Shown one piece after another: positions 1 through 64,000 of a stretch of DNA of 64,000 nt; the first letter of the stretch is position 1; each line of letters starts with the position of its first letter. A program made the position numbers and the translations under genes. Source of the stretch: an uncultured Prevotella sp. (lineage in GTDB: Bacteria; Bacteroidota; Bacteroidia; Bacteroidales; Bacteroidaceae). The stretch spans positions 1 through 64,000 of the forward strand of contig OMXK01000015.1 in NCBI GenBank assembly GCA_900314995.1. The letters are read 5' to 3'. The notes under the pieces are model-generated. The model did not search any database and was not told the DNA's origin. It was given only the letters and a program-made list of their open reading frames with translations.

Positions 1-428
1 ACCGCGAGTGGATAGCCGAGGCACGTAAGAAAACCTACGAGAGCCAGAAGCGCAGGGCTGACTTTTATAATCAGCTGCCGCTAAGGACGAGGGAACAGGC
101 TGACGAAGCCCTGCGACGACTGAAAGCCCTGATAGAGCCGATGGTGGAGAGCCACTCCAAGGAGATGGGCGTGAAGCCTTCCGTGGTCTATTACAAGGCG
201 ATGATCTCACGATGGGGTGTCTGCAATGTCAGGGACAAGTCCATCTGCTTCTCGGCCTATCTGCTGCTGTTGTCGGAATGGTGTGTCGAGCATGTGGTGG
301 TTCATGAGCTGTGCCATCTGTTGGAACCCAGTCACAATGCCCGCTTCCATGCTCTGATGGACAAGTTCTTCCCTCGTTGGAAGGAAGCCCGCAAGGCTGC
401 GATTAAGCGAGTGAAGATTGGAGCTTGA
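1..428 (+). CDS. YgjP-like (DUF45/M48-type) zinc metallopeptidase, 3' part
   Basis: This gene enters from the left edge; its frame is open from base 3, leaving 141 visible residues. The motif SRWGVC followed about 28 residues later by VVVHELCHLLEPSH is the YgjP/WLM signature: two zinc-binding His in HELCH plus a third His six residues on. The short basic C-terminus (FFPRWKEARKAA) also fits the family. YgjP-like proteins are small cytosolic metalloproteases, often near restriction or DNA-repair genes, with mostly unknown substrates. The N-terminal part is outside the window, so neither the start nor any fusion can be judged. Identity is well supported by the motif; the physiological role is unknown. 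Confidence 0.85.
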   Translation, partial: REWIAEARKKTYESQKRRADFYNQLPLRTREQADEALRRLKALIEPMVESHSKEMGVKPSVVYYKAMISRWGVCNVRDKSICFSAYLLLLSEWCVEHVVVHELCHLLEPSHNARFHALMDKFFPRWKEARKAAIKRVKIGA

Positions 429-544
429 TTCTGGGTGTAAAGTTACGAATTATTGATAATTCTTTGTTTTTTTGCCCCCAATATTAAGAATAAATCTGAA
501 AAACTGATGCGTTTCCAGAAAATAATCTTACCTTTGTAGCGTGA

Positions 545-800
545 TTCTGGAAAGAGTCGCCCGTAAAGGTGCACTTAGCTGTGCTTAATTGGGAACTGGA
601 GTGTGAATCTCCGACTGTCCCGCAGCAGTGAACTCCGTTATGGCTCCTAAGCATAAACGCCATTAAGCTTCGCTTGATAGCGTTCACGCTCGACAAAGTT
701 CGAATGCATTCGGCTTTGTTCTCGCTAAATCACGCCATTGCCCATTTGGGTGAGAAGGCGCTTGGGAGTGGAGGAAAGTCTGAAGACCAGCCTTTTTCGG
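545..800 (+). promoter_or_regulatory. Cobalamin (adenosylcobalamin-type) riboswitch with inserted hairpins
   Basis: The conserved cobalamin-aptamer landmarks are readable in order: GGGAACTGG at about 591-599, GTGTGAATCTCC, then CTGTCCCGCAGCAGTGA at 614-630, and the B12 box AGTCTGAAGACCAGCC at 777-792. A TACCTTTG -7 box lies just upstream at about 531-538. Between the CGCAGCAGTGA element and the B12 box there are about 145 nt, clearly longer than usual, holding a hairpin at 657-683 and a palindrome around 701-712. It precedes a flavodoxin-like gene. Cobalamin riboswitches usually switch expression off when the vitamin is abundant; that direction is inferred from the family. Confidence 0.88.
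657..718. repeat. Palindromic repeat element, copy 1 (inside the riboswitch)
   Basis: It consists of a hairpin (ACGC...AAGCTTCGCTT...GCGT, 657-683) followed by a palindrome, CAAAG (694-698), CGAATGCATTCG (701-712), CTTTG (714-718). A related copy sits at 1377-1425, sharing the TTAAGCTT-centred hairpin and the word CTCGACAAAGT. The hairpin arms differ between copies but stay paired, which suggests a mobile or repetitive palindromic element. Family assignment is not possible from this window. Confidence 0.6.
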
Positions 801-861
801 TAATATGCCAAACGGCTCTCGATGTAAGGGCGTGAGGCGAAACAAACATTTTTGTGGGATT

Positions 862-1263
862 ATGAAACATGAATCAATCGTCGTCGTGTACGACAGTTGT
901 CAGGCTATTGCTGAAGAGATAGCCGACAAGTTGGGTGCTGAGACCGTCAGTGTCCAGAGTATGAACGTCAGGCAGATCGAGAACAGCCAGAGTCTTGTCC
1001 TTGCTGTCGAGTTTCAGGATGGTGGCAATCTGTCACCGCATTGGCAGTATGCCAGTCAGATGTTCCGTTGTGCCAGTCTGAGGGGCAAGAACCTCGCCGT
1101 TATGGTGGCTCATGGCAACAGGCACGACAACGGTATCTATGCCGATGCCTTCTGTCGCGAACTCAGGGAGAACGGGGCGCACATCGTTGGTGACTATCTC
1201 TATGCAGATTCTCCCAAGTGCAATCTCTATAACTGGATCTGCGCCATTTCGCCTAACTTATAA
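862..1263 (+). CDS. Flavodoxin-like protein under a B12 riboswitch
   Basis: A 133-residue protein starting MKHESIVVVYDSCQAIAEEIADKLG, a beta strand, loop and helix as in the FMN-phosphate loop of flavodoxins, although the loop lacks the usual run of Thr/Ser. Later segments (NLAVMVAHGN, CRELRENGAHIVGDYLY) match the flavodoxin beta4 and beta5 regions. I chose the ATG at 862 because it gives the normal flavodoxin N-terminus; an in-frame ATG at 805 overlaps the riboswitch and would add an unlikely peptide. Position directly after the riboswitch suggests a redox partner in cobalamin reduction or salvage, or a B12-sparing electron carrier. Function beyond a flavodoxin-like fold is inference. Confidence 0.7.
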   Translation: MKHESIVVVYDSCQAIAEEIADKLGAETVSVQSMNVRQIENSQSLVLAVEFQDGGNLSPHWQYASQMFRCASLRGKNLAVMVAHGNRHDNGIYADAFCRELRENGAHIVGDYLYADSPKCNLYNWICAISPNL

Positions 1264-1276
1264 AACCATTATCGCT

Positions 1277-1363
1277 ATGCAGTATATCTTTATCGTAGCC
1301 CTTGAATTCGTTCTGGCTTTTATAGGCGTAGCCCTGCTCATCAGGTACTATAACCACAAGTGA
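1277..1363 (+). CDS. 28-residue single-pass membrane peptide
   Basis: This short frame begins MQYIFIVALEFVLAFIGVAL and ends RYYNHK. About 20 consecutive residues are hydrophobic, enough for one transmembrane helix, followed by a positively charged tail that would sit in the cytoplasm. It starts 13 nt after the flavodoxin-like gene and would be co-transcribed under the same riboswitch. A hairpin (1377-1399) follows the stop. Small proteins of this type often support a larger membrane complex; none is visible here and no function can be assigned. Coding status rests on the clean transmembrane pattern and operon position. Confidence 0.5.
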   Translation: MQYIFIVALEFVLAFIGVALLIRYYNHK

Positions 1364-1376
1364 CAGAGCAGCGAGC

Positions 1377-1425
1377 GCCGTTAAGCTTGCTTAAACGGCT
1401 GAGTCGCGATGGAACTCGACAAAGT
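1377..1425. repeat. Palindromic repeat element, copy 2
   Basis: Hairpin GCCGTT-AAGC / GCTT-A-AACGGC at 1377-1399 with a 2-nt loop, then CTCGACAAAGT at about 1415-1425, the same word found in copy 1 at 690-700. It lies between two convergent genes and may also act as a transcription barrier. Confidence 0.5.
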
Positions 1426-1440
1426 CAAGGCGTAGGCAAA

Positions 1441-2052
1441 CTATGCCTTCACGCCGATGATAGTAGCATTCGATGGCTTCATGCGGTGAATCTCAGTCTG
1501 GATGAAGCCTGCATCGTCGAGCAGCGTCTTCAGTTCCTCCGGCGAATAGGCCGTCATGCCCTCTACGACATTCGTCCACATGGAGTCGCCATCAATTACT
1601 TCTACCAGAATGGCGAATTTTCCGCCAGGCTTCAGTACACGGCGCACCTCTTGAAGACAGTCAGCTAGGTTTGGCCAGAAATATACCGTCTCTACCGCCG
1701 TTACGAGATCGAACTTCCCGTCTTCGTAAGGCAACTTTTCGGCAGAACCCTGAGTGATGAACACCCGCTTGTCGAGCACCTCGGCATTCACCTTCCTGGC
1801 TTTCGCTACGCTTTCCTCAGAGATGTCGATGCCATAGACCGTTGATCCCTCGCTCCGCTTCAGCAGCCGTTGCAAGGTGGCACCGCCGCCACAGCCGATA
1901 TCAAGCATCGTCCAGCCATCCTGAATGTTGACCAGTTTCAGTCCCCAGTTCGTCAGCGGAGCATGACAGAGATTCATAAACTTCAGCATCGCACGTCCCA
2001 TCCGTCCTTGCGGACAGGCACAGTTGGTGAAAAACGTTTTTAATAGTCCCAT
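1441..2052 (-). CDS. Class I SAM-dependent methyltransferase
   Basis: A 203-residue protein. Motif I, MLDIGCGGGATLQRLL, lies around residues 49-64, the acidic end of beta2 is GIDISEES, and motif post-I/II reads KFDLVTAVETVYFWPNL followed by VLKPGGKFAIL. This is the Methyltransf_11 fold, cytosolic, using S-adenosylmethionine; the substrate is unknown. The N-terminus (CACPQGRMGRAML) resembles small-molecule methyltransferases. It stands alone, convergent with the B12-regulated pair. A promoter at 2092-2123 and a perfect inverted repeat at 2126-2144 lie just upstream, so repressor or activator control is likely. Confidence 0.85.
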   Translation of the reverse strand: MGLLKTFFTNCACPQGRMGRAMLKFMNLCHAPLTNWGLKLVNIQDGWTMLDIGCGGGATLQRLLKRSEGSTVYGIDISEESVAKARKVNAEVLDKRVFITQGSAEKLPYEDGKFDLVTAVETVYFWPNLADCLQEVRRVLKPGGKFAILVEVIDGDSMWTNVVEGMTAYSPEELKTLLDDAGFIQTEIHRMKPSNATIIGVKA

Positions 2053-2091
2053 AGCTCATCTGCTTTATAGTTGATACAAATTAATCGGGTG

Positions 2092-2123
2092 CAAAGGTAT
2101 AACAAATTAACAAGATGCACAAT
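2092..2123 (-). promoter_or_regulatory. Promoter of the methyltransferase gene
   Basis: On the minus strand: -33 ATTG (2120-2123), 20 nt, -7 TACCTTTG (2092-2099). It matches the Bacteroidetes housekeeping promoter apart from one -33 base. The leader would be about 35 nt. Confidence 0.65.
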
Positions 2124-2125
2124 AC

Positions 2126-2144
2126 CTAAAACGCGGTGTTTTAG
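2126..2144. promoter_or_regulatory. Candidate operator, inverted repeat CTAAAAC-N5-GTTTTAG
   Basis: Perfect 7-bp arms separated by GCGGT, placed 2 bp upstream of the methyltransferase -33 element. The location suits an activator or repressor dimer. There is no U-tract, so it is not a terminator. Confidence 0.45.
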
Positions 2145-2534
2145 CATTGCCCACCTGTGACAGCCAGCAAAAGCAGATTAACATGAAGTAGGTATTTAGT
2201 GCTACGAAAAAGGCTTCATCAGCCTGTTATGTCTCCTGCTTCAACCACTGGCGCGAATCTTTTTTTAAAGTCCCAATTTGATATGGATGAAATCTCTCTA
2301 TTCTACCATCTCGATTCACCTAAAGTGCGTGCGGGAAGAAAACAAAGAAACTGACAGCACTTATTGATGCTGTCAGTTCTTTCGTAGTAGAGAGTGTGAT
2401 TTCCTTTCTCAGAATGCTATTGGCCCGTGTATTTAGAGTTATATGCGTGTATTTTAAAAATGCGAATTTGGAGATAGAAATCTATAAAATAGTGTGATTT
2501 TAGGCGAAAACAGTACAAAGGTAATGTTTTTTTA
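2145..2534. other. Intergenic stretch with one hairpin and a short open frame
   Basis: Nothing convincing is encoded here. A 23-codon frame at 2283-2354 (MDEISLFYHLDSPKVRAG...) might be the leftover start of a transposase or other gene; I cannot identify it. A strong hairpin lies at 2349-2378. The rest is AT-rich with no clear feature. Confidence 0.4.
2349..2378. terminator. Bidirectional terminator-like hairpin
   Basis: Perfect 11-bp stem AACTGACAGCA / TGCTGTCAGTT with an 8-nt loop; TTCTTTCG follows on the plus strand and TTCTTTGTTTTC on the minus strand. It separates the methyltransferase region from the genes at 2.5 kb. Confidence 0.5.
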
Positions 2535-2551
2535 TTATATTTGCGCCAAAA
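2535..2551 (+). promoter_or_regulatory. -7 box for the 2561 gene and probably the AraC regulator
   Basis: TATATTTG fits the TAnnTTTG -7 consensus. The -33 position is not a good match, so this is a moderate prediction. The next genes start at 2561 and 2803. Confidence 0.45.
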
Positions 2552-2560
2552 TTACTCGTT

Positions 2561-2773
2561 ATGACATTACAAAAGTGGATTGAAGATAGAGCTATTCATA
2601 GTTTTCCTACGTTTTCTGTTGAGGATGTAAGGGCTGCTGACTTGTGCAATAGTGGCTTGCCCATTCCTCCATCCCCTCAACATAGTGCCCTTCGAAATGC
2701 GGAGCAGAGTGGGGCTTGGGTGAATAGGCGGAAGATCCTTTCCTTGCATCCCTTCTGTAGATTAGGATTTTAA
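2561..2773 (+). pseudogene. Truncated gene with an AbiEi-like N-terminal stretch
   Basis: The first 27 residues (MTLQKWIEDRAIHSFPTFSVEDV...) look like the start of a winged-helix type protein, similar in style to AbiEi-type antitoxin N-termini. From about residue 30 the translation turns into low-information sequence rich in Ser, Pro and Asn that does not look like a folded domain. I read this as an intact promoter and gene start whose remainder was replaced or lost. It lies 29 nt upstream of the AraC gene and may be co-transcribed with it. The family suggestion is weak; a genuine small protein of 70 residues cannot be excluded. Confidence 0.35.
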
Positions 2774-2802
2774 GATGGGTCACATCAAGATAATAAGAGG
2801 TT

Positions 2803-3705
2803 ATGACGATAGATTTGTATATCAACGAAGCAAATGACTACGCACAGGATATCGGTGCGCCAATCTATCATTCCCACGTCTCGGTGATACACTATGACGA
2901 GGTAGGCGAGATACGGCACACGTTGAACAGGATCAGTTGCTACGGTATTTTTATGCAAGAGGAGTTCCCGGAAGGTCTGACTTATGGCATCGGAACCTAT
3001 CATGAGGGCGACGGTTCTCTGATGGCTTATTCACCCGGACAGATATGCGGCAAACTGGATGACGGCACACGACGGCAATACCATGGTTGGGTGCTGCTGT
3101 TCGACAACGAGCTCATACAAGGTTCGCTCATCGAACAGAAGCTCGATGACTATCAGTTCTTTTCCTATCATTCAAACGAAGCGCTCATCCTGACTCCCGA
3201 GGAAAAAGACGTCCTGAGTCAACTCATGGCAAACTTACGCCGAGAACTGGAAACGCAGTCTCAGTCATTCGGGCATAATGAGATTATCAGAAATTACATT
3301 CTGCTTGTTCTTGACTACTGCAACCGTTTCTACTACCGCCAGTTCAAGGAGATGACAGCGGCAGGCAGCGACATTCTCAGCCGTTTTCAGCAGGTGTTGA
3401 CCGATTATTATACGCGTGGCATGCAAAAGACGAACGGCTTACCCAGTGTGAAATACTGTGCCAGCGAACTATGTCTGTCGCCAAGCTATTTTGGTGACAT
3501 CATCAGAGATGCCCTTGGCGAGAGTCCGAAGGACTACATACGCAATTTCGTGGTGATGCGTGCCAAGAATCTCATTCTTAGCGGCAAGACCATTGACAGG
3601 GTGGCCGAAGAACTGGGCTTTGAATACCCCCAGCACTTCTCTCGGATGTTCAAGAATGCAACAGGGCAGACCCCACGCCAATTCTTCGACCGTCAACGAA
3701 AATAA
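2803..3705 (+). CDS. AraC/XylS family transcriptional regulator
   Basis: A 300-residue protein. The N-terminal part (residues 1-170) has a cupin-like sensor pattern, and the C-terminal 100 residues are an AraC DNA-binding domain with two helix-turn-helix motifs: LPSVKYCASELCLSPSYFGDI, then IDRVAEELGFEYPQHFSRMF, ending in TGQTPRQF. That second motif is the most conserved AraC feature. The ATG at 2803 gives a normal N-terminus. Its likely targets are the downstream reductase-like, hydrolase and aldo/keto reductase genes (3804-6532), which are co-directional and begin 98 nt later with their own promoter. The inducer is unknown. Confidence 0.9.
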   Translation: MTIDLYINEANDYAQDIGAPIYHSHVSVIHYDEVGEIRHTLNRISCYGIFMQEEFPEGLTYGIGTYHEGDGSLMAYSPGQICGKLDDGTRRQYHGWVLLFDNELIQGSLIEQKLDDYQFFSYHSNEALILTPEEKDVLSQLMANLRRELETQSQSFGHNEIIRNYILLVLDYCNRFYYRQFKEMTAAGSDILSRFQQVLTDYYTRGMQKTNGLPSVKYCASELCLSPSYFGDIIRDALGESPKDYIRNFVVMRAKNLILSGKTIDRVAEELGFEYPQHFSRMFKNATGQTPRQFFDRQRK

Positions 3706-3803
3706 TAAAAAAACTCATTTCGGGTAGTTTTGTCCGTAATCTGTCTATGCGGGTTATGGAATTTTCGCCGTACCTTTGCAGCTGATTTTAAAACAAGACA
3801 GAA

Positions 3804-4487
3804 ATGAGACCATACATTATTTGCCACATGATGGCTTCGCTCGACGGCAGGATAGACTGCGAAATGACCGAGCAGATAGACGACACCAACCATTACTATG
3901 AGGCTTTGGCACAACTCGGCTGTCCTTCGACACTGGAGGGCAAGACAACGTTGGCCATGCACTATGCACAAGACGGTGTGTTCCAACAACAGAGACCCCA
4001 TGAAGATGCTGGGCAGCAGCTCTACAAGGCTGTAGAAGCGGCGAGCTATGCAATCGGCGTAGACACACGTGGCACATTGCTGTGGGACGACAATACCACC
4101 GAAATCTTTGGCCGCCCCCTGCTGATGATTCTTTCGGAGCAGGCAAGCCAGGAGTATCTTGACTACCTTAAAAGCAAACACATATCTTATATTACCACTG
4201 GATGCAATGGCATAGACCTTCCTTCGGCAATGGAGACGTTGCGTGCAGTCTTCAGTATAGAACGTCTGGCGGTGGTCGGTGGCGGAAACATCAACGGTTC
4301 CATGCTCGACCTCGGCCTGATAGACGAGGTGAGCATGATGTACGGCTATGGCATAGACGGACGAGGGGGTATGGCTGCTGCTTTCGATGGCAGGCCGATG
4401 GGCCGTAAACCTGTACGCCTTACTTTCAAGAGTGTGGAAGAACAGGACGGCATCGTATGGATTAGGTATCAAGTAAACAACAAATAA
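3804..4487 (+). CDS. RibD C-terminal/dihydrofolate reductase-like protein
   Basis: A 227-residue protein beginning MRPYIICHMMASLDGRID, the NADPH-site entry motif of the RibD C-terminal reductase domain, with the second nucleotide motif VVGGGNINGSMLDLGLIDEV near residues 153-172. It lacks the deaminase half of RibD, so it is a stand-alone pyrimidine or pterin reductase-type protein; the actual substrate is unknown. A -7 box TACCTTTG lies about 25 nt upstream (3770-3777). The next gene follows after 9 nt, so these genes probably form an operon downstream of the AraC regulator. Confidence 0.85.
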   Translation: MRPYIICHMMASLDGRIDCEMTEQIDDTNHYYEALAQLGCPSTLEGKTTLAMHYAQDGVFQQQRPHEDAGQQLYKAVEAASYAIGVDTRGTLLWDDNTTEIFGRPLLMILSEQASQEYLDYLKSKHISYITTGCNGIDLPSAMETLRAVFSIERLAVVGGGNINGSMLDLGLIDEVSMMYGYGIDGRGGMAAAFDGRPMGRKPVRLTFKSVEEQDGIVWIRYQVNNK

Positions 4488-4496
4488 AAGAAGAAT

Positions 4497-5546
4497 ATGA
4501 AAAAGGTATTATTAGCAACAATACTCATGGTCGGAGTGCTTGCAGCATGCAACCAGAAAGACAATCAAACTAAAACAGAAGAGAATATGCAGAAGTTAGA
4601 ATTAACGCAGGAGTGGGATAAAGTGTTCCCTCTGAGCGACAAGGTGAACCACCGAAAGGTGACATTTGAAACACAGTATGGACTGACCCTCGCAGCCGAC
4701 CTCTATGAGCCGAAGGATGCTCAGGGCGAACGCGGTTTTGTGGCACTTGCCTTTGACCCCTCTTACACTGGTGAAAGTAGTGGTGAGCCGAGACGCACAG
4801 CCTCGCCCGACATCAATACCGAGGATTTTATGGCGGCTGTTGACTTCCTCTCTAAGCAGGAGAATGTGGATGCTGACAAAATCGGTATCATCGGCATCTG
4901 CGGATGGGGAGGCATCGCCCTGAATGCTGCCGCTGCCGACACTCGCATCAAGGCTACGGTTGCAAGCACCATGTATGATATGACCCGCGTCAGTGGCAAC
5001 GGCTACTTCGACAGCGAGGACAAGGAGGAGTCGCGCCATGCAGCCCGTGAGGCTATGGCCAAGCAGCGCCTCGCCGACCCGATGGCTATGGCTGGGGGTG
5101 TGGTAAATCCATTACCCAATGATGCTCCGCAGTTCGTGAAGGACTACTACGACTACTACATCACCCCGCGTGGCTATCATAAGCGCAGCGGTAACTCAAA
5201 CGACGGTTGGCGCGTTATCGGCACACAGGCATTTGCCAACAGCCGCTTCCTCTACTACATCAACGAGATTCGCTCGGCCGTTCTCGTGATGCACGGCGAG
5301 AAAGCTCACTCGCGCTACTTCGGCGAGGCTGCCTATCAATATATGGTGGAAGGCAAGGCCGAGGGATATAATGTCGTGGGCAAGCCCAATCCCAATCCAG
5401 AGAACAAAGAGCTGCTCATCATTCCAGGTGCATCGCATTGCGACCTCTACGACGGCGGCTATACTGAGTTGGTAGGCAAGGGCGAGCCCAAGAACCTCAT
5501 CCCCTGGGACAAGCTCGCAGACTTTTTCAACAAGAACCTGAAGTAA
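4497..5546 (+). CDS. Dienelactone hydrolase-like lipoprotein
   Basis: A 349-residue alpha/beta hydrolase with a lipoprotein signal (MKKVLLATILMVGVLAAC, lipid-bearing Cys18). The nucleophile elbow is GICGWGG (Cys135), so Cys replaces Ser as in dienelactone hydrolases, and a late PGASHCDLYDG supplies the His. The acid residue is not certain by eye. Predicted to be anchored to the periplasmic or outer membrane and to act on an ester or acyl substrate. It sits 9 nt after the RibD-like gene and overlaps the aldo/keto reductase start in TAATG, so translation is coupled. A toxic or xenobiotic carbonyl substrate is a reasonable but unproven guess for the pair. Confidence 0.8.
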   Translation: MKKVLLATILMVGVLAACNQKDNQTKTEENMQKLELTQEWDKVFPLSDKVNHRKVTFETQYGLTLAADLYEPKDAQGERGFVALAFDPSYTGESSGEPRRTASPDINTEDFMAAVDFLSKQENVDADKIGIIGICGWGGIALNAAAADTRIKATVASTMYDMTRVSGNGYFDSEDKEESRHAAREAMAKQRLADPMAMAGGVVNPLPNDAPQFVKDYYDYYITPRGYHKRSGNSNDGWRVIGTQAFANSRFLYYINEIRSAVLVMHGEKAHSRYFGEAAYQYMVEGKAEGYNVVGKPNPNPENKELLIIPGASHCDLYDGGYTELVGKGEPKNLIPWDKLADFFNKNLK

Positions 5547-6532
5547 TGCCCACAACAGTCATGGCACACCTTCGTAAATTTTGTACACTGGCTATGATGG
5601 CATCCACTTTGTTCACCCACGCCCAGTGTATGCGAGTACACTATGCTGACGGGTGGACAGAGCAGATAGACGTAACGACGGTGGACAGCATCACCTTCGA
5701 CGAAAACAAACAACATTTGGCCCCTACGATTATGCTCAACAACGGACTCAGGATGTCGGCCTTCGGCATAGGCACCTATTCACTTCACAACGAGACCTGC
5801 TTCAACTCCGTCTATACGGCCTTGAAAAACGGCTACCGCCTTATCGATACCGCCTATATGTACGGCAATGAGGATGAGGTGGGCCGTGCCGTGCGACAGG
5901 CTATAGCCGACGGCATCTGCAAGCGCGAGGATGTGACAGTCATCACCAAGATCTACCCAGGTTCACAGTTTGCCAACCCAGAACAAGCCATCCAGGAACG
6001 TATTGACAAGCTCAACATCGACTATGTGGACATCATGCTGCTCCACCATCCGGGCGACAACGATGTAAAAGCCTACAAGGCGATGGAGAAGCAGGTCGAG
6101 GCAGGGAAAAACCACTCTTTAGGTATCTCATGCTTCTATATTGACGAACTGAAGAGGTTCCTGCCGCAAGTGAGCATCAAACCAGTACTGGTGCAGAATG
6201 AGATCCATCCCTATTACCAGGATACGGATGTAGTGGACTACATCCACTCTCAGGGCATAGTCGTTCAGGCTTGGTATCCGTTAGGAGGCCGTGGCCATCA
6301 GTCGGAATTGCTGAAAGACCCTGTTCTTGAGCGTATTGCCGAGGCACACGGCAAGTCGGTGGTACAGGTTATCCTGCGCTGGCACTACCAGCGCCGTGTG
6401 GTGGCCATTCCTGGCAGCAGCAATCCTGCCCATATAGCCGAGAATATCGACATTTTCGATTTCGTACTTACTGATCAAGAGATGGCCGACATAGCCGCAC
6501 TAAACAGAGATGAGAAACATGACTGGTACTAA
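5546..6532 (+). CDS. Exported aldo/keto reductase
   Basis: A 328-residue protein. Residues 1-28 form a signal peptide (LRKFCTLAMMASTLFTHAQ), then about 30 residues of a small beta domain (VHYADGWTEQIDVTTVDSITF) common in Bacteroidetes exported proteins, then a full AKR barrel. The catalytic tetrad is visible: Asp101, Tyr106 (DTAYMYGNE), Lys135 (ITKIYPG) and His167 (IMLLHHPG). AKRs normally need cytosolic NADPH, so a signal peptide is unusual. The start overlaps the preceding stop by TAATG. The C-terminal cofactor-binding loop (AIPGSSNPAHI) is intact. Substrate unknown. Confidence 0.85.
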   Translation: MPTTVMAHLRKFCTLAMMASTLFTHAQCMRVHYADGWTEQIDVTTVDSITFDENKQHLAPTIMLNNGLRMSAFGIGTYSLHNETCFNSVYTALKNGYRLIDTAYMYGNEDEVGRAVRQAIADGICKREDVTVITKIYPGSQFANPEQAIQERIDKLNIDYVDIMLLHHPGDNDVKAYKAMEKQVEAGKNHSLGISCFYIDELKRFLPQVSIKPVLVQNEIHPYYQDTDVVDYIHSQGIVVQAWYPLGGRGHQSELLKDPVLERIAEAHGKSVVQVILRWHYQRRVVAIPGSSNPAHIAENIDIFDFVLTDQEMADIAALNRDEKHDWY

Positions 6533-6764
6533 ATTGCTGTTCTACTTCCAGCAGTGTGATGCCTTTCCAGGCATTGCCCAGTCACCGTGGTGGCTGGTAG
6601 TGCTGGCCATGCTCTGGTCGTTCACCATGATTCCTGTGCCGAAAGGGCTGGAGGTGCGCGGATAGGGAGAAACCAATCCGCTGAACGGCCCTATATGGTC
6701 GTTACAATGGGAGTATCTGGCCAATATCCTCTATGCGCTCATTATCCGTCGGCTTAGCACCTAA
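6519..6764 (+). pseudogene. Acyltransferase-3 family remnant with an internal stop
   Basis: A frame starting at ATG 6519, overlapping the end of the aldo/keto reductase, encodes a membrane segment (WWLVVLAMLWSFTMIPVP), is interrupted by TAG at 6663, and continues as GETNPLNGPIWSLQWEYLAN then a short membrane segment before TAA at 6762. The pattern PLNGPxWSLxWEYxxN is typical of acyltransferase-3 (OafA/YrhL type) O-acetyltransferases, which are about 350 residues long. Only about 80 residues remain and one in-frame stop is present, so it is a decayed fragment. Confidence 0.65.
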
Positions 6765-6862
6765 AAATCAAGAATCTGCAAAAATAGACGAAATTTTAAA
6801 TGCTTGAAATCATGCGATTTACGAGCCATATTTGCATATAGTATGCTTTTCTTTGCAAAAAA

Positions 6863-8209
6863 TCACTTTCCCACGCAGAAATTTTTAAAGATATTTCCTA
6901 AAACTTCATTAGGGGTGATTTGGCCACCTGTGATTTCGGCGAGGGTGTCAAGGGCTTGGTGAAGATCTTCGCTGAGGAGGTCTCCGCTTAATTGTAACTG
7001 CAGACCGTCTATCACACGTAGGATGTGTTCATGAGCTCTGGTCAATGCGTCGTAATGGCGGGCGTTCGTAACGATGACGTCATCCTGCTGTAGGTCGTGA
7101 ATGTTTGCTGCCTGATATATGGCTTGTTCAAGATCATCGATGCCTTGGTTGTATTTGGCTGAGATTTTGAGAAGTGGAGCTTGAAAAGTAGATAGTGACG
7201 AGTTGATATCTTCTCTGGTCTTGTCGATCTTGTTTTGAATGATAACCAGCGATTTATTCTTGCATCGTCCGTGCATATCTTTAATCTCTTCTTCGCTAGG
7301 TTTGGCATCAATGAGCCAGAGTACGATGCGTGCTTTCTCAATGGCGGCATAGGTGCGGTTTATACCAATCTGCTCAATGGCATCTGTGGTCTGGCGAATG
7401 CCTGCTGTGTCGATGAAACGGAAGGTAATACCTCGTATGTCGATGGTATCTTCGATAGTGTCGCGCGTGGTGCCATGAATATCTGAAACGATGGCGCGAT
7501 CGTCTTTCAACAGGGTGTTTAGAAGGGTGGACTTCCCTACGTTGGTCTTGCCCGCGATGGCCACAGGGATACCTTGTTTTAGGGCTTGCCCCGTCTCAAA
7601 ACTGCGAGCGAGCCGAGTGATATGGTTGTCAATTGTTTTGGTAAGTTCTTGAAGCTCGTTGCGATCAGCAAACTCCAGGTCTTCATGGTCGGAGAAGTCA
7701 AGCTCCAGTTCTAACAATGAGGTGAGCTTCAGGAGTTGCTCGCGGAGCTGTGCAAGTTGGGAAGAGAAATGTCCTCGCAACTGGCTCATCGCTATCTGGT
7801 GTGTGGCTTTATTTGATGAGGCTATGAGATCGGCTACAGCCTCTGCTTGCGAAAGATCCATCTTGCCGTTGAGATAGGCTCGCTGGGTGAATTCGCCAGG
7901 TCCAGCCTGACGGCATCCGTTCTCTATCAACAAGGATAACACGCGATTGAGGATGTAGCTCGAACCATGACATGAAATCTCTGCACTTTCTTCGCCCGTG
8001 TACGAGTGGGGCGCGCGGAATACGCTCACCAGCACTTCGTCTACAACCACCTCACCATCTTTAATGTGGCCGTAGTGAATGGTGTTGCCATCGGCTTCCG
8101 TCAGATTCTTGGTGAAAACACGCGAAAGAATCTCAAGCGTTTTCGGGCCTGAGATCCTGATGATTCCAAGGGCTCCGCCCGGAGCTGTTGCTAATGCACA
8201 GATAGTCAT
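6863..8209 (-). CDS. mnmE: tRNA uridine-5-carboxymethylaminomethyl modification GTPase MnmE
   Basis: A 448-residue protein of the normal family length. The N-terminal tetrahydrofolate-binding domain begins MTICALATAPGGALGIIRISG; the G domain has P-loop GKTNVGKSTLL, switch DIHGTTRDT, DTAG and NKID motifs; the C-terminus is the invariant FCVGK carrying the catalytic Cys. MnmE with MnmG modifies the wobble uridine of several tRNAs in the cytosol. Its start overlaps the DUF3784 gene by ATGA and it is the last gene of the minus-strand run beginning with serS. No strong terminator is visible after it. Confidence 0.97.
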   Translation of the reverse strand: MTICALATAPGGALGIIRISGPKTLEILSRVFTKNLTEADGNTIHYGHIKDGEVVVDEVLVSVFRAPHSYTGEESAEISCHGSSYILNRVLSLLIENGCRQAGPGEFTQRAYLNGKMDLSQAEAVADLIASSNKATHQIAMSQLRGHFSSQLAQLREQLLKLTSLLELELDFSDHEDLEFADRNELQELTKTIDNHITRLARSFETGQALKQGIPVAIAGKTNVGKSTLLNTLLKDDRAIVSDIHGTTRDTIEDTIDIRGITFRFIDTAGIRQTTDAIEQIGINRTYAAIEKARIVLWLIDAKPSEEEIKDMHGRCKNKSLVIIQNKIDKTREDINSSLSTFQAPLLKISAKYNQGIDDLEQAIYQAANIHDLQQDDVIVTNARHYDALTRAHEHILRVIDGLQLQLSGDLLSEDLHQALDTLAEITGGQITPNEVLGNIFKNFCVGK

Positions 8210-8514
8210 TTCTTCTTTGTCCAGGTATTGGCAATGATGATGCCGACGAAGATTATAGCGAGAAAAATGCCAGCAGCCGCCAATAGTGAATTTTTATCAT
8301 TGCCGAGGAGAGGCACAATGGTGCAAAAGACGGCGGTTACCACCATCAGGACGGCCATGACAATTCTTAGTCGCTTGATATCGATAGTCTTGCGTTCTTC
8401 TTCGCTGGCGGTATTGTAGCCTGCAATGAGCATATCGCCCTTGCCCATCAGGAAGATGACGGCAAGGACGAGAAACATAATGGCAAATACGATACAGACA
8501 ATCATAACAATCAT
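8206..8514 (-). CDS. DUF3784-like small membrane protein
   Basis: A 102-residue protein with three predicted transmembrane helices (residues about 2-22, 50-70 and 78-97). Helix 1 is followed by GKGDMLIAGYNTASEEE, the signature of DUF3784 proteins. The function of the family is unknown. It overlaps both neighbours by 4 nt (ATGA), so it is translationally coupled between a nucleoside phosphorylase and mnmE. Confidence 0.8.
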   Translation of the reverse strand: MIVMIVCIVFAIMFLVLAVIFLMGKGDMLIAGYNTASEEERKTIDIKRLRIVMAVLMVVTAVFCTIVPLLGNDKNSLLAAAGIFLAIIFVGIIIANTWTKKK

Positions 8515-9386
8515 ATTCTGTCTAAAACTTTAGTGATCAGTGTGTCGATGGAGTTCTTATACTCGGTATTCATCTTCTTGGCGTAGCGGTTGGCGATGAC
8601 CATACAGCAGGTCATGGCGCGATGGCCTAAGAGAGAGGCGAGACCAGCCACTGCCGATGACTCCATCTCGAAGTTACAGATCCTCATCCCATCGTATTCG
8701 AAGGACTCAATCTTCTCGTTCTGCTTGGGGTCGGCGATGTCTGCACGGAGTATGCGCCCCTGAGGACCATAGAATCCGCCGCAAGAGATGGTGTAGCCGC
8801 GCACCATATCGTCCTGAGCTATCTGGTCGATGAGCTCTTCATCTGCCAAAGCCACATAAGGTGCGCCCTTGATGGGATCCCACTGCATGTGTTCTGTAAA
8901 AGCCTTCTCCATATCGATATCGCACACCACATTACGACCAGCATAATAGTTCAGCAAACCGTCGAAGCCGATACTCTTCACGGAAGCCACAAAACAGCCC
9001 GTCGGGGTGAAAGGCTGCAGTCCGCCACAGGTTCCAATGCGTACCATCGTCAGCGTGCGGTGCTCGTCTTTTTCCTCACGGGAATTATAGTCGATGTTGG
9101 CGAGCGTGTCGAGCTCGTTGACCACGATATCGATGTTGTCACAGCCGATACCATGACTTTGGCAAGTGATGCGCTTGCCTTTATACATACCAGTAATGGT
9201 ATGGAACTCACGGCTGCTGACCTCACACTCTTTCGAGTCGAAATGTGCAGCAACGGTATTCACACGTGCAGGATCGCCCACAAGAATAACCTTGTCGGCA
9301 AGCTGTTCTGGCTTCAGATGCAGATGGAAACAAGAACCATCAGCATTGATAATCAGTTCAGATTCAGGAAAATGTTTTTTATTCAT
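8511..9386 (-). CDS. Nucleoside phosphorylase (uridine phosphorylase type)
   Basis: A 291-residue PNP/UDP family enzyme. KVILVGDPARVNTVAAHFD near residues 33-51 is the phosphate-binding entry, TCQSHGIGCDNIDIV is a conserved core, and ICNFEMESSAVAGLASLLGHR carries the FEMESA-type motif that binds the ribose hydroxyls. These cytosolic enzymes split nucleosides with phosphate, releasing base and ribose-1-phosphate, in nucleoside salvage. The sequence suggests uridine rather than purine preference but this is not decisive. The gene follows the PD40 gene by 11 nt in the same run. Confidence 0.88.
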   Translation of the reverse strand: MNKKHFPESELIINADGSCFHLHLKPEQLADKVILVGDPARVNTVAAHFDSKECEVSSREFHTITGMYKGKRITCQSHGIGCDNIDIVVNELDTLANIDYNSREEKDEHRTLTMVRIGTCGGLQPFTPTGCFVASVKSIGFDGLLNYYAGRNVVCDIDMEKAFTEHMQWDPIKGAPYVALADEELIDQIAQDDMVRGYTISCGGFYGPQGRILRADIADPKQNEKIESFEYDGMRICNFEMESSAVAGLASLLGHRAMTCCMVIANRYAKKMNTEYKNSIDTLITKVLDRI

Positions 9387-9397
9387 AGACTTGTGTA

Positions 9398-10564
9398 TTA
9401 GTTGATAACTTTGATTTCTGCATTTCTAGTCTGATTCTCAAGTTGTTTGATGCGATAGTTCAACAACTTGACCTCTTCTTCTGCTTTTAGGATTAGTCCT
9501 TCAAGCCTCTGTTTACCAGCCTTATCGGCTTTTGCATACATATCACGGTTTGCTGCAAGTTCCGTGGTCATTTTCTCTAGCTTCTGACGGTCTGCAACTA
9601 ACTGTCGGTAGTGTCTTGCTGCTTCAGTTGACTTGAAATCATTGGCGCTGGAGTAGGTGAGAGCGTCGTTGATTATAAGCTCCATGTGGGTTGCACTGGT
9701 TTTTGGATTGTCCCTGTCTGCCTTGGCTATCCCAATCTGCTTCCATCTGGCAATGGCAGCTTTGCGCTCAGCCCCATTGCCCCAAGTGTCAGCGATACTG
9801 CTGATGTCAGACAGATTTCGTAATTGCTGCTCGGTATACAAGGCACTATCATAGGTGCGACGGCTCTCGGATGGTATGAACACATAGATGCACACTTTTC
9901 CTTCAGGCTGACGACGATCGCTTGCGAAATAGCCTATGTGGTTGAGTTCGTCGATAGCATACATATAGTCGTTGGCCTCTGAATTGAAAGGCATACCCAG
10001 ATTCTCGGGCTTAAGGAAACTACCGTTATGAGAGTTATATCGCGTGAAAAAAATGTCATAGCCGCCGATGCTCTCTTCGCCCTTACCTGCGAAGTAGAAT
10101 GTGATGCCGTCAGTAAGCATAAATGGATATGCAGCTTCGCTGATCCCCTCACTTAATCCCTCAAGTCGCTGTGGCTGACTCCACTCATTGCCAAGCTTGT
10201 CGCTCGTATAAAGTTGCTGTAGATTATTGGCGTCAGGTTGACTAAAATAGACCTTGTTACCCATCTCATTAAGGAATATACTCGTGCTATCGGCCTTATC
10301 GTTACCAAAGAAAGAGCGTGTAGTCATCACACGTCCAGTCTCGTTGGAGAGCTTCAGATGTGTAAGAAACTGCTTTTTATCAGTCACGATACTGTCGATG
10401 ATGATAATCTGTTGGGTCATCTCCCGCATGTTCGTGATGCGAGGATCTTCCTGTGGTACTTCAATCACAGGTTTCTTCACCACACGTTTCTTTTTCTTCT
10501 GTGCACCCATGGAGAGTGGCAGAAAGATTGCTAATGCGAGTATCGATATTTTCTTGATGGTCAT
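9398..10564 (-). CDS. Exported PD40 (WD40-like) repeat protein with C-terminal coiled coil
   Basis: A 388-residue protein with a signal peptide (ISILALAIFLPLSMGAQ), followed by a Lys-rich stretch (KKKKRVVKKP). Residues about 100-240 contain PD40-type beta-propeller repeats (YPFMLTDGITFYFAGKGEE, GYDIFFTRYN, HIGYFASDRR), and the last 90 residues are a heptad-like coiled coil. Proteins of this layout are periplasmic or outer-membrane associated in Bacteroidetes, often near OmpA or T9SS parts, but neither is nearby. The role is unknown. It starts 3 nt after ttcA ends. Confidence 0.75.
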   Translation of the reverse strand: MTIKKISILALAIFLPLSMGAQKKKKRVVKKPVIEVPQEDPRITNMREMTQQIIIIDSIVTDKKQFLTHLKLSNETGRVMTTRSFFGNDKADSTSIFLNEMGNKVYFSQPDANNLQQLYTSDKLGNEWSQPQRLEGLSEGISEAAYPFMLTDGITFYFAGKGEESIGGYDIFFTRYNSHNGSFLKPENLGMPFNSEANDYMYAIDELNHIGYFASDRRQPEGKVCIYVFIPSESRRTYDSALYTEQQLRNLSDISSIADTWGNGAERKAAIARWKQIGIAKADRDNPKTSATHMELIINDALTYSSANDFKSTEAARHYRQLVADRQKLEKMTTELAANRDMYAKADKAGKQRLEGLILKAEEEVKLLNYRIKQLENQTRNAEIKVIN

Positions 10565-10567
10565 AAT

Positions 10568-11335
10568 TCAGGTTTCTTCAATTAGCTTACTATCGGCATT
10601 GAGGGCATTCCATATACTATAACGAGCCTCTGGATTCATACGTTCAATCTCTTCGTAGAGTCGTCTGATGTCCGTTCGATGTGAGTCGGTCTCATAGGGA
10701 CAAAGTTTCGCTTGTTTCTGATAACCATGCAGATCTGCGTAGGCTTTGATATCCTTTTCCTCCATCATACAGAGCGGACGGATGATCGTCAGGGGCATTT
10801 TTCGCATTTTCAGAAGTGCCGGCATCGAGCCAAACCGTCCTTGGAAGGTCAGGTTCATCAGAGCCGTATGTAGGATGTCATCCTGATGGTGCCCTAGAGC
10901 AATCTTATTACAACCCAGTTCTTGTGCGAGATTAAAGAGTTCTTTACGTCGCATCCACGAACAGAGGAAACATGGCTGCTTTTGTCTGCGGGCATCTCGG
11001 GCATTTGCAGGTGAGCCTATCTCGAAACTTGTCGTCCTTATGTGGAGCTTTACACCAAGATTGCCGCAGAACTGCTCAAGATAACTTGTATCAGACTCGT
11101 AGTGGATGTTCTCCATTCTTACATGCAAGGCCTCTACTTTGAATCGTGGGTGCTGGATGCATGAACGCTTAGCCAATAGTTCTGTCAGTAGGAGCGAGTC
11201 CTTACCTCCAGATAGTCCCACAAGGATACGGTCATCATCTTCTATCAGATGATAAGTAGCCATCGCCTTGATAAACCGTTCGTTCAAACGCTTCTCTAGG
11301 CGATGGCTCTCTTTATCCTGATTAAGCTTCTCCAC
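10568..11335 (-). CDS. ttcA: TtcA-family tRNA 2-thiocytidine biosynthesis protein
   Basis: A 255-residue PP-loop ATPase. The ATP motif is ILVGLSGGKDSLLL (residues about 38-51) and a C-x2-C lies in PCFLCSWMRRKELF, as in TtcA, which holds an iron-sulfur cluster and thiolates C32 of tRNA. The GHHQDDILHTALMNL motif is also TtcA-like. It overlaps the end of the preceding oxidoreductase gene by 14 nt. TtcA and the closely related TtuA/TilS families share this fold; the Cys pair and overall length favour TtcA. Confidence 0.82.
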   Translation of the reverse strand: MEKLNQDKESHRLEKRLNERFIKAMATYHLIEDDDRILVGLSGGKDSLLLTELLAKRSCIQHPRFKVEALHVRMENIHYESDTSYLEQFCGNLGVKLHIRTTSFEIGSPANARDARRQKQPCFLCSWMRRKELFNLAQELGCNKIALGHHQDDILHTALMNLTFQGRFGSMPALLKMRKMPLTIIRPLCMMEEKDIKAYADLHGYQKQAKLCPYETDSHRTDIRRLYEEIERMNPEARYSIWNALNADSKLIEET

Positions 11336-13682
11336 GCAGATGCTTATCCATGTTGAGGGCAGCGCGACGTCCGTCGCCCATGGCGAGGATTACTGTTGCG
11401 CCACCACGCACGATATCACCACCGGCGAAAATCTCCTTTCGCGATGACTGCATCTCCTCGCTAACGGCAATGGTATTCTTGCGTCCCAGCTCCAAACCTT
11501 CGATACTCTTAGGTACCAGCGGGTTAGGTGATACACCTACAGCGACAATCACCTGATCGACATCGAGTGTAACAGTCTTACCCTCAACAGGAACAGGACT
11601 GCGACGGCCTGATGCATCTGGCTCGCCAAGTTCCATCACCTGTAGCACGGCCTGCTTAACAGCACCTTGCTCATCAGCGATATACTCGATAGGATTATGA
11701 AGGGTGAGGAACTTGATGCCCTCTTCCTTAGCATGCTTTACCTCCTCGAGACGGGCAGGCATTTCAACCTCAGAACGGCGGTATACCAATGTGACGTCAG
11801 CCCCCAGACGCTTAGCTGTACGACAAGAGTCCATTGCGGTATTACCACCACCAACCACGAGTACACTCTTGGCAGGGTTCAATGGGGTGTCGGTCTTGGG
11901 GTTGGCAGCATCCATCAGATTTACACGAGTCAGGTATTCGTTACTTGACATGATGTTGATGCTGTTCTCACCAGGGATGTTCATGAAATTAGGCAGACCA
12001 GCGCCAGAACCTACGAAGATGCCCTTAAAGCCTTGTTGCTCAAGCGTTTCAACGCTGATGGTCTTACCCACGATGACGTCAGTCTGGAAGTGAACGCCCA
12101 TCTTGGCAAGGTTCTCGATTTCTACATCGACAATCTTGTTCGGCAGACGGAATTCAGGGATACCATACTTCAGTACACCGCCAATTTCGTGTAAGGCCTC
12201 GAAAACGTAGACATCATAGCCCTTCTTTACCATGTCGCCGGCAAAGCTCAATCCAGCAGGGCCAGAACCAACCACGGCAATCTTAATACCGTTGGCAGGT
12301 GCAATCTCGGGCAGTGAGATGTTACCGCTCTCGCGCTCAAAGTCAGCAGCGAAACGCTCCAGATAGCCGATGGCTACTGCAGGCTCGTTCATCTTCAGGT
12401 GGATACACTTGCTCTCGCACTGTTTTTCCTGCGGACAAACACGGCCGCAGACAGCGGGTAGGGCAGAGGTGTTCTTGAGCACCTTGGCGGCAGCCAGGAA
12501 CTGACCACGCTCGATGTTCTTAATGAACGATGGAATATTAATGTTTACAGGACAGCCTTCAACACAACTCGGCTTGGCACAGTCGAGACAGCGCTTGGCC
12601 TCTGTCATTGCCATCTCCTTGGTCAAACCGATGTTAACCTCTTCCGTACGTGTTGTTGCACGATATACAGGGTCGAGCTCGGGCATGATGACGCGCTCGA
12701 TCTGCGTACGCTCCTTGGGCTTCATGCTCTGCTGAAGTTCCTTGCGCCAAGGTGCATTGCGATCAGTCAATACTTCAATCGAGTCGTTAGTAGGATCAGC
12801 ATCCATCACGACATCGGTTGTCTTGGTCTCGGCTTTCTCATCAGCATTGATACTGTCCAAATGTTCCTCGTAGTGGGCCAGTTCTTCCTGCTCTTCGCGC
12901 TTGAAAGTCCCCATACGCTTAAACATCTCGTCCCAATCAACTAAGGCACCGTCAAACTCAGGACCATCGATGCATACGAACTTGGTCTTACCTCCAATGG
13001 TGAGTCGGCACGCACCACACATACCTGTTCCATCTACCATGATGGTATTAAGCGATACCTCGCAAGGAATGTTGTGCTTCTGAGCGGTGAGGTTCGAGAA
13101 CTTCATCATAATTGGAGGGCCAATAGCGAACACCTTGTCGACATGAGGCTCCTGCTCGATAAACTTTTCGATACCAACGGTCACTACGCCTTTCTCGCCG
13201 TAACTACCGTCATCGGTCATGATGATAACCTCGTCAGAACTCTCGCGTACCTTATCTTCAAGAATAATGAGGTCCTTTGAGCGTCCAGCCATTACTGAGA
13301 GCACGCGATTGCCCGCGGCTTTGAGTGCTTGGATAATGGGCAGCATAGGTGCCACACCCAGTCCACCGCCAGCACAGACGACCGTACCATATTTTTCGAT
13401 TTTTGTAGGATTTCCAAGCGGACCTACAACATCTGTCACATAATCACCTACGTTGAGGGCACAGAGTTTCTTCGAAGACAAGCCTACCATTTGGACTACC
13501 AGAGTGATGGTGCCTTTCTCGATATCTGCGGCAGCAATGGTAAGCGGCATACGTTCACCTTTCTTACCTACACGTACGATAACGAAGTTGCCGGCCTTGC
13601 GACTCTTCGCAATCAGAGGAGCTTCAATCTCGAAAAGGAAAACCTTCTCAGAGAACTGCTCTTTTCTTACAATTTTGTTCAT
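11322..13682 (-). CDS. Fused NfnA/NfnB-type flavin oxidoreductase (glutamate synthase small subunit-like)
   Basis: A 786-residue fusion. Residues 1-280 match the dihydroorotate dehydrogenase electron-transfer / ferredoxin-NADP reductase-like subunit, with a [2Fe-2S] Cys set (GMCGACRLTIGGKTKFVC). Residues 290-786 match the NADPH-dependent glutamate synthase small chain: [4Fe-4S] Cys sets (CLDCAKPSCVEGCPV; CGRVCPQEKQCESKC), then FAD site VVGSGPAGLSFAG and NADPH site VVGGGNTAMDSCR. As separate subunits these form NfnAB, the electron-bifurcating NADH-dependent ferredoxin:NADP oxidoreductase of anaerobes. Such fusions are known in Bacteroidetes. Bifurcation here is inferred. It lies 19 nt after serS. 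Confidence 0.88.
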   Translation of the reverse strand: MNKIVRKEQFSEKVFLFEIEAPLIAKSRKAGNFVIVRVGKKGERMPLTIAAADIEKGTITLVVQMVGLSSKKLCALNVGDYVTDVVGPLGNPTKIEKYGTVVCAGGGLGVAPMLPIIQALKAAGNRVLSVMAGRSKDLIILEDKVRESSDEVIIMTDDGSYGEKGVVTVGIEKFIEQEPHVDKVFAIGPPIMMKFSNLTAQKHNIPCEVSLNTIMVDGTGMCGACRLTIGGKTKFVCIDGPEFDGALVDWDEMFKRMGTFKREEQEELAHYEEHLDSINADEKAETKTTDVVMDADPTNDSIEVLTDRNAPWRKELQQSMKPKERTQIERVIMPELDPVYRATTRTEEVNIGLTKEMAMTEAKRCLDCAKPSCVEGCPVNINIPSFIKNIERGQFLAAAKVLKNTSALPAVCGRVCPQEKQCESKCIHLKMNEPAVAIGYLERFAADFERESGNISLPEIAPANGIKIAVVGSGPAGLSFAGDMVKKGYDVYVFEALHEIGGVLKYGIPEFRLPNKIVDVEIENLAKMGVHFQTDVIVGKTISVETLEQQGFKGIFVGSGAGLPNFMNIPGENSINIMSSNEYLTRVNLMDAANPKTDTPLNPAKSVLVVGGGNTAMDSCRTAKRLGADVTLVYRRSEVEMPARLEEVKHAKEEGIKFLTLHNPIEYIADEQGAVKQAVLQVMELGEPDASGRRSPVPVEGKTVTLDVDQVIVAVGVSPNPLVPKSIEGLELGRKNTIAVSEEMQSSRKEIFAGGDIVRGGATVILAMGDGRRAALNMDKHLRGEA

Positions 13683-13701
13683 AATATTTGTTTAGTGTTG
13701 T

Positions 13702-15021
13702 TTAGTCAATGATGTCGCAGCCCATATAAGGAACAAGGGCAGCGGGAATCTTGATGCCATTTTCCGTCTGATTATTCTCCAGCAGGGCAGCCACAATGCG
13801 TGGCAGTGCGAGGGCAGAACCATTAAGCGTATGGCAGAGTTCCGTCTTCTTGGTGTCCTCACGGCGGTAACGGCATTTCAGACGATTTGCCTGATAGGTG
13901 TCAAAATTAGATACACTTGAAACCTCAAGCCAGCGACCCTGAGCCTCTGAATAGACCTCAAAGTCATAGCAGATAGCAGAAGTAAAGCTCTGGTCACCAC
14001 CACAGAGCAGCAGAATGCGGTAAGGCAGTTCGAGCTTCTTCAGCAATCCCTCGACATGCTCCAGCATCTCCTTGTGGCTTTCCTTGGAGTGCTCAGGCTT
14101 ATCGATGCGTACAATCTCAATCTTCGAGAATTCATGCAGACGGTTCAGTCCGCGTACATCCTTACCGTATGAGCCAGCCTCACGACGGAAGCACTGGGTA
14201 TAGGCACAGTTCTTGATGGGAAGATCTTTCTCATCGAGAATCACGTCGCGATAGATATTCGTTACAGGAACCTCGGCGGTAGGGATGAGATAGAAATCAT
14301 CAATCTCTGCATGGTACATCTGCCCCTCCTTATCAGGCAGCTGGCCTGTGCCGTAACCTGACGCAGCATTTACTACCGTAGGAGGCATAATCTCTGTGTA
14401 TCCACTCTTACGAGCCTCATCGAGGAAGAAATTGATGAGCGCACGCTGCAGACGGGCTCCCTTGCCGATATAGACAGGGAATCCTGCACCAGTGATCTTC
14501 ACCCCCAAATCGAAGTCGATAAGATTGTATTTCTTGGCGAGTTCCCAATGGGGCAGGGGATTGGCAATGCCAAGCTTTGGGTTTACGTTCCAATTTCCTA
14601 CAGTGTCTTCAGCACTGCACTCTTTCAGATTCGATTTTACCACATGGTTGTCCTCAGCGGCCTTGCCCTCAGGAACCTCGTCGTAAGGGATGTTTGGTAT
14701 CTGACAGAGCAGGGCCGTCATCTCTTCCTGAGCCTTTGCCATTGAGTCATCGAGTTCTTTTGATTTCTCCTTGAGCGTAGCCACCTGAGCCTTAACCTGC
14801 TCAGCTTCGTCCTTTTTACCTTCCTTCATCAGACGGCCGATTTGCCCTGACAACTGTTTCTGCTCGTTCAGACATTTGTCGAGCTCCTGTTGTGCCTCAC
14901 GGCGTTGCTTGTCTACTGAGAGCACTGTGTCGATAGCCTCTTTTGCATTGGGGAAGTGCTTCTTCTCCAGGCCACGTACCACGCGCTCTGTTTCCTCATT
15001 GATAAGTTTGAGTGTTAACAT
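13702..15021 (-). CDS. serS: Seryl-tRNA synthetase
   Basis: A 439-residue class II synthetase. The N-terminal arm (residues 1-120) is a charged antiparallel coiled coil that grips the long variable arm of tRNA-Ser. Motif 2 region (FRREAGSYGKDVRGLNRLHEF) and motif 3 (GSALALPRIVAALLENNQ) are intact, as is the TAEVPVTNIYRD serine-site motif. It charges tRNA-Ser in the cytosol. It heads the minus-strand run down to mnmE, with a good promoter at 15063-15093. Confidence 0.97.
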   Translation of the reverse strand: MLTLKLINEETERVVRGLEKKHFPNAKEAIDTVLSVDKQRREAQQELDKCLNEQKQLSGQIGRLMKEGKKDEAEQVKAQVATLKEKSKELDDSMAKAQEEMTALLCQIPNIPYDEVPEGKAAEDNHVVKSNLKECSAEDTVGNWNVNPKLGIANPLPHWELAKKYNLIDFDLGVKITGAGFPVYIGKGARLQRALINFFLDEARKSGYTEIMPPTVVNAASGYGTGQLPDKEGQMYHAEIDDFYLIPTAEVPVTNIYRDVILDEKDLPIKNCAYTQCFRREAGSYGKDVRGLNRLHEFSKIEIVRIDKPEHSKESHKEMLEHVEGLLKKLELPYRILLLCGGDQSFTSAICYDFEVYSEAQGRWLEVSSVSNFDTYQANRLKCRYRREDTKKTELCHTLNGSALALPRIVAALLENNQTENGIKIPAALVPYMGCDIID

Positions 15022-15062
15022 GTTAAATACGTATTTATTTTGTTGAATTTCTTACTAGGCTG

Positions 15063-15093
15063 CAAAATTAATTATTTTTGCGGATATTACAAA
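15063..15093 (-). promoter_or_regulatory. Promoter of serS and the downstream minus-strand run
   Basis: Minus strand -33 TTTG (15090-15093), 19 nt, -7 TAATTTTG (15063-15070): a full match to the Bacteroidetes consensus, about 40 nt before the serS start. Confidence 0.75.
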
Positions 15094-15103
15094 ACAATTA
15101 CTC

Positions 15104-15139
15104 ATAAAAAAGCAGAAATCCCTCTCTCCATAGGAGAGA
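15104..15139 (-). terminator. Intrinsic terminator after rpmA
   Basis: Stem TCTCTCC/GGAGAGA (15123-15129 with 15133-15139, 3-nt loop), followed on the minus strand by GGGATTTCTGC and a run of six T. It would end the rplU-rpmA transcript ahead of the serS promoter. Confidence 0.55.
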
Positions 15140-15188
15140 AGGACTCTGTTGTTTGTTTGGAATAAGTGATTTCTTTAATAATCTGACC

Positions 15189-15452
15189 TTAGGCCTCAGC
15201 GTTGGGGATCACAGAAACAACGCTCTTGTTGAACTTGCCCTTGTGGAAGTTAACAGTACCGTCTACAAGTGCGTAGAGCGTATCGTCCTTACCGATGGCA
15301 ACGTTGTTACCTGGATTGTGCTTCGTACCGCGCTGGCGAACGATAATGTTACCAGCCACGCACTGCTGACCACCGAAGATCTTAATGCCGAGTCGCTGAG
15401 CTGCTGACTCACGTCCGTTCTTAGAACTACCTACACCTTTCTTATGTGCCAT
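15189..15452 (-). CDS. rpmA: 50S ribosomal protein L27
   Basis: An 87-residue protein beginning [20 protein letters not shown] and continuing [11 protein letters not shown], the invariant L27 N-terminus that reaches into the peptidyl transferase centre. Length is normal. It follows rplU after about 20 nt, the standard rplU-rpmA order. The reading frame is intact, unlike its partner. Confidence 0.98.
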
Positions 15453-15472
15453 AATGTTGTTCCTCCTACGTT

Positions 15473-15738
15473 TTAAGCGATTACAGACTTGATTTCTACT
15501 TCAGTGAACTGCTCACGATGACCGTTGCGCTTACGAGAGTCCTTGCGGCGCTTCATCTTGAAGACGATGACTTTGTCACCCTTCACCAGCGGGTTCACTA
15601 CTTCACATACTACCTTTGCTCCCTCTACGGTCGGAGCACCTACCTTCACTGCACCGTCAGCATCTACGAGCGCACAAAGAGCTTTTTGCCCTGCTCGGCC
15701 TTGAACTGCTGACCCTGAATTTCTACAATTGCGTACAT
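15473..15738 (-). pseudogene. rplU: 50S ribosomal protein L21, broken by an internal frameshifting deletion
   Basis: From ATG at 15738 the frame reads [20 protein letters not shown] then FVRS and a TAG stop (about residue 25). A second frame immediately continues the protein from [20 protein letters not shown] through [17 protein letters not shown] to the stop at 15473. Bacteroidetes L21 has about 105 residues; here residues equivalent to about 23-39 are missing and the two halves are in different frames. The span of 266 nt is about 52 nt short (3n+1). L21 is a core ribosomal protein, so this is either an assembly or sequencing error or a true lesion compensated elsewhere. Confidence 0.85.
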
Positions 15739-15764
15739 TATTTAATTATTGTATAGGGTTTTTT

Positions 15765-15788
15765 CCGCGAGGCGGCGTACGTTCGTAC
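15765..15788 (-). promoter_or_regulatory. Paired hairpins in the rplU 5' leader
   Basis: In the roughly 80-nt leader between the -7 box TACCTTTG (15826-15833) and the rplU ATG, two small stems follow each other: GTACG-AA-CGTAC (15777-15788) and CCGC-CTC-GCGG (15765-15775), then an A-run. Ribosomal-protein leaders often fold for autoregulation; that role is inference. Confidence 0.35.
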
Positions 15789-15910
15789 ACACTTTACTCT
15801 GCCCCCACGGACTCATTTCGGGCTGCAAAGGTACAACTTTTAGTTGAGAGTTGAGTGTTTGGTGTTAAGCGATCCTCGATATTTAGGAAAGTTTAACACT
15901 TTCAGTCTAT

Positions 15911-16008
15911 ATAAAAAATAAAGCGACGACTTTCGCAAGCGATCGCTCCATATCTTCAATAGGTATTAGTTTTCTAAGGTAAAAAGATTGTTTTCAGGAT
16001 AACGGTTA
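15911..16008 (-). ncRNA. Probable small RNA of about 95 nt
   Basis: A full-consensus promoter (TTTG 16037-16040, 20 nt, TACCTTTG 16009-16016) reads leftward into a stretch without a convincing gene and ends at a stem (AGCGA at 15922-15926 with TCGCT at 15943-15947, extended by CTT/AAG) followed on the minus strand by TTTATTTTTT. The only frame inside is 14 codons. This resembles a stand-alone small RNA gene or a leader with an attenuator upstream of rplU. Its family is unknown. Confidence 0.4.
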
Positions 16009-16040
16009 CAAAGGTACGGTCTTTTTTGAAAATGACCAAA
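16009..16040 (-). promoter_or_regulatory. Promoter of the putative small RNA
   Basis: Exact -33 TTTG and -7 TACCTTTG with a 20-nt spacer on the minus strand. It stands about 190 nt upstream of a second -7 box (15826-15833) that is closer to rplU. Confidence 0.6.
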
Positions 16041-16129
16041 TTTTTTCTTTTATTTTTTTGCAATAATTGTCTGTGCTCCCACACAAACGCAAAATTTATC
16101 AAATGTTAACACTTTATTCTGTGCAAACG

Positions 16130-16160
16130 ATTGATTTTTCGATTAATAACATTATCTTTG
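16130..16160 (+). promoter_or_regulatory. Promoter of the AmmeMemoRadiSam operon
   Basis: -33 ATTG (16130-16133), 19 nt, -7 TATCTTTG (16153-16160), about 30 nt ahead of the ATG at 16195. Confidence 0.6.
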
Positions 16161-16194
16161 CACTCAGGTTTGTAAAGACCAACTGATAACTAAT

Positions 16195-17643
16195 ATGAGA
16201 GTGTTAATGACAATTTTAACGACATTGATGATGATGATGAATAGTTGTAACGGACAAATTAGACCTGCAACGCAGGCCAATCGTTTTTATACAGGCAATC
16301 CCCAGGAGTTAAGTCAAGAAGTGGACAGTTTCTTGGCATTGCATAAGAATATGCCAATTTATGATTCTGTTCGGGCAATAATAGTTCCTCATGCCGGCTA
16401 TTATTTCTCAGGCAATGTGGCCGCATCAGCCTATATGTCAATTCCTAATGACAAGCCTTTTAAGAGAATCTTCTTGCTAGGACCGAGTCATCATGAATGG
16501 CTTGACGGGGCTTCTGTGAATACGGAGGCCGACTATTATGCCACCCCCCTTGGCAATGTGAAGGTGGATGTCGAAACTGCTCAAAAACTAACAGATAGCA
16601 ATAGTGTCTTTTCTTATTATCCAAAGGCTCATGACAGGGAACATTGTCTGGAGGTGCAACTACCTTTCTTGCAAAGACGTCTGGGTAATGTGCCACCTAT
16701 TGTCCCGATCATCATTTCTACCAACGATTTTGGTAAACTGAAACAGATAGCCGAGGTGTTAAAGCCATATTTCAATGAAGAGAATCTGTTTATTATCAGC
16801 AGTGATTTTTCACATTATCCCTCGTATGAAGATGCCTACGAAGTGGATGCATTAACGGGAAAGGCTATTGAGACAGGCAAAGTGGATGAGTTTATTGCCA
16901 CGCTAGAGAAGAATGCGGTCAGTGGTAAGCGCAACTTGGCTACGAGCGCATGCGGGGAACTGGCTATCGCTACACTCATGCTGATGATGGATACAAATTG
17001 TGAAGTTATACATCTGATGTATCAGAACTCAGGCGATATCGATCATCATGACCATTCCAGAGTTGTAGGCTATCATGCATTTGCCGTCGTGAGAACTTCA
17101 GGGAAGGCTTTTTCCTTATCTAGTGATGAGAAACGAATGCTGAAAAATATTGCTTATGAAAGCATCAAAGATTCACTGGAAGGCAAAGGCATTTCCCGCC
17201 CTTCACACCTTACTGATAACCTCTTAGCTAAATGTGGCGCGTTTGTATCTTTGCACAAGCAGAATCGTCTACGTGGTTGTATAGGGCATTTTGGTGAGGA
17301 TGTTCCCCTGCATGAGATTGTGGCTGAGATGGCTAGGGCTGCTGCCTTTGAAGATCCCCGGTTCGTACCTGTCAGTCATGAGGAACTGGATGATATCGAC
17401 ATAGAGATATCCGTCCTCACACCCATGCGACGCATACAGAGTTTAGATGAGTTTGAAATGCATCGTCACGGCATTTATATCCGTAAAGGCCATCGAAGTG
17501 GAACCTTCCTGCCGCAAGTGGCAGATGAGGTAAATTGGACAAAAGAAGAGTTTGTCAGCCACTGCGCTCAGGACAAGGCTGGAATTGGCTGGGATGGCTG
17601 GCGCGATGCTGAACTATATGTGTACGAAGCAATCGTTTTCTGA
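16195..17643 (+). CDS. AmmeMemoRadiSam system protein B-A fusion (MEMO1 + AMMECR1) with a signal-like N-terminus
   Basis: A 482-residue fusion. Residues about 25-290 are a MEMO1/extradiol-dioxygenase-like domain (IVPHAGYYFSGNVAASAY at 63-80, GPSHH at 96-100, SSDFSHYPSY later). Residues about 310-482 are AMMECR1, with its hallmark RLRGCIGHFG. The system is widespread and of unclear chemistry. The first 20 residues (VLMTILTTLMMMMNSC) are extra relative to the family and look like a lipoprotein signal, odd because the partner enzyme next door is cytosolic. The stop overlaps the next start (TGATG), so the two are co-translated. Confidence 0.9.
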   Translation: MRVLMTILTTLMMMMNSCNGQIRPATQANRFYTGNPQELSQEVDSFLALHKNMPIYDSVRAIIVPHAGYYFSGNVAASAYMSIPNDKPFKRIFLLGPSHHEWLDGASVNTEADYYATPLGNVKVDVETAQKLTDSNSVFSYYPKAHDREHCLEVQLPFLQRRLGNVPPIVPIIISTNDFGKLKQIAEVLKPYFNEENLFIISSDFSHYPSYEDAYEVDALTGKAIETGKVDEFIATLEKNAVSGKRNLATSACGELAIATLMLMMDTNCEVIHLMYQNSGDIDHHDHSRVVGYHAFAVVRTSGKAFSLSSDEKRMLKNIAYESIKDSLEGKGISRPSHLTDNLLAKCGAFVSLHKQNRLRGCIGHFGEDVPLHEIVAEMARAAAFEDPRFVPVSHEELDDIDIEISVLTPMRRIQSLDEFEMHRHGIYIRKGHRSGTFLPQVADEVNWTKEEFVSHCAQDKAGIGWDGWRDAELYVYEAIVF

Positions 17644-18506
17644 TGGAATGCAGATATTATACCAAACTAAAAGATGGGGCTGTAGAGTGTCAACTCTGTC
17701 CCCATCACTGTAGGATTGTAAATGGCAAGACGGGAGCATGCCGTAGCCGTCGCAATGAGGATGGTGTTCTTGTTAGTGAGGTCTATGGAAAGCCTTGTTC
17801 GCTGGCGATTGATCCCATTGAGAAGAAACCGCTTTACCATTTTCATCCTGGTACTCAGTGTCTATCTATCGCCTGTACTGGCTGTAACTTTCGATGTCTG
17901 AATTGTCAGAATCATGAGATATCCCAAGTTTCTCCCGATGGTGTGAACCATTATGAACTGTCACCAAATGAGGTGGTCGCACTCTGCAGGAAACATCATT
18001 GTCCGGGTATTGCTTACACTTACACTGAACCGCTGACATATATTGAATATGTGACAGACACAGCCCGATTAGCTCATGAGAATGGACTTTGGAACATCCT
18101 TGTAACAGCAGGATACGTCTGTCAGGAACCTCTGAAAGACCTTTTGCCGTACCTTGATGCTGCCAATATCGACTTGAAATCCTTCAGTGACAGTATCTAT
18201 CAGCGTATCAGTGGTGGACATCTAAAACCTGTTCTTGACACAATCCAGGCTATGTATGATGCAGGTGTTTGGGTAGAACTCACTAATCTTGTCATCCCTG
18301 GCGTGAATGATGATATGCAGATGATTCGCCAGATGTGCCTCTGGCTCGTGAACAATGGTTTCGCTGATAATCCATTGCATTTCAGTCGTTTCTTCCCACG
18401 CTTCAAGATGGAGAACATTCCACCGACTCCCATCCATACACTTCAAGAAGCGAAGCGTATTGCTGAAGAAGAAGGTATCAGACATGTATATCTGGGTAAT
18501 GTATAA
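17643..18506 (+). CDS. AmmeMemoRadiSam system radical SAM enzyme
   Basis: A 287-residue radical SAM protein. An N-terminal Cys-rich segment (CQLCPHHCRIVNGKTGACRS) precedes the cluster motif CNFRCLNC, giving Cys81, Cys85 and Cys88 as ligands for the [4Fe-4S] cluster that cleaves SAM. The barrel includes GIAYTYTEPLTYIEY and ANIDLKSFSDS. The layout matches the AmmeMemoRadiSam radical SAM component (PflA-like). Its product is unknown; pairing with the B-A fusion upstream supports one pathway. A strong terminator follows. Confidence 0.92.
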   Translation: MECRYYTKLKDGAVECQLCPHHCRIVNGKTGACRSRRNEDGVLVSEVYGKPCSLAIDPIEKKPLYHFHPGTQCLSIACTGCNFRCLNCQNHEISQVSPDGVNHYELSPNEVVALCRKHHCPGIAYTYTEPLTYIEYVTDTARLAHENGLWNILVTAGYVCQEPLKDLLPYLDAANIDLKSFSDSIYQRISGGHLKPVLDTIQAMYDAGVWVELTNLVIPGVNDDMQMIRQMCLWLVNNGFADNPLHFSRFFPRFKMENIPPTPIHTLQEAKRIAEEEGIRHVYLGNV

Positions 18507-18512
18507 AAAAGA

Positions 18513-18548
18513 GTAAAGTTGCATTGTTTTTAAGCAATGCAACTTTAC
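18513..18548. terminator. Bidirectional terminator between convergent genes
   Basis: Perfect 14-bp stem GTAAAGTTGCATTG / CAATGCAACTTTAC with an 8-nt T-rich loop, placed between the radical SAM stop and the GH13 stop. The stem is strong, but no long U-tract follows on either strand. Confidence 0.65.
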
Positions 18549-18557
18549 AGATATGCA

Positions 18558-20297
18558 CTATTGTAGTTTTACGATGGCATAGGAAGTAGCGGGCATCTTG
18601 ATTGTCATGTTACCTGACTTTTTATTGTGCAGGATAGTGAACTTGTCGCCTGCCAGTACCTTGGTGTTCTTAAACTTTACGTTAAGATTGAACGTAGCCT
18701 CGGAGGCTTGGGCTCGTGGGTTCAGCATGACGAGCACTACATCGCCATCGGCAGCTCTCGCATAGACGAAAGGATAAGGGGCGTCGTTTTCACCAGGGTA
18801 TATGGGTACAAACTCTGCATAGTTGGCAAGGGCAGGCTCGCTGTGACGCAATGAGATAAGTCTGCGTGTCTTGTTAAGTAGTGAGTTTGGATCCTTTTCC
18901 TGTGCTGCCACGTTTGGTGCATCAGGGGCTGGGTCAACGGGCAGGTAGAGCTTGGAGGCATCTCCTGTGGAGAATCCAAGGTTTTTGTCTTGACTCCATT
19001 GCATAGGCGTGCGAGCTCCATTACGTGGTTGGTAGGCACCTTCCACTTGAGGCCAGTTGTTGGGTAGCTGGCGCATGCCAATCTCGTTGCCATAATATAA
19101 GAATGGTACGCCTGGCATTGTAAAACCGAAGGCATAGATAATCTCGAGTTCCTTATCTGTACGTTGGTTGCCGAGGCGCGCATTATCGTGGTTGCCCAAT
19201 GGCAGACTGATATAACCTTTGCCAATTGTCTTCTGGTACTGATCCATATAGCTCTTAAGGAAGTCGGTTACTGTACCCTTGCCCTCAGCGTCGAAATAGC
19301 TATGCCCCTCGCTGACACCATTGAGAATACGCCAACTCTCTTTCTGGAATAGATCGTTATAGCCCTTGAACCAGTGGAAGAAGTCAACGTGAAAACAGTT
19401 GTCGAGTGCATCGGCAGGATATGACCATTCGGCCACCATGAAACCATGGGGGTATTCCTTCTCAAGCAGCTGGCGTATCTCGCGCCAAAAAAGTTTTGTC
19501 TCGTTCTCGTTGGTGTTGAAGAATTGTTCGTTGCCTCTTACCCGACGGGTTTTGACGAGTGCGCCAGCCATGTCTGCACGGAAACCGTCGGCCCCCATAT
19601 CCATCCAAAAACGCAACACATTTTTCAAATCTTCACGCATCGCCATCACGTCGGGATGATTGGTGGGAAGCTGCCATTTCTGGTTAGGATCAGGATTGGC
19701 AAAGCCGAAATTCAGCGCAGGCTGACACCAATAGAAATTGCGCATGAACTGTCCGTTACGCTGACCATAGCCTTTAACAAATTGGCCGGCAAATTCCATT
19801 GGGGGATCTACCCAGTTCGTCTCTGTCCAAATGTAATAGTTGGAGTATTTGTTAGGCTCTTGCTTTTGTGATGCCACAAACCAAGGATGGTCAATGGCAG
19901 TGTAGCTGATGACGTAGTCGAAGATGACGCGCAGACCGCGTTTATGTGCTTCTTCGAAAAGTAGACGGGCATCGTCGTTAGTGCCATAACGTGGTGCAAT
20001 CTTGTAGTAGTCGCGTATGTCATAGCCTGCATCGTTGAAAGGTGAGTCGAAAAAAGGGTTGAACCAAATGGCATCTACGCCAAGGCTCTTAACATAATCG
20101 AGTTTACTGATAATACCCTTCAAATCTCCGATTCCGTCGCCGTCAGAGTCGTAGAAAGTTTGAGGATAAATCTGATAGAATACAGCGTTCTTAGCCCAGT
20201 CAGGTACTTTGGGGATTTCATAATTTCCCGTGATGTTGGTTGCTGTGGCTGCCAACGATACCATCGCCGCAACCATGAAAGTGAGTCGTCTTTTCAT
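18558..20297 (-). CDS. Exported GH13 family alpha-glucan hydrolase
   Basis: A 579-residue protein with a signal peptide (MKRRLTFMVAAMVSLAATAT). The GH13 barrel begins WAKNAVFYQIYPQTFYD and contains GDGIGDLKGI, the nucleophile Asp242 in DGFRADMAG, the acid/base Glu290 in MVAEWSY, and the third acid in LGNHDNARLG. A C-terminal beta domain follows. It likely cuts alpha-1,4 or alpha-1,6 glucosidic bonds in the periplasm or at the surface. Conserved region I, normally DxxxNH, reads DYVISY here, with Ser and Tyr in place of Asn and His. It is divergent from a sensor-regulator gene, suggesting starch or maltodextrin-type control. Confidence 0.88.
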   Translation of the reverse strand: MKRRLTFMVAAMVSLAATATNITGNYEIPKVPDWAKNAVFYQIYPQTFYDSDGDGIGDLKGIISKLDYVKSLGVDAIWFNPFFDSPFNDAGYDIRDYYKIAPRYGTNDDARLLFEEAHKRGLRVIFDYVISYTAIDHPWFVASQKQEPNKYSNYYIWTETNWVDPPMEFAGQFVKGYGQRNGQFMRNFYWCQPALNFGFANPDPNQKWQLPTNHPDVMAMREDLKNVLRFWMDMGADGFRADMAGALVKTRRVRGNEQFFNTNENETKLFWREIRQLLEKEYPHGFMVAEWSYPADALDNCFHVDFFHWFKGYNDLFQKESWRILNGVSEGHSYFDAEGKGTVTDFLKSYMDQYQKTIGKGYISLPLGNHDNARLGNQRTDKELEIIYAFGFTMPGVPFLYYGNEIGMRQLPNNWPQVEGAYQPRNGARTPMQWSQDKNLGFSTGDASKLYLPVDPAPDAPNVAAQEKDPNSLLNKTRRLISLRHSEPALANYAEFVPIYPGENDAPYPFVYARAADGDVVLVMLNPRAQASEATFNLNVKFKNTKVLAGDKFTILHNKKSGNMTIKMPATSYAIVKLQ

Positions 20298-20322
20298 TAT
20301 TGATGCTGGTTTTAGGATGCTG

Positions 20323-20354
20323 CAAATATACGAAAGATTTGTGATATTTCCAAA
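20323..20354 (-). promoter_or_regulatory. Promoter of the GH13 gene
   Basis: Minus strand TTTG (20351-20354), 20 nt, TATATTTG (20323-20330), about 25 nt before the start. Confidence 0.75.
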
Positions 20355-20373
20355 TTTTTCGAATAAAATTTGG
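20350..20373. promoter_or_regulatory. Palindrome shared by the two divergent promoters
   Basis: CCAAATTTT, six centre bases, AAAATTTGG. The outer TTTG of each arm is the -33 element of one of the divergent promoters, so one dimer bound here would control both genes. Confidence 0.5.
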
Positions 20374-20400
20374 TGATAGACGTTTTTTTTAGTAATTTTG
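20369..20400 (+). promoter_or_regulatory. Promoter of the propeller/AraC regulator gene
   Basis: Plus strand TTTG (20369-20372), 20 nt, TAATTTTG (20393-20400), 27 nt before the ATG. Confidence 0.75.
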
Positions 20401-20427
20401 CAACATCAATAACCTAAAGCGTATAAG

Positions 20428-22911
20428 ATGAAGTTAAAAACGGTTATTTTGGCTCTGTTAATGAGCTTTTTGCTAGCATCGCCGATTGCGATGTCGGCCA
20501 ACGACAATCGTTTTTATGTGTACAATGCAGCAAATGGCCTGTCAGACAATAGTGCACAGACAGTAACCTGTACAAAGACGGGCCGTCTGGTAATAACAAC
20601 CATGGGTCAAATCAACTTTTTCGATGGTGTAAAATTTACGTATATCGACCCAAGTAGTGAGAACCTGTTTCCGCTGAAAGACTATAAAGGCAACTACCAT
20701 CTCTATTTTGACAAATATCATCATCTTTGGCTGAAAGATAGAGGCGACGTAACCTGTGTGAACCTGACAACGGAGAGTTTTGTGGCTTCTATCGAGGAGA
20801 TTTTCCGCACATTTGGCGTGGAAGGCAAGGTGACGGATCTATTTGTGGATGGTCAGAATGTGGTATGGCTTTTGACAAAACGTGGACTTTTCAATGTAGA
20901 ATCAAAACGTTATTACGAGCTAAAGCGTGGGCGTAATCTGCAGGACTTAGAGGTGTATCAGGATAAATATTTGATGCTGTTCTATGACAACGGACTATTA
21001 TCCGTTGTTGATTTGAAGACAGGAAACTCTTTGCATGAGGTATTTTCCTACGATAAACAGCTTCAGAAGCGATATGGTAACACCTCGGTGCTGTATGTTG
21101 ACAGCACAATGGTCTATCAGATTCGCAATGGTAGCAGCGAAGGTATTCTGATGCGTTTTGAAATCGGGAAATGGCAGTGGGAAACACTGATGCAAACTCC
21201 CTACAAATTGAATAATATGGCATTTGACGGGGACTCCCTGCTCTATGTTCCTTGTTCTTACGGCTACTGGACGTATAATTGCCTGACAGGGAAAAAGGAA
21301 CATACAGAAATGTTGCAGATGAATTCGGGCGAGAAATTGCTCACGGATATCAATGCGATCACTTTCGATAAACAAGGGGGGATGTGGGCAGGCACGGAGA
21401 AACGTGGCCTACTATATGCCAGACCGAATAATACTCCTTTTGAGTTGCTGCCTTGGACAGATAAGCGAGCTGTTGATCTGGCGGCTAGAATGGATCGTGA
21501 GTTGCACCCCCAGACCCTTTTCAGAGGCCGACCTGCGAATTGTGTGTTTATGGACTCTAGAGGCTGGACTTGGGTAGGCACTTCGACGGGGCTGCATTGT
21601 TACAAACGTCCTTCGGATAATCTTCCACAGGTGATTACACGTCAAGACGGATTGCTGAACAACGTGATTCACTCAGTGGTAGAGGATGTTTTCCACAATA
21701 TCTGGGTGGGTACAAGCTATGGATTGTCATGTCTCATTTTTAAGGAGGAAGGCAAACTTCGCTATATTAACAGCTATAATCAGTGGGATAATATTCCGAG
21801 TGAATCATTTGTCAATGGACGTTCTATGGTTCTGGAGGACAGTACCATTGTGATGCAGATGCTAGATCATGTGCTGATGTTTAATCCGCTGAAGATGACG
21901 ACTATTTCAAGTAGGCAACACTTTGACACTTATCCGAAACTGATTCGTGTAATGGTGAATGGCATTGACCTACGTTCAGGGCAGGAACTCGATGGAAATG
22001 TAATTCTTGAGAAAGCAATCTCCCGCACGAAGGAATTCAATCTGAACTATGACCAGAATTCTGTCACTCTAACTTTTTCAGCACTTAACTATTTTCGTCC
22101 GCAGCAGACGTATTATCGTGTCCGTGTGAATGGCCTTGACAACACATGGCGGATGCTTTCGCGTCATAATTCAAAAGGTCTTGTTGACTCTCAAGGACAG
22201 TTGCATCTACCTCTGATATCATTGAAACCAGGAACCTATTCAATAGAGGTACAGGCTTCGATGGTGCCTGACCAGTGGAAGACAGTGCCCTACGAATGGA
22301 TTGTGAATGTGAACGAGCCGTGGTGGCGCACAACGGGTGTAATGGTGCTGTTTTGGATGGTTCTACTTGCGCTGCTAGCGTTGAATGCCTATTACTATCT
22401 AAGTAATGCAAAGATGCGCACAATGCGAGATAGCGAGGAGCGCGGCATTATCAAACGTGTCAAGATGTTTGCCGACCGTTGTACGCAACGTGGTATGGAT
22501 CTTTTGGAACCGTTGCATGAAGAGGTTTACGGTGTGAGTGCTGATCCGCAGAGCGATTTGTCTCCTCAGTTTGTGGAGGTGATGGAACGTATGTTGCCAT
22601 TGGTGTCGAATAAGTCGGCCTCTGAGCTGACCATGCGTGAATTGAGTAATGCGGCAGATATGGAAGTAAAACCCTTCTATCAGTTGATTACGTCGAATAT
22701 CTTTAAAAGCCCTCGGACTCTGGTGCGCAAGATGATGTTGAAGAAAGCTGAGGAACTGTTGGACACGACAGATATGGAGATTGACGCAATCGCGGAAGCT
22801 TGCGGCTTCTCAACACCTAACTACTTTATTGCGGCTTTCTTCGGACAGACGAAAATGACTCCCAAAGAATTCAGGAAACAGAAGAAAACCCGTAAAGGAA
22901 AGGCAAACTAA
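20428..22911 (+). CDS. Membrane-spanning propeller/Y_Y_Y sensor with AraC DNA-binding domain (SusR/HTCS-like without kinase)
   Basis: An 827-residue protein: signal peptide (residues 1-23), two-component-regulator propeller repeats (for example GLSDNSAQTVTCTKTGRLVI, WTWVGTSTGLHCY, NIWVGTSYGLSCL), a Y_Y_Y domain (about 560-630), one transmembrane helix (about 636-660) and a C-terminal AraC domain (about 722-825; IDAIAEACGFSTPNYFIAAF). There is no histidine kinase or receiver domain, so the periplasmic sensor appears linked directly to DNA binding, as in SusR. It is divergent from the exported GH13 gene, so an oligosaccharide ligand is likely. The 3' end overlaps the convergent DUF5103 gene by 4 nt. 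Confidence 0.85.
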   Translation: MKLKTVILALLMSFLLASPIAMSANDNRFYVYNAANGLSDNSAQTVTCTKTGRLVITTMGQINFFDGVKFTYIDPSSENLFPLKDYKGNYHLYFDKYHHLWLKDRGDVTCVNLTTESFVASIEEIFRTFGVEGKVTDLFVDGQNVVWLLTKRGLFNVESKRYYELKRGRNLQDLEVYQDKYLMLFYDNGLLSVVDLKTGNSLHEVFSYDKQLQKRYGNTSVLYVDSTMVYQIRNGSSEGILMRFEIGKWQWETLMQTPYKLNNMAFDGDSLLYVPCSYGYWTYNCLTGKKEHTEMLQMNSGEKLLTDINAITFDKQGGMWAGTEKRGLLYARPNNTPFELLPWTDKRAVDLAARMDRELHPQTLFRGRPANCVFMDSRGWTWVGTSTGLHCYKRPSDNLPQVITRQDGLLNNVIHSVVEDVFHNIWVGTSYGLSCLIFKEEGKLRYINSYNQWDNIPSESFVNGRSMVLEDSTIVMQMLDHVLMFNPLKMTTISSRQHFDTYPKLIRVMVNGIDLRSGQELDGNVILEKAISRTKEFNLNYDQNSVTLTFSALNYFRPQQTYYRVRVNGLDNTWRMLSRHNSKGLVDSQGQLHLPLISLKPGTYSIEVQASMVPDQWKTVPYEWIVNVNEPWWRTTGVMVLFWMVLLALLALNAYYYLSNAKMRTMRDSEERGIIKRVKMFADRCTQRGMDLLEPLHEEVYGVSADPQSDLSPQFVEVMERMLPLVSNKSASELTMRELSNAADMEVKPFYQLITSNIFKSPRTLVRKMMLKKAEELLDTTDMEIDAIAEACGFSTPNYFIAAFFGQTKMTPKEFRKQKKTRKGKAN

Positions 22912-24137
22912 CGAAGTGTAATTTGGCTATAGGACGTCAGATGCCACGTACGCTCGCCAGTGCCTTTGAAATAAACAAGGGCTTGATAGCGGTTCTCTGT
23001 CTGATAGAAATTGCCTTCTGAGGGCAGAGGATGGGAAGTGCCGTCGGGTGTTACCCAAAGATATTGATATGAATAATAGCCTTGTTTCTGTAAGATTTTT
23101 GCGGAATAAAGCCGTTGGTCAGGATCGTAAGTCATAACGTACGATTCTGGGTCGTCAGTAGTCCAATGACCATCGATAACAATGTCTCCATCCTTGACGA
23201 ATGGGGTCTTCAACCAATAATTAACCCATACGTAGTCGCTTGTAATATCATTGTCGCGGTTATCGCTGTTACGAATATAAAAGGCACCGTTGGCGTCTTC
23301 GTCGTATAAGTAGTTGGGGCGTGGCTCGCTAAGATAGGGAAAAGCTTGATATGCTGTGCCGTCCCATGTGATGCGTTCAATGCCCATTGTTGGATGGGAA
23401 GTGTCAAGAATCTCGAACTTGCGGTACTCATTGCCGGCATCGAAGATGAGTTCCTTCCGATGGCGCCATTCCATACCAAGATGGCTGATAGCACTGGGTG
23501 GTACGTTCCACTGCCAGGTATCTTCACGGCCGTTTTGCATTACGACGGTCTGTATTTGAGAGGATGGGTCTGTGACTAGTTGGTCACCGTAACGTAGTCC
23601 AAAGGTGACTTGTTGGTGATTGAGATTCGTGTCGCGATCAGTATTCGATGAGGCAGCCATTGAGAGAATCATCGATTGTTCGGAAATCATGAATTCAACA
23701 GATGCTACAATTTCCTGAAGGTCGTCATCAATAATGCTCAGACGATAGTTGCCGCTTAATGTCGGGCGACACTGAGCGTTTGGTAATGAGAATCTGTAGT
23801 GGGTATAGGGTACAGTCGTGTTAATACTGTGCTCAAAATCTTCAATGACATTGTTGTTGAAGCCCTCAAGCCAATCGCTCTCGAGAAGCTCCTCCGATGG
23901 CGACCAGTCAGCCTCGCAATGTTCGAGGCGATAGACGTAACGATGATAGTTGTGGGAGAGCTCATCGAAAGCGATGTGGAGAATATCGTCTCCATGAAGA
24001 CGCATCACACAGGGGGAAAGCCAATCTTGGTTGACCACAGCCTGTAGTGACTTCACCTGGCTGCTGTAGGTGCGGTTCTCTGCATGCCCATTGAGACATG
24101 AGAAGAGGAAGCCGAGCATAAGTAGATAGCTTTTCAT
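22908..24137 (-). CDS. Type IX secretion system plug-domain (DUF5103) protein
   Basis: A 409-residue protein with a signal peptide (YLLMLGFLFSCLNGHAE). It carries the DUF5103 pattern: SPCVMRLHGDDILHIAFDEL, RYVYRLEHCEADWSPS and LESDWLEGFNNNVIEDF near residues 44-100, then PYTHYRFSLPN and GNYRLSIID. Family members act as the plug of the SprA translocon in the T9SS, in the periplasm. No other T9SS gene is nearby. It overlaps fbp by 4 nt and ends the long minus-strand run. Confidence 0.85.
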   Translation of the reverse strand: MKSYLLMLGFLFSCLNGHAENRTYSSQVKSLQAVVNQDWLSPCVMRLHGDDILHIAFDELSHNYHRYVYRLEHCEADWSPSEELLESDWLEGFNNNVIEDFEHSINTTVPYTHYRFSLPNAQCRPTLSGNYRLSIIDDDLQEIVASVEFMISEQSMILSMAASSNTDRDTNLNHQQVTFGLRYGDQLVTDPSSQIQTVVMQNGREDTWQWNVPPSAISHLGMEWRHRKELIFDAGNEYRKFEILDTSHPTMGIERITWDGTAYQAFPYLSEPRPNYLYDEDANGAFYIRNSDNRDNDITSDYVWVNYWLKTPFVKDGDIVIDGHWTTDDPESYVMTYDPDQRLYSAKILQKQGYYSYQYLWVTPDGTSHPLPSEGNFYQTENRYQALVYFKGTGERTWHLTSYSQITLR

Positions 24138-26116
24138 CGGCGACGTTCTTTTAGGATTCCATGACGATAAGCATAGAGCAGTTTCTTAAGGTCAGTAACC
24201 TGACGCTTTAATTCCTCGCCTTTGTCTGTATCTGCAACGAGCATGCGATGAGCCGACATCTCGACAATCTGAGTAGTGGATTTGATATCTGTCTCCCTGA
24301 CGATGGCATCGCGCTGTGAGGTGAACGGTTCATGCTGCACAAGCTGAAAACCACGTGAATGGTAGACAAGCGTATAACCGGCGATACCTGTTTCGTGATG
24401 GTAGGCTTCAGAGAAGCCACCGTCAATCACCATCAAACGTCCACCTGCTTTAATGGGGTTCTCGCCCTTGGAGGCATGAACGGGTACGTGGCCGTTGATG
24501 ATATGGCGGTTCAGTCCTTTGACCTCAAAGGCATCCAGGATGCGATCACAGACTTCTGCAGAATCACGCAGTTTGAAGTAGTTACCTTTTTCCTCTTTAT
24601 AGGTGTCCTTGTCACTAAGGAAATAGCGCTCGAAGGTCGCCATTTTCGACTTGTCGAAGAGGGGAGAGTCCTTGCCGCACCAGAGGTAAAGGAAATAGTC
24701 GCGGGCATAGTCGCGGGGGTATTCGTCGGACTGGGCCTCAAAGGCTGCCCGTATCATCATGCCGATATTGTGCATCAAATCCTTGCCACTATATGATTTA
24801 CCAGGATAGATCTCTACAGTCTTTAGTGAGCCGTCATCGTTGAGGGGACAGCTGGCGTGGAAGAGGAGGTTGGAGTTGCTGACGGTGTACATGCAACCAT
24901 GAGAAAGTAAGGTCCGGATATGTTTCTTAAGTTTCTCACAGATGCGAAAGGAGTGATGGAGCTTTTGCATGAGGTCAGCTTCCTCGTTAGTAAGCGCATT
25001 AGGATTTGTCGGATCGATAGTCGGGAAGTGGCAACTCTTCATCTCATACGCTTTGCCATCTATATTGCATATACCTTTCTCATAGTTGATATGCTCAAAA
25101 AGGCAACGGTCATCCATCGACCACTCAGGATGGCGCTTGATGATTGCTGCTTCCTCCTTGAATTGAATGACGGCAATGGCTTTGTGCATCCTGGCAGTAA
25201 GCTGTCGTGTCTTCTCGTCCATATCGTTGCCTGGCAGGATCTTCGGCAGGAACTCCTCGCATGGGTCATTGCCATAAGCTTCAAGGGCAAATGTTGCGAG
25301 AGGCACGAGGTTAATGCCGTATTCCTCGATTGTAGCCAGATTTGCATAGCGTAGACATAAACGCAATACATTGCAGATACAAGCATCATTGCCGGCAGAG
25401 GCTCCCATCCACAGAATATCATGGTTACCCCATTGGATATCCCAGGCATGGTATTGTCGGAGGGTGTCCATAACGATATGGGCACCAGGACCACGGTCGT
25501 AGATGTCACCGAGGATATGGAGCTGGTCGATTGCCAACCGCTGGATAACATTACAGATAGCGACGATAAAGTCGTCGGCACGCCCAGTGGAGATGATTGT
25601 ATTGACAATGACACTTACATAAGCAGCTTTGTCGCTGTCTGAAAGGCTCTCATGTAGGAGTTCCTGAATGATGTAAGAGAATTCTTCTGGAAGTGACTTG
25701 CGCACCTTGGAACGGGTATATTTCGAAGAGACATCGCGGCAGACTTTTACAAGTTGGTGGATAGTGATCCGATACCAGTCCTCAAGGTCTTCCTCGCGAG
25801 CCTTGATAAGTTCCAGTTTCTGTTCTGGGTAATAGATGAGAGTGCAGAGTTCTTTCTTCTCTGACTCGCGTATGTCATTGCCGAAGAGTTCATTGACCTT
25901 TCTTTTGATGTTTCCAGAAGCATTTTTCAGAACATGTTGGAAGGCACCGCTCTCTCCGTGAATATCAGCAAGGAAATGTTCCGTACCTTTGGGAAGTGCC
26001 ATGATGGCTTCGAGATTGATAATCTCGGTAGATGCATCGGCAATCGTGGGAAATGTCTGGGACAGCAGCTGCAGATAATGCATGTCCGCCTCAATGTCGT
26101 AATGGGTAGTTGTCAT
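24134..26116 (-). CDS. fbp: Class III (Firmicutes-type) fructose-1,6-bisphosphatase
   Basis: A 660-residue protein, the normal size for the class III enzyme. Metallophosphatase motifs LHILGDIYDRGPGAHIVMD and WGNHDILWMGA are clear, with INGHVPVHASKGENPI later. The N-terminus includes MALPKGTEHFLADIHGESGAF with a further metal ligand set. It hydrolyses fructose-1,6-bisphosphate in gluconeogenesis in the cytosol. It overlaps both neighbours by 4 nt, so it is translationally coupled to the glycosyltransferase upstream and DUF5103 downstream. Confidence 0.96.
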   Translation of the reverse strand: MTTTHYDIEADMHYLQLLSQTFPTIADASTEIINLEAIMALPKGTEHFLADIHGESGAFQHVLKNASGNIKRKVNELFGNDIRESEKKELCTLIYYPEQKLELIKAREEDLEDWYRITIHQLVKVCRDVSSKYTRSKVRKSLPEEFSYIIQELLHESLSDSDKAAYVSVIVNTIISTGRADDFIVAICNVIQRLAIDQLHILGDIYDRGPGAHIVMDTLRQYHAWDIQWGNHDILWMGASAGNDACICNVLRLCLRYANLATIEEYGINLVPLATFALEAYGNDPCEEFLPKILPGNDMDEKTRQLTARMHKAIAVIQFKEEAAIIKRHPEWSMDDRCLFEHINYEKGICNIDGKAYEMKSCHFPTIDPTNPNALTNEEADLMQKLHHSFRICEKLKKHIRTLLSHGCMYTVSNSNLLFHASCPLNDDGSLKTVEIYPGKSYSGKDLMHNIGMMIRAAFEAQSDEYPRDYARDYFLYLWCGKDSPLFDKSKMATFERYFLSDKDTYKEEKGNYFKLRDSAEVCDRILDAFEVKGLNRHIINGHVPVHASKGENPIKAGGRLMVIDGGFSEAYHHETGIAGYTLVYHSRGFQLVQHEPFTSQRDAIVRETDIKSTTQIVEMSAHRMLVADTDKGEELKRQVTDLKKLLYAYRHGILKERRR

Positions 26117-27195
26117 ATTTTTAAGTGGTTTGCCAATTGTTTGCGTATTCGTCCTGTCAGTCGGTTGTCTGCTGGGGGCAGTGGCATATAACCCTCATCG
26201 AGACCAGTCTGTTCGCTGAGTACCTGTATCAGACTGCGAGTGAAGTTAGTAAGTTTCTTATTGTCAAGAGCCTCTGCGAGTAACTCGTCGTTGACGGTAT
26301 CGCGCATCAACTCACGGGTTAGTTCAATCATGTGTAGCAGTAAAGGCTGCTTCTGCAGTTGACGGATCATCCGAAGGAGGTAATCAGTCTCATTGCCCTC
26401 ATAATCGCCAATGACATCTTTGAGCGATTGTGGCTTAATATAATTATCAGGGAAATAGGCTCCAATACGGTCTGTGTCAATAGCAGGTGTAGAAAGACCA
26501 AGGATGCTGATACCATAGTCTACATAGTTGCGTATATGCTCATGTTCTGCATAAACAAGAAGTCGCCGCCAATCGAGATTCTGTGGGTATTGTAACGCAT
26601 CGAGTGAACTGCACCAGCGCTTATCACCTGTTATGCCTGCTTTTATGATTGTACTGAGGGCTTCGAGATTACGTTCATCTAGAGCTTCGAGCGTGTTAGA
26701 ATCAATCACTTTCTGATAGACGGCGAATGTCTTTGAACACATCTCTGCAGTGGTGATGGTATTGGTGGTAACAGCATTGTGTATCTCTTCAACACGGCGG
26801 TTCCAACCCATTTCTAGGAAGTTACTGCGTTCCAGTTTGCCGAGGGTGATTACAGCGTAGGCTTGCTCTAGGTAGGCTTTCTGCCAGAGAAGAGTCTTGC
26901 CAAATTTGTCCTGTATAGGTTTCTCGCTTGTAACCCAGGGTTCAAGTTGGCCGTGAAGGGTAAGGACTACGCGTGCACCACGGCGACGAGCTGTTTGTGC
27001 AGCTCTGGCAAGTGAATAATGCCAACAGCCATGGCAGTGTACAATGTCTGGCTGTTGTTCCTGGAATATTGTACGAAAGGCTGCATTACTGTCGGTGAAC
27101 CTTACATCAGCACTTTGGCGCATACCCTCGGCGAGTAATGCAACATGGCGTTGTATCAACTCGTCGGATTTGGGATAGATATGCAGTACTTTCAT
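26113..27195 (-). CDS. GT4-like N-terminal domain fused to an unknown C-terminal domain
   Basis: A 360-residue protein. Residues 1-150 form the N-terminal Rossmann half of a GT-B glycosyltransferase (MKVLHIYPKSDELIQRHVAL, PDIVHCHGCWHYSLARAA, ARVVLTLHGQLEPWV, AVITLGKLERSNFLEMGW). The expected sugar-nucleotide half with its E-x7-E motif is missing; instead residues 160-360 are helical and unlike any glycosyltransferase I know (LLVYAEHEHIRNYVDYGISI). Activity as a transferase is doubtful. It is coupled to fbp (4-nt overlap) and follows a GT2 gene by 25 nt. Confidence 0.6.
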   Translation of the reverse strand: MKVLHIYPKSDELIQRHVALLAEGMRQSADVRFTDSNAAFRTIFQEQQPDIVHCHGCWHYSLARAAQTARRRGARVVLTLHGQLEPWVTSEKPIQDKFGKTLLWQKAYLEQAYAVITLGKLERSNFLEMGWNRRVEEIHNAVTTNTITTAEMCSKTFAVYQKVIDSNTLEALDERNLEALSTIIKAGITGDKRWCSSLDALQYPQNLDWRRLLVYAEHEHIRNYVDYGISILGLSTPAIDTDRIGAYFPDNYIKPQSLKDVIGDYEGNETDYLLRMIRQLQKQPLLLHMIELTRELMRDTVNDELLAEALDNKKLTNFTRSLIQVLSEQTGLDEGYMPLPPADNRLTGRIRKQLANHLKI

Positions 27196-27220
27196 GAACT
27201 TTCGTCGTTATTTGGGAACT

Positions 27221-27886
27221 TTATGTCGTAACTAGAAGTGTAGTAGTGGAATGTAGGAACAGATTCCGAACCAGAATCTGGAGTCTGATACTTAAGAGTT
27301 TGGAGGCTGAAACCTTCTGCTCAAATAATTGTAACATTTCGACTACGTCGTTCTTGCGTATAATAATAAAATCGTAGCGGCCCCAAGTAAACTTGAAGTG
27401 CTTTCTGTTTATGATATGGCTGAGTCGACGTTCGCCTTTGATGATAAAGGGTGCAGCATCACTGAGACTTACAAAAGACTGCAGGCGGATGCCCTTATTG
27501 ACGTGGTAGCCAATTGTGAGTTGCGAATCATCTGTTAAGTTGTCATTGACAGCTTTAAGGATGTCGTCAGCAACAATCATGTTGTTGATATTTGTGAATA
27601 TAATCCATTCATTCTTAGCTGCTTTTGCTCCGATGTTAAAGGCAAATTTCTTGCGAAAAAGCGATATGTTTGGCTTTGGCAAGAAGGTGGTATAAAGGTG
27701 AGGATAGTTGCTCTTGAACAATTTTAGTACGTCTTCCGTCTGATCTGTTGATGACTCATTGACCACAATGACTTCATATCCGGGCTCGTATTCCTGGGTG
27801 AGGAAGGCGGGCAAGTTTGACTCAAGCTCAGTAGCTTGGTCGTAACAGGTCATGATGATAGAATATTTACGCTCGCTAGTGTTCAT
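27221..27886 (-). CDS. Family 2 glycosyltransferase
   Basis: A 221-residue GT-A enzyme. YSIIMTCYDQATELESNLPA (residues 8-27) and YEVIVVNESSTDQTEDVL give the nucleotide-sugar binding start, and the usual metal-binding DxD is replaced by a less clear NINNMIVADD segment. It lacks C-terminal membrane helices, although the tail is hydrophobic. Likely cytosolic, adding sugar to a surface glycan; acceptor and donor are unknown. It starts 14 nt after lysA. Confidence 0.8.
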   Translation of the reverse strand: MNTSERKYSIIMTCYDQATELESNLPAFLTQEYEPGYEVIVVNESSTDQTEDVLKLFKSNYPHLYTTFLPKPNISLFRKKFAFNIGAKAAKNEWIIFTNINNMIVADDILKAVNDNLTDDSQLTIGYHVNKGIRLQSFVSLSDAAPFIIKGERRLSHIINRKHFKFTWGRYDFIIIRKNDVVEMLQLFEQKVSASKLLSIRLQILVRNLFLHSTTTLLVTT

Positions 27887-27900
27887 TATTATTTGACTAT

Positions 27901-29061
27901 TTATAAATCATCACTCATGTAACCGATAGGCAGACGACGACAGTTGTATTGTGAGGCCATGATCTCACCATAGGCTCCAGCAGAGCGGATTGCCAGCAAG
28001 TCGCCCCGATGGGTACGGTTTAAGTCAATCTGCTTAGCGAAGACATCGGTAGACTCACAGATCGGCCCCACAACATCGTATGTCTCATTGGGTTCTTCAC
28101 TCGTCACGTTCTCAATCTTATGGTATGCCTGATAGAGGGCGGGACGGATAAGGTCAGTAAAGCCCGCATCGACAATAGCAAACTTCTTTTGTGCTCCTTC
28201 TTTTATATATAAGGTACGCGTAATAAGTGAACCACACTGTGCCACGACAGCACGCCCAAGTTCGAAGTGCAGTGTCTGGCCATTGCGTAACTTCAATTTC
28301 TTAGCGTAGGTATTGAAATAATCCTTAAAGTCGGGGATGGCAAGACGGTTGGGATGTTCATAATCGATGCCGAGTCCACCACCGACATTGATATGCTCCA
28401 CGCGAATACGATGACGTTCCAACTCGTCCTGCAGTTCATTGACGCGGTTACAGAGTGCTTCAAAATCACCCATGTCAAGAATCTGGGAGCCGATGTGGAA
28501 ATGCAGTCCCACGAACTTCACGTTAGTTAGTTTGTCGGCTTCGGCAATAACCGTCAGCATGTCGCGCATGGCGATTCCGAACTTATTCTCGGCAAGTCCC
28601 GTTGTGATGTTTGCATGGGTATGGGCACCAACATTAGGATTAAGGCGGAAGGCGACACGTGCAATCTTGCCCTTGGAGGCTGCCAGTTCATTGATGACTT
28701 CCAATTCTGGAATACTCTCAACATTGAAGCAGAAAATGTCATTGTCGAGTCCGGTATTGATCTCCCAGTCGCTTTTGCCTACACCAGCATAGACGATTTT
28801 CCCTGCAGGGAAGCCAGCCTTGACGGAGGCTTCGATTTCACCTCCACTAACACAGTCAGCACCTAGCCCCGCCTCACGGATAATCCGAAGAATGCGGGGG
28901 TTTGCGTTAGCCTTAACAGCATAGTGTACGACGAATCCCTCGTGTTTACCAGCCTCATCATTGATCGTGCGGAGAGTCTGGCGCAACAGTTCTACGTCGT
29001 AGTAGTAGAATGGCGTCTCTATAGACTGCAACTTCTCTACGGGAAATTTTCCTTTTGCCAT
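27901..29061 (-). CDS. lysA: Diaminopimelate decarboxylase
   Basis: A 386-residue PLP enzyme. The PLP lysine lies in VVHYAVKANANPRILRI, the glycine-rich phosphate-binding loop is HINVGGGLGIDYEHP, and the conserved Cys-containing end is VGPICESTDVFAK. It converts meso-diaminopimelate to lysine, the last step of the pathway. I chose the start at 29061 (MAKGKFPVEKL), just after the end of lysC; a longer frame overlaps lysC without family support. lysC-lysA order supports lysine synthesis. Confidence 0.94.
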   Translation of the reverse strand: MAKGKFPVEKLQSIETPFYYYDVELLRQTLRTINDEAGKHEGFVVHYAVKANANPRILRIIREAGLGADCVSGGEIEASVKAGFPAGKIVYAGVGKSDWEINTGLDNDIFCFNVESIPELEVINELAASKGKIARVAFRLNPNVGAHTHANITTGLAENKFGIAMRDMLTVIAEADKLTNVKFVGLHFHIGSQILDMGDFEALCNRVNELQDELERHRIRVEHINVGGGLGIDYEHPNRLAIPDFKDYFNTYAKKLKLRNGQTLHFELGRAVVAQCGSLITRTLYIKEGAQKKFAIVDAGFTDLIRPALYQAYHKIENVTSEEPNETYDVVGPICESTDVFAKQIDLNRTHRGDLLAIRSAGAYGEIMASQYNCRRLPIGYMSDDL

Positions 29062-29095
29062 ATCAGTTTTATATTGTGTTGTGTTGATCTGGGGG

Positions 29096-30415
29096 TTATT
29101 TGTTGAATATCGTGTCACTCAGGCTCTGAAGGGCACGTTTTTTATCTTCCTCGCGGATGAGGAATGAAATGTTGTAGTTAGAACCACCATAGCTGACCAT
29201 ACGGACAGGAATATCCTTCATGGCGTCGAGAGCAAGGGATTCAAAACCGATATTCGACCAGTCGAGATCACCAACAACGCAAATAATACACATGTTTGTA
29301 TCTACCGTCACAGTGCCGTATTTTTTCAACTCGTCTACAATCTCACCCAGATGAGCTGAGTTGTCGATACTCATAGACACTCCAACCTCTGAAGTACAAA
29401 TCATGTCTATACTCGTCTGGTAACTCTCAAAGATCTCGAAGACCTTGCGAAGGAATCCCGTAGCCAGGAGCATGCGGCTAGACTTGATTTTGATGGCTGT
29501 GATATTATCCTTTGCGGCAATAGCCTTGATTTTTCCGTATTCGGTCTTGTTGGAAATAGTGGTACCCTCTGCATCGGGATCCATGGTGTTCAGCAGACGT
29601 ACGGGAATGCCAGCATATTTGGCAGGCTGCACACAGGTGGGGTGGAGGATCTTAGCACCGAAGTAGGCAAGCTCGGCTGCCTCTTCGAAATGAAGCTGGT
29701 GGACGGGTTCTGTCTTGTCTACTACTCGAGGATCATTGTTGTGCATACCGTCGATATCGGTCCAGATTTGTATTTCCTCGGCATTGATTGCAGCACCGAT
29801 AAGGGATGCTGTGTAGTCTGAACCACCACGCTGTAGGTTATCGATTTCTCCGTAGGCATTACGGCAAATGAATCCCTGGGTGAGATATATCTGAGCACCT
29901 TCGTTTTCAGCAAGAATAGCTTTCAGCTTTTCCTTAATGTATACAGGGTCTGGCTCTGAATTCTTATCTGTACGCATGAAATCGAGCGCATTGACGAGTA
30001 CAGCATTGATACCCAGCTCTTTCATGTAGTTCACCACCATGTTCGTAGAGATTATCTCACCTTGGGCAACGATGCTCTTCTCTTCAAAACTGGTAAACAA
30101 TTCCTTGGTGAAAGAACGGAGATACTCAAACTCTCCACGCAAGAAGTCGTTGGTGATGGCTTTCGTCTCGTCCTTGCTATATAGTTCTTCAACATGTTTG
30201 GCGTATTTCTGCTCCAGACGGTTTATAACCTCGTTCGCACCGTCGGGATTCTTTTTATAGAGATAATCAGAAATCTCAACGAGAGAATTGGTCGTTCCCG
30301 ACATTGCAGACAAGACGACGAAAACAGGTTCTCCAGACTTTGTAACCAGATTGGTTACATCTTTCATTCTCTGTGGGGTACCGACGGAAGTGCCGCCGAA
30401 TTTCATTACTTTCAT
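29096..30415 (-). CDS. lysC: Aspartate kinase (monofunctional)
   Basis: A 439-residue protein starting MKVMKFGGTSVGTPQRMKDV, the aspartokinase nucleotide motif. RGGSDYTASLIGAAINAEEI is the aspartate and ATP binding segment, and two ACT-type regulatory segments occupy residues about 305-439, including VSMSIDNSAHLGEIVDEL. There is no homoserine dehydrogenase domain. It phosphorylates aspartate at the head of the lysine, threonine and methionine branch. Paired with lysA 34 nt downstream, and 26 nt after ftsE. Confidence 0.95.
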   Translation of the reverse strand: MKVMKFGGTSVGTPQRMKDVTNLVTKSGEPVFVVLSAMSGTTNSLVEISDYLYKKNPDGANEVINRLEQKYAKHVEELYSKDETKAITNDFLRGEFEYLRSFTKELFTSFEEKSIVAQGEIISTNMVVNYMKELGINAVLVNALDFMRTDKNSEPDPVYIKEKLKAILAENEGAQIYLTQGFICRNAYGEIDNLQRGGSDYTASLIGAAINAEEIQIWTDIDGMHNNDPRVVDKTEPVHQLHFEEAAELAYFGAKILHPTCVQPAKYAGIPVRLLNTMDPDAEGTTISNKTEYGKIKAIAAKDNITAIKIKSSRMLLATGFLRKVFEIFESYQTSIDMICTSEVGVSMSIDNSAHLGEIVDELKKYGTVTVDTNMCIICVVGDLDWSNIGFESLALDAMKDIPVRMVSYGGSNYNISFLIREEDKKRALQSLSDTIFNK

Positions 30416-30441
30416 AAACGTATTTTTTATTATTATTTATT

Positions 30442-31194
30442 TCAGATTTCTTCGCGTTCAGAATAGCGGACCTTCGTCTCGTCGGGATCTGGGGTGTCGT
30501 CAACGATGACTAAGTGATGGAAGTCATTGGTGACATCCTCCATTTGGGCATCCTGACAGCGGTAGGTGATGCTTGGATGTTCTTTAATAAGTGGGAGATT
30601 ATGGGTAACCATCACCACGGCAGTTCCTTCGTCAGCAAAGCGGAAAAGAAGCTTGATGATCTCGTCGGATGTCTCTGGGTCAAGATTTCCTGTTGGCTCA
30701 TCGGCGAGAATAAGCTTTGGCTTGTTGAGAATGGCTCGGGCTATGGCGACACGCTGTTGTTCACCACCAGAGAGTTCGAATGGCATCTGACTGGCCTTGT
30801 CTTCCATGCCGACAGCTTTCAGCACTTCTTCTATACGTTCCTCTATTCCGTCACGCTTCTTCCATCCGGTAGCTTTCAGAACAAATTCCAGGTTCTTGTA
30901 GACCGATCTGTCTGCCAAAAGCTGGAAATCCTGGAATACAACACCCATTTCCCTTCTAAGTGCAGGAATCTCCTTGCGCCGTATGGTCAGCAGGTCGTGC
31001 CCTAGCACAGTTGCTTCGTCAGCCTCGTCGACATCTAACTCGCAATAGAGCGTTCTCATCAGGGTTGTCTTACCGGAACCGACTCGTCCTATAAGATAAA
31101 TAAACTGACCTTCCTGAACTTGGAAAGTTACGTTCTTCAGCACACAGATACCATGTCGCTGGTAGATATTTGCATTTTTGTAGCTGATCAGCAT
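30442..31194 (-). CDS. ftsE: FtsE-type ABC transporter ATP-binding protein
   Basis: A 250-residue ATPase. Walker [15 protein letters not shown] (about residues 37-50), Q-loop FQDFQLL, signature [14 protein letters not shown], Walker [15 protein letters not shown] and the switch THNLPL are all intact. The helical region and the C-terminal tail ([19 protein letters not shown] acidic end) match Bacteroidetes FtsE, which with FtsX links to cell-wall hydrolases at division. ftsX is not adjacent. It lies inside the amino-acid operon, 31 nt after hisIE. Confidence 0.85.
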
Positions 31195-31225
31195 GTTGCG
31201 AATGTTTGCTTGTGAGTTTTAACGC

Positions 31226-31873
31226 TTATTTCATTTCACCTTTTGCCTTTGCCTCCCTTCGCTTCTTGTCCCATTCGGGATCGTGGCGCTTGTGGAGTTC
31301 TTCCGCAATGTCCTCAATACGCATGTGCTTGCTAGTAAGCAATACGATGAGGTGATACAACATATCAGCAGCTTCGTATGAGAGCTGTTGGTTGGTGCCT
31401 GTGCAGGCTTCAATAACGGTTTCAAGTGCCTCTTCACCTACCTTCTGCGCGATACGGTTTACGCCGTCTTTAAACAGTTTTGTGGTATAGCTGCCTTCTG
31501 GCATCTCTTCATGGCGGGTATTTATGAAATTCTGCAGCTCTGTGAGGAAGAGTAGGGGGTTGGTTGTATTATCTTCACCCCAGCAAGTATCGGTACCCGT
31601 ATGACAGGTCGGACCGTCAGGGTTGGCTTTTACAAGCAGGGTATCGTTGTCACAGTCGACCATGATGTCAACAAGATGGAGGAAATTACCAGAATTTTCT
31701 CCCTTTGTCCAAAGGCAGTTACGTGATCGACTCCAGAAAGTCACCTTCTTGGTGGCTATAGTCTTATCGTAGGCTTCCTGGTTCATATAGCCCAGCATCA
31801 ATACATTCTTTGTTGTGGCGTCTTGGATTATGGCTGGTACCAGACCGCCGCTTTTCTCAAAATCTATTTTCAT
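31226..31873 (-). CDS. hisIE: Bifunctional phosphoribosyl-AMP cyclohydrolase / phosphoribosyl-ATP diphosphatase
   Basis: A 215-residue two-domain protein. The HisI half holds [31 protein letters not shown] and the metal ligands [10 protein letters not shown] and [10 protein letters not shown]; the HisE half (about 115-215) has [20 protein letters not shown] with its acidic metal site. Together they carry out steps two and three of histidine synthesis. Overlaps hisF by 4 nt. Confidence 0.96.
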
Positions 31874-32628
31874 ATTCTTACGTTAATTCCTTCTGATTTC
31901 AAATACTGCTTGAGTTCGGGGATGGGTATCTCGCCGAAATGAAAGACCGAGGCAGCTAGGGCTGCATCAGAATGACCGTCGACGAATGTATCGCGGAAAT
32001 GTTCCTTACAGCCGGCACCACCACTGGCAATGATAGGGATGGATAGGTTGTCGGCCAGTTCACGCAATGCCTCATTGGCATAGCCTTCTTTCACGCCGTC
32101 GTGATTCATTGAGGTGAAGAGAATCTCTCCGGCACCACGTTCTTGTGCCTCGTGAGCCCATTCAAACAGCCCTCGTTCTGTACGTTCGCGACCGCCTTTC
32201 AGATAGCAGTGCCATCCGTCAGAGTCTAAACGGGCATCGATGGCACAGACACAGACCTGAGAGCCGAAACGGCTTGAAATCTCACTGATGAGTTCCGGAC
32301 GACGGATGGCGGCAGAGTTGACACTTACTTTGTCAGCGCCGGCATATAACAGCCGCTCTACATCAGCGAGTTCGTTGATGCCTCCGCCCACTGTAAAGGG
32401 GATGTTGATCTCCTGTGCAACACGTGTTACCATCTCCGTAAACGTCTTACGACCCTCAAACGAAGCGGTGATATCGAGGAAGCACAATTCGTCGGCACCC
32501 TGCTCACTGTAGGTCTTGCCTAATTCCACGGGATCACCTGCAGAACGCAGGTTTATGAAGTTCGTGCCCTTGACGGTCTCACCGTCTTTAACGTCTAGAC
32601 AGGGTATGATGCGTTTTGCCAGTCCCAT
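31870..32628 (-). CDS. hisF: Imidazole glycerol phosphate synthase cyclase subunit
   Basis: A 252-residue barrel. [20 protein letters not shown] at the start holds the catalytic Asp11 (LDVK), and the second catalytic Asp lies in [31 protein letters not shown] and [12 protein letters not shown] are the phosphate-binding loops. It forms imidazole glycerol phosphate with ammonia from HisH. Its first 34 nt overlap the end of hisA in another frame, and it overlaps hisIE by 4 nt. Confidence 0.97.
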
Positions 32629-33332
32629 AATTCTTTTAAATTAATTTTACCTTCATAGATGGCCTTACCAAAGACGACGGCAGGGATGCCTGCTGCCTCA
32701 AGGGCTTTGATGTCGTCGATGGAGGAAACCCCTCCGCTTGCAATAAGATGGAGTTCTGGATAGGTAGCCATCATCTCCTTATAGAGGTCGATAGCCGGTC
32801 CTGCCAGGGTGCCGTCTTTAGATATCTCAGTACAGAGCACGTTACGCACACCAGCATCGATATATTTCTTCATGAATGGCAGGAGGGCCTCACCAGAATC
32901 CTCTTTCCAGCCGTTGATGCTGATCTTGCCATTGCGCACGTCAGCACCAAGAATGATACGTGATGCACCATATTTCTCGAGCCATCCCATGAAACGATCG
33001 GGGTCAGTTACGGCTATAGAACCAATTGTTACCATGGAGGCTCCTGCAGAAAAGGCTTTCTCGATATCTGCATCGGTCTTGATACCACCACCGAAATCTA
33101 CGACGAGGTTCGTTTCAGCGGTAATAGCTTTCAGCACCTGCTCATTGACGATATGCTTGGATTTTGCTCCATCAAGGTCGACTACGTGCAGACGCTTGAA
33201 ACCTATCTGCTCAAACTCCTTGGCTACTTCGGCAGGAGAGTTGCGATAGACCGTCTTCTGGTCGTAGTCGCCTTTGGTCAGTCGTACGCACTGCCCTCCG
33301 ATGATGTCGATGGCGGGAATCAGTTCTATCAT
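32595..33332 (-). CDS. hisA: ProFAR isomerase
   Basis: A 245-residue barrel starting [20 protein letters not shown] with catalytic Asp9 (AIDI); the second Asp lies in [13 protein letters not shown]. The phosphate loops are [19 protein letters not shown] and [12 protein letters not shown]. It performs the Amadori rearrangement before HisHF. Overlaps hisH by 4 nt and hisF by 34 nt, a tight translational chain. Confidence 0.97.
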
Positions 33333-33916
33333 AGTTCCAAAAAGTTCTTTAAGATACGTTCACCCACCTTGCCACTCTTTTCAGGGTGGAACTGGCAGGC
33401 ATAGAAATTGTCCTTGTGCATTGAAGCTGAATAGGGCAGTATATAGTCTGCCTTAGCGATAGTCTCTTCACATAGTGGCACATAATAGCTGTGGACGAAA
33501 TACACGTAGCCGCCCTCAATACCTTGCATCAGAGGTGAACGGGTATCGTAGAGCTGGTTCCAGCCCATGCATGGCACCTTATCTTCGTGGCGCTCGGGTT
33601 GGAAACGTTTCACTTCAGCATCAAAGATACCAATACAATCGACATTGCCCTCTTCTGAGTGCCGACAGAGCAGTTGCTGCCCTACACAAATGCCGAATAC
33701 GGGTTGACGGAGGTCACGGATAACCTCATCGAGCCGACGGGCCTTCAGATAGTCCATCGCTTCACCTGCATGACCTTGCCCAGGGAACAACACGCGGTCG
33801 GCTTTCCTCAGCAGTTCTGCATCGTCAGTCAATATAGGTTCAATTCCCATACGACGAAGAGCATTAACTACCGAATAGATATTTCCTGCGTTATATTTTA
33901 CAATCGCAACATTCAT
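33329..33916 (-). CDS. hisH: Imidazole glycerol phosphate synthase glutaminase subunit
   Basis: A 195-residue class I glutamine amidotransferase. The nucleophile Cys is in VFGICVGQQLLC, PGQGHAGEAMDYL forms the oxyanion region, and the His-x-Glu pair is QFHPEKSGKVGERIL. It supplies ammonia to HisF. The first his gene in the run (hisH-hisA-hisF-hisIE), 14 nt after purU. Confidence 0.97.
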   Translation of the reverse strand: MNVAIVKYNAGNIYSVVNALRRMGIEPILTDDAELLRKADRVLFPGQGHAGEAMDYLKARRLDEVIRDLRQPVFGICVGQQLLCRHSEEGNVDCIGIFDAEVKRFQPERHEDKVPCMGWNQLYDTRSPLMQGIEGGYVYFVHSYYVPLCEETIAKADYILPYSASMHKDNFYACQFHPEKSGKVGERILKNFLEL

Positions 33917-33930
33917 GCTTGAATTGTGAT

Positions 33931-34794
33931 TTAACTGAATATAATGGTTTTGTTCTTGTAGGTGAGGATCTTGCGCTGGATATGCTTCGATACAGCGTGA
34001 GAAAGTACAATCTTCTCCAGATCCTTCCCTTTAAGCACCAGACTCTCAGGGGTGTCCTTGTGAGTGATACGGGTTACGTCCTGCTCGATAATTGGTCCTG
34101 CGTCAAGTTCGGCAGTTACATAGTGGCTGGTTGCTCCAATGATCTTCACGCCACGTTCGTAAGCCTGGTGATACGGCTTGGCGCCAATGAAGGCGGGGAG
34201 GAACGAGTGGTGTATATTGATAATGTGATGCGGATATTCGGCTATCATCTCGTCGCTGATGATCTGCATATAGCGAGCCAAGACGATGAATGAGATATCC
34301 TCCTTCTTCAACAGTTCCATCTCAGCCTTCTCTACCTCTTCCTTGTTGGAGTGGTCCTTCTTGATACTCCAAACGTAATAGGGAATACCAAATTGATCTG
34401 CTACGTACCGCAAATCCTCATGGTTGGAGACAATACAGGGTATATCGCAATTGAATTCTCCGGCCTTCCAACGGGCAAGCAGATCGTAAAGACAATGACT
34501 CATCTTGGATACGAAGATGGCCATGCGTGGACGCTTATCGCTGTAGTAGAGACTAAACTTCATCTTATAGCGCTGGGCATAGAGGGTGGTAATATATTCG
34601 TAGAGTTTATCGCGAGGAATAAGGAATCCCTCGAGTTCCCATTCTATTCTCATGAAGAACATGCCATCTACCTTGTCTACGTATTGGTCAAGATAGACGA
34701 TGTTTCCTCGGTTGTCGGTGATAAACTTAGTTACTTCCGAAATGATACCCTGTTGGTCAGGGCAGTGTAGAAGCAAAATTGCTGTCGTTTCCAT
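33931..34794 (-). CDS. purU: Formyltetrahydrofolate deformylase
   Basis: A 287-residue protein: an N-terminal ACT domain (TAILLLHCPDQQGIISEVTK) and a C-terminal formyltransferase-like domain with NIHHSFLPAFIGAKPYHQA (catalytic Asn and His region) and HYVTAELDAGPIIEQDV carrying the catalytic Asp. It hydrolyses 10-formyl-THF to THF and formate, balancing one-carbon pools for purine synthesis. It heads the minus-strand run and has a full-consensus promoter at 34827-34857. Confidence 0.95.
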   Translation of the reverse strand: METTAILLLHCPDQQGIISEVTKFITDNRGNIVYLDQYVDKVDGMFFMRIEWELEGFLIPRDKLYEYITTLYAQRYKMKFSLYYSDKRPRMAIFVSKMSHCLYDLLARWKAGEFNCDIPCIVSNHEDLRYVADQFGIPYYVWSIKKDHSNKEEVEKAEMELLKKEDISFIVLARYMQIISDEMIAEYPHHIINIHHSFLPAFIGAKPYHQAYERGVKIIGATSHYVTAELDAGPIIEQDVTRITHKDTPESLVLKGKDLEKIVLSHAVSKHIQRKILTYKNKTIIFS

Positions 34795-34826
34795 TGATTC
34801 TTTTTGTACTTTGAAATTTCAAGGCG

Positions 34827-34857
34827 CAAAGTTACGAAAAAACGAGCGCAAAACAAA
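34827..34857 (-). promoter_or_regulatory. Promoter of the purU-his-lys run
   Basis: Minus strand TTTG (34854-34857), 19 nt, TAACTTTG (34827-34834), about 30 nt before the purU start. I found no equally good promoter inside the following twelve genes. Confidence 0.7.
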
Positions 34858-34933
34858 AGAATTTATTCTTTTTTTTGCTGATATGGAGTAACTAAGCCGT
34901 TTTTTGGCAAAGGTACAAAAAAAAGATGCATTT

Positions 34934-35467
34934 TTATTCGTCTTTATTGCCAGCACTTCGCAAAATAATGCTTGTAGCGCCGATGGTAAAGAGGGTCCCG
35001 TCTTCAATGATACGACGTTCGCGGGGATTCAACTCCACATTGTCCACGAATGTGCCGGTATTGCTGTTGTTGTCTTTCAGGCTATATTTCAGTTTGCCCT
35101 GCTTGTCACGGCTGACGGTAATGGTGCAATGGTTCAGGTCTACACTGGGGTCTACAGTCTCAAAAGTGGTGTTGGCAGTGTTCCCCTTTTGATAACGGCC
35201 GATAATGTTATCTCCCATACGGAGAGGAATGACTTGCTTGTAATGGAACACGTTTTCAATGACAACGATAGAACCGCAGCCCTCCTCGTTAGCTTGTTCG
35301 TCAGGGTTCTCGTCCTTCTGGCGTTCACGTAATTTACTCACTCCGATGCGGATACCAAACTCCTTGCCACAATCTGGACATTTGAATACAAGCGATTGAC
35401 CAGCCGTATACTTCGTCTCGTCAAACGTGATGTATTGATCGCATTTCGGGCAACGTACGCGCTTCAT
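34934..35467 (-). CDS. FHA-domain protein with an N-terminal zinc ribbon
   Basis: A 177-residue protein from the ATG at 35467, which lies just after the stop of the upstream gene. Residues 1-40 are a zinc-ribbon with two CxxC pairs (CPKCDQYITF, CPDCGKEFG). A low-complexity linker rich in Asp and Glu follows, then an FHA domain (about 75-165; MGDNIIGRYQKGN, CTITVSRDKQGKLKYSLKDN, GTLFTIGATSIIL) that reads phosphothreonine. It is probably cytosolic. Partner kinase unknown; the nearest kinase-like gene (55.7 kb) lacks catalytic residues. Confidence 0.82.
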   Translation of the reverse strand: MKRVRCPKCDQYITFDETKYTAGQSLVFKCPDCGKEFGIRIGVSKLRERQKDENPDEQANEEGCGSIVVIENVFHYKQVIPLRMGDNIIGRYQKGNTANTTFETVDPSVDLNHCTITVSRDKQGKLKYSLKDNNSNTGTFVDNVELNPRERRIIEDGTLFTIGATSIILRSAGNKDE

Positions 35468-35471
35468 GTTT

Positions 35472-36524
35472 TTATTGGTATTTATAAACCCAGGCATCTT
35501 CGAGCCCTTTGTTCTTGTGAATTGTCTGTAAGGCTATGTAGGCATCACTTTGTGTCTTGTAATTTCCGTAAATCACGCGCCTTACGTCTTTGTGCATATA
35601 AATTTTAGCGCTGTCAAGTCCTTTCTCCTTTAACATGTTGATGAACATTACAGCATTCTGCTTGCTGACATAGCTGGCGAGAACGATGCAGTAACCTCTT
35701 TTTATAGAGTCTGTTTTGCTGTCAATTATAACTTTGGCCGTATCTTTTTTAATGATTGTATCTTGTATGGTAGGCATCTTTGTAATGTCACTCTTTTTGA
35801 TTTCTATCTTACTGGTGTTCGTGTCTTTCGACATCATCCCAAAGAGTAGACCATTGTTAATATTGCTGATAGTTCTAGTCATCATCTCTGTCTTACCTGT
35901 CGGGAGTGCAAGAAGGAAGATGGCCAGCAAGACGGCTGCAATGGCTACCGTATTACGAATCCAAGATAATTTGATTTTGACAACATCTTCCTCGTCGTCA
36001 ATCTCTTCTTCCTCGGCATTGCCGGTGGTATCTATCGGTAAGAATTTGGTGGTATTTTCTTGTTCCTTTGGTTTCTCGTGGGGTGTGACGATAACAGAAG
36101 GCTTTGAGACTTTCTGCAGTTCAAAAGAACTGAGCCCGTAGAGCGACGGTGTGAGAATACCGGCTTCACAAGGGGTGAATACATAGTTCCCGTCTTCGTT
36201 CAATGTCAGTACGCCGATGTCGTTCAGTTCGTATGAACCCTCGTTCTTGAGGTGCATCTTCAACTCGCTCACCTCGTCTTCGATACGCCGAAGTGCCTCT
36301 GGATAACTGATATCATAGGCTTCGACATAGGACTGGGCGAGTAGGGAGTCATTGATTTTGAGTTGTGGATTGAAACCCAGAGTGCGCTGGGGCGGTAAGA
36401 ACAGATTATCGGATTCATCATAGCATGCGTCAATATGATGCGCCATAAACCCTCCCAAATCGGGTACTATGACGCAATCGTTGCTTAGAAGAAGAATCTC
36501 AATATGTCTTTCTAATTCAATCAC
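35472..36524 (-). CDS. HU-CCDC81 and SPOR domain membrane protein
   Basis: A 350-residue protein. Residues 1-70 form the HU-CCDC81-type domain (ERHIEILLLSNDCVIVPDLG, GFMAHH), a helix at about 215-235 (TVAIAAVLLAIFLLAL) spans the membrane, and a C-terminal SPOR domain (CIVLASYVSKQNAVMFINML; VIYGNYKTQSDAYIAL) would bind denuded peptidoglycan at the septum. I set the start at GTG 36524 because the family begins V/M-IELERHIEI; the -7 box TAATTTTG ends only 5 nt upstream, so the transcript would be essentially leaderless. The next gene, FHA, starts 4 nt later. Confidence 0.82.
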   Translation of the reverse strand: MIELERHIEILLLSNDCVIVPDLGGFMAHHIDACYDESDNLFLPPQRTLGFNPQLKINDSLLAQSYVEAYDISYPEALRRIEDEVSELKMHLKNEGSYELNDIGVLTLNEDGNYVFTPCEAGILTPSLYGLSSFELQKVSKPSVIVTPHEKPKEQENTTKFLPIDTTGNAEEEEIDDEEDVVKIKLSWIRNTVAIAAVLLAIFLLALPTGKTEMMTRTISNINNGLLFGMMSKDTNTSKIEIKKSDITKMPTIQDTIIKKDTAKVIIDSKTDSIKRGYCIVLASYVSKQNAVMFINMLKEKGLDSAKIYMHKDVRRVIYGNYKTQSDAYIALQTIHKNKGLEDAWVYKYQ

Positions 36525-36529
36525 GTGTG

Positions 36530-36561
36530 CAAAATTACGGCTTTTTTGTGATATAAACAAA
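36530..36561 (-). promoter_or_regulatory. Promoter of the HU-CCDC81/SPOR and FHA genes
   Basis: Minus strand TTTG (36558-36561), 20 nt, TAATTTTG (36530-36537), a full match placed 5 nt before the GTG start. Confidence 0.75.
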
Positions 36562-36628
36562 TAAAAGAAACTTAAAATGTCAGTATTATGATTTTTTTGC
36601 TGTATCTTTGCACCAAAATTCAGAATAT

Positions 36629-37177
36629 ATGGAATATATAAAGACTGAAATAGAGGGTGTTTTTGTGATTGAACCAAAGGTGTTTAATGATGCCCGCGGT
36701 TATTTTATGGAGGCTTGGAAACAGGCAGAGTTTAATGAACATGTGGGAAAAGTTGACTTTATTCAGGACAATGAGTCAAAGTCGTCTTTTGGTGTTTTGC
36801 GTGGACTCCACTTTCAGAAAGGGGCTGCTGCTCAGGCAAAACTTGTGCGTGTTATCAAGGGGAAAGTGCTCGATGTGGCTGTGGATATCCGTAAGTCGAG
36901 TCCTACCTTTGGAAAACATGTTATGGTGGAGCTGAGTGAGGAGAATAAACGCCAGTTCTTCATCCCAAGAGGTTTCGCTCATGGATTCCTCGTGTTGAGC
37001 GAAGAGGCAATCTTTACGTATAAGGTGGATAATCCTTATGCACCTCAGTCTGAAGCAGGAATCCGTTGGGATGATCCTGACCTTGCCATTCAGTGGCCGA
37101 TTGATCCCCAGAAGGTTCAGACGAGCGAGAAAGATTTAAAGCAGCCCCCGTTTAAAGATGCAGAAGTGTTTGATTAA
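36629..37177 (+). CDS. rfbC: dTDP-4-dehydrorhamnose 3,5-epimerase
   Basis: A 182-residue cupin-type epimerase. FNDARGYFMEAWKQ, then RGLHFQKGAAAQAKLVRVIKGKVLDVAVDIR and IPRGFAHGFLVLSEEAIF are the conserved active-site segments, including the catalytic His in LHFQ. It makes dTDP-4-keto-L-rhamnose for surface polysaccharide. The start is ATG 36629; a TTG reading further upstream lies in the -7 box (TATCTTTG, 36603-36610). rfbA, B and D are not nearby. Likely co-transcribed with ugd. Confidence 0.93.
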   Translation: MEYIKTEIEGVFVIEPKVFNDARGYFMEAWKQAEFNEHVGKVDFIQDNESKSSFGVLRGLHFQKGAAAQAKLVRVIKGKVLDVAVDIRKSSPTFGKHVMVELSEENKRQFFIPRGFAHGFLVLSEEAIFTYKVDNPYAPQSEAGIRWDDPDLAIQWPIDPQKVQTSEKDLKQPPFKDAEVFD

Positions 37178-37195
37178 CAATTTATTATCAATTAT

Positions 37196-38515
37196 ATGAA
37201 TATAGCTATTGTAGGAACTGGATACGTAGGATTGGTATCTGGAACATGTTTCGCTGATACTGGTGCGAACGTAACATGTGTTGATGTTGATGAACAGAAA
37301 ATTGAGCGTTTGAAGAATGGCGAAATTCCCATTTATGAGCCGGGTCTTGACGAGTTGGTTAAGAAGAATGTTGCTGCAGGTCGTCTGAAGTTTACCACTG
37401 ATCTGGCATCTGTTCTCGACGATGTTGAGATTGTCTTTTCTGCTGTAGGTACGCCTCCTGATGAAGATGGCAGTGCCGATCTGAAATATGTGCTTCAGGT
37501 AGCAAAGACGATTGGTGAGAACCTGAAGAAATATGTGGTTGTCGTTACTAAGTCTACCGTCCCTGTAGGTACGGCAAAAAAAGTTCGTAAGACGATTGAG
37601 GACGAACTCAGGAAGCGGAATGTTGACATTGAGTTCGATGTGGCCTCCAACCCTGAGTTCCTCAAAGAGGGTAATGCTATCAAGGACTTTATGTCGCCTG
37701 ATCGTGTGGTTGTAGGTGTGGAAAGTGAGCACGCCAAGAAGGTGCTGACTAAACTCTATAAGCCTTTCCTGATCAATAATTTCCGTGTGATATTCATGGA
37801 TATTCCTTCGGCAGAGATGACGAAGTATGCTGCAAACTCGATGTTGGCTACCCGTATTTCGTTTATGAATGACATCGCTAATCTTTGTGAGCGTGTTGGA
37901 GCAGATGTAAATATGGTACGCGCGGGGATAGGTTCCGATACCCGTATTGGTCGTAAGTTCCTTTATGCAGGTTGCGGTTATGGCGGTAGCTGTTTTCCCA
38001 AGGATGTAAAGGCACTCATCAAGACAGCCGATCAGAATGGTTATTCTATGGAAGTGCTGAAGGCGGTAGAGCGTGTCAACGAGAACCAGAAGAGTGTGCT
38101 TTTTGAGAAGCTCGTCAAGGCCTATGGCAGCGTAGAGGAACTGAAAGGTAAGACGATTGCGATGTGGGGTCTGTCGTTCAAGCCTGAGACCGACGATATG
38201 CGTGAATCTACGGCTTTGGTGATGATAGGAAAGTTGTTGGATGCAGGCTGTAACATTCGCGTCTACGACCCAGTAGCCATGAATGAGTGTAAGCGTCGTA
38301 TCGGTGACACCGTGACGTATTGCCGCGATATGTATGATGCTGTGCTTGATGCTGACGCTCTCTTGCTGCTCACAGAGTGGAAGGAGTTCCGTCTGCCGGG
38401 CTGGGGGGTCATCAAGAAGGCGATGAAGCGTCCGCTGGTGATTGATGGAAGAAACATCTTTGATACAGAGGAACTCGAAGAGAACGAGTTTGAGTATCAC
38501 TGCATTGGTAAATGA
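37196..38515 (+). CDS. ugd: UDP-glucose 6-dehydrogenase
   Basis: A 439-residue enzyme. The NAD site is IAIVGTGYVGLVSGTCFADT (residues 2-21), SAVGTPPDEDG and SNPEFLKEGNAI are conserved, and the catalytic Cys lies in GCGYGGSCFPKDVKAL. It oxidises UDP-glucose to UDP-glucuronate for capsule or other glycans. It follows rfbC by 18 nt and overlaps the next lipoprotein gene by 4 nt. Confidence 0.96.
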   Translation: MNIAIVGTGYVGLVSGTCFADTGANVTCVDVDEQKIERLKNGEIPIYEPGLDELVKKNVAAGRLKFTTDLASVLDDVEIVFSAVGTPPDEDGSADLKYVLQVAKTIGENLKKYVVVVTKSTVPVGTAKKVRKTIEDELRKRNVDIEFDVASNPEFLKEGNAIKDFMSPDRVVVGVESEHAKKVLTKLYKPFLINNFRVIFMDIPSAEMTKYAANSMLATRISFMNDIANLCERVGADVNMVRAGIGSDTRIGRKFLYAGCGYGGSCFPKDVKALIKTADQNGYSMEVLKAVERVNENQKSVLFEKLVKAYGSVEELKGKTIAMWGLSFKPETDDMRESTALVMIGKLLDAGCNIRVYDPVAMNECKRRIGDTVTYCRDMYDAVLDADALLLLTEWKEFRLPGWGVIKKAMKRPLVIDGRNIFDTEELEENEFEYHCIGK

Positions 38516-39300
38516 AGAAACTGTTATATACAATCATGTTGGCAGCCATCTTGACGGGGTGTAACCGTCAAGGTGGACAGCCGGGAACATCCCCTGAGGA
38601 TAAAGGGGCCAAATCTCTGTTGCAGGGTGTATGGCTGGATGAGGATAATGGTAATGTGTCATTCCGTGTTCAGGGCGACACAATCTACTATACAGATTCT
38701 ACCAGTATGCCTTCGTATTTCCGCATTTATGCCGATTCGCTGGTTTTAGGTTCTGAAACGTCGTATGCCATTGTGAAACAGACGCAGCATCTGTTTTGGT
38801 TTAAGAATCATAATGGAGACGTGATTAAGCTTCAGAAGAGCACCGATCCTGTGGATGAGGATGAATTTGTACACGACACGCCGAAGGTCTTGAATTATAC
38901 CCATCAGGTGAAGATTGACTCAGTCGTGAATCACGATGGTGCGCGTTACCATTGGTATATAGCCATTAATCCTACAAAATACAAGGTGTCGAAACGCAGC
39001 TATAATGAGGATGGTATGGAGGTAGAGAATGTGTACTACGACAATATCATGCATATCAGTGTGTTTCAGGGCTCACAGAGATTGTTCTCTTCTGATTTCC
39101 GCAAACAGATGTATGAGAAGTTTGTGCCCAAGAACTTTTTGGATGAAGCCATCTTAGCCAATATGGAGTATAGCCATCATGATGACAAGGGTATTCATTT
39201 TAATGCCACGTTATGTATTCCCGATGGGGCCAGCTGTTATATTGTTGAGTCAGTGATTGGCTATCGGGGTGAGATGACCATGCAAATTGTAGAGTATTAA
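38512..39300 (+). CDS. DUF4738-type lipoprotein
   Basis: A 262-residue protein with a lipoprotein signal (MKKLLYTIMLAAILTGC, Cys17). The mature part is mostly beta strands with one repeated feature, ending in a Tyr-Glu-Val-like tail (RGEMTMQIVEY). I believe it belongs to DUF4738, a Bacteroidetes family of unknown function. It overlaps ugd by ATGA, so it is translated with it; this suggests an envelope role linked to glycan assembly, which is inference. Confidence 0.7.
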   Translation: MKKLLYTIMLAAILTGCNRQGGQPGTSPEDKGAKSLLQGVWLDEDNGNVSFRVQGDTIYYTDSTSMPSYFRIYADSLVLGSETSYAIVKQTQHLFWFKNHNGDVIKLQKSTDPVDEDEFVHDTPKVLNYTHQVKIDSVVNHDGARYHWYIAINPTKYKVSKRSYNEDGMEVENVYYDNIMHISVFQGSQRLFSSDFRKQMYEKFVPKNFLDEAILANMEYSHHDDKGIHFNATLCIPDGASCYIVESVIGYRGEMTMQIVEY

Positions 39301-39306
39301 TAAAGA

Positions 39307-39332
39307 AAAGGAGAGCCGATAGGTTCTCCTTT
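39307..39332. terminator. Terminator between convergent genes
   Basis: 8-bp stem AAAGGAGA / TCTCCTTT with a 10-nt loop. It overlaps the nudC stop codon and ends both the lipoprotein and nudC transcripts. Confidence 0.6.
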
Positions 39333-40101
39333 ATTCTTGCTCCAGCCAGGCATCGAGCAGCATTCTTGCGATTGACAGTTTCTCGGGAATGTTCGGCAGG
39401 TTGTCTTTCCTGAACCAGCCGCCCTTGGCAATCTCGCTCTTCTGCAGGTGGATGTCACCCGAGACGTAATCCGCGTTGAAGCCCACCATCAGGCCGCAGG
39501 GGTAGGGCCAGGGCTGGGAGGCGAAGTAGCGGATGTTGGTGATGCTGACACCCGTTTCCTCCATCGCCTCGCGGGCGACAGCCTCTTCCAGCGTTTCTCC
39601 TGTCTCCACGAAGCCGGCAACGAGTCCGAAGAAGTCGCGCTTGAAGTTACGCGCACGTACCAATAATACTTCATCCCCCTTGTGGATGAGTACGATGACG
39701 GCCGTTGCCAGTTGTGGCCAAATCTCCTTGCCGCACTCCGTGCATTTCTTTGAGATGTCGGTGTCCATCCGCATCGGGGCACCGCAAACGCCACAGTATT
39801 TCGTGTTCTGATCCCAGTAGAGCAGTTCCTGGCATTTGCCGGCTTTGAGGTAGAGGTTTCTGGGCAGTTTGTAATAGCTCTGCCTCAGTCCGCACATCTC
39901 ATATTTCCCGATACCTGTGATTGGGGCATCAATACGGTAGGTCTTCACCTCTGAGCCGTCATCCATCGGCGTGATATTCAGAATGTTGGTCCAAGCTTTC
40001 ACCTCTGTCGGCGGCTCTTCCTGATAGGGAATTGTGTAACTGCCGTCAGCTTTCTTTTCCAACAGCAAGTCTTCCTTGCAGAATACGAAATAGTATTTCA
40101 T
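39331..40101 (-). CDS. nudC: NAD(+) diphosphatase (Nudix)
   Basis: A 256-residue protein. A zinc ribbon (CGVCGAPMR, CTECGKEIWPQ) precedes a Nudix box GFVETGETLEEAVAREAMEE, and the NudC specificity motif QPWPYP follows (about residue 190). It splits NAD(H) and can remove NAD caps from RNA in other bacteria. The gene ends at the shared terminator. It starts about 22 nt after the end of the nucleotidase gene, so the two may be co-transcribed. Confidence 0.93.
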   Translation of the reverse strand: MKYYFVFCKEDLLLEKKADGSYTIPYQEEPPTEVKAWTNILNITPMDDGSEVKTYRIDAPITGIGKYEMCGLRQSYYKLPRNLYLKAGKCQELLYWDQNTKYCGVCGAPMRMDTDISKKCTECGKEIWPQLATAVIVLIHKGDEVLLVRARNFKRDFFGLVAGFVETGETLEEAVAREAMEETGVSITNIRYFASQPWPYPCGLMVGFNADYVSGDIHLQKSEIAKGGWFRKDNLPNIPEKLSIARMLLDAWLEQE

Positions 40102-40123
40102 GCGATGTTAATGCTGAAGATGA

Positions 40124-41887
40124 TTACTTGCCAAAGAGCAGGATGCGGTCACGTTCCAACGCTGGCTTTGCCCACTCCTCGGGTATGAATTTCCAATTTG
40201 AATGAGGCTGAGGATTAATAATCCCCTGACGCTCAATCTCTTCCATTAGGTAGTGGCGCTGATCGAGCTCGCTACAGTAGATAACGCGGCTTGTCAGAGA
40301 ATCCTTGGGGATGCCGGCACCATGCGTCAGCAGTTCACCACCACCATTGGCACGGTAGCTGTTCATGGCTACCTTGTACCATTTCTTCTCATCAAAGGGC
40401 TCGCCGTTCGACATGCGCAGAATCTTCACCTTCTCGCCGTCGGGTTTGGTGACATCTACCTCATAATCGATACCGCATGCCGAGTCGAAGTTGAAGGTAT
40501 AGTATTTGAATCCTGCTCGTTGTTGGTCTTCACTGTCTTCATCTCTGAGGAGCAGGATATGGTCATCGGGTGATTTCATTTGGTTCGTCCACATATCATA
40601 GCTCATCTCCAAGTGTTTGAGAAGCTCTTCACCTGTCATGCGGAGCACAAGCAGCAGGTTCTCAAAACGGTACAGTTTGAACATGTCGCTTACAGTTACA
40701 TCACCTGCATGGATAACAGAATTAAACGACAGGGGGGCTGTAATCGAAATGTCGGCACCGGTAATCTTCAGCTGCAGTTCATGGATAAGGTCGGTAAAGG
40801 CCGAATTGCCGAAGAAACTCTCACGGGTATAGATGGAGTTCTCGAAGCGGCCGATCTTGCGGTCTACATAAGTCTTCACGGCGTCGATGTCTTTTTGGAA
40901 ATGGCTGACCATCTGTTCGTCGATCTGCTCATCGAGCACGCTGACAATCTCTCCCTTGATGTCCTTGTTAACGAGTTTGCCCTGGTTGAACGTCAGTTCA
41001 ATCTCTGCTTCTGCCACATTCTTCACATAGCAGGAAGGGTCGATGATCAGTACCTGCTGCCCTTCTTTGTTGGTGATCCACTCATTGTGTACCTGATGGT
41101 CGTGACCAAAGAAGATGATATCGAAGCCGGGCACCTCACGGGCTACAGCTGCCGTTGCATTCTCTTCGTAACCGTCGGCAACGATGCCACCGTCCTTACC
41201 TGAATGGAATAGTCCGAAGATCAGGTCAGGATGTTCCACCTCCTTCAGATATTTGATCCATTTCTTGGCACAGCTGGTCATCTCCTCAAATTCCATGCCT
41301 TTCCATACGTTTTCTGTCAGCCAGTTGGGGATGGCAGGCGTGAGCATACCGATGATGGCAATCTTCACGCCGTCGATATAATGGATGGAGTAGGGCTGCA
41401 GGCCTGTGTAGATGTTCTTGGGATTGGCTGTACCGTCGGAGCCCTCCTTGACTATGTTGGCACCGAGTAGCGGGCAGCGCACCTCACGGATCCACTTGTC
41501 GTACACCTTGTGACCAGGCTCGATATCATGGTTACCCACCGTCTCGGCGTCATACTGCATGTAGTTGATTACCGAGGCTGCCAGGTTTTCGTTCTCCGGC
41601 ATCACATAGTTCGACCAGTAGACGCAAGGTTGACCCTGAAGAATATCTCCGTTGTCAATGAGCAGGAAATGATCCTTTCCGTATTTCTCACGTTCCTTGT
41701 TAATATAAGTGTTGGCACGAGAAAGTGTTCCTTTGATAGGTTTCTTCTCCATGAAGTCGTAAGGGAAGAAATGTCCATGAACGTCGCTGGTTTCAACGAC
41801 CTTCAACTTCACTGTCTTGGTTGTGGGCTGTGCAGTAGCTGAAAGCATCATTGTGATGGCAATGGTTGTTAATAAGATTTTTTTCAT
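40124..41887 (-). CDS. Exported bifunctional 5'-nucleotidase / metallophosphatase
   Basis: A 587-residue protein from ATG 41887, with a signal peptide (KKILLTTIAITMMLSATAQ). The metallophosphatase motifs are VVETSDVHGHFFPYDF, LIDNGDILQG, VGNHDIEPGH, FGLFHSGKD and FGHDHQVH, and the C-terminal 5'-nucleotidase domain holds KYYTFNFDSACGIDYEVD. It is a UshA-type enzyme acting in the periplasm on nucleotides or 2',3'-cyclic nucleotides. An alternative ATG 21 nt upstream lies in the promoter leader and is less likely. The promoter is at 41906-41937. Confidence 0.9.
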   Translation of the reverse strand: MKKILLTTIAITMMLSATAQPTTKTVKLKVVETSDVHGHFFPYDFMEKKPIKGTLSRANTYINKEREKYGKDHFLLIDNGDILQGQPCVYWSNYVMPENENLAASVINYMQYDAETVGNHDIEPGHKVYDKWIREVRCPLLGANIVKEGSDGTANPKNIYTGLQPYSIHYIDGVKIAIIGMLTPAIPNWLTENVWKGMEFEEMTSCAKKWIKYLKEVEHPDLIFGLFHSGKDGGIVADGYEENATAAVAREVPGFDIIFFGHDHQVHNEWITNKEGQQVLIIDPSCYVKNVAEAEIELTFNQGKLVNKDIKGEIVSVLDEQIDEQMVSHFQKDIDAVKTYVDRKIGRFENSIYTRESFFGNSAFTDLIHELQLKITGADISITAPLSFNSVIHAGDVTVSDMFKLYRFENLLLVLRMTGEELLKHLEMSYDMWTNQMKSPDDHILLLRDEDSEDQQRAGFKYYTFNFDSACGIDYEVDVTKPDGEKVKILRMSNGEPFDEKKWYKVAMNSYRANGGGELLTHGAGIPKDSLTSRVIYCSELDQRHYLMEEIERQGIINPQPHSNWKFIPEEWAKPALERDRILLFGK

Positions 41888-41905
41888 ACTGGCATAATTT
41901 TGATG

Positions 41906-41937
41906 CAAAGATACAATTAATTCTTCAGACGACCAAA
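41906..41937 (-). promoter_or_regulatory. Promoter of the nucleotidase-nudC pair
   Basis: Minus strand TTTG (41934-41937), 20 nt, TATCTTTG (41906-41913), a full match. Confidence 0.75.
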
Positions 41938-42003
41938 CATTGGTACAGTTTTTGCTGTCTTTTTTATGGAATATTTTACTTTAACGAATAGGAGGATTTA
42001 ATT

Positions 42004-42702
42004 ATGGCATTTATTGACTATTACAAGATTTTAGGTGTTGATAAGACGATACCACAGAAGGATGTCAAGAAGGCATACCTGAAACGTGCCAAGCAGTTTC
42101 ACCCCGACTTGCATCCTGACGATCCCAAGGCCCAGGCGAAATTCCAGGCGCTTCAGGAGGCTTACGATGTGATAGGCGATCCTGAGAAACGTAAGAAATA
42201 CGACCAGTATGGGGAACAGTGGAAGCAGGCTGATCAGTTCGGTGGCTTCGGTGGTGATGCCGGTGGTGGCAATCCCTTTGGCGGTTTCGATTTCTCTAGC
42301 TTCGGAGGTGGTGGCGGTTTCAGCAGCTTCTTCGAGGATCTGTTTGGCCGTAAAGGCCATCAGGGTGGGGGCTTTGGCGGCTTCCAGGGCTTCTCTTCAG
42401 GCAGTTCAGGTTTCAGCCGTCAGGCTAGGACGAACTCTGGCGAGATGAATGCTAATGTTGCCATCGACCTCTATACGGCTCTCTTGGGAGGTGAGGTGGT
42501 GATAACGCTGTCAAACGGTTCAAAGGTGAAGATGAAGATCAAGCCCGAGACGCAGCCTGGCACAAAGGTGCGTCTGCGTGGCAAGGGCTACGATCGTGGC
42601 GACGGCACCTTCGGTGACCTCATTATCACCTACCAGGTGAAGTTGCCTTCAAACCTCTCCGAGCGTCAGAAGCAACTTCTGCGCGAAATGCAACAATCTT
42701 AA
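42004..42702 (+). CDS. Short DnaJ/CbpA-like J-domain protein
   Basis: A 232-residue protein. The J domain (1-70) carries the HPD motif in FHPDLHPDD, then a Gly/Phe-rich stretch (about 75-135; GGNPFGGFDFSSFGGGGGF), and one beta-sandwich substrate domain (about 145-232; DLYTALLGGEVVITL, LRGKGYDRGDG). There are no zinc-finger CxxCxGxG repeats, and the second substrate domain of CbpA is absent, so it is shorter than CbpA. It would stimulate DnaK. An AGGAGG sits 8 nt before the ATG, a rare clear Shine-Dalgarno in this genome. Confidence 0.85.
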   Translation: MAFIDYYKILGVDKTIPQKDVKKAYLKRAKQFHPDLHPDDPKAQAKFQALQEAYDVIGDPEKRKKYDQYGEQWKQADQFGGFGGDAGGGNPFGGFDFSSFGGGGGFSSFFEDLFGRKGHQGGGFGGFQGFSSGSSGFSRQARTNSGEMNANVAIDLYTALLGGEVVITLSNGSKVKMKIKPETQPGTKVRLRGKGYDRGDGTFGDLIITYQVKLPSNLSERQKQLLREMQQS

Positions 42703-42734
42703 ACGTAGATTGAGCAAGCACAAGATCAATTGAC

Positions 42735-43844
42735 ATGACGAAGATCATCCATGTGGACATGGATCAGTTCTTCGCAGCTGTAGAACAGCGCGACAATCCT
42801 GAACTGAGGGGTAAACCGATAGCGGTGGGACACGATGCCGAACGTGGTGTCGTGTCTACGGCTAGTTATGAGGCCCGGCGCTTCGGGGTGCATTCGGCAC
42901 AGTCTATTCAGGTGGCCAAACGCCTATGCCCACAGCTGATTATCGTGGAGCCGCACTTCCAGCGATACAAAGAAGTATCGGCACAGCTGCACGAAATCTT
43001 CCACGACTATACAGACCTGATAGAACCTATTTCACTCGATGAAGCCTTCCTTGACGTGACCGAGAATAAGCGGGGCATTGAATTGGGGGTGGATATTGCC
43101 AGAGAAATCAAACAACGCATCCGTGAGGCTACAGGATTGACAGCATCGGCAGGGGTGAGCTACTGCAAGTTTCTGGCGAAGATAGCCTCCGACTGGCGCA
43201 AGCCTGATGGCTTGACGGTGATTCATCCCGACAGGGCTTTGGACTTTATTGCCCAACTGAAAGTGGAGAAGATATGGGGCGTTGGTCAGAAAACGGCTGA
43301 TAAGATGCACCGCATGGGTATCTTTACGGGGTTGGATTTGAGAAACACGTCATTGAGCCGGCTAACGCAGGAGTTCGGCAAGATGGGGCAGGTGTTCTAT
43401 GATTTTTCGCGAGGCATCGATAATCGTCCTGTCATTTCCGAGTGGGAACGCAAGTCTGTCAGCTGCGAGCAGACTTTTGAGACGGATATCAGTGAGAATG
43501 CCGCTGTCACCATCCACCTCTACCACACGGTGCTGGAACTTGTGCGCCGTATCGAGAAAAATGACTTTGAAGGCCGCACTTTGACATTGAAGGTCAAATT
43601 TCTTGATTTCCAGCAGATTACCCGCAGCATCACCGTTGACCACATTCTGCGCTCAAAGGATGATATACTGCCATTGGCAAAGCAGCTGATGCAGAGTGTA
43701 GAGTTTAACAACCACCCAATCCGACTGTTAGGCCTAGGCGTGTCGAATCAGAAGAACACCACCCCAGAGGATGCGCCCCAGTGGATAGAGTTGGAACTGG
43801 AGTTTGAGCCTTGGCCAAACAGTAGTACAAATGTGACAATCTAA
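42735..43844 (+). CDS. dinB: DNA polymerase IV
   Basis: A 369-residue Y-family polymerase. IIHVDMDQFFAAVEQRDNPE holds the first catalytic Asp and the steric gate region, IEPISLDEAFLDVTE supplies the second catalytic acids, and GVSYCKFLAKIASDWRKPDG follows. The little-finger domain and C-terminal tail are complete. It performs translesion synthesis. It begins 32 nt after the J-domain gene. Confidence 0.95.
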   Translation: MTKIIHVDMDQFFAAVEQRDNPELRGKPIAVGHDAERGVVSTASYEARRFGVHSAQSIQVAKRLCPQLIIVEPHFQRYKEVSAQLHEIFHDYTDLIEPISLDEAFLDVTENKRGIELGVDIAREIKQRIREATGLTASAGVSYCKFLAKIASDWRKPDGLTVIHPDRALDFIAQLKVEKIWGVGQKTADKMHRMGIFTGLDLRNTSLSRLTQEFGKMGQVFYDFSRGIDNRPVISEWERKSVSCEQTFETDISENAAVTIHLYHTVLELVRRIEKNDFEGRTLTLKVKFLDFQQITRSITVDHILRSKDDILPLAKQLMQSVEFNNHPIRLLGLGVSNQKNTTPEDAPQWIELELEFEPWPNSSTNVTI

Positions 43845-43867
43845 TACTTACAATCTAATCTTGAATC

Positions 43868-44608
43868 TTATTTCTCCAAGAGGAATTGTTCGGCTCGCTG
43901 AAGGTCTTCGGGGGTGTCGATGCCGATGGTTTCCACGTCGGTGAGACCTACACGGATGCGATAGCCGTTCTGTAGCCAGCGGAGCTGTTCGAGGCTCTCG
44001 GCCTTTTCCAGACTGCTCTGGGGGAGGCGGGTAACCTCTGCGAGTACCTCACGACGATAGGCATAGATGCCCAGATGTTTCAGGAAAGGATATTGGCCGA
44101 ACCAGTCGTTTCGCTCTTTACCTCTTATATATGGTATGACGCTGCGGCTGAAGTAGAGGGCAAAGCCACGATTGTCAGTTACGATCTTTGGGGAATTGGG
44201 ATTCTCCACAGCCTCCATGCTCTCAAAGAGTTTTCCGAGTGTGCCGATCTGAGTCTCAGAGGCATCAAAAAGGTGCATGAGTGTCTCTACCTGTGAAGGT
44301 TGGATGAAGGGCTCGTCGCCCTGTACATTGATGATTACGTCGGCATCGGTGCCAATCTTCTCCACAGCTTCCTCAATGCGATCCGTACCGCTCTTATGAT
44401 CTTCACGCGTCATGACGGCCTTACCACCGAAGCCCTCGACACAGTCATAGATACGCTGGTCATCGGTGGCCACATACACCTCACTGAGCACGCTGCTGAC
44501 CTGCTCGTACACTCTCTGGATGACAGTCTTTCCGCCGAGAACTGCCAGCGGCTTGCCCGGGAAGCGAGTCGACGCATAACGGGCAGGGATAATCGCCATA
44601 AACTTCAT
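43868..44608 (-). CDS. kdsB: 3-deoxy-manno-octulosonate cytidylyltransferase
   Basis: A 246-residue enzyme starting MKFMAIIPARYASTRFPGKP, the nucleotide-binding motif, with INVQGDEPFI and HLGIYAYRREVL later. It makes CMP-KDO for lipid A-core. The -7 box TACCTTTG (44617-44624) ends 8 nt before the ATG, so the leader is only a few nucleotides long. Confidence 0.95.
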   Translation of the reverse strand: MKFMAIIPARYASTRFPGKPLAVLGGKTVIQRVYEQVSSVLSEVYVATDDQRIYDCVEGFGGKAVMTREDHKSGTDRIEEAVEKIGTDADVIINVQGDEPFIQPSQVETLMHLFDASETQIGTLGKLFESMEAVENPNSPKIVTDNRGFALYFSRSVIPYIRGKERNDWFGQYPFLKHLGIYAYRREVLAEVTRLPQSSLEKAESLEQLRWLQNGYRIRVGLTDVETIGIDTPEDLQRAEQFLLEK

Positions 44609-44675
44609 AACGGCTGCAAAGGTAACAAAAAATAGTGGAAAAAACCGTATTTTATCGTTAATTTATGTGCAAGAG

Positions 44676-44707
44676 TTTGGTGGTCTCGTTTTATTATAGT
44701 AAATTTG
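44676..44707 (+). promoter_or_regulatory. Promoter of the MORN-glgB operon
   Basis: TTTG (44676-44679), 20 nt, TAAATTTG (44700-44707), 28 nt before the ATG. Confidence 0.75.
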
Positions 44708-44735
44708 CAAAGCAATTATCAAAAAGGAAATAACA

Positions 44736-45851
44736 ATGAGATTATATATATACGCTATACTATTTACAATGATGTTCCCGCTGTCGGCTGGAGCACAGAA
44801 GATTACTCTTGGCTCGACAAAGACGAAAGACGGCGGCGAGTACAATGGTGAGATTGTCGCCGGTAAGCCTCATGGGAAAGGCAAGGTGGTCTATAAGAAC
44901 GGTAATACATACGAAGGCGAATACGAGAAGGGCCGCCGTCAGGGATATGGCATCTATACCTTTGCTGATGGTGAGAAGTATGAAGGCGAGTGGTTCCAGG
45001 ACCAGCAGCATGGTCATGGTATTTATTATTTCTCGAACAATAACCGTTACGATGGGCTGTGGTTCCGTGACTACCAGCATGGTCATGGCGTGATGTACTA
45101 TTACAATGGTGACAAGTACGACGGTGAATGGAGTCAGGACAAGCGTTCAGGAAAAGGCCTCTACCAGTTTTCCTCGGGAGCCTATTACAATGGTGAATGG
45201 GTGAACGACAAGAAGAATGGCAAGGGATTCTTCGACTGGGGTGACGGCTCCAGCTATGACGGCGAATGGAAGGACAACATGCGTTTTGGAAAGGGAACCT
45301 TCAAATATGCTGACGGAGACACATACGTGGGTCAGTGGCAGAACGACGAGATGCACGGACGAGGTATCTATCGTTTTCAGAATGGCGACATTTATGAGGG
45401 CAGCTATGATAAAGGTGTCCGTTCAGGTTCTGGTATCTTTAAATATGCCAATGGCGACAAATATACGGGTCAGTTCTTCGGCGGCGACAAGCAAGGACAG
45501 GGAACGTTTGTATGGAAAAACGGCGATTCGTATGTCGGGCAGTGGAAATCGGACAAGCAGCACGGCAAGGGCAAACTGACAAAGAAAAGCGGTGATACCG
45601 TGGAAGGCAATTTCCAGAACGGTCAGCCCCATGGTGAGTGCATCGTTCGTTATGCCGATGGCTCTAAATTCAAGGGTATTTACAAGAACGGAAAGCGCAA
45701 CGGTGCTGCTATCGAAGAGGATAAGGACGGTAAGCGTTTCGAAGGCTTTTATGTAGACGGAGTGCGAGACGGGAAATTCGTTGAGAAAGACCGTAATGGG
45801 AAGATCGTGGCTGAAGGGGTATACACCCGAGGCCACAGACAAGCGAAATAG
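44736..45851 (+). CDS. Exported MORN-repeat protein
   Basis: A 371-residue protein with a signal peptide (LYIYAILFTMMFPLSAGAQ), then about 15 MORN repeats of 23 residues, each with a Y/F-x-G-x-W/Y/F core (TYEGEYEKGRRQGYG, KYDGEWSQDKRSGKG, TYVGQWQNDEMHGRG), and a short basic tail. MORN repeats form a flat beta solenoid that binds lipids or partner proteins. The exported location suggests an envelope scaffold. It begins an operon with a YhcH-like gene and glgB; whether it relates to glycogen is unknown. Confidence 0.88.
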   Translation: MRLYIYAILFTMMFPLSAGAQKITLGSTKTKDGGEYNGEIVAGKPHGKGKVVYKNGNTYEGEYEKGRRQGYGIYTFADGEKYEGEWFQDQQHGHGIYYFSNNNRYDGLWFRDYQHGHGVMYYYNGDKYDGEWSQDKRSGKGLYQFSSGAYYNGEWVNDKKNGKGFFDWGDGSSYDGEWKDNMRFGKGTFKYADGDTYVGQWQNDEMHGRGIYRFQNGDIYEGSYDKGVRSGSGIFKYANGDKYTGQFFGGDKQGQGTFVWKNGDSYVGQWKSDKQHGKGKLTKKSGDTVEGNFQNGQPHGECIVRYADGSKFKGIYKNGKRNGAAIEEDKDGKRFEGFYVDGVRDGKFVEKDRNGKIVAEGVYTRGHRQAK

Positions 45852-45876
45852 GACAACTTAAAAATTATATCGGATT

Positions 45877-46326
45877 ATGATTATCGACAAACTGGAAAAT
45901 CTAGGCAAATACGTGTCGCTGAACCCGTTGTTTGCTGATGTGGTGGAATATCTGAAGACTCATGACCTCAATGTCATGGAGGCTGACAAGTATCCCATCA
46001 AGGACAAAGACCTGTTTTTGAATCTTACCACAGCTAAAGGACGAAGTAAGGAGGCAGCTGTATTAGAGACGCATATTGAAATGATCGATATCCAAATACC
46101 GCTATCCTGTGAAGAGACGTTTGGCTATACACCTTTAGAGGATTTGCCTCCGCTGGCGTACGATGCCGAGAAAGACATCACCAAATACGGTGATCTGCTT
46201 TCGCAGACCTATCTGACACTGAAGCCAGGCCAGATGGCCATCTTCTTCCCTCAGGATGGGCATGCCCCCTGTATTTCGGATAATGCAGAGATTAAGAAAG
46301 CAATATTTAAAGTGAAAGTTAAATAA
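45877..46326 (+). CDS. YhcH/YjgK/YiaL family protein
   Basis: A 149-residue cupin-like protein of the YhcH/YiaL family (DUF386). The motif KEAAVLETHIEMIDIQIPLS gives the conserved His and Glu; AIFFPQDGHAPCIS carries another metal or substrate His. These proteins act in sugar-acid or amino-sugar metabolism (YhcH with N-glycolylneuraminate is one example). Small, cytosolic, and located between the MORN gene and glgB; specific substrate unknown. Confidence 0.85.
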   Translation: MIIDKLENLGKYVSLNPLFADVVEYLKTHDLNVMEADKYPIKDKDLFLNLTTAKGRSKEAAVLETHIEMIDIQIPLSCEETFGYTPLEDLPPLAYDAEKDITKYGDLLSQTYLTLKPGQMAIFFPQDGHAPCISDNAEIKKAIFKVKVK

Positions 46327-46330
46327 GACT

Positions 46331-48460
46331 ATGGCAACTAAAAAAGAAACAACAAAGAAGCCTGCAGTCAAGAAGGCAGCAGCAAAGAAAACAACGACTG
46401 TCAAGAAGACCGTTGCTAAGAAGGTAGAGAAAAATCAGCAGCCAGAGGTACCCCAGCACATTGGCTTAGTTCAGAACGACCCTTGGCTGGAGCCGTTTGA
46501 AGGTGCCATCCGTGGCCGTCATGACCATGCTCTTTGGAAGCTGAATCAGTTGACGAATAATGGCAAGAAGACACTTTCGGACTTTGCTTCCGGTCATCTG
46601 TATTTCGGACTACATAAATTGCCTAAGGGCTGGGTGTTCCGTGAGTGGGCTCCTAATGCCACAGATATATACCTGATTGGTGATTTCAACAATTGGCAGG
46701 AAGATGAGAAGTACCGTTGCAAGCGTATTGAAGGTACAGGCAACTGGGAACTGAAACTCTCAGAGAAAGCCCTGAAGCACGGTGACCTTTACAAGATGAA
46801 GGTAAAGTGGAATGGTGGTGAAGGTGAACGTATCCCTGCCTGGTGTCGTCGGGTGGTGCAGGATGACAATACCAAGATATTCTCTGCTCAGGTATGGAAT
46901 CCCGAGAAGCCTTATGTGTTCTCGAAGAAGACCTTTAAGCCTAAGAAGAATCCACTGCTGATCTACGAGTGCCATGTGGGTATGGGACAGGATGCCGAGA
47001 AGGTGGGCACCTATACCGAGTTCAAGGACAATGTGCTGCCGCGTATCATTAAGGACGGCTACAACTGTATCCAGGTGATGGCTATTCAGGAGCATCCTTA
47101 CTACGGATCTTTCGGCTATCATGTATCTAGTTTCTTTGCTCCGAGTTCTCGTTTCGGTACGCCAGAGGAGCTGAAGGAATTGATTGACACAGCCCATAAG
47201 CATGGCATAGCCGTGATTATGGATATTGTACACTCTCATGCTGTAAAGAACGAGGTGGAGGGTCTTGGCAACCTTGCCGGTGATCCTAACCAGTTCTTCT
47301 ATCCTGGAGATCGTCATGAGCATCCGGCATGGGACTCTCTGTGCTTTGACTATGGTAAGGATGACGTGCTTCATTTCCTTCTGTCGAACTGTAAGTACTG
47401 GTTAGAGGAGTTCAAGTTCGATGGTTTCCGCTTTGACGGTGTAACATCCATGCTTTACTATTCTCACGGACTGGGCGAGGCCTTCGGTGGCTATGGAGAC
47501 TACTTCAACGGACACGAGGATGATAATGCCATCTGCTATCTGACGCTGGCCAATAAGCTGATCCACGAGGTGAACCCTGAGGCTATCACGATTGCCGAGG
47601 AGGTATCAGGTATGCCTGGACTCGCTGCCAAGTTTGAGGATGGCGGTTACGGCTTTGACTACCGTATGGCGATGAATATCCCTGACTACTGGATTAAGAC
47701 TATTAAAGAGGTACGCGATGAGGATATCAATGTCTGCTCGATTTTCTGGGAGGTTAAGAACCGTCGTCCTGACGAGAAGACCATTTCGTATTGTGAGAGC
47801 CATGATCAGGCACTCGTGGGCGACAAGACCATTATCTTCCGTTTAATTGATGCTGACATGTATTGGCACTTTGCCAAGAAGGATGTCAACGATATTGCCC
47901 AGCGTGGTATCGCCCTGCATAAGATGATCCGTCTCGTGACCTGTGCTGCCATTAATGGCGGTTATCTGAACTTCATGGGTAACGAGTTCGGACATCCGGA
48001 GTGGATTGACTTCCCACGTGAGGGTAACGGCTGGTCGTATAAGTATGCCCGTCGTCAGTGGAGCCTTGTCGACAACAAGGATCTCTGCTATCACTGGCTG
48101 GGCGACTTCGACCGCGAAATGCTGAAGACAATCAAGAGCGTCCGTAATTTCCAGGATACGCCTGTGGTTGAGATCTGGCATGACGATGGCGATCAGGTAC
48201 TGTGCTTCATGCGTGGTGACCTCGTGTTTGTCTTCAACTTCTCACCGACGCGTTCTTATACCGATTATGGCTTCCTCGTTCCGACAGGTTCCTATGAGGT
48301 TGTGTTGAATACGGACTCTCCCGACTTCGGTGGCAATGGCTTCGCTGATGACACGATTACGCACTTCACCAACTATGATCCACTCTACGTGAAGGATCAT
48401 AAGGAGTGGCTCAAACTCTATATCCCAGCACGTTCTGCCGTTGTATTGAAGAAAGTATGA
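46331..48460 (+). CDS. glgB: 1,4-alpha-glucan branching enzyme with a lysine-rich N-terminal tail
   Basis: A 709-residue GH13 enzyme with CBM48 (PNATDIYLIGDFNNWQ) and catalytic segments DGFRFDGVTSMLYYSHG (nucleophile), AEEVSGMPG (acid/base) and SYCESHDQALVGDK. It makes alpha-1,6 branches in glycogen. Residues 1-35 are a low-complexity Lys/Ala/Thr tail (KKPAVKKAAAKKTTTVKKT), resembling histone H1-like or HU-like DNA-binding tails and not part of the normal enzyme. The start is supported by the 4-nt gap after the YhcH-like gene. Confidence 0.94.
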   Translation: MATKKETTKKPAVKKAAAKKTTTVKKTVAKKVEKNQQPEVPQHIGLVQNDPWLEPFEGAIRGRHDHALWKLNQLTNNGKKTLSDFASGHLYFGLHKLPKGWVFREWAPNATDIYLIGDFNNWQEDEKYRCKRIEGTGNWELKLSEKALKHGDLYKMKVKWNGGEGERIPAWCRRVVQDDNTKIFSAQVWNPEKPYVFSKKTFKPKKNPLLIYECHVGMGQDAEKVGTYTEFKDNVLPRIIKDGYNCIQVMAIQEHPYYGSFGYHVSSFFAPSSRFGTPEELKELIDTAHKHGIAVIMDIVHSHAVKNEVEGLGNLAGDPNQFFYPGDRHEHPAWDSLCFDYGKDDVLHFLLSNCKYWLEEFKFDGFRFDGVTSMLYYSHGLGEAFGGYGDYFNGHEDDNAICYLTLANKLIHEVNPEAITIAEEVSGMPGLAAKFEDGGYGFDYRMAMNIPDYWIKTIKEVRDEDINVCSIFWEVKNRRPDEKTISYCESHDQALVGDKTIIFRLIDADMYWHFAKKDVNDIAQRGIALHKMIRLVTCAAINGGYLNFMGNEFGHPEWIDFPREGNGWSYKYARRQWSLVDNKDLCYHWLGDFDREMLKTIKSVRNFQDTPVVEIWHDDGDQVLCFMRGDLVFVFNFSPTRSYTDYGFLVPTGSYEVVLNTDSPDFGGNGFADDTITHFTNYDPLYVKDHKEWLKLYIPARSAVVLKKV

Positions 48461-49602
48461 ACTATAATAATCCAGTAAGAAACAATAGCACCTTCACCAT
48501 CCGTGTGATGTGTGCTATTGTTTTTGTGGTGTTCTCGTTTGCATGGCTTGATTTCCAGGCAGACATGCTGGATCTGTCTCAGCACGTCTTGAGTGGTGGC
48601 GTAACGCGATATCATCGTTTCATCGGTTCGCTCGTCATTACATGTGCGCTCTTTCTGCTCCAGCTGTTTGTGTATTTCATTACCCGCCTGAAAAGACGTT
48701 TGCATGCACTCACTTATCTGCCTTCCATGCTGCTGATGTCGTTGTTGTCGGATGTCAGTCTGACTGTAGCTGACGAACCTCATTCGAGTGTGATGTGGTG
48801 GGCTCTGCCGATAATTGCCATCTGGCTGTTAGTCGTTTTCATTGCCATGAAAGCACAGCAGGTAGAGGATGACAGGTCGTATTCGCTCTTGTCGCGCCCC
48901 ATGTGGATCAACATGCTGGTCATGTGTCTGATGATGATGGGTGTGGCATGGTTGGGCAATACCAATGCCGTGTTCCATTATCGCATGAAAATGGAGGGGC
49001 TCTTGTCGGAGGGTGATTATACGTCGGCTTTGGAAGTGGGAAAGGAATCGCTGGAGAGCGATGAACATGTCCTCATGCTCCGAATGTATGCACTTGCACG
49101 TGCCAATAGTATGGGCGAACGTCTCTTCGAATATTCAGTCAAAGGCTCAGGCAGCCAGATCCTTCCCACCAACGGGGCATCAAAAATGCTGCTCTGTTCT
49201 GCTGATAGCATATACAAGTTTCTGGGGGCTCGTCCTGCTGTGCAGATGGCGCCGGAACGTTATCTGCAGATGTTGCTTCGAAGGGATTCGGTGCCCCGGA
49301 AGACTATTGGCGACTATCTGCTTTGCGGATACTTGATTGATAAGAATGTCGACCGTTTCGCCCAAGAGATAGGTAAGTTTTATACGGTTGACGAGCATCT
49401 GCCGAAACATTATCGTGAGGCGCTGACGATGTACACTCATCTTCGGTCTAATCCGGTTCTAGTCTACCATGTTCCCGTAGTGGAAGAAGATTATCGGAAC
49501 ATGTTGGATATGGAAAAGAAGTATGCCGGAAAAATGGAACGGAAAGAGAAACTGCGAGATCAATTCGCGGGAACTTACTGGTATTATTATAAATATGAAT
49601 AA
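48457..49602 (+). CDS. DUF6057-like membrane protein
   Basis: A 381-residue protein beginning MNYNNPVRNNSTFTIRVM. Five transmembrane helices lie in the first 175 residues, followed by a long soluble part with TPR-like helices (GDYTSALEVGKESLESDEHV, LMLRMYALARANSMGERLFE) and a Tyr-rich end (GTYWYYYKYE). It resembles DUF6057 proteins of unknown function. The ATG at 48457 overlaps the glgB stop (ATGA), so it is coupled to it. A terminator follows. Confidence 0.72.
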   Translation: MNYNNPVRNNSTFTIRVMCAIVFVVFSFAWLDFQADMLDLSQHVLSGGVTRYHRFIGSLVITCALFLLQLFVYFITRLKRRLHALTYLPSMLLMSLLSDVSLTVADEPHSSVMWWALPIIAIWLLVVFIAMKAQQVEDDRSYSLLSRPMWINMLVMCLMMMGVAWLGNTNAVFHYRMKMEGLLSEGDYTSALEVGKESLESDEHVLMLRMYALARANSMGERLFEYSVKGSGSQILPTNGASKMLLCSADSIYKFLGARPAVQMAPERYLQMLLRRDSVPRKTIGDYLLCGYLIDKNVDRFAQEIGKFYTVDEHLPKHYREALTMYTHLRSNPVLVYHVPVVEEDYRNMLDMEKKYAGKMERKEKLRDQFAGTYWYYYKYE

Positions 49603-49607
49603 AAAGA

Positions 49608-49631
49608 AAAGCTCTCCGATAAGAGAGCTTT
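49608..49631. terminator. Terminator between convergent genes
   Basis: 9-bp stem AAAGCTCTC / GAGAGCTTT with a 6-nt loop, then TCTTTTGTTTC on the plus strand. It closes the glgB operon and, read the other way, the acyl-CoA ligase pair. Confidence 0.65.
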
Positions 49632-49640
49632 CTTTTGTTT

Positions 49641-51302
49641 CTATTTGTAGAGATATCGCTTGATGGATTTCTTCGGGGTCTTCTCGAATTCTTCCTCGTG
49701 GATCTCTATCTCTGTGATTTTCTCATAGGCGGGAATCATTTCATTCAGACCGTTGCGGTTCTGCTCCATGATATTCTGAAGATCACTCTCCGAGAAGCCC
49801 AGATTCTTAGCTTCGTCCATGTCAGGATGAACCAGTGCCACCAGTTTGTTGTCTCTCTGCACAACGATACTCTCCACGACCATGGTCATCGAATTCAACT
49901 TATCCTCAATTTCCTCTGGATAGATGTTCTGTCCATTGGGTCCAAGGAGCATATTCTTGGAACGTCCGTTGATGAATACATTTCCGTCTCTGTCCATGGT
50001 ACCCAGATCACCGGAGTGATACCATCCGTCGCGATCGATGGTCTCGGCAGTAGCCTCAGGATTCTTATAGTATCCTAACATGACATTAGGACCTTTGGTG
50101 AGGATTTCGCCAGGGATGTGTTCTGGATCCGGAGATACAATCTTAACTTCCTGATGGAGTGCAGCACGTCCGCAAGAGCCGGGGGCAAAGGTATGCCAGT
50201 CAGCATAACAGATGATCGGTGCACATTCCGTGGCGCCATAGCCTACGGTATAGGGGAAATCAATCCGCTTGAGGAACTGTTCTACCTCCTGATTCAGGGC
50301 AGCACCGCCGATGATGACCTCGTACATCTCACCACCGAAGGCTTTCAGCACTTCCTGACAGATCATCTCACGAACTTTCTTTGAAATGACCGGCATCTGC
50401 AGCAGCAGACGCATGCGGTTGTTCTGTATCTTCGGGAATACCTTCTTACGGATAATCTTTTCGATAATCAGCGGAACGGCAATCACGATGACCGGCTTCA
50501 CCTCTTGCAGCGCCTGGGCAATAATGGCAGGCGAAGGCACACGGTTCAGATAGAACACATGGCAACCATAGAGGAACTCAAAGATAAACTCGAAAGCCAT
50601 TCCATACATGTGTGCCATCGGCAGCATGGAGATGACTCTGTCACCTGGCTTGATCTGTTTGCCGAGAACATAAACGGCGAAATCATAGTTAGACCAGAGT
50701 GCACGGTAGGGCAGCATCACACCTTTAGAGAATCCCGTGGTTCCAGAGGTGTAGTTGATGACAGCCAGCTCGTCAGGGCTTTCCTCCATATAATAGCTGA
50801 CATGCTCTTTGCGGAAATATTTCGGGAACTTCTTACCGTAGAGTTCATTCAGATGTTCACGGGCATAGGTCAGCTTGTCTGTGCGTGAAATCATCAATGA
50901 ATAGTCGGGATTGTTGATGATTCCCTCCAGACTGGGCATCGCTTGCGGATCGATGATCGTTGCCACATGGTCACCTACGAAAAGCAGCCGTGCTTCGGAG
51001 TGGTTCACTATGTTGTGGATCTGCTCGGCATTGAACTCATGGAGAATGGGTACAGCCACAGCCCCATAGGTCAGTGTGGCAATGAAAGCCACAGCCCATT
51101 GTGATGAGTTTCGGCCACAAAGGGCTATCTTGTCTCCTTTCTTAATGCCGCTATTCTCAAAGAGGATGTGGATTTTCTCTATTTTCCTGGCTACATCATG
51201 ATACTGCAGCGTCTGTCCCTTGAAATCAGTCAATGCATCGTGATCCCAATTGTTAATGATACTCTTCTGTATGAGAGCATTAAAACTAGGTATCTTTTCC
51301 AT
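49641..51302 (-). CDS. Long-chain acyl-CoA/AMP-binding ligase, copy A
   Basis: A 553-residue ANL-family enzyme. The AMP-binding motif INYTSGTTGFSKGVMLPY (about 185-202), ATE motif GYGATECAPIICY, and C-terminal EEFEKTPKKSIKRYLYK with the catalytic Lys are intact. It would activate fatty acids as acyl-AMP then acyl-CoA, or load an acyl carrier protein. It lies 6 nt after a closely similar paralogue, a tandem duplication; most of its length aligns residue for residue with copy B. Confidence 0.9.
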   Translation of the reverse strand: MEKIPSFNALIQKSIINNWDHDALTDFKGQTLQYHDVARKIEKIHILFENSGIKKGDKIALCGRNSSQWAVAFIATLTYGAVAVPILHEFNAEQIHNIVNHSEARLLFVGDHVATIIDPQAMPSLEGIINNPDYSLMISRTDKLTYAREHLNELYGKKFPKYFRKEHVSYYMEESPDELAVINYTSGTTGFSKGVMLPYRALWSNYDFAVYVLGKQIKPGDRVISMLPMAHMYGMAFEFIFEFLYGCHVFYLNRVPSPAIIAQALQEVKPVIVIAVPLIIEKIIRKKVFPKIQNNRMRLLLQMPVISKKVREMICQEVLKAFGGEMYEVIIGGAALNQEVEQFLKRIDFPYTVGYGATECAPIICYADWHTFAPGSCGRAALHQEVKIVSPDPEHIPGEILTKGPNVMLGYYKNPEATAETIDRDGWYHSGDLGTMDRDGNVFINGRSKNMLLGPNGQNIYPEEIEDKLNSMTMVVESIVVQRDNKLVALVHPDMDEAKNLGFSESDLQNIMEQNRNGLNEMIPAYEKITEIEIHEEEFEKTPKKSIKRYLYK

Positions 51303-51308
51303 AAGCGA

Positions 51309-52967
51309 TTAGTTATTCTGATATAAGTAGCGTTTGATACTCTTTTTAGGAGTTTTGGCAAATTCTTCTTCATGAATCTCTATGGCCGATATGCGGCTAT
51401 AGGGTGGTAACTTCTCATTGAGAGCCTGGCGATTCTGTTCCATGATGTTTTCCAGTTCTTCCTGACTGAAGCTGACCACTTCGTCTTTGTCGGGATGAAC
51501 TAGAGCCACCAGTTTCTCGCCTCGCTGGATGACGAGACTTTCTGAAACCATCGCCATCGTGTTCAACTTGTCTTCTATCTCTTCGGGATAGATGTTCTGT
51601 CCGTTGGCGCCAAGCAGCATGTTCTTGATACGCCCACGGATGAAGATATGTCCGCTGAGTGCCATGGTGCCAAGATCGCCGGTATGATACCAGCCATCTT
51701 CGTCAATCACGGCCTTCGTGGCTTCTTCATTATTATAATAGCCTAACATGAGGTTTGTTCCTCTTGTGACGATTTCGCCTGGAACATATTGTGGATTGTT
51801 GGACAAGATCTTCACCTCCATGCGGTCTACTGGCGTACCGCATGAGCCAAATACAAAGTCCTTATAGTCACTATAGGAAATCAGCGGGGCGCATTCTGTC
51901 GTGCCATAGCCGACGGTGATGGGGAAATTGATGGAGTGAAGGAACTCCTCGACTTCTTTCGAGAGTGCAGCTCCACCGACGATGACTTCGTATGCTCTGC
52001 CGCCGAAGGCGTTGTAGACCTCCTGGTAAATGCGCTCCTTGACCTTTCTGGATACCACCGGCATCGCCAACAGCAGTTTGATGCGATTGTCCTGGATCTT
52101 CGGGAACACCTTTTTGCGGATGATCTTCTCGATGATCAGGGGAACGGTGACAATCAAGGTGGGCTTCACATCGGCAAAAGCCTGAGCAATGATGGCAGGC
52201 GACGGCAGACGCGTCAGGAAGAAAAGGTGGCAGCCATTGCAGAATCCGAAAAGGAACTCTACGGCCATACCATACATGTGAGCCATCGGCAGGATACTCA
52301 GCAGATTATCACCGGGTTTCACGTGTTTGCCAATATGGCTGATAATGAATTCAACGTTACTCCAGATGGTGCGATAGGGTAGCATGACGCCTTTTGAAAA
52401 GCCCGTTGTACCCGAGGTGTAGTTGATGAGTGCCAGTTCCTCTGCTTCGTCTTGATGATAGCTGATGTGCTCTGCGCGGAATGCCCTTGGATATTTGCTG
52501 CCAAATAACATATTTAAATGTTCGCGCGCGTAGGTAACCTTTTCAGATCGTGAGATCAGCAATGAGAAATCCGGCAGATTGATAATGGCCTCCAGGCCAG
52601 GCATGGCTTCCGGGTCGATGGTCTTCACGGCATAGTCGCCTACGAAGAGCAGTTTGGATCCGGAGTGATTGACAATGTTCTGGATCTGCTCGCCATTGAA
52701 CTCATGGAGAATCGGAACTGCTACGGCACCATAGGTCAGCGTAGCAAGAAACGCTACTGCCCAATGTGCAGAATTACGACCGCAAAGAGCTATCTTGTCG
52801 CCCTTCTTTACATCGCTATTCTCAAATAGTATGTGAATCTTTTCTATCTTACGAGCAACATCATGAAACTGGAGCGTGATGCCCTGATAGTCGGTCAGCG
52901 CATCCTGATCCCAGTTCTCAACGATTGCTTTCTGGATATACGCATTAAAACTGCTGAATGTTTCCAT
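51309..52967 (-). CDS. Long-chain acyl-CoA/AMP-binding ligase, copy B
   Basis: A 552-residue ANL-family enzyme, paralogue of the neighbour. The AMP-binding motif INYTSGTTGFSKGVMLPY, GYGTTECAPLISY and EEFAKTPKKSIKRYLY are intact. Differences from copy A cluster in the substrate-facing middle part, so chain-length preference may differ. It is first in the pair; the promoter at 52997-53028 is framed by two 25-bp TGCACA/TGTGCA palindromes, suggesting repression by a fatty-acid-responsive regulator. Confidence 0.9.
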   Translation of the reverse strand: METFSSFNAYIQKAIVENWDQDALTDYQGITLQFHDVARKIEKIHILFENSDVKKGDKIALCGRNSAHWAVAFLATLTYGAVAVPILHEFNGEQIQNIVNHSGSKLLFVGDYAVKTIDPEAMPGLEAIINLPDFSLLISRSEKVTYAREHLNMLFGSKYPRAFRAEHISYHQDEAEELALINYTSGTTGFSKGVMLPYRTIWSNVEFIISHIGKHVKPGDNLLSILPMAHMYGMAVEFLFGFCNGCHLFFLTRLPSPAIIAQAFADVKPTLIVTVPLIIEKIIRKKVFPKIQDNRIKLLLAMPVVSRKVKERIYQEVYNAFGGRAYEVIVGGAALSKEVEEFLHSINFPITVGYGTTECAPLISYSDYKDFVFGSCGTPVDRMEVKILSNNPQYVPGEIVTRGTNLMLGYYNNEEATKAVIDEDGWYHTGDLGTMALSGHIFIRGRIKNMLLGANGQNIYPEEIEDKLNTMAMVSESLVIQRGEKLVALVHPDKDEVVSFSQEELENIMEQNRQALNEKLPPYSRISAIEIHEEEFAKTPKKSIKRYLYQNN

Positions 52968-52973
52968 TGAAAC

Positions 52974-52998
52974 TGCACAAATTTTTAAATTTTGTGCA
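52974..52998. promoter_or_regulatory. Operator candidate 1 at the acyl-CoA ligase promoter
   Basis: 25-bp inverted repeat TGCACAAA-N9-TTTGTGCA spanning the transcription start and touching the -7 box. Bound protein would block the promoter. Confidence 0.55.
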
Positions 52999-53028
52999 AA
53001 GATATATCATTTACTGCACATTTCCAAA
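52997..53028 (-). promoter_or_regulatory. Promoter of the acyl-CoA ligase pair
   Basis: Minus strand TTTG (53025-53028), 20 nt, TATCTTTG (52997-53004), 29 nt before the start codon. Confidence 0.75.
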
Positions 53029-53039
53029 AAAAATGTGCA
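53015..53039. promoter_or_regulatory. Operator candidate 2 over the -33 element
   Basis: 25-bp inverted repeat TGCACATTT-N7-AAATGTGCA covering the -33 box, with the same outer hexamers as operator 1 and centres 41 bp apart, about four helical turns. Confidence 0.55.
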
Positions 53040-53093
53040 ATATTTTAGTCCAATGTACAAAAATCAATAGAATAGGTAACAAAAGGAACACAT

Positions 53094-54341
53094 TTATTCG
53101 TATCTCATCGACTTTGCAGGATGAATATGAGATATAAGATAGCTTGGGGCGATCAATACGAATACGCAGATGAATAAGGTGACGGCATCAAGCAGAAGGA
53201 TCAATGGGAGGTTCAACTCCATGGGTGCCTGACTGACGTAGTAGGTCTGAGGATCGAGGGTGATGATGCCCGTGTACTGTTGCAATAGCACAATGCCGAT
53301 GCCGATGACATTGCCCCAGAACATGCCTTGTCCGATGATGAAGACCGAAAACCACAGGAAGGTGTGACGGATTGTCTTGTTACGTGCCCCAAGTGCTTTC
53401 AGGATACCGATCATCTGGGTACGCTCAAGGATGATGATGAGCAATCCGCTGATCATCGTGAATCCTGCCACACAAACCATCAGCGCCAGAATGATCCACA
53501 CATTGATGTCGAGCAACTCGAGCCAGATAAACACCTGGGGATATGTCTCGTAGATGGTCTGTGAAGTCAGCATATTCCCGTTCTTGTCGTTGGTGCGGTT
53601 CACCTGTTCGATGAAAGCCTCTTCCGTCGGTAGGATCAAATCCAGATTGTCCACCGTAACAGAAAGGGCAGAACACTCGTCGGGTTTCCATCCGTTCAGA
53701 CGGTTGACGGCGTAAATGTCTGTAAAACAGATGCTTTCGTCAAAACGCGTCATGTTGGTCTGATAGATGCCGCAAATGGTGTATTTACGCGTCCTGACAT
53801 TGTCGTTCTCGATGAAATAGGCAAAGAGTTTCTGCTTGACCTTGAGCTTGAGCTTGTCGGCAATCATCTTTGATACCAGCAGCTGATAGTGGCTGGTCGT
53901 ATCGCTGAATTGAGGCAGCTCGCCGTCAAGGAGATGCGCCTTGAGAAAAGCGGTATCGAACTCAGGGCCGACTCCTTTGAAGGCGACACCCAGAAAGTCA
54001 TCGTCGGTCTTCAGCAAACCTTGCGTGACTGAATAGCGCTCTGTATGCTTTACACCGCCAATGTGGCTGATGGCGTTTAGCAGGCTGTCATCAACAGCAA
54101 TCGTATAAGGATCAACATCGTTGAACCACAGCACATTATGCACCTGAATATGCCCGCCGAAGCCGACAACCTTGTCACGGATCGTGTGCTTAAAGCCTAA
54201 GACGACACTCACCGTCACAATCATTACAGCCAATCCGATGGCAACACCGATGGTCGCTATACGAATAGCAGGGCGACTCACCATGCGTTTGTCGTCCTGG
54301 TTATGATAGATCTTCTTGGCTATGAATAAAGGGAAATTCAT
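53094..54341 (-). CDS. LolC/LolE-type ABC transporter permease
   Basis: A 415-residue FtsX-family permease. One transmembrane helix near the N-terminus (AIRIATIGVAIGLAVMIVTV), a large periplasmic domain (about 60-270), then three helices near the C-terminus. The start region VSRPAIRIATIGVAIG and the later LERTQMIGILKALGARNKTI loop are typical of LolC/E, which move lipoproteins from the inner membrane. The ATPase is not adjacent; the ftsE-type gene at 30 kb is unrelated in sequence context. It overlaps the aminotransferase by 4 nt. Confidence 0.85.
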   Translation of the reverse strand: MNFPLFIAKKIYHNQDDKRMVSRPAIRIATIGVAIGLAVMIVTVSVVLGFKHTIRDKVVGFGGHIQVHNVLWFNDVDPYTIAVDDSLLNAISHIGGVKHTERYSVTQGLLKTDDDFLGVAFKGVGPEFDTAFLKAHLLDGELPQFSDTTSHYQLLVSKMIADKLKLKVKQKLFAYFIENDNVRTRKYTICGIYQTNMTRFDESICFTDIYAVNRLNGWKPDECSALSVTVDNLDLILPTEEAFIEQVNRTNDKNGNMLTSQTIYETYPQVFIWLELLDINVWIILALMVCVAGFTMISGLLIIILERTQMIGILKALGARNKTIRHTFLWFSVFIIGQGMFWGNVIGIGIVLLQQYTGIITLDPQTYYVSQAPMELNLPLILLLDAVTLFICVFVLIAPSYLISHIHPAKSMRYE

Positions 54342-55543
54342 TCCTCGTCAACCCTTCCGGGATATGCTTCAAGGGCTTTCCGGAGTACAAAAAGGGCTCT
54401 TTCAAGATCCTTCTTCTTCAATACATAAGCGATACGTACCTGATTGACGCCAGCTCCGGGAGTCGTGTAGAAACCTGCTGCCGGGGCCATCATGACTGTC
54501 TCACCTTCATACTCAAACTCCGCCAGACACCAACGGCAGAACTTCTCGGCATCGTCTACGGGCAGCTTGGCAACTGTATAGAACGCACCCATCGGTATCG
54601 GAGAGTAAACCCCGGGGATGCGGTTCAGGCCATCGATGAGGCACTTCCTGCGTTCTACGTATTCGTCATAGACATCACGCAGATATTCCTCTGGGGTGTC
54701 AAGAGAGGCTTCAGCCACAATTTGTCCGATAAGGGGAGGTGAAAGACGGGCCTGGCAGAACTTCATCACAGCTTTCCTCACCTCGGCATTCTTGGTAATG
54801 AGGGCACCGATACGGATACCGCATTCAGAATAGCGCTTCGACACAGAGTCGATGAGGATCACATTCTGCTCGATGCCTTCCAGGTGACAGGCAGAAATAT
54901 ATGGAGACCCCGTGTAGATATACTCACGATACACCTCGTCGGAGAAGAGATACAGGTCGTATTTCTTCACCAGGTCGCGTATCTGGTTCATCTCGCGCCG
55001 GGTATAGAGATAGCCTGTCGGGTTGTTGGGGTTGCAGATCATAATGGCCCTGGTGCGCTCATTGATCAGCTCCTCGAATTTCTCTACCTTCGGCAGCGAG
55101 AAACCTTCGTCGATGGTAGTGGCTATCGTGCGGATCTTCGCACCGGCAGAGATGGCAAAGGCCATATAGTTGGCGTAAGCCGGCTCTGGAACGATAATCT
55201 CGTCACCCGGGTTCAGACAGGAAAGGAACGCAAAGAGCACCGCCTCGGAACCGCCGCTGGTGATGATAATGTCGTCTGCTGTGACATTGATGTCGTATTT
55301 CGCGTAGTAGCTGACGAGTTTCTCACGATAGCTCAGATATCCCTGCGAGGGTGAATACTCCAGGATATTGCGATCTATCTGCTTTAGCGCGTCAAGTCCT
55401 ACTTGTGGTGTCGGGAGGTCTGGCTGACCGATATTCAGGTGATACACCTTCGTGCCTCTTTTCTTCGCTGCTGCTGCAAGAGGCGCGAGTTTCCTAATGG
55501 GAGACTCGGGCATTTCAAGGCCACGGACTGATATTTCAGGCAT
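54338..55543 (-). CDS. Class I pyridoxal-phosphate aminotransferase (AspC/AlaA-like)
   Basis: A 401-residue fold-type I enzyme. The PLP lysine is in LIDSVSKRYSECGIRIGAL (about 230-248), and SPSQGYLSYREKLVSYY, IITSGGSEAVLFAFLS and ICNPNNPTGYLYTRREM are the other cofactor motifs. A ring of residues near the N-terminus (GQPDLPTPQVGL) suits aspartate or alanine aminotransferase-type enzymes; the amino donor is not settled. It precedes the permease by a 4-nt overlap. Confidence 0.9.
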   Translation of the reverse strand: MPEISVRGLEMPESPIRKLAPLAAAAKKRGTKVYHLNIGQPDLPTPQVGLDALKQIDRNILEYSPSQGYLSYREKLVSYYAKYDINVTADDIIITSGGSEAVLFAFLSCLNPGDEIIVPEPAYANYMAFAISAGAKIRTIATTIDEGFSLPKVEKFEELINERTRAIMICNPNNPTGYLYTRREMNQIRDLVKKYDLYLFSDEVYREYIYTGSPYISACHLEGIEQNVILIDSVSKRYSECGIRIGALITKNAEVRKAVMKFCQARLSPPLIGQIVAEASLDTPEEYLRDVYDEYVERRKCLIDGLNRIPGVYSPIPMGAFYTVAKLPVDDAEKFCRWCLAEFEYEGETVMMAPAAGFYTTPGAGVNQVRIAYVLKKKDLERALFVLRKALEAYPGRVDEE

Positions 55544-55645
55544 CTTTTCTTGTTTTTACTTTTTACCTTATTATTAATTACTTCCGTAAAATCGGTGCAA
55601 AGGTAACACAAAATATCGTAAATCTGCGCAATCTCAGCCCAAAAA

Positions 55646-55677
55646 TTTGCTTTTCTCGAATATTATATGTACTTTTG
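55646..55677 (+). promoter_or_regulatory. Promoter of the pseudokinase operon
   Basis: TTTG (55646-55649), 20 nt, TACTTTTG (55670-55677), about 33 nt before the ATG at 55711. Confidence 0.75.
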
Positions 55678-55710
55678 CCCGACAAAATCAATTAAAAGAG
55701 AAGAAAGACG

Positions 55711-57198
55711 ATGAATTTTGAGGAAATGATCGAGGCTCGTAATGCCCAGAAGACAACGAAGGTGCGCATGCCTTATGGCTTTTTCTACAAGCGTCAAATT
55801 GAAGGTAAATACTCAAATTTCGTGGAATTTCACGATGAGTTGGTAGACAACATCTTCTTCACCAACAGCGTGAAGCATGAGTGTGAATTCCTGGCCGGTT
55901 TCAAGCATAAAGCTCAGCTTCATTTTACGCCTAACGAGGGTGATGACGGCATCTATGCCATTGCAATTGAGGTTGGCAACTATCAGACGCTGGGGCAGTT
56001 GCTCAACGACGATCCCTCCGTTGTGGCCCGCAATGAGTTCCTCAAGAAGGTGTTGAAGGAAATCCTTGACATAACCGTCAGCCTTAACGACGAGAATGTC
56101 TATCATGTCTGCTTCGCCCCCTCGAATATTTTGGTTCGTAAGACCGACAATGCCGTTCGCCTGCTTTGTCATGGATCCTTCTACAGCAAGGTGGATCAGG
56201 ATGTGCTCTACGAAGGTGTGGAAGATTTTGTTGCCCCGGAGGTGTTCAATGGCAGCGAGATCAACAGCCGCACCGATGTCTATTCATTAGGTAAGTTTAT
56301 TGCCTATCTGTATGAATCGTCAGGACTGCCCATCGAATTGAAGAAGATTATCGAGAAGGCAACGGCTGTGAATCCGGATGACCGCTTTGATTCGGTTGCG
56401 ACGCTGCGTGCGACGATTGAGAAAGTCACCGCGATGAAGCGTACCACGATAACCGCCGTCTCTGCCATAGCCATAGCAGCTGCAGTAGTCGGTCTCTTCT
56501 TCTATCTGCTGCCCAGTCCCGAGGTGATCGAGTATGTCAAGCCTGTAAAGGATGTCGTGCCTGACGAGATGGTGGAAGAAGATATGGATGCCCTGATAGG
56601 TATCGGTGCTGATGCAGACTCGGCAACCATCGCTGCCATCGTGGAATTGCAGAAGCAGAAGAAGGATTCTCTCGGCATGAGTGAGAGTAAGCTGCGCCAG
56701 TACAATTCGAAGGCCGAGGCGATTTTCCGCAAGCAGTTCACCAAGGCTGCCGATGAGATCATCTCGAAGGTCTATACACCCTCGAATATGAATGGTGATG
56801 TGAATGACTTTGCTGCCAAGAGTAAGCGTATGACTGAGGAACTGGCCAAAAAACAGGATGAGCTGATGAAGGCCGCAGCTATCAACTCTTCTCATGCCCA
56901 GCGTATCGCATCGGAGATTATCGAGCAGATAACGGAAAAGAAGAAAGATATTCTTGACAAGGATTACATGGGACTGAAAAATGTTCCTCAGGATAAGAAG
57001 ACGACTACACAGTACGATTATAGTAGTTCATCAGAATCTACGCTTCCGACGACTACCACCACAACAAAAACAACTTCGACCTCTACCTCTTCGCATCCGA
57101 GGAGTAATCAGGACACCTACAAGAAGTATAGGGATAAGTATGGCGTAGACCCGGGCGATCCCGTTGACCCTGATAATTATAAATTAAGAAAGAAATAA
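55711..57198 (+). CDS. Membrane-anchored pseudokinase with coiled-coil extracytoplasmic part
   Basis: A 495-residue protein. Residues 1-245 follow the eukaryotic-like protein kinase order, but key residues are changed: the HRDxxxxN catalytic loop reads HVCFAPSN (His132 and Asn139 kept, Asp replaced by Cys134), DFG reads CHG (153-155), while APE is intact (175-177) with RTDVYSLGKF after it. A convincing ATP Lys is not visible. A helix at 246-268 spans the membrane; beyond it lie acidic and coiled-coil segments (KKQDELMKAAAINSSHAQRI) and a Thr/Ser-rich linker. It is followed after 3 nt by DUF4494. Likely a scaffold or sensor, not a kinase. Confidence 0.72.
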   Translation: MNFEEMIEARNAQKTTKVRMPYGFFYKRQIEGKYSNFVEFHDELVDNIFFTNSVKHECEFLAGFKHKAQLHFTPNEGDDGIYAIAIEVGNYQTLGQLLNDDPSVVARNEFLKKVLKEILDITVSLNDENVYHVCFAPSNILVRKTDNAVRLLCHGSFYSKVDQDVLYEGVEDFVAPEVFNGSEINSRTDVYSLGKFIAYLYESSGLPIELKKIIEKATAVNPDDRFDSVATLRATIEKVTAMKRTTITAVSAIAIAAAVVGLFFYLLPSPEVIEYVKPVKDVVPDEMVEEDMDALIGIGADADSATIAAIVELQKQKKDSLGMSESKLRQYNSKAEAIFRKQFTKAADEIISKVYTPSNMNGDVNDFAAKSKRMTEELAKKQDELMKAAAINSSHAQRIASEIIEQITEKKKDILDKDYMGLKNVPQDKKTTTQYDYSSSSESTLPTTTTTTKTTSTSTSSHPRSNQDTYKKYRDKYGVDPGDPVDPDNYKLRKK

Positions 57199-57201
57199 AA
57201 G

Positions 57202-57681
57202 ATGAGAAGTAGAACAGCAACTTGGTTTGAGTGCAAGATCCGCTATGAGAAAGTCATGGAGGACGGCTTGCAGAAGAAAGTTAACGAGAGTTATGTGGTA
57301 GATGCCCTGAGCTTCAGTGAGGCTGAGGAGCGCATCATCGAGGAGATGTCCTCCTATATCAGCGGTGAGTTTGATGTGGCTGACATCAAGAAGGCGGCCT
57401 ATAAGGAGATATTCTTCTCCGACGACGAGATGGCCGACAAGTGGTACAAGGCCAGACTGCAGTTCATCACCATCGACGAGAAGACGGAAAAGGAGAAGCG
57501 CTCCACCGTTACCTATCTGGTTCAGGCTGGTTCCTTCAATGGTGCCGTTAAGAACATTGACGAGGTGATGGGCGGCACGATGATCGATTACGTCATCGCT
57601 TCTGTGGCAGAGACCACTCTGATGGATGTCTTTGAATATGCAAAGACGAAAAAGGATGACAAACCTGAATTTGAGGGATAA
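57202..57681 (+). CDS. DUF4494 family protein
   Basis: A 159-residue protein starting MRSRTATWFECKIRYEKVME, the DUF4494 N-terminus, with ISGEFDVADIKKAAYKEIFF and VTYLVQAGSFNGAVKNIDEV later. No catalytic motif is visible; the fold is mixed alpha/beta and probably cytosolic. The family is common in Bacteroidetes and has no known role. It sits between the pseudokinase and the YggS-like gene with gaps of 3 and 1 nt, so the three are one operon. Confidence 0.85.
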   Translation: MRSRTATWFECKIRYEKVMEDGLQKKVNESYVVDALSFSEAEERIIEEMSSYISGEFDVADIKKAAYKEIFFSDDEMADKWYKARLQFITIDEKTEKEKRSTVTYLVQAGSFNGAVKNIDEVMGGTMIDYVIASVAETTLMDVFEYAKTKKDDKPEFEG

Positions 57682-57682
57682 G

Positions 57683-58357
57683 ATGGACTACGACGTAAAA
57701 GGTCATTTGCATCAGATACTCGATACGTTGCCACAGGGTGTCCGCCTTGTGGCAATTTCCAAGTATCATCCCAACGAGTATATCGAGGCAGCCTATGCCG
57801 AGGGGCAGCGCATCTTTGGCGAGAGCCACGAACAGGAACTGCGCCTGAAGCATGAGTCGCTGCCCAAGGATATCGAGTGGCATTTCATTGGCCATCTGCA
57901 GACGAACAAAGTGAAGTATATCGCACCGTATGTGTCAATGGTTGAGGCTGTTGACTCGCTCAAGCTCCTGAAAGAGATTAATCGTCAGGCAGAGCGCTGC
58001 GGGCGTGTTATCAAGGTGCTGCTTGAACTGCATATTGCAGAAGAGTCTACCAAATACGGTCTTACGCTGGATGCCTGCCGACAGTTGCTCGATGATGGCG
58101 AATGGCGCGATATGCAGCACGTGAAGATCTGTGGCCTGATGATGATGGCCTCCTTCGTAGACGACAAGGAACAGATTCGCCGGGAAATGCAGACAGCCGC
58201 TGATTTCTTCGATGAAGTGAAGGCGAAATATTTTGCGGATGACGAGGCGTTCTGCGAACGTTCCTGGGGCATGAGCGACGACTATCTCATTGCCGCTGAG
58301 ACCCGTTCTACGATGGTCCGTATCGGTACGGCTATCTTTGGTCCCCGCGTCTATTGA
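57683..58357 (+). CDS. yggS: YggS-family PLP homeostasis protein
   Basis: A 224-residue PLP-binding barrel. The Schiff-base Lys is in VRLVAISKYHPNEYIEAAY, with GESHEQEL and EWHFIGHLQTNKVKYI next, and the end carries STMVRIGTAIFGPRVY, the phosphate-binding segment. I chose the ATG at 57683, 1 nt after the DUF4494 stop, which gives the family N-terminus; longer frames overlap DUF4494. It buffers PLP and amino-acid pools in the cytosol. Its 3' end overlaps the convergent EFR1 gene by 26 nt. Confidence 0.92.
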   Translation: MDYDVKGHLHQILDTLPQGVRLVAISKYHPNEYIEAAYAEGQRIFGESHEQELRLKHESLPKDIEWHFIGHLQTNKVKYIAPYVSMVEAVDSLKLLKEINRQAERCGRVIKVLLELHIAEESTKYGLTLDACRQLLDDGEWRDMQHVKICGLMMMASFVDDKEQIRREMQTAADFFDEVKAKYFADDEAFCERSWGMSDDYLIAAETRSTMVRIGTAIFGPRVY

Positions 58358-59114
58358 AATAATACTGATCCCGCTTTCTGGTGATGCCGCCGTTGTTGAT
58401 GGCATGTACGGGGCAGTAATGATAACAGGCCAGACAAGAGGTACACTTTCCACTATGTAACCATCTGGGAGGTGTACCTATTATATTATCCACAGGGCAG
58501 ACCTTCGCGCACTTGCCACACTTGATACAGACATCTGCATCCACCGTGAACTTCTTGTCGGTTACCATCTTCTTATTGAAATAGCCGCCAATCACGTATG
58601 AATAGAGTCGGGGAGTGGCGCCCTTTTCCAGTTCTTCAATTCCCTTTTTACAGTCTTTGATGATGCTGACGATATGATGCAACTGTCGCCCGGCATTCTC
58701 TATCTTCCAACGTTCCTTGTCTTCCGGATCCGTCTTCATAAACGGCAGACAGACATACGACTCTGGCATTATCACGGAGAACGTCGTTTCCGCCTTCAGG
58801 CCGATAGTAGCCAGCTCCTTGTTCAGGATGGTCATCGCCTCACCCATGTTGTCGCCGCAGGTCGTTAATGCCCAGCAATAGGCATCGTCGGCTTTCGTGA
58901 TGCACAGCCTTCTGATAAAGTCCCTCACAATGCGTGGCGGCTGCCAGCCATGCGTCGGGAAACAGAATCCCAACCGTTCTCCCTCTCTCGGCGTGAACGT
59001 ATATTGTCCCTGTCTTATCAGATCAGGGATATACAGCAGTTCCTCGCCAATGGCCTTTGCAATCTCGCCAGCCACCCATCTGGTGTTGCCAGTTCCTGAA
59101 AAATAGAATATCAT
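58332..59114 (-). CDS. EFR1-family ferrodoxin/flavodoxin fusion
   Basis: A 260-residue protein. The N-terminal flavodoxin-like part begins MIFYFSGTGNTRWVAGEIAK, the FMN-binding motif, and the C-terminus has two [4Fe-4S] sites, CIKCGKCAKVCPVDN and CTSCLACYHYCPVHAIN. EFR1 proteins move electrons from ferredoxin-like clusters to a flavin; partners are unknown. A TAACTTTG -7 box lies about 30 nt upstream. It is the last ordinary gene before the repeat-rich region. Confidence 0.9.
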   Translation of the reverse strand: MIFYFSGTGNTRWVAGEIAKAIGEELLYIPDLIRQGQYTFTPREGERLGFCFPTHGWQPPRIVRDFIRRLCITKADDAYCWALTTCGDNMGEAMTILNKELATIGLKAETTFSVIMPESYVCLPFMKTDPEDKERWKIENAGRQLHHIVSIIKDCKKGIEELEKGATPRLYSYVIGGYFNKKMVTDKKFTVDADVCIKCGKCAKVCPVDNIIGTPPRWLHSGKCTSCLACYHYCPVHAINNGGITRKRDQYYFNRRGDQR

Positions 59115-59282
59115 CGTTTATCACTTCTCTAATTCAGGAGCAAAGTTACAACTTTTCCCCGAATAAACACCATGATTTATCAGGAAAAGTTATTTTAGCA
59201 CATCATTTATGCCCGGACATCATCGACTATGAATCCAGTATGTTCAGACATGTTTTGATATTTGAAAAGATGATACTTTTTC
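59115..59282. other. AT-rich non-coding stretch before the repeat arrays
   Basis: Apart from the TAACTTTG -7 box of the EFR1 gene near 59140-59150, I see no gene or clear element here. Confidence 0.4.
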
Positions 59283-59394
59283 AACTCTCTACCAAAATGT
59301 GATATAACTCTTTGTATATTAATCTCTTAACACAAATTCAACTTTCTACTAACTTTCTACAAACTTTCTACTAACTCTCTACCAACTCTCTACT
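59283..59394. repeat. 11-bp tandem repeat array, left
   Basis: Five head-to-tail units of exactly 11 bp run from 59340 to 59394: AACTTTCTACT, AACTTTCTACA, AACTTTCTACT, AACTCTCTACC, AACTCTCTACT. A separate unit AACTCTCTACC lies at 59283-59293. The period equals about one helical turn, so a row of protein molecules would sit on one face. There are no spacers, so this is not a CRISPR array. The role is unknown; iteron-like binding is one option. Confidence 0.8.
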
Positions 59395-59430
59395 AAATCA
59401 CATGCTAATCAGCAAATAATGTTGCCTTAC

Positions 59431-59471
59431 TGCCGTATAGTTACCCACAACGATGTAGTTACATTACGGCA
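59431..59471. repeat. Inverted repeat TGCCGTA / TACGGCA between the arrays
   Basis: Arms at 59431-59437 and 59465-59471 enclose a direct repeat TAGTTAC (59438-59444 and 59456-59462). The layout looks like a recombinase or initiator site but has no protein partner here. Confidence 0.5.
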
Positions 59472-59505
59472 AACCATCATTCATATACCGACAAACTATA
59501 CCTTT

Positions 59506-59557
59506 ATCGTAAGCAAACTGCTAAATTCTCTAGAGAATTTTTAATTCCGCTTACGAT
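59506..59557. repeat. Inverted repeat ATCGTAAGC / GCTTACGAT with a nested 18-bp palindrome
   Basis: Perfect 9-bp arms at 59506-59514 and 59549-59557 enclose AAATTCTCTAGAGAATTT (59523-59540), a perfect palindrome. It lies near the centre of the region between the two arrays. Confidence 0.65.
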
Positions 59558-59636
59558 TGACCACCTTTCAACAGTAACCCGAGCAGGCATCACTCGGTAC
59601 ATAAATGCACGAAATCTGCCATATTCATACCATTTT

Positions 59637-59747
59637 AGTAGAAAGTTTGTAGAGAGTTAGTAGAGACTTTGTAGAAAGTTTGGTAGAAAGTATATAGAGT
59701 ATAATATATTGATATATAGTCATATATACGGATTTTAGTAGAAAGTT
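59637..59747. repeat. 11-bp tandem repeat array, right, opposite orientation
   Basis: Four contiguous 11-bp units (59637-59680), AGTAGAAAGTT, TGTAGAGAGTT, AGTAGAGACTT, TGTAGAAAGTT, plus a fifth one base further (59682-59692) and a solitary AGTAGAAAGTT at 59737-59747, exactly 100 bp from the first. These are the reverse complement of the left-array unit, so the two arrays face each other. Confidence 0.8.
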
Positions 59748-59793
59748 ATTATTGTTTTGTCAATTTGCAATTCAATAACATATAATTTACTCC

Positions 59794-59819
59794 TGAAGAT
59801 ACTCCATATAATATCTTCA
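59794..59819. repeat. Hairpin TGAAGATA / TATCTTCA
   Basis: Perfect 8-bp arms with a 10-nt AT-rich loop. No U-tract follows, so a terminator is unlikely. The rest of 59760-59940 has no clear feature. Confidence 0.35.
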
Positions 59820-59944
59820 TGACTCCTCGAATTTTTGGAAGCGTGATTCATATAACCAGAGGTACCTGAATGCCTCCTATAGGATGCCGCCGTCATAAAC
59901 TATTTTATGGGAAATGTGTAATTTTGCGAAAAGGAACTAAATTA

Positions 59945-59976
59945 TTTGGAACTTATCAATCTTTTTCCTATCTTTG
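59945..59976 (+). promoter_or_regulatory. Promoter reading toward cas9
   Basis: TTTG (59945-59948), 20 nt, TATCTTTG (59969-59976), a full match. The transcript would include the 33-codon frame at 60023 and cross the tracrRNA locus in antisense before reaching cas9. Confidence 0.75.
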
Positions 59977-60022
59977 CAGCAGAAAAAAGACACTAATATG
60001 AGTGATTAGAGATTACTACGAT

Positions 60023-60124
60023 ATGAACAACAAAGGACCAGGTTACGTTATATTTATTGACCAATCCCTGCTTTCGCGAAGATTGGATAATGTTTGGCAT
60101 GATGAGACTGCTCTGTCGAACTAA
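60023..60124 (+). CDS. Putative 33-residue peptide upstream of cas9
   Basis: A short frame beginning MNNKGPGYVIFIDQSLLSRR and ending in a charged helix-like tail (DNVWHDETALSN). It follows a good promoter after about 40 nt and stops just before the tracrRNA terminator, which lies on the other strand. The amino-acid makeup looks protein-like, but I do not recognise it; no clear ribosome site precedes it. It may be a leader peptide, a remnant of a longer gene, or chance. Confidence 0.3.
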   Translation: MNNKGPGYVIFIDQSLLSRRLDNVWHDETALSN

Positions 60125-60139
60125 AGGCCAATCATATAT

Positions 60140-60170
60140 AAAAAGAAACTCCCACGGCAGTCGCGGGAGT
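60140..60170 (-). terminator. Intrinsic terminator of the tracrRNA
   Basis: Minus-strand stem ACTCCCGCG / CGTGGGAGT (60162-60170 with 60148-60156, one mismatch, 5-nt loop) followed by TTTCTTTTT. Confidence 0.75.
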
Positions 60171-60220
60171 AGAACTTCGGCTTAAAAGCCTTGTTGTGAA
60201 AAGTCTTTCACTTGTATCTG
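60140..60220 (-). ncRNA. tracrRNA candidate for the adjacent Cas9
   Basis: Read on the minus strand from about 60220: an anti-repeat (60191-60219; AGATACAAGTGAAAG then ACTTTTCACAAC) with an internal GTGAAA/TTTCAC fold, then AAGG, a nexus-like hairpin GGCTTTTAAGCC (60179-60190) and a terminator hairpin (60148-60170) followed by TTTCTTTTT. This order (anti-repeat, nexus, terminator) is the tracrRNA plan, and the anti-repeat predicts a CRISPR repeat that starts GTTGTGAAAAG, close to Bacteroidetes type II-C repeats. The RNA would be about 80 nt. The matching CRISPR array is not in the window. Confidence 0.75.
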
Positions 60221-60224
60221 GGTG

Positions 60225-60256
60225 CAAAATTAAGAATTAAAAACGATAAGACCAAA
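60225..60256 (-). promoter_or_regulatory. tracrRNA promoter
   Basis: Minus strand TTTG (60253-60256), 20 nt, TAATTTTG (60225-60232), an exact Bacteroidetes consensus. It lies between the anti-repeat and the cas9 start. Confidence 0.75.
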
Positions 60257-60271
60257 TATTCTGCTAAGAAA

Positions 60272-63200
60272 ATGAAGGAAAAAGTTGTTGGAATCGATTT
60301 GGGAACAGGTTCGCTAGGTATACTTCTCAGGAATCTTGAACTTGGTGATAATATCATTGACCAGTTGGAATGGTTCTCTGTGACAACGTTTGACTCAGGT
60401 ACGGGCATGAGTCAGACAGGGGAATATACGCTGGCTTCAGACCGCAGGTCACATGTGCAAAGCCGACGCTTAAAGGAACACAGCAGATATAAGAGGTGGG
60501 CCACGTTGGCTCTTTTGATTGAATACGATATGTGTCCGATGAGTCCAGAATCATTAGAGAAATGGCGTGTATATGACAAGACCAGAAACTTGAAACGCGA
60601 ATATCCTCTAGACGATCTAGCCTTCAATCAATGGATTAAGATGGATTTCAATGGCGATGGCATACCAGAATATACAAGCCCGTTCCAATTAAGGCGTGAA
60701 TTGGTTGAAAAGCAACTTGACTTCTCTCAGCCTGAGAACAGATACAGACTTGGTAGGGCCATCTATCACATAGCTCTTCATCGAGGCTTCAAGAGTAGTA
60801 AGGGTGAAACATTGGCAGAATTGGAAGAAGGAAACAAGGATACCCAAATTAGCACAGACGATTTGGAAGGTGCCATGAAGAAGTCTGAGGAAAAGAAATC
60901 CAAAGATCTGACAGAATACATGGAGTTTCACCAACTGAAGACAGTCGGACAGGCATTTGCCTATTTAGAAGATGAGGGCGTAAGGATTCGCAATAGTCGT
61001 TATCAGGCTGTAAGATCCCAAAATGTTGATGAGATCAATGAATACTTTCAGTTCCAGCATGGGCTCAGTGGTTTTCAAGAATTGCACAAACGGCTGATAA
61101 GCACGAAGAAAGGGATTGGCACACTCTTCTACAAACTTCCTCTTCGCTCTCAGAAAAGCCATATTGGCAAGTGTATTTTCGAAAAGAACAAGAGACGATG
61201 CCCCATCTCACATCCTGAATATGAGAAGTACAGAGCTTGGGCTTTTATCAACAACATCCGCTATAAGGCATCTGTTGAGGATGTTTGGCAAGAATTATCT
61301 TTGGAGATTAAGAACCAACTCTATCAAGAGGTCTTCGTCTCTAAGGTAAGAAAGGACTTTAACTTTGAGGTTATCCGCAAGTTCTTGGAAAAACATCTAT
61401 GCTTAACGTTTTCAAATACAGAAAAGGCCAAGACTATCAATTACAAAGATAATACGTTGGTAGCAGGTTGTCCTGTGACAGCCCGCCTTCATAATATAGC
61501 AGATTATTTCGGCACAGACATTGAGCACTTCGAGCAGAAAGGAACGAAGACACGCGATACTCACACTAAAAGACAAGAAAGAGAGAAGCATACCGTAGTA
61601 TATCATACGATGGACTTATGGAATTTTTGCTTCGATACTGACGAGAAAGAAGATGTGACGGCCTTTGCCCATAACTCTTTAGGATGGAACGAGCAGGCTA
61701 CTGACAAGCTCTGCAAATTATGGAATGCAATGGATCAGGGCTATGCCACACTCAGTCTGAAGGCCCTCAGAAACATCAATCGCATGCTGATCTATGGTCT
61801 CAAAACCTCAGATGCTGTATTCCTAGCTAAAGTGCCCGACATTACAGGTATGTCGGAAGAGGGTGTCAAGGACTTGATTGACATTTATCTCGGAAGGGTA
61901 AAAGGGCAAGTTAACCAGGAAGTGCGGGATTGCAGAATTGTCAACACTCTGATTGCTAACTACAAATCTATGCCAGTCAGAGACCGCTTTGCAGATCATA
62001 ACTATGATTATCAATTAGGTATCGATGACAGGGAAGCCGTTGTAAAGTGCATCGTGGATAATGACAAGGACTTTTCTCTGCTTGATGCAACAGCACAGAA
62101 GGAGATGATTGATCGTGTGACGAATCTTTACCAGTCTTTCTTTGCAGATATTCATAGGGATTTCGTGAAAGCCCCACGAATAGTCGATGCCCTCAAAGAA
62201 GAACTTTGCAAGAGATATTCAGGCATAGAAGACAGCAAATGGGAAAGACTTTACCATCCTTCCATGCTTTCTGACTTCCCTCGTGACAAGGAGAATGCCA
62301 ACCATCTTGGCAGCCCAAACATCGGAGCCATTCGCAATCCTACAGTCATGCGAACATTGAATGTGCTCAGAAGTGTCATCAATAAGATGATAGACGAAGG
62401 ACTTATTGACCCTCAGGAAACCCGCCTTGTCGTAGAGACAACGAGAGTGAACAATGATATCAATAAGCGATGGGCCATTCAGAAATACAATGAGGAGCGT
62501 CGGGACGAGAACAAAGCCATCAAGGACATCCTTCAAGAGTATTATCCTGAAAAGGACATCAATGACAATGATGTTGATGCAGCACGCTATGTGTTGGAAC
62601 AGTCTGGTGAAGACCTCTATGGAGGAAACGACAGATTCCAGCATTTGATTAAGAAATATAAACTATGGCTTGAGCAGGGATGCCAATGTCTGTATACTGG
62701 GCACATCATCAGTCTCTCAAATCTTCTTAACGGTGAGATGTTCGATGCAGAACATACGGTACCGAGGAGTATCTCTTTTGACAGTTCTGACAAGAACCTG
62801 ACGATGTGTGATTCCTACTACAATCGCCATGTTAAAAAGAATATGATACCATCACAACTGCCCAACTATGAACATGATGTCGTGATAGACGGCCATACTT
62901 ATACAGCCATCAAACCCAGACTTCAAATGTGGGAAGAGAAGGTGGAACGCCTCAGCAAAAATGTAACATTCTGGAAGAATAAGGCCAAAAGAGCCCAGAC
63001 GGAAAGTTATAAGAATACCTGTATTCGCCAGAAATTGCTTTGGCTGATGGAGTTTGACTATTGGCGTAGCAAACTTGACAGGTTCAAAATGAAGACAAGT
63101 GACCTGACAGACGGCTTCAGGAATAGCCAGTTGGTGGATACAGGTATCATCACCAAGTATGCTTTGCTATATTTGAAGACCCTCTTCAAGAGTGTTGAAG

Positions 63201-64000
63201 TACAGAATGGCCAATCCACATCAGCCTTCCGCAAGATATTCGGAATACCGGAGAAGGATCGCTCCACTCATTATCACCATGCCGTAGATGCCGCCATCCT
63301 TACATTGATTCCTGCTTCGGCTCAGAGAAGCAGGATGTTGAAACTGTTTTATGAGATTGACGAGCTGAAGCGAGGTGGCCATGAGTATTCAGGACTTCAA
63401 TTCCAGTTAAACAAAGAAATTGAGAGTTGTGGTATTGGAAAAGGCGTAGCCGCTGTTGATCAGTATATTGAAGATCACGTATTGGTGAATTACCACAAGC
63501 AAGACCGTACATTGCAGGATGCCAACAACATTAGGGGTAAACTCCACGCAGAAACATTCCTGGGGGCTATCACCCAATGGAATGGAGAAGAAAAGAAGTA
63601 TGTGAAAAGAGCGGAATTGAAGTATAAGAAGTCTTCACTCGATTCTGGATTTAAAAGTTGGGAAGACTTGGAGGGTGCCATTGTCAATAAACAATTGGTG
63701 CAGATGATGAAGTCGCAGTTCCCAAAGGGCACAACATTCCAAGAGGCTTGTGAACAGGGCATCTATATGCTGAACAAGAGGGGAGAGAAGGTGAACAGAA
63801 TCCGCCATATCCGTATTGAGGTTAAAGAGAAGCATCCTTTGGCCATCAAGAAACAGACGAACCTATCTGCCAAAGATTACAAGCAGTATTACTATGCAGG
63901 TATGGGTGATCTGTATGTGACATGTGAATATCAGAATCAGCAAGAGAGGGAATTCATTGTATATAGCCTGTTCTCAATCGCAGAAAACAGGAAGCTGGGT
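60272..64000 (+). CDS. cas9: Cas9 endonuclease, type II (probably II-C), 3' end beyond the window
   Basis: One open frame of 1243 codons runs to the right edge without a stop. RuvC-I is VVGIDLGTGSLGI (Asp9). An Arg-rich bridge helix lies at 57-75 (DRRSHVQSRRLKEHSRYKR). HRGFKSSKG is a recognition-lobe motif. RuvC-II is RLVVETTRVNND (Glu722). The HNH domain reads CLYTGHIISL then FDAEHTVPRS (His828, with Glu in the usual Asp place) and KNLTMCDSYYNRHVKKN. RuvC-III is YHHAVDAAIL (His1003, Asp1006). All nuclease residues are present, so it should cut DNA guided by crRNA and tracrRNA. The end looks like the start of the PAM-interacting part. cas1, cas2 and the array would lie to the right. Confidence 0.95.
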   Translation, partial: MKEKVVGIDLGTGSLGILLRNLELGDNIIDQLEWFSVTTFDSGTGMSQTGEYTLASDRRSHVQSRRLKEHSRYKRWATLALLIEYDMCPMSPESLEKWRVYDKTRNLKREYPLDDLAFNQWIKMDFNGDGIPEYTSPFQLRRELVEKQLDFSQPENRYRLGRAIYHIALHRGFKSSKGETLAELEEGNKDTQISTDDLEGAMKKSEEKKSKDLTEYMEFHQLKTVGQAFAYLEDEGVRIRNSRYQAVRSQNVDEINEYFQFQHGLSGFQELHKRLISTKKGIGTLFYKLPLRSQKSHIGKCIFEKNKRRCPISHPEYEKYRAWAFINNIRYKASVEDVWQELSLEIKNQLYQEVFVSKVRKDFNFEVIRKFLEKHLCLTFSNTEKAKTINYKDNTLVAGCPVTARLHNIADYFGTDIEHFEQKGTKTRDTHTKRQEREKHTVVYHTMDLWNFCFDTDEKEDVTAFAHNSLGWNEQATDKLCKLWNAMDQGYATLSLKALRNINRMLIYGLKTSDAVFLAKVPDITGMSEEGVKDLIDIYLGRVKGQVNQEVRDCRIVNTLIANYKSMPVRDRFADHNYDYQLGIDDREAVVKCIVDNDKDFSLLDATAQKEMIDRVTNLYQSFFADIHRDFVKAPRIVDALKEELCKRYSGIEDSKWERLYHPSMLSDFPRDKENANHLGSPNIGAIRNPTVMRTLNVLRSVINKMIDEGLIDPQETRLVVETTRVNNDINKRWAIQKYNEERRDENKAIKDILQEYYPEKDINDNDVDAARYVLEQSGEDLYGGNDRFQHLIKKYKLWLEQGCQCLYTGHIISLSNLLNGEMFDAEHTVPRSISFDSSDKNLTMCDSYYNRHVKKNMIPSQLPNYEHDVVIDGHTYTAIKPRLQMWEEKVERLSKNVTFWKNKAKRAQTESYKNTCIRQKLLWLMEFDYWRSKLDRFKMKTSDLTDGFRNSQLVDTGIITKYALLYLKTLFKSVEVQNGQSTSAFRKIFGIPEKDRSTHYHHAVDAAILTLIPASAQRSRMLKLFYEIDELKRGGHEYSGLQFQLNKEIESCGIGKGVAAVDQYIEDHVLVNYHKQDRTLQDANNIRGKLHAETFLGAITQWNGEEKKYVKRAELKYKKSSLDSGFKSWEDLEGAIVNKQLVQMMKSQFPKGTTFQEACEQGIYMLNKRGEKVNRIRHIRIEVKEKHPLAIKKQTNLSAKDYKQYYYAGMGDLYVTCEYQNQQEREFIVYSLFSIAENRKLG

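Follow-up and report, generated by a model that had tools for sequence, protein, structure and literature searches.

A facing array of 11-bp repeats beside cas9 in an uncultured Prevotella: a predicted iteron-type initiator site with gene-linked relatives

Layout of the array between a ferredoxin-type gene and cas9

The window analysed here, a stretch of 64,000 nucleotides, belongs to contig C55 of an uncultured Prevotella genome assembly of 3.48 Mb in 86 contigs. Two divergent genes frame a segment of 465 bp (59283-59747, no strand assigned), namely: a 4Fe-4S ferredoxin-type protein gene on the minus strand (58332-59114), whose start lies 169 bp from the segment, and cas9 on the plus strand (60272-64000 in the window, 60272-64348 on the contig), whose start lies about 525 bp away. 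Both genes are outside the element. Six CRISPR-like repeat copies follow cas9 at 64472-64911 of the contig, with a spacing of 76-77 bp, starting about 470 bp beyond the end of the window. A tRNA search of the window found none, and the stretch 58900-60400 matches no Rfam family at gathering score.

The segment consists of two arms of 11-bp units (AACTYTCTACN; type A below) that face inward across a core. When up to one mismatch to AACTYTCTACH is allowed, the left units start at 59283, 59340, 59351, 59362, 59373 and 59384, and the right units, on the minus strand, at 59637, 59648, 59659, 59670, 59682 and 59737. On the left, five tandem units form an inner array (59340-59394, plus strand), and the outer unit AACTCTCTACC (59283-59293, plus strand) lies 57 bp further out. 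On the right, the inner array also has five units (59637-59692, minus strand), two of which carry a mismatch, and the outer unit (59737-59747, minus strand) lies 55 bp further out. The whole window holds 18 such matches, 12 of them within 59283-59747; shuffled windows hold a mean of 5.16, and a count of 18 was not attained in any of 100 shuffles. Each arm is the inverted repeat of the other, with 59351-59397 and 59634-59680 being 91% complementary. The initial annotation had described at least six units per side, in opposite orientation and at a strict helical period. The opposite orientation is borne out, as is the number of units, although only five on each side are in tandem and the sixth is an outlier; the 11-bp period is not strict, since one right-hand step is 12 bp. 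As had also been remarked, the genes on either side give no explanation of the arrays at this locus.

The core between the arms (59398-59633, 236 bp) is moderately AT-rich at 61%, compared to 71-75% for the arms and 53% for the window, and contains blocks in common with array elements of other repeat types. Within it, an imperfect inverted repeat (TCGTAAGC ... GCTTACGA, 59506-59557) encloses the perfect 18-bp palindrome AAATTCTCTAGAGAATTT (59523-59540), as had been annotated. The facing arrays at 59283-59747 are confirmed, and their layout is not a product of chance because three more elements with the same units occur in the same genome.

Copies, repeat types and the palindrome

The four elements of this type (type A) are the window copy, C55:87703-88187 (C55b), C16:1803-2288 and C56:about 59960-60375, where C numbers denote contigs of the source genome. 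All 25 unit matches with at most one mismatch found in the genome scan fall in these four places. The C56 element lies directly upstream of a gene encoding a BT4734-like PrimPol and VapE helicase; the window copy is of the same repeat type and is an orphan. Between the window copy and C16, C55b and C56, repeat columns agree at 0.82, 0.81 and 0.77, and spacer columns at 0.69, 0.68 and 0.41, respectively, indicating that the repeats are kept.

Blocks of the window core match many dispersed places in the genome. Thirteen of these core-matching places were read; in most, the same core is flanked by facing arrays whose repeats have another sequence. Six repeat types are linked to a gene, namely: type A (TTTCTAC; gene-linked at C56, orphans in the window, C16 and C55b); type B (TACTGAC; C40, orphans C31 and C84); type C (TGACATA; C51, orphans C49a, C53a and C61b); type D (CACTAAC; C58, orphans C51b and C81); type E (CTTCCAC; C73, orphan C34); and type F (ACCTCCA; C43), for which no orphan was seen. 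Orphans are known for five of the six in the source genome, and C77 carries a further repeat type with no gene seen.

The palindrome is distributed more loosely. Among 33 stretches of the genome that were checked, 25 contain it or a near form (21 exact, which is also the number of exact copies in the source genome) and eight do not. Facing arrays reach a score of at least 9 in 15 of these 25. C51b scores below 9, yet shows at least four units per arm on a separate reading, and the arms of C77 are visible by eye; the remaining eight have no arm or one arm. Across 200 genomes of the genus, AAATTCTCTAGAGAATTT occurs in 39, with up to 40 copies in one (G108), and a reversed control pattern gives no matches. 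Such abundance, together with its occurrence outside arrays, is what would be expected of a REP-like repeat, or one that organises the host chromosome, in which the palindrome is the basis and the arrays are decoration. We consider this very improbable: genome G120 has five array elements without a single exact palindrome, the gene-linked array at C43 is among the eight stretches that lack it, and the association with genes described below belongs to the arrays and not to the palindrome. Since it is present without arrays, the palindrome was also rejected as a marker of the family. At loci L280-L294 (genomes G192, G077 and G169) it has no facing arrays around it and is in several cases part of a longer inverted repeat, and near the centre of several array elements (L153, L161, L164, L295 and L297; genomes G099, G103, G119 and G088) it is doubled, 65-66 bp apart.

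The search for AACTYTCTACH units across the genus, as proposed with the initial annotation, returned facing copies, and the gene-linked ones have a primase-helicase gene as their neighbour. Three units with at most three mismatches were matched in 7 of 200 genomes, source genome included; five of the seven were read closely, with G083 and G098 left out. Complete facing pairs of TCTAC arrays are present in 12 of 14 sources: four here, five in G120 and one each in G018, G088 and G082. The repeats are not scattered without conserved orientation or neighbours, which had been named as the finding that would speak against a functional element: the arms point inward in the copies read, and one neighbour is common to those linked to a gene.

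When named genomes and viral contigs were scanned for the pattern, nine stretches matched. One, L071 of the uncultured Prevotellaceae RUG249, is a true relative: a partial copy, truncated where its contig ends, with 91-95% identity to C55b and C16. In Parabacteroides sp. PM6-13 (L069, 5436-5560), facing 11-bp arms of six and four units with another sequence lie about 24 bp apart. This array is possibly a divergent relative, and facing 11-bp arrays may therefore reach outside the genus; the 8-kb stretch examined there holds no match to the C56 protein. In the other seven, the repeats are one-sided, and no facing arms with three or more units lie near the first match. No relative of the C56 protein (E ≤1e-3) is present in the DNA examined around any of the nine.

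The primase-helicase neighbour

An all-against-all comparison of the proteins around 13 elements revealed one common neighbour adjoining the arrays: a protein of 713-743 residues, encoded immediately after the array in C56, G120 and G082, with mutual identities of 76-79%. The three other matches between loci are reading frames over the arrays themselves (G120a/G120c), a weak aminotransferase-like match, and a pair of proteins from G018 and G082 that are 74% identical and encoded 0.7-0.8 kb from the arrays. Pfam assigns the common neighbour a BT4734-like_N domain (PF08800) and a VapE-like domain (PF05272), and lists no nuclease domain. The C56 protein has 12 matches in the source genome at E ≤1e-5, is named PrimPol by PADLOC (E 4e-27), and in predicted structure comes closest to PriRep1, a VapE-like protein whose structure with DNA has been solved; a model of the C-terminal domain in isolation gives weak structural matches (best E 0.11). 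The gene-linked copies thus have a predicted initiator helicase of the PriRep/SaPI Rep fold beside several short repeats, which lie upstream of the gene; the window copy has no such helicase gene beside it.

The association was quantified for 44 genes, 20 with at least 57% identity to the C56 protein and 24 with 29-53%, the criterion being a facing pair of arms, each with four or more units at 11-bp steps. The genes came from two sets. The first, 60 genomes of the genus (completeness of at least 95 requested), gave 22 genes at E ≤1e-100, one of which (G052) was dropped for an upstream side cut by the contig end. The second, 12 genomes picked for their many palindromes and hence not an independent draw, gave 39 matches, of which 23 were tested; the 16 dropped were protein fragments or rows without a locus, including a 75% identical fragment at G018:C230. 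Upstream arms of at least four units were found in 18 of the 20 close genes, a count that includes the near-identical loci G099:C29 and G088:C138, and G018:C143, whose arms almost touch, unlike the others. The two misses are G151:C47 (78% identity; two units and no clear array) and G099:C10 (three units). In the 60-genome draw alone, 10 of 10 were positive, five of them from the source genome. Below 57% identity, none of the 24 genes has four units and three have three. In the controls, at least three units were seen in 0 of 44 downstream stretches; shuffles in three-base blocks (10 per gene) gave three units in 1 of 440 and four in none; and the flanks of an unrelated gene gave three units in 0 of 38. 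An earlier and cruder scan gave the same picture for the close genes; it additionally picked up C73 and G032:C57, both distant, with fewer units. In the gene-linked members of the family, the array is thus followed directly by a predicted PrimPol-VapE primase-helicase gene.

Within the protein, the variable C-terminal domain changes along with the sequence of the repeats. So does the N-terminus, residues 1-66 of which track them as well as the C-terminus (r 0.55, partial 0.29), with relatedness incompletely removed.

The position of the arrays, within about 1.1 kb upstream of the gene start, would also suit an autoregulatory operator that represses the primase-helicase gene, with orphans regulating or titrating for other genes; at the window, an array between two divergent genes could in this way act on the ferredoxin gene or on cas9. 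An operator would not need two symmetric arms facing each other around a palindrome, however, the neighbours of the orphans and their distances vary as judged by eye, and the stretch has no Rfam match at gathering score, as mentioned above. We regard this explanation as quite unlikely. A regulatory array specific to the CRISPR locus, one of the initial proposals, was set aside: the ORFs next to 13 other orphan or partial places are varied and none is cas9-like, as judged by eye with a family scan for one place. The proximity of the window copy to cas9 may be a matter of chance, as no sign of anything more was seen.

An origin of a plasmid or phage was likewise rejected. In plasmid and phage records, 45 plasmid and 107 phage matches to the protein were obtained, none with 60% identity or more, and two of the plasmid-named records look like pieces of chromosome by their gene content; the viral contigs were found to encode no relative of the C56 protein. 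An extrachromosomal replicon was therefore not seen among these records. On the fecal phage contig MT836775 (L151), facing AAACTA repeats at 22-bp steps, possibly a divergent array, lie upstream of a distant primase-helicase relative (gene at 697).

An element of defence islands is a candidate reading, given the PADLOC PrimPol call and the gene pair upstream of C56. Directly upstream of the C56 array is this pair, encoding a nucleotidyltransferase and a HepT-like protein (L034, 6966-7602). In G120 (L112, 3073-4572 and 7688-9031), the array and primase-helicase gene stand between a GmrSD-type gene and a gene that is ATPase-like by eye.

Spread of the copies and predicted origin-like function

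The copies suggest that elements have been copied between places. C16 and C55b have about 640 bp in common at 86% in two different places. The right flank of L071 equals that of C55b in 78 of 80 bases, and its core is closer to C16 (159 of 165) than to C55b (152 of 165); a C55b flank joined to a C16-like element is what suggests copying. The C55b copy may have inserted within a nucleotidyltransferase gene: its right flank reads as part of such a gene, and its left flank is ambiguous, also in comparison with the 120 relatives listed. The fragment of a nucleotidyltransferase gene that adjoins the C55b copy (L033, about 8335-8431) is similar to the gene at C56.

One vehicle for such spread would be a MITE-like transposon, whose terminal inverted repeats are the outer unit pairs, whose subterminal transposase sites are the inner arrays, and which is moved by a transposase encoded elsewhere. 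In types B and C, the similarity of the copies is indeed largely confined to the stretch between the outer unit pairs, and the flanks are unrelated; the orphans are intergenic and, by eye, lie beside varied ORFs at varied distances; and the two places of C16 and C55b are in keeping with transposition. At C84 (type B), TTTTGCAAAA stands directly outside both ends; this could be a 10-bp duplication, but the sequence is a palindrome in its own right. No clear target-site duplication was found by eye at C31, C40, C49a, C53a, C61b, C51 or the three type A orphans, however, and the unit common to C16 and C55b overshoots the outer units by 60-90 bp at either end, so that its ends are not the inverted repeats. 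Moreover, the recurrent neighbour is a primase-helicase without a Pfam nuclease domain, and it is located outside the ends. A MITE therefore appears an unlikely explanation.

Mobility is inferred from the copies only, since no empty site was found at the window and C51b loci. Of 36 relatives matching at the window locus, 19 were read (some flanks being shorter than 1.5 kb), and these have no arrays beside the ferredoxin gene and a different gene order. The genes flanking C51b are far apart or on different contigs among the listed genomes showing both (e.g. G131, G245 and G037).

Our preferred reading, in which we have moderate confidence and which is drawn from sequence comparison, is that the window segment is a gene-less copy of the facing-array family, and likely an origin-like loading site bound in trans by the C56 protein. 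The winged-helix-like C-terminal domain of the protein would read the repeats with about one unit per subunit, and each arm, with its five to six units, would therefore accommodate one hexamer. Facing each other, the arms would position two VapE helicase hexamers head to head over the core, which would be melted and on which the fused PrimPol domain would then lay primers. The window copy and the other orphans may have arisen as by-products when the array was copied but the gene was not. Of the initial guesses, the replication origin of an integrated element is thus favoured, given that this type of array lies upstream of primase-helicase genes; the support comes from relatives elsewhere and not from the window site. 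Counting against this reading are the palindromes without arrays, the tracking by the N-terminus, the absence of a four-unit arm pair at all 24 distant genes and the only moderate AT-richness of the core. The lack of relatives at 60% identity or above among the matching plasmid and phage records, the weak structural matches of the isolated C-terminal model, the irregular close genes G151:C47 and G018:C143, and the Parabacteroides array without a protein match weigh in the same direction. The window element is accordingly put forward as an unusual iteron-type initiator site with a predicted origin function. A bolder proposal, which we think improbable, is that a single chromosome carries six or more sets of initiator and origin that are distinct from one another, each PrimPol-VapE gene having its own 11-bp code and most seeding gene-less selfish origins; the C56 initiator, whenever it is on, would then act in trans to fire the window copy and over-replicate the cas9/CRISPR neighbourhood.

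The closest known systems are the SaPI replication module, which combines a Rep/PriRep primase-helicase with an iteron origin, and Cch2 of SCCmec. In both, the iterons are downstream of the gene, whereas the array is upstream here; in addition, the arms here face each other with an 11-bp step, and a single genome carries at least six repeat types as well as gene-less orphans. As described in PMC5862659, BT4734-like proteins belong to an archaeo-eukaryotic primase family and VirE (PF05272) is a predicted helicase of mobile-element replication. The C56-type protein carries both domains, and the main text of that paper uses neither the term iteron nor inverted repeat. A literature search, mostly among papers outside subscription, found no prior description of the facing array element and no partner DNA site for BT4734/VapE primase-helicases. 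As these genes recur in such genomes, the arrays represent a directly testable candidate target, and the paired variants of repeat and protein form a natural series for reading a recognition code. The persistence of gene-less origin-like copies beside ordinary genes, here beside cas9, is a puzzle.

Two other repeats of this bacterial group are comparable. The BrickBuilt MITE of Porphyromonas gingivalis, as described in PMC4596501, is likewise intergenic, repeat-containing and dispersed in a relative of the group; unlike the facing 11-bp arms, it has a 23-bp tandem repeat in one block and IS-like terminal repeats, and the main text of that paper does not mention a primase. PINSR of Prevotella intermedia and Prevotella nigrescens, as described in PMC4755523, is likewise an intergenic repeat of Prevotella, 188 bp long, without terminal inverted repeats and with 177 and 184 copies in two strains. 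The window element, with its 465 bp, inverted arms and four copies of its type, is set apart from PINSR by this description.
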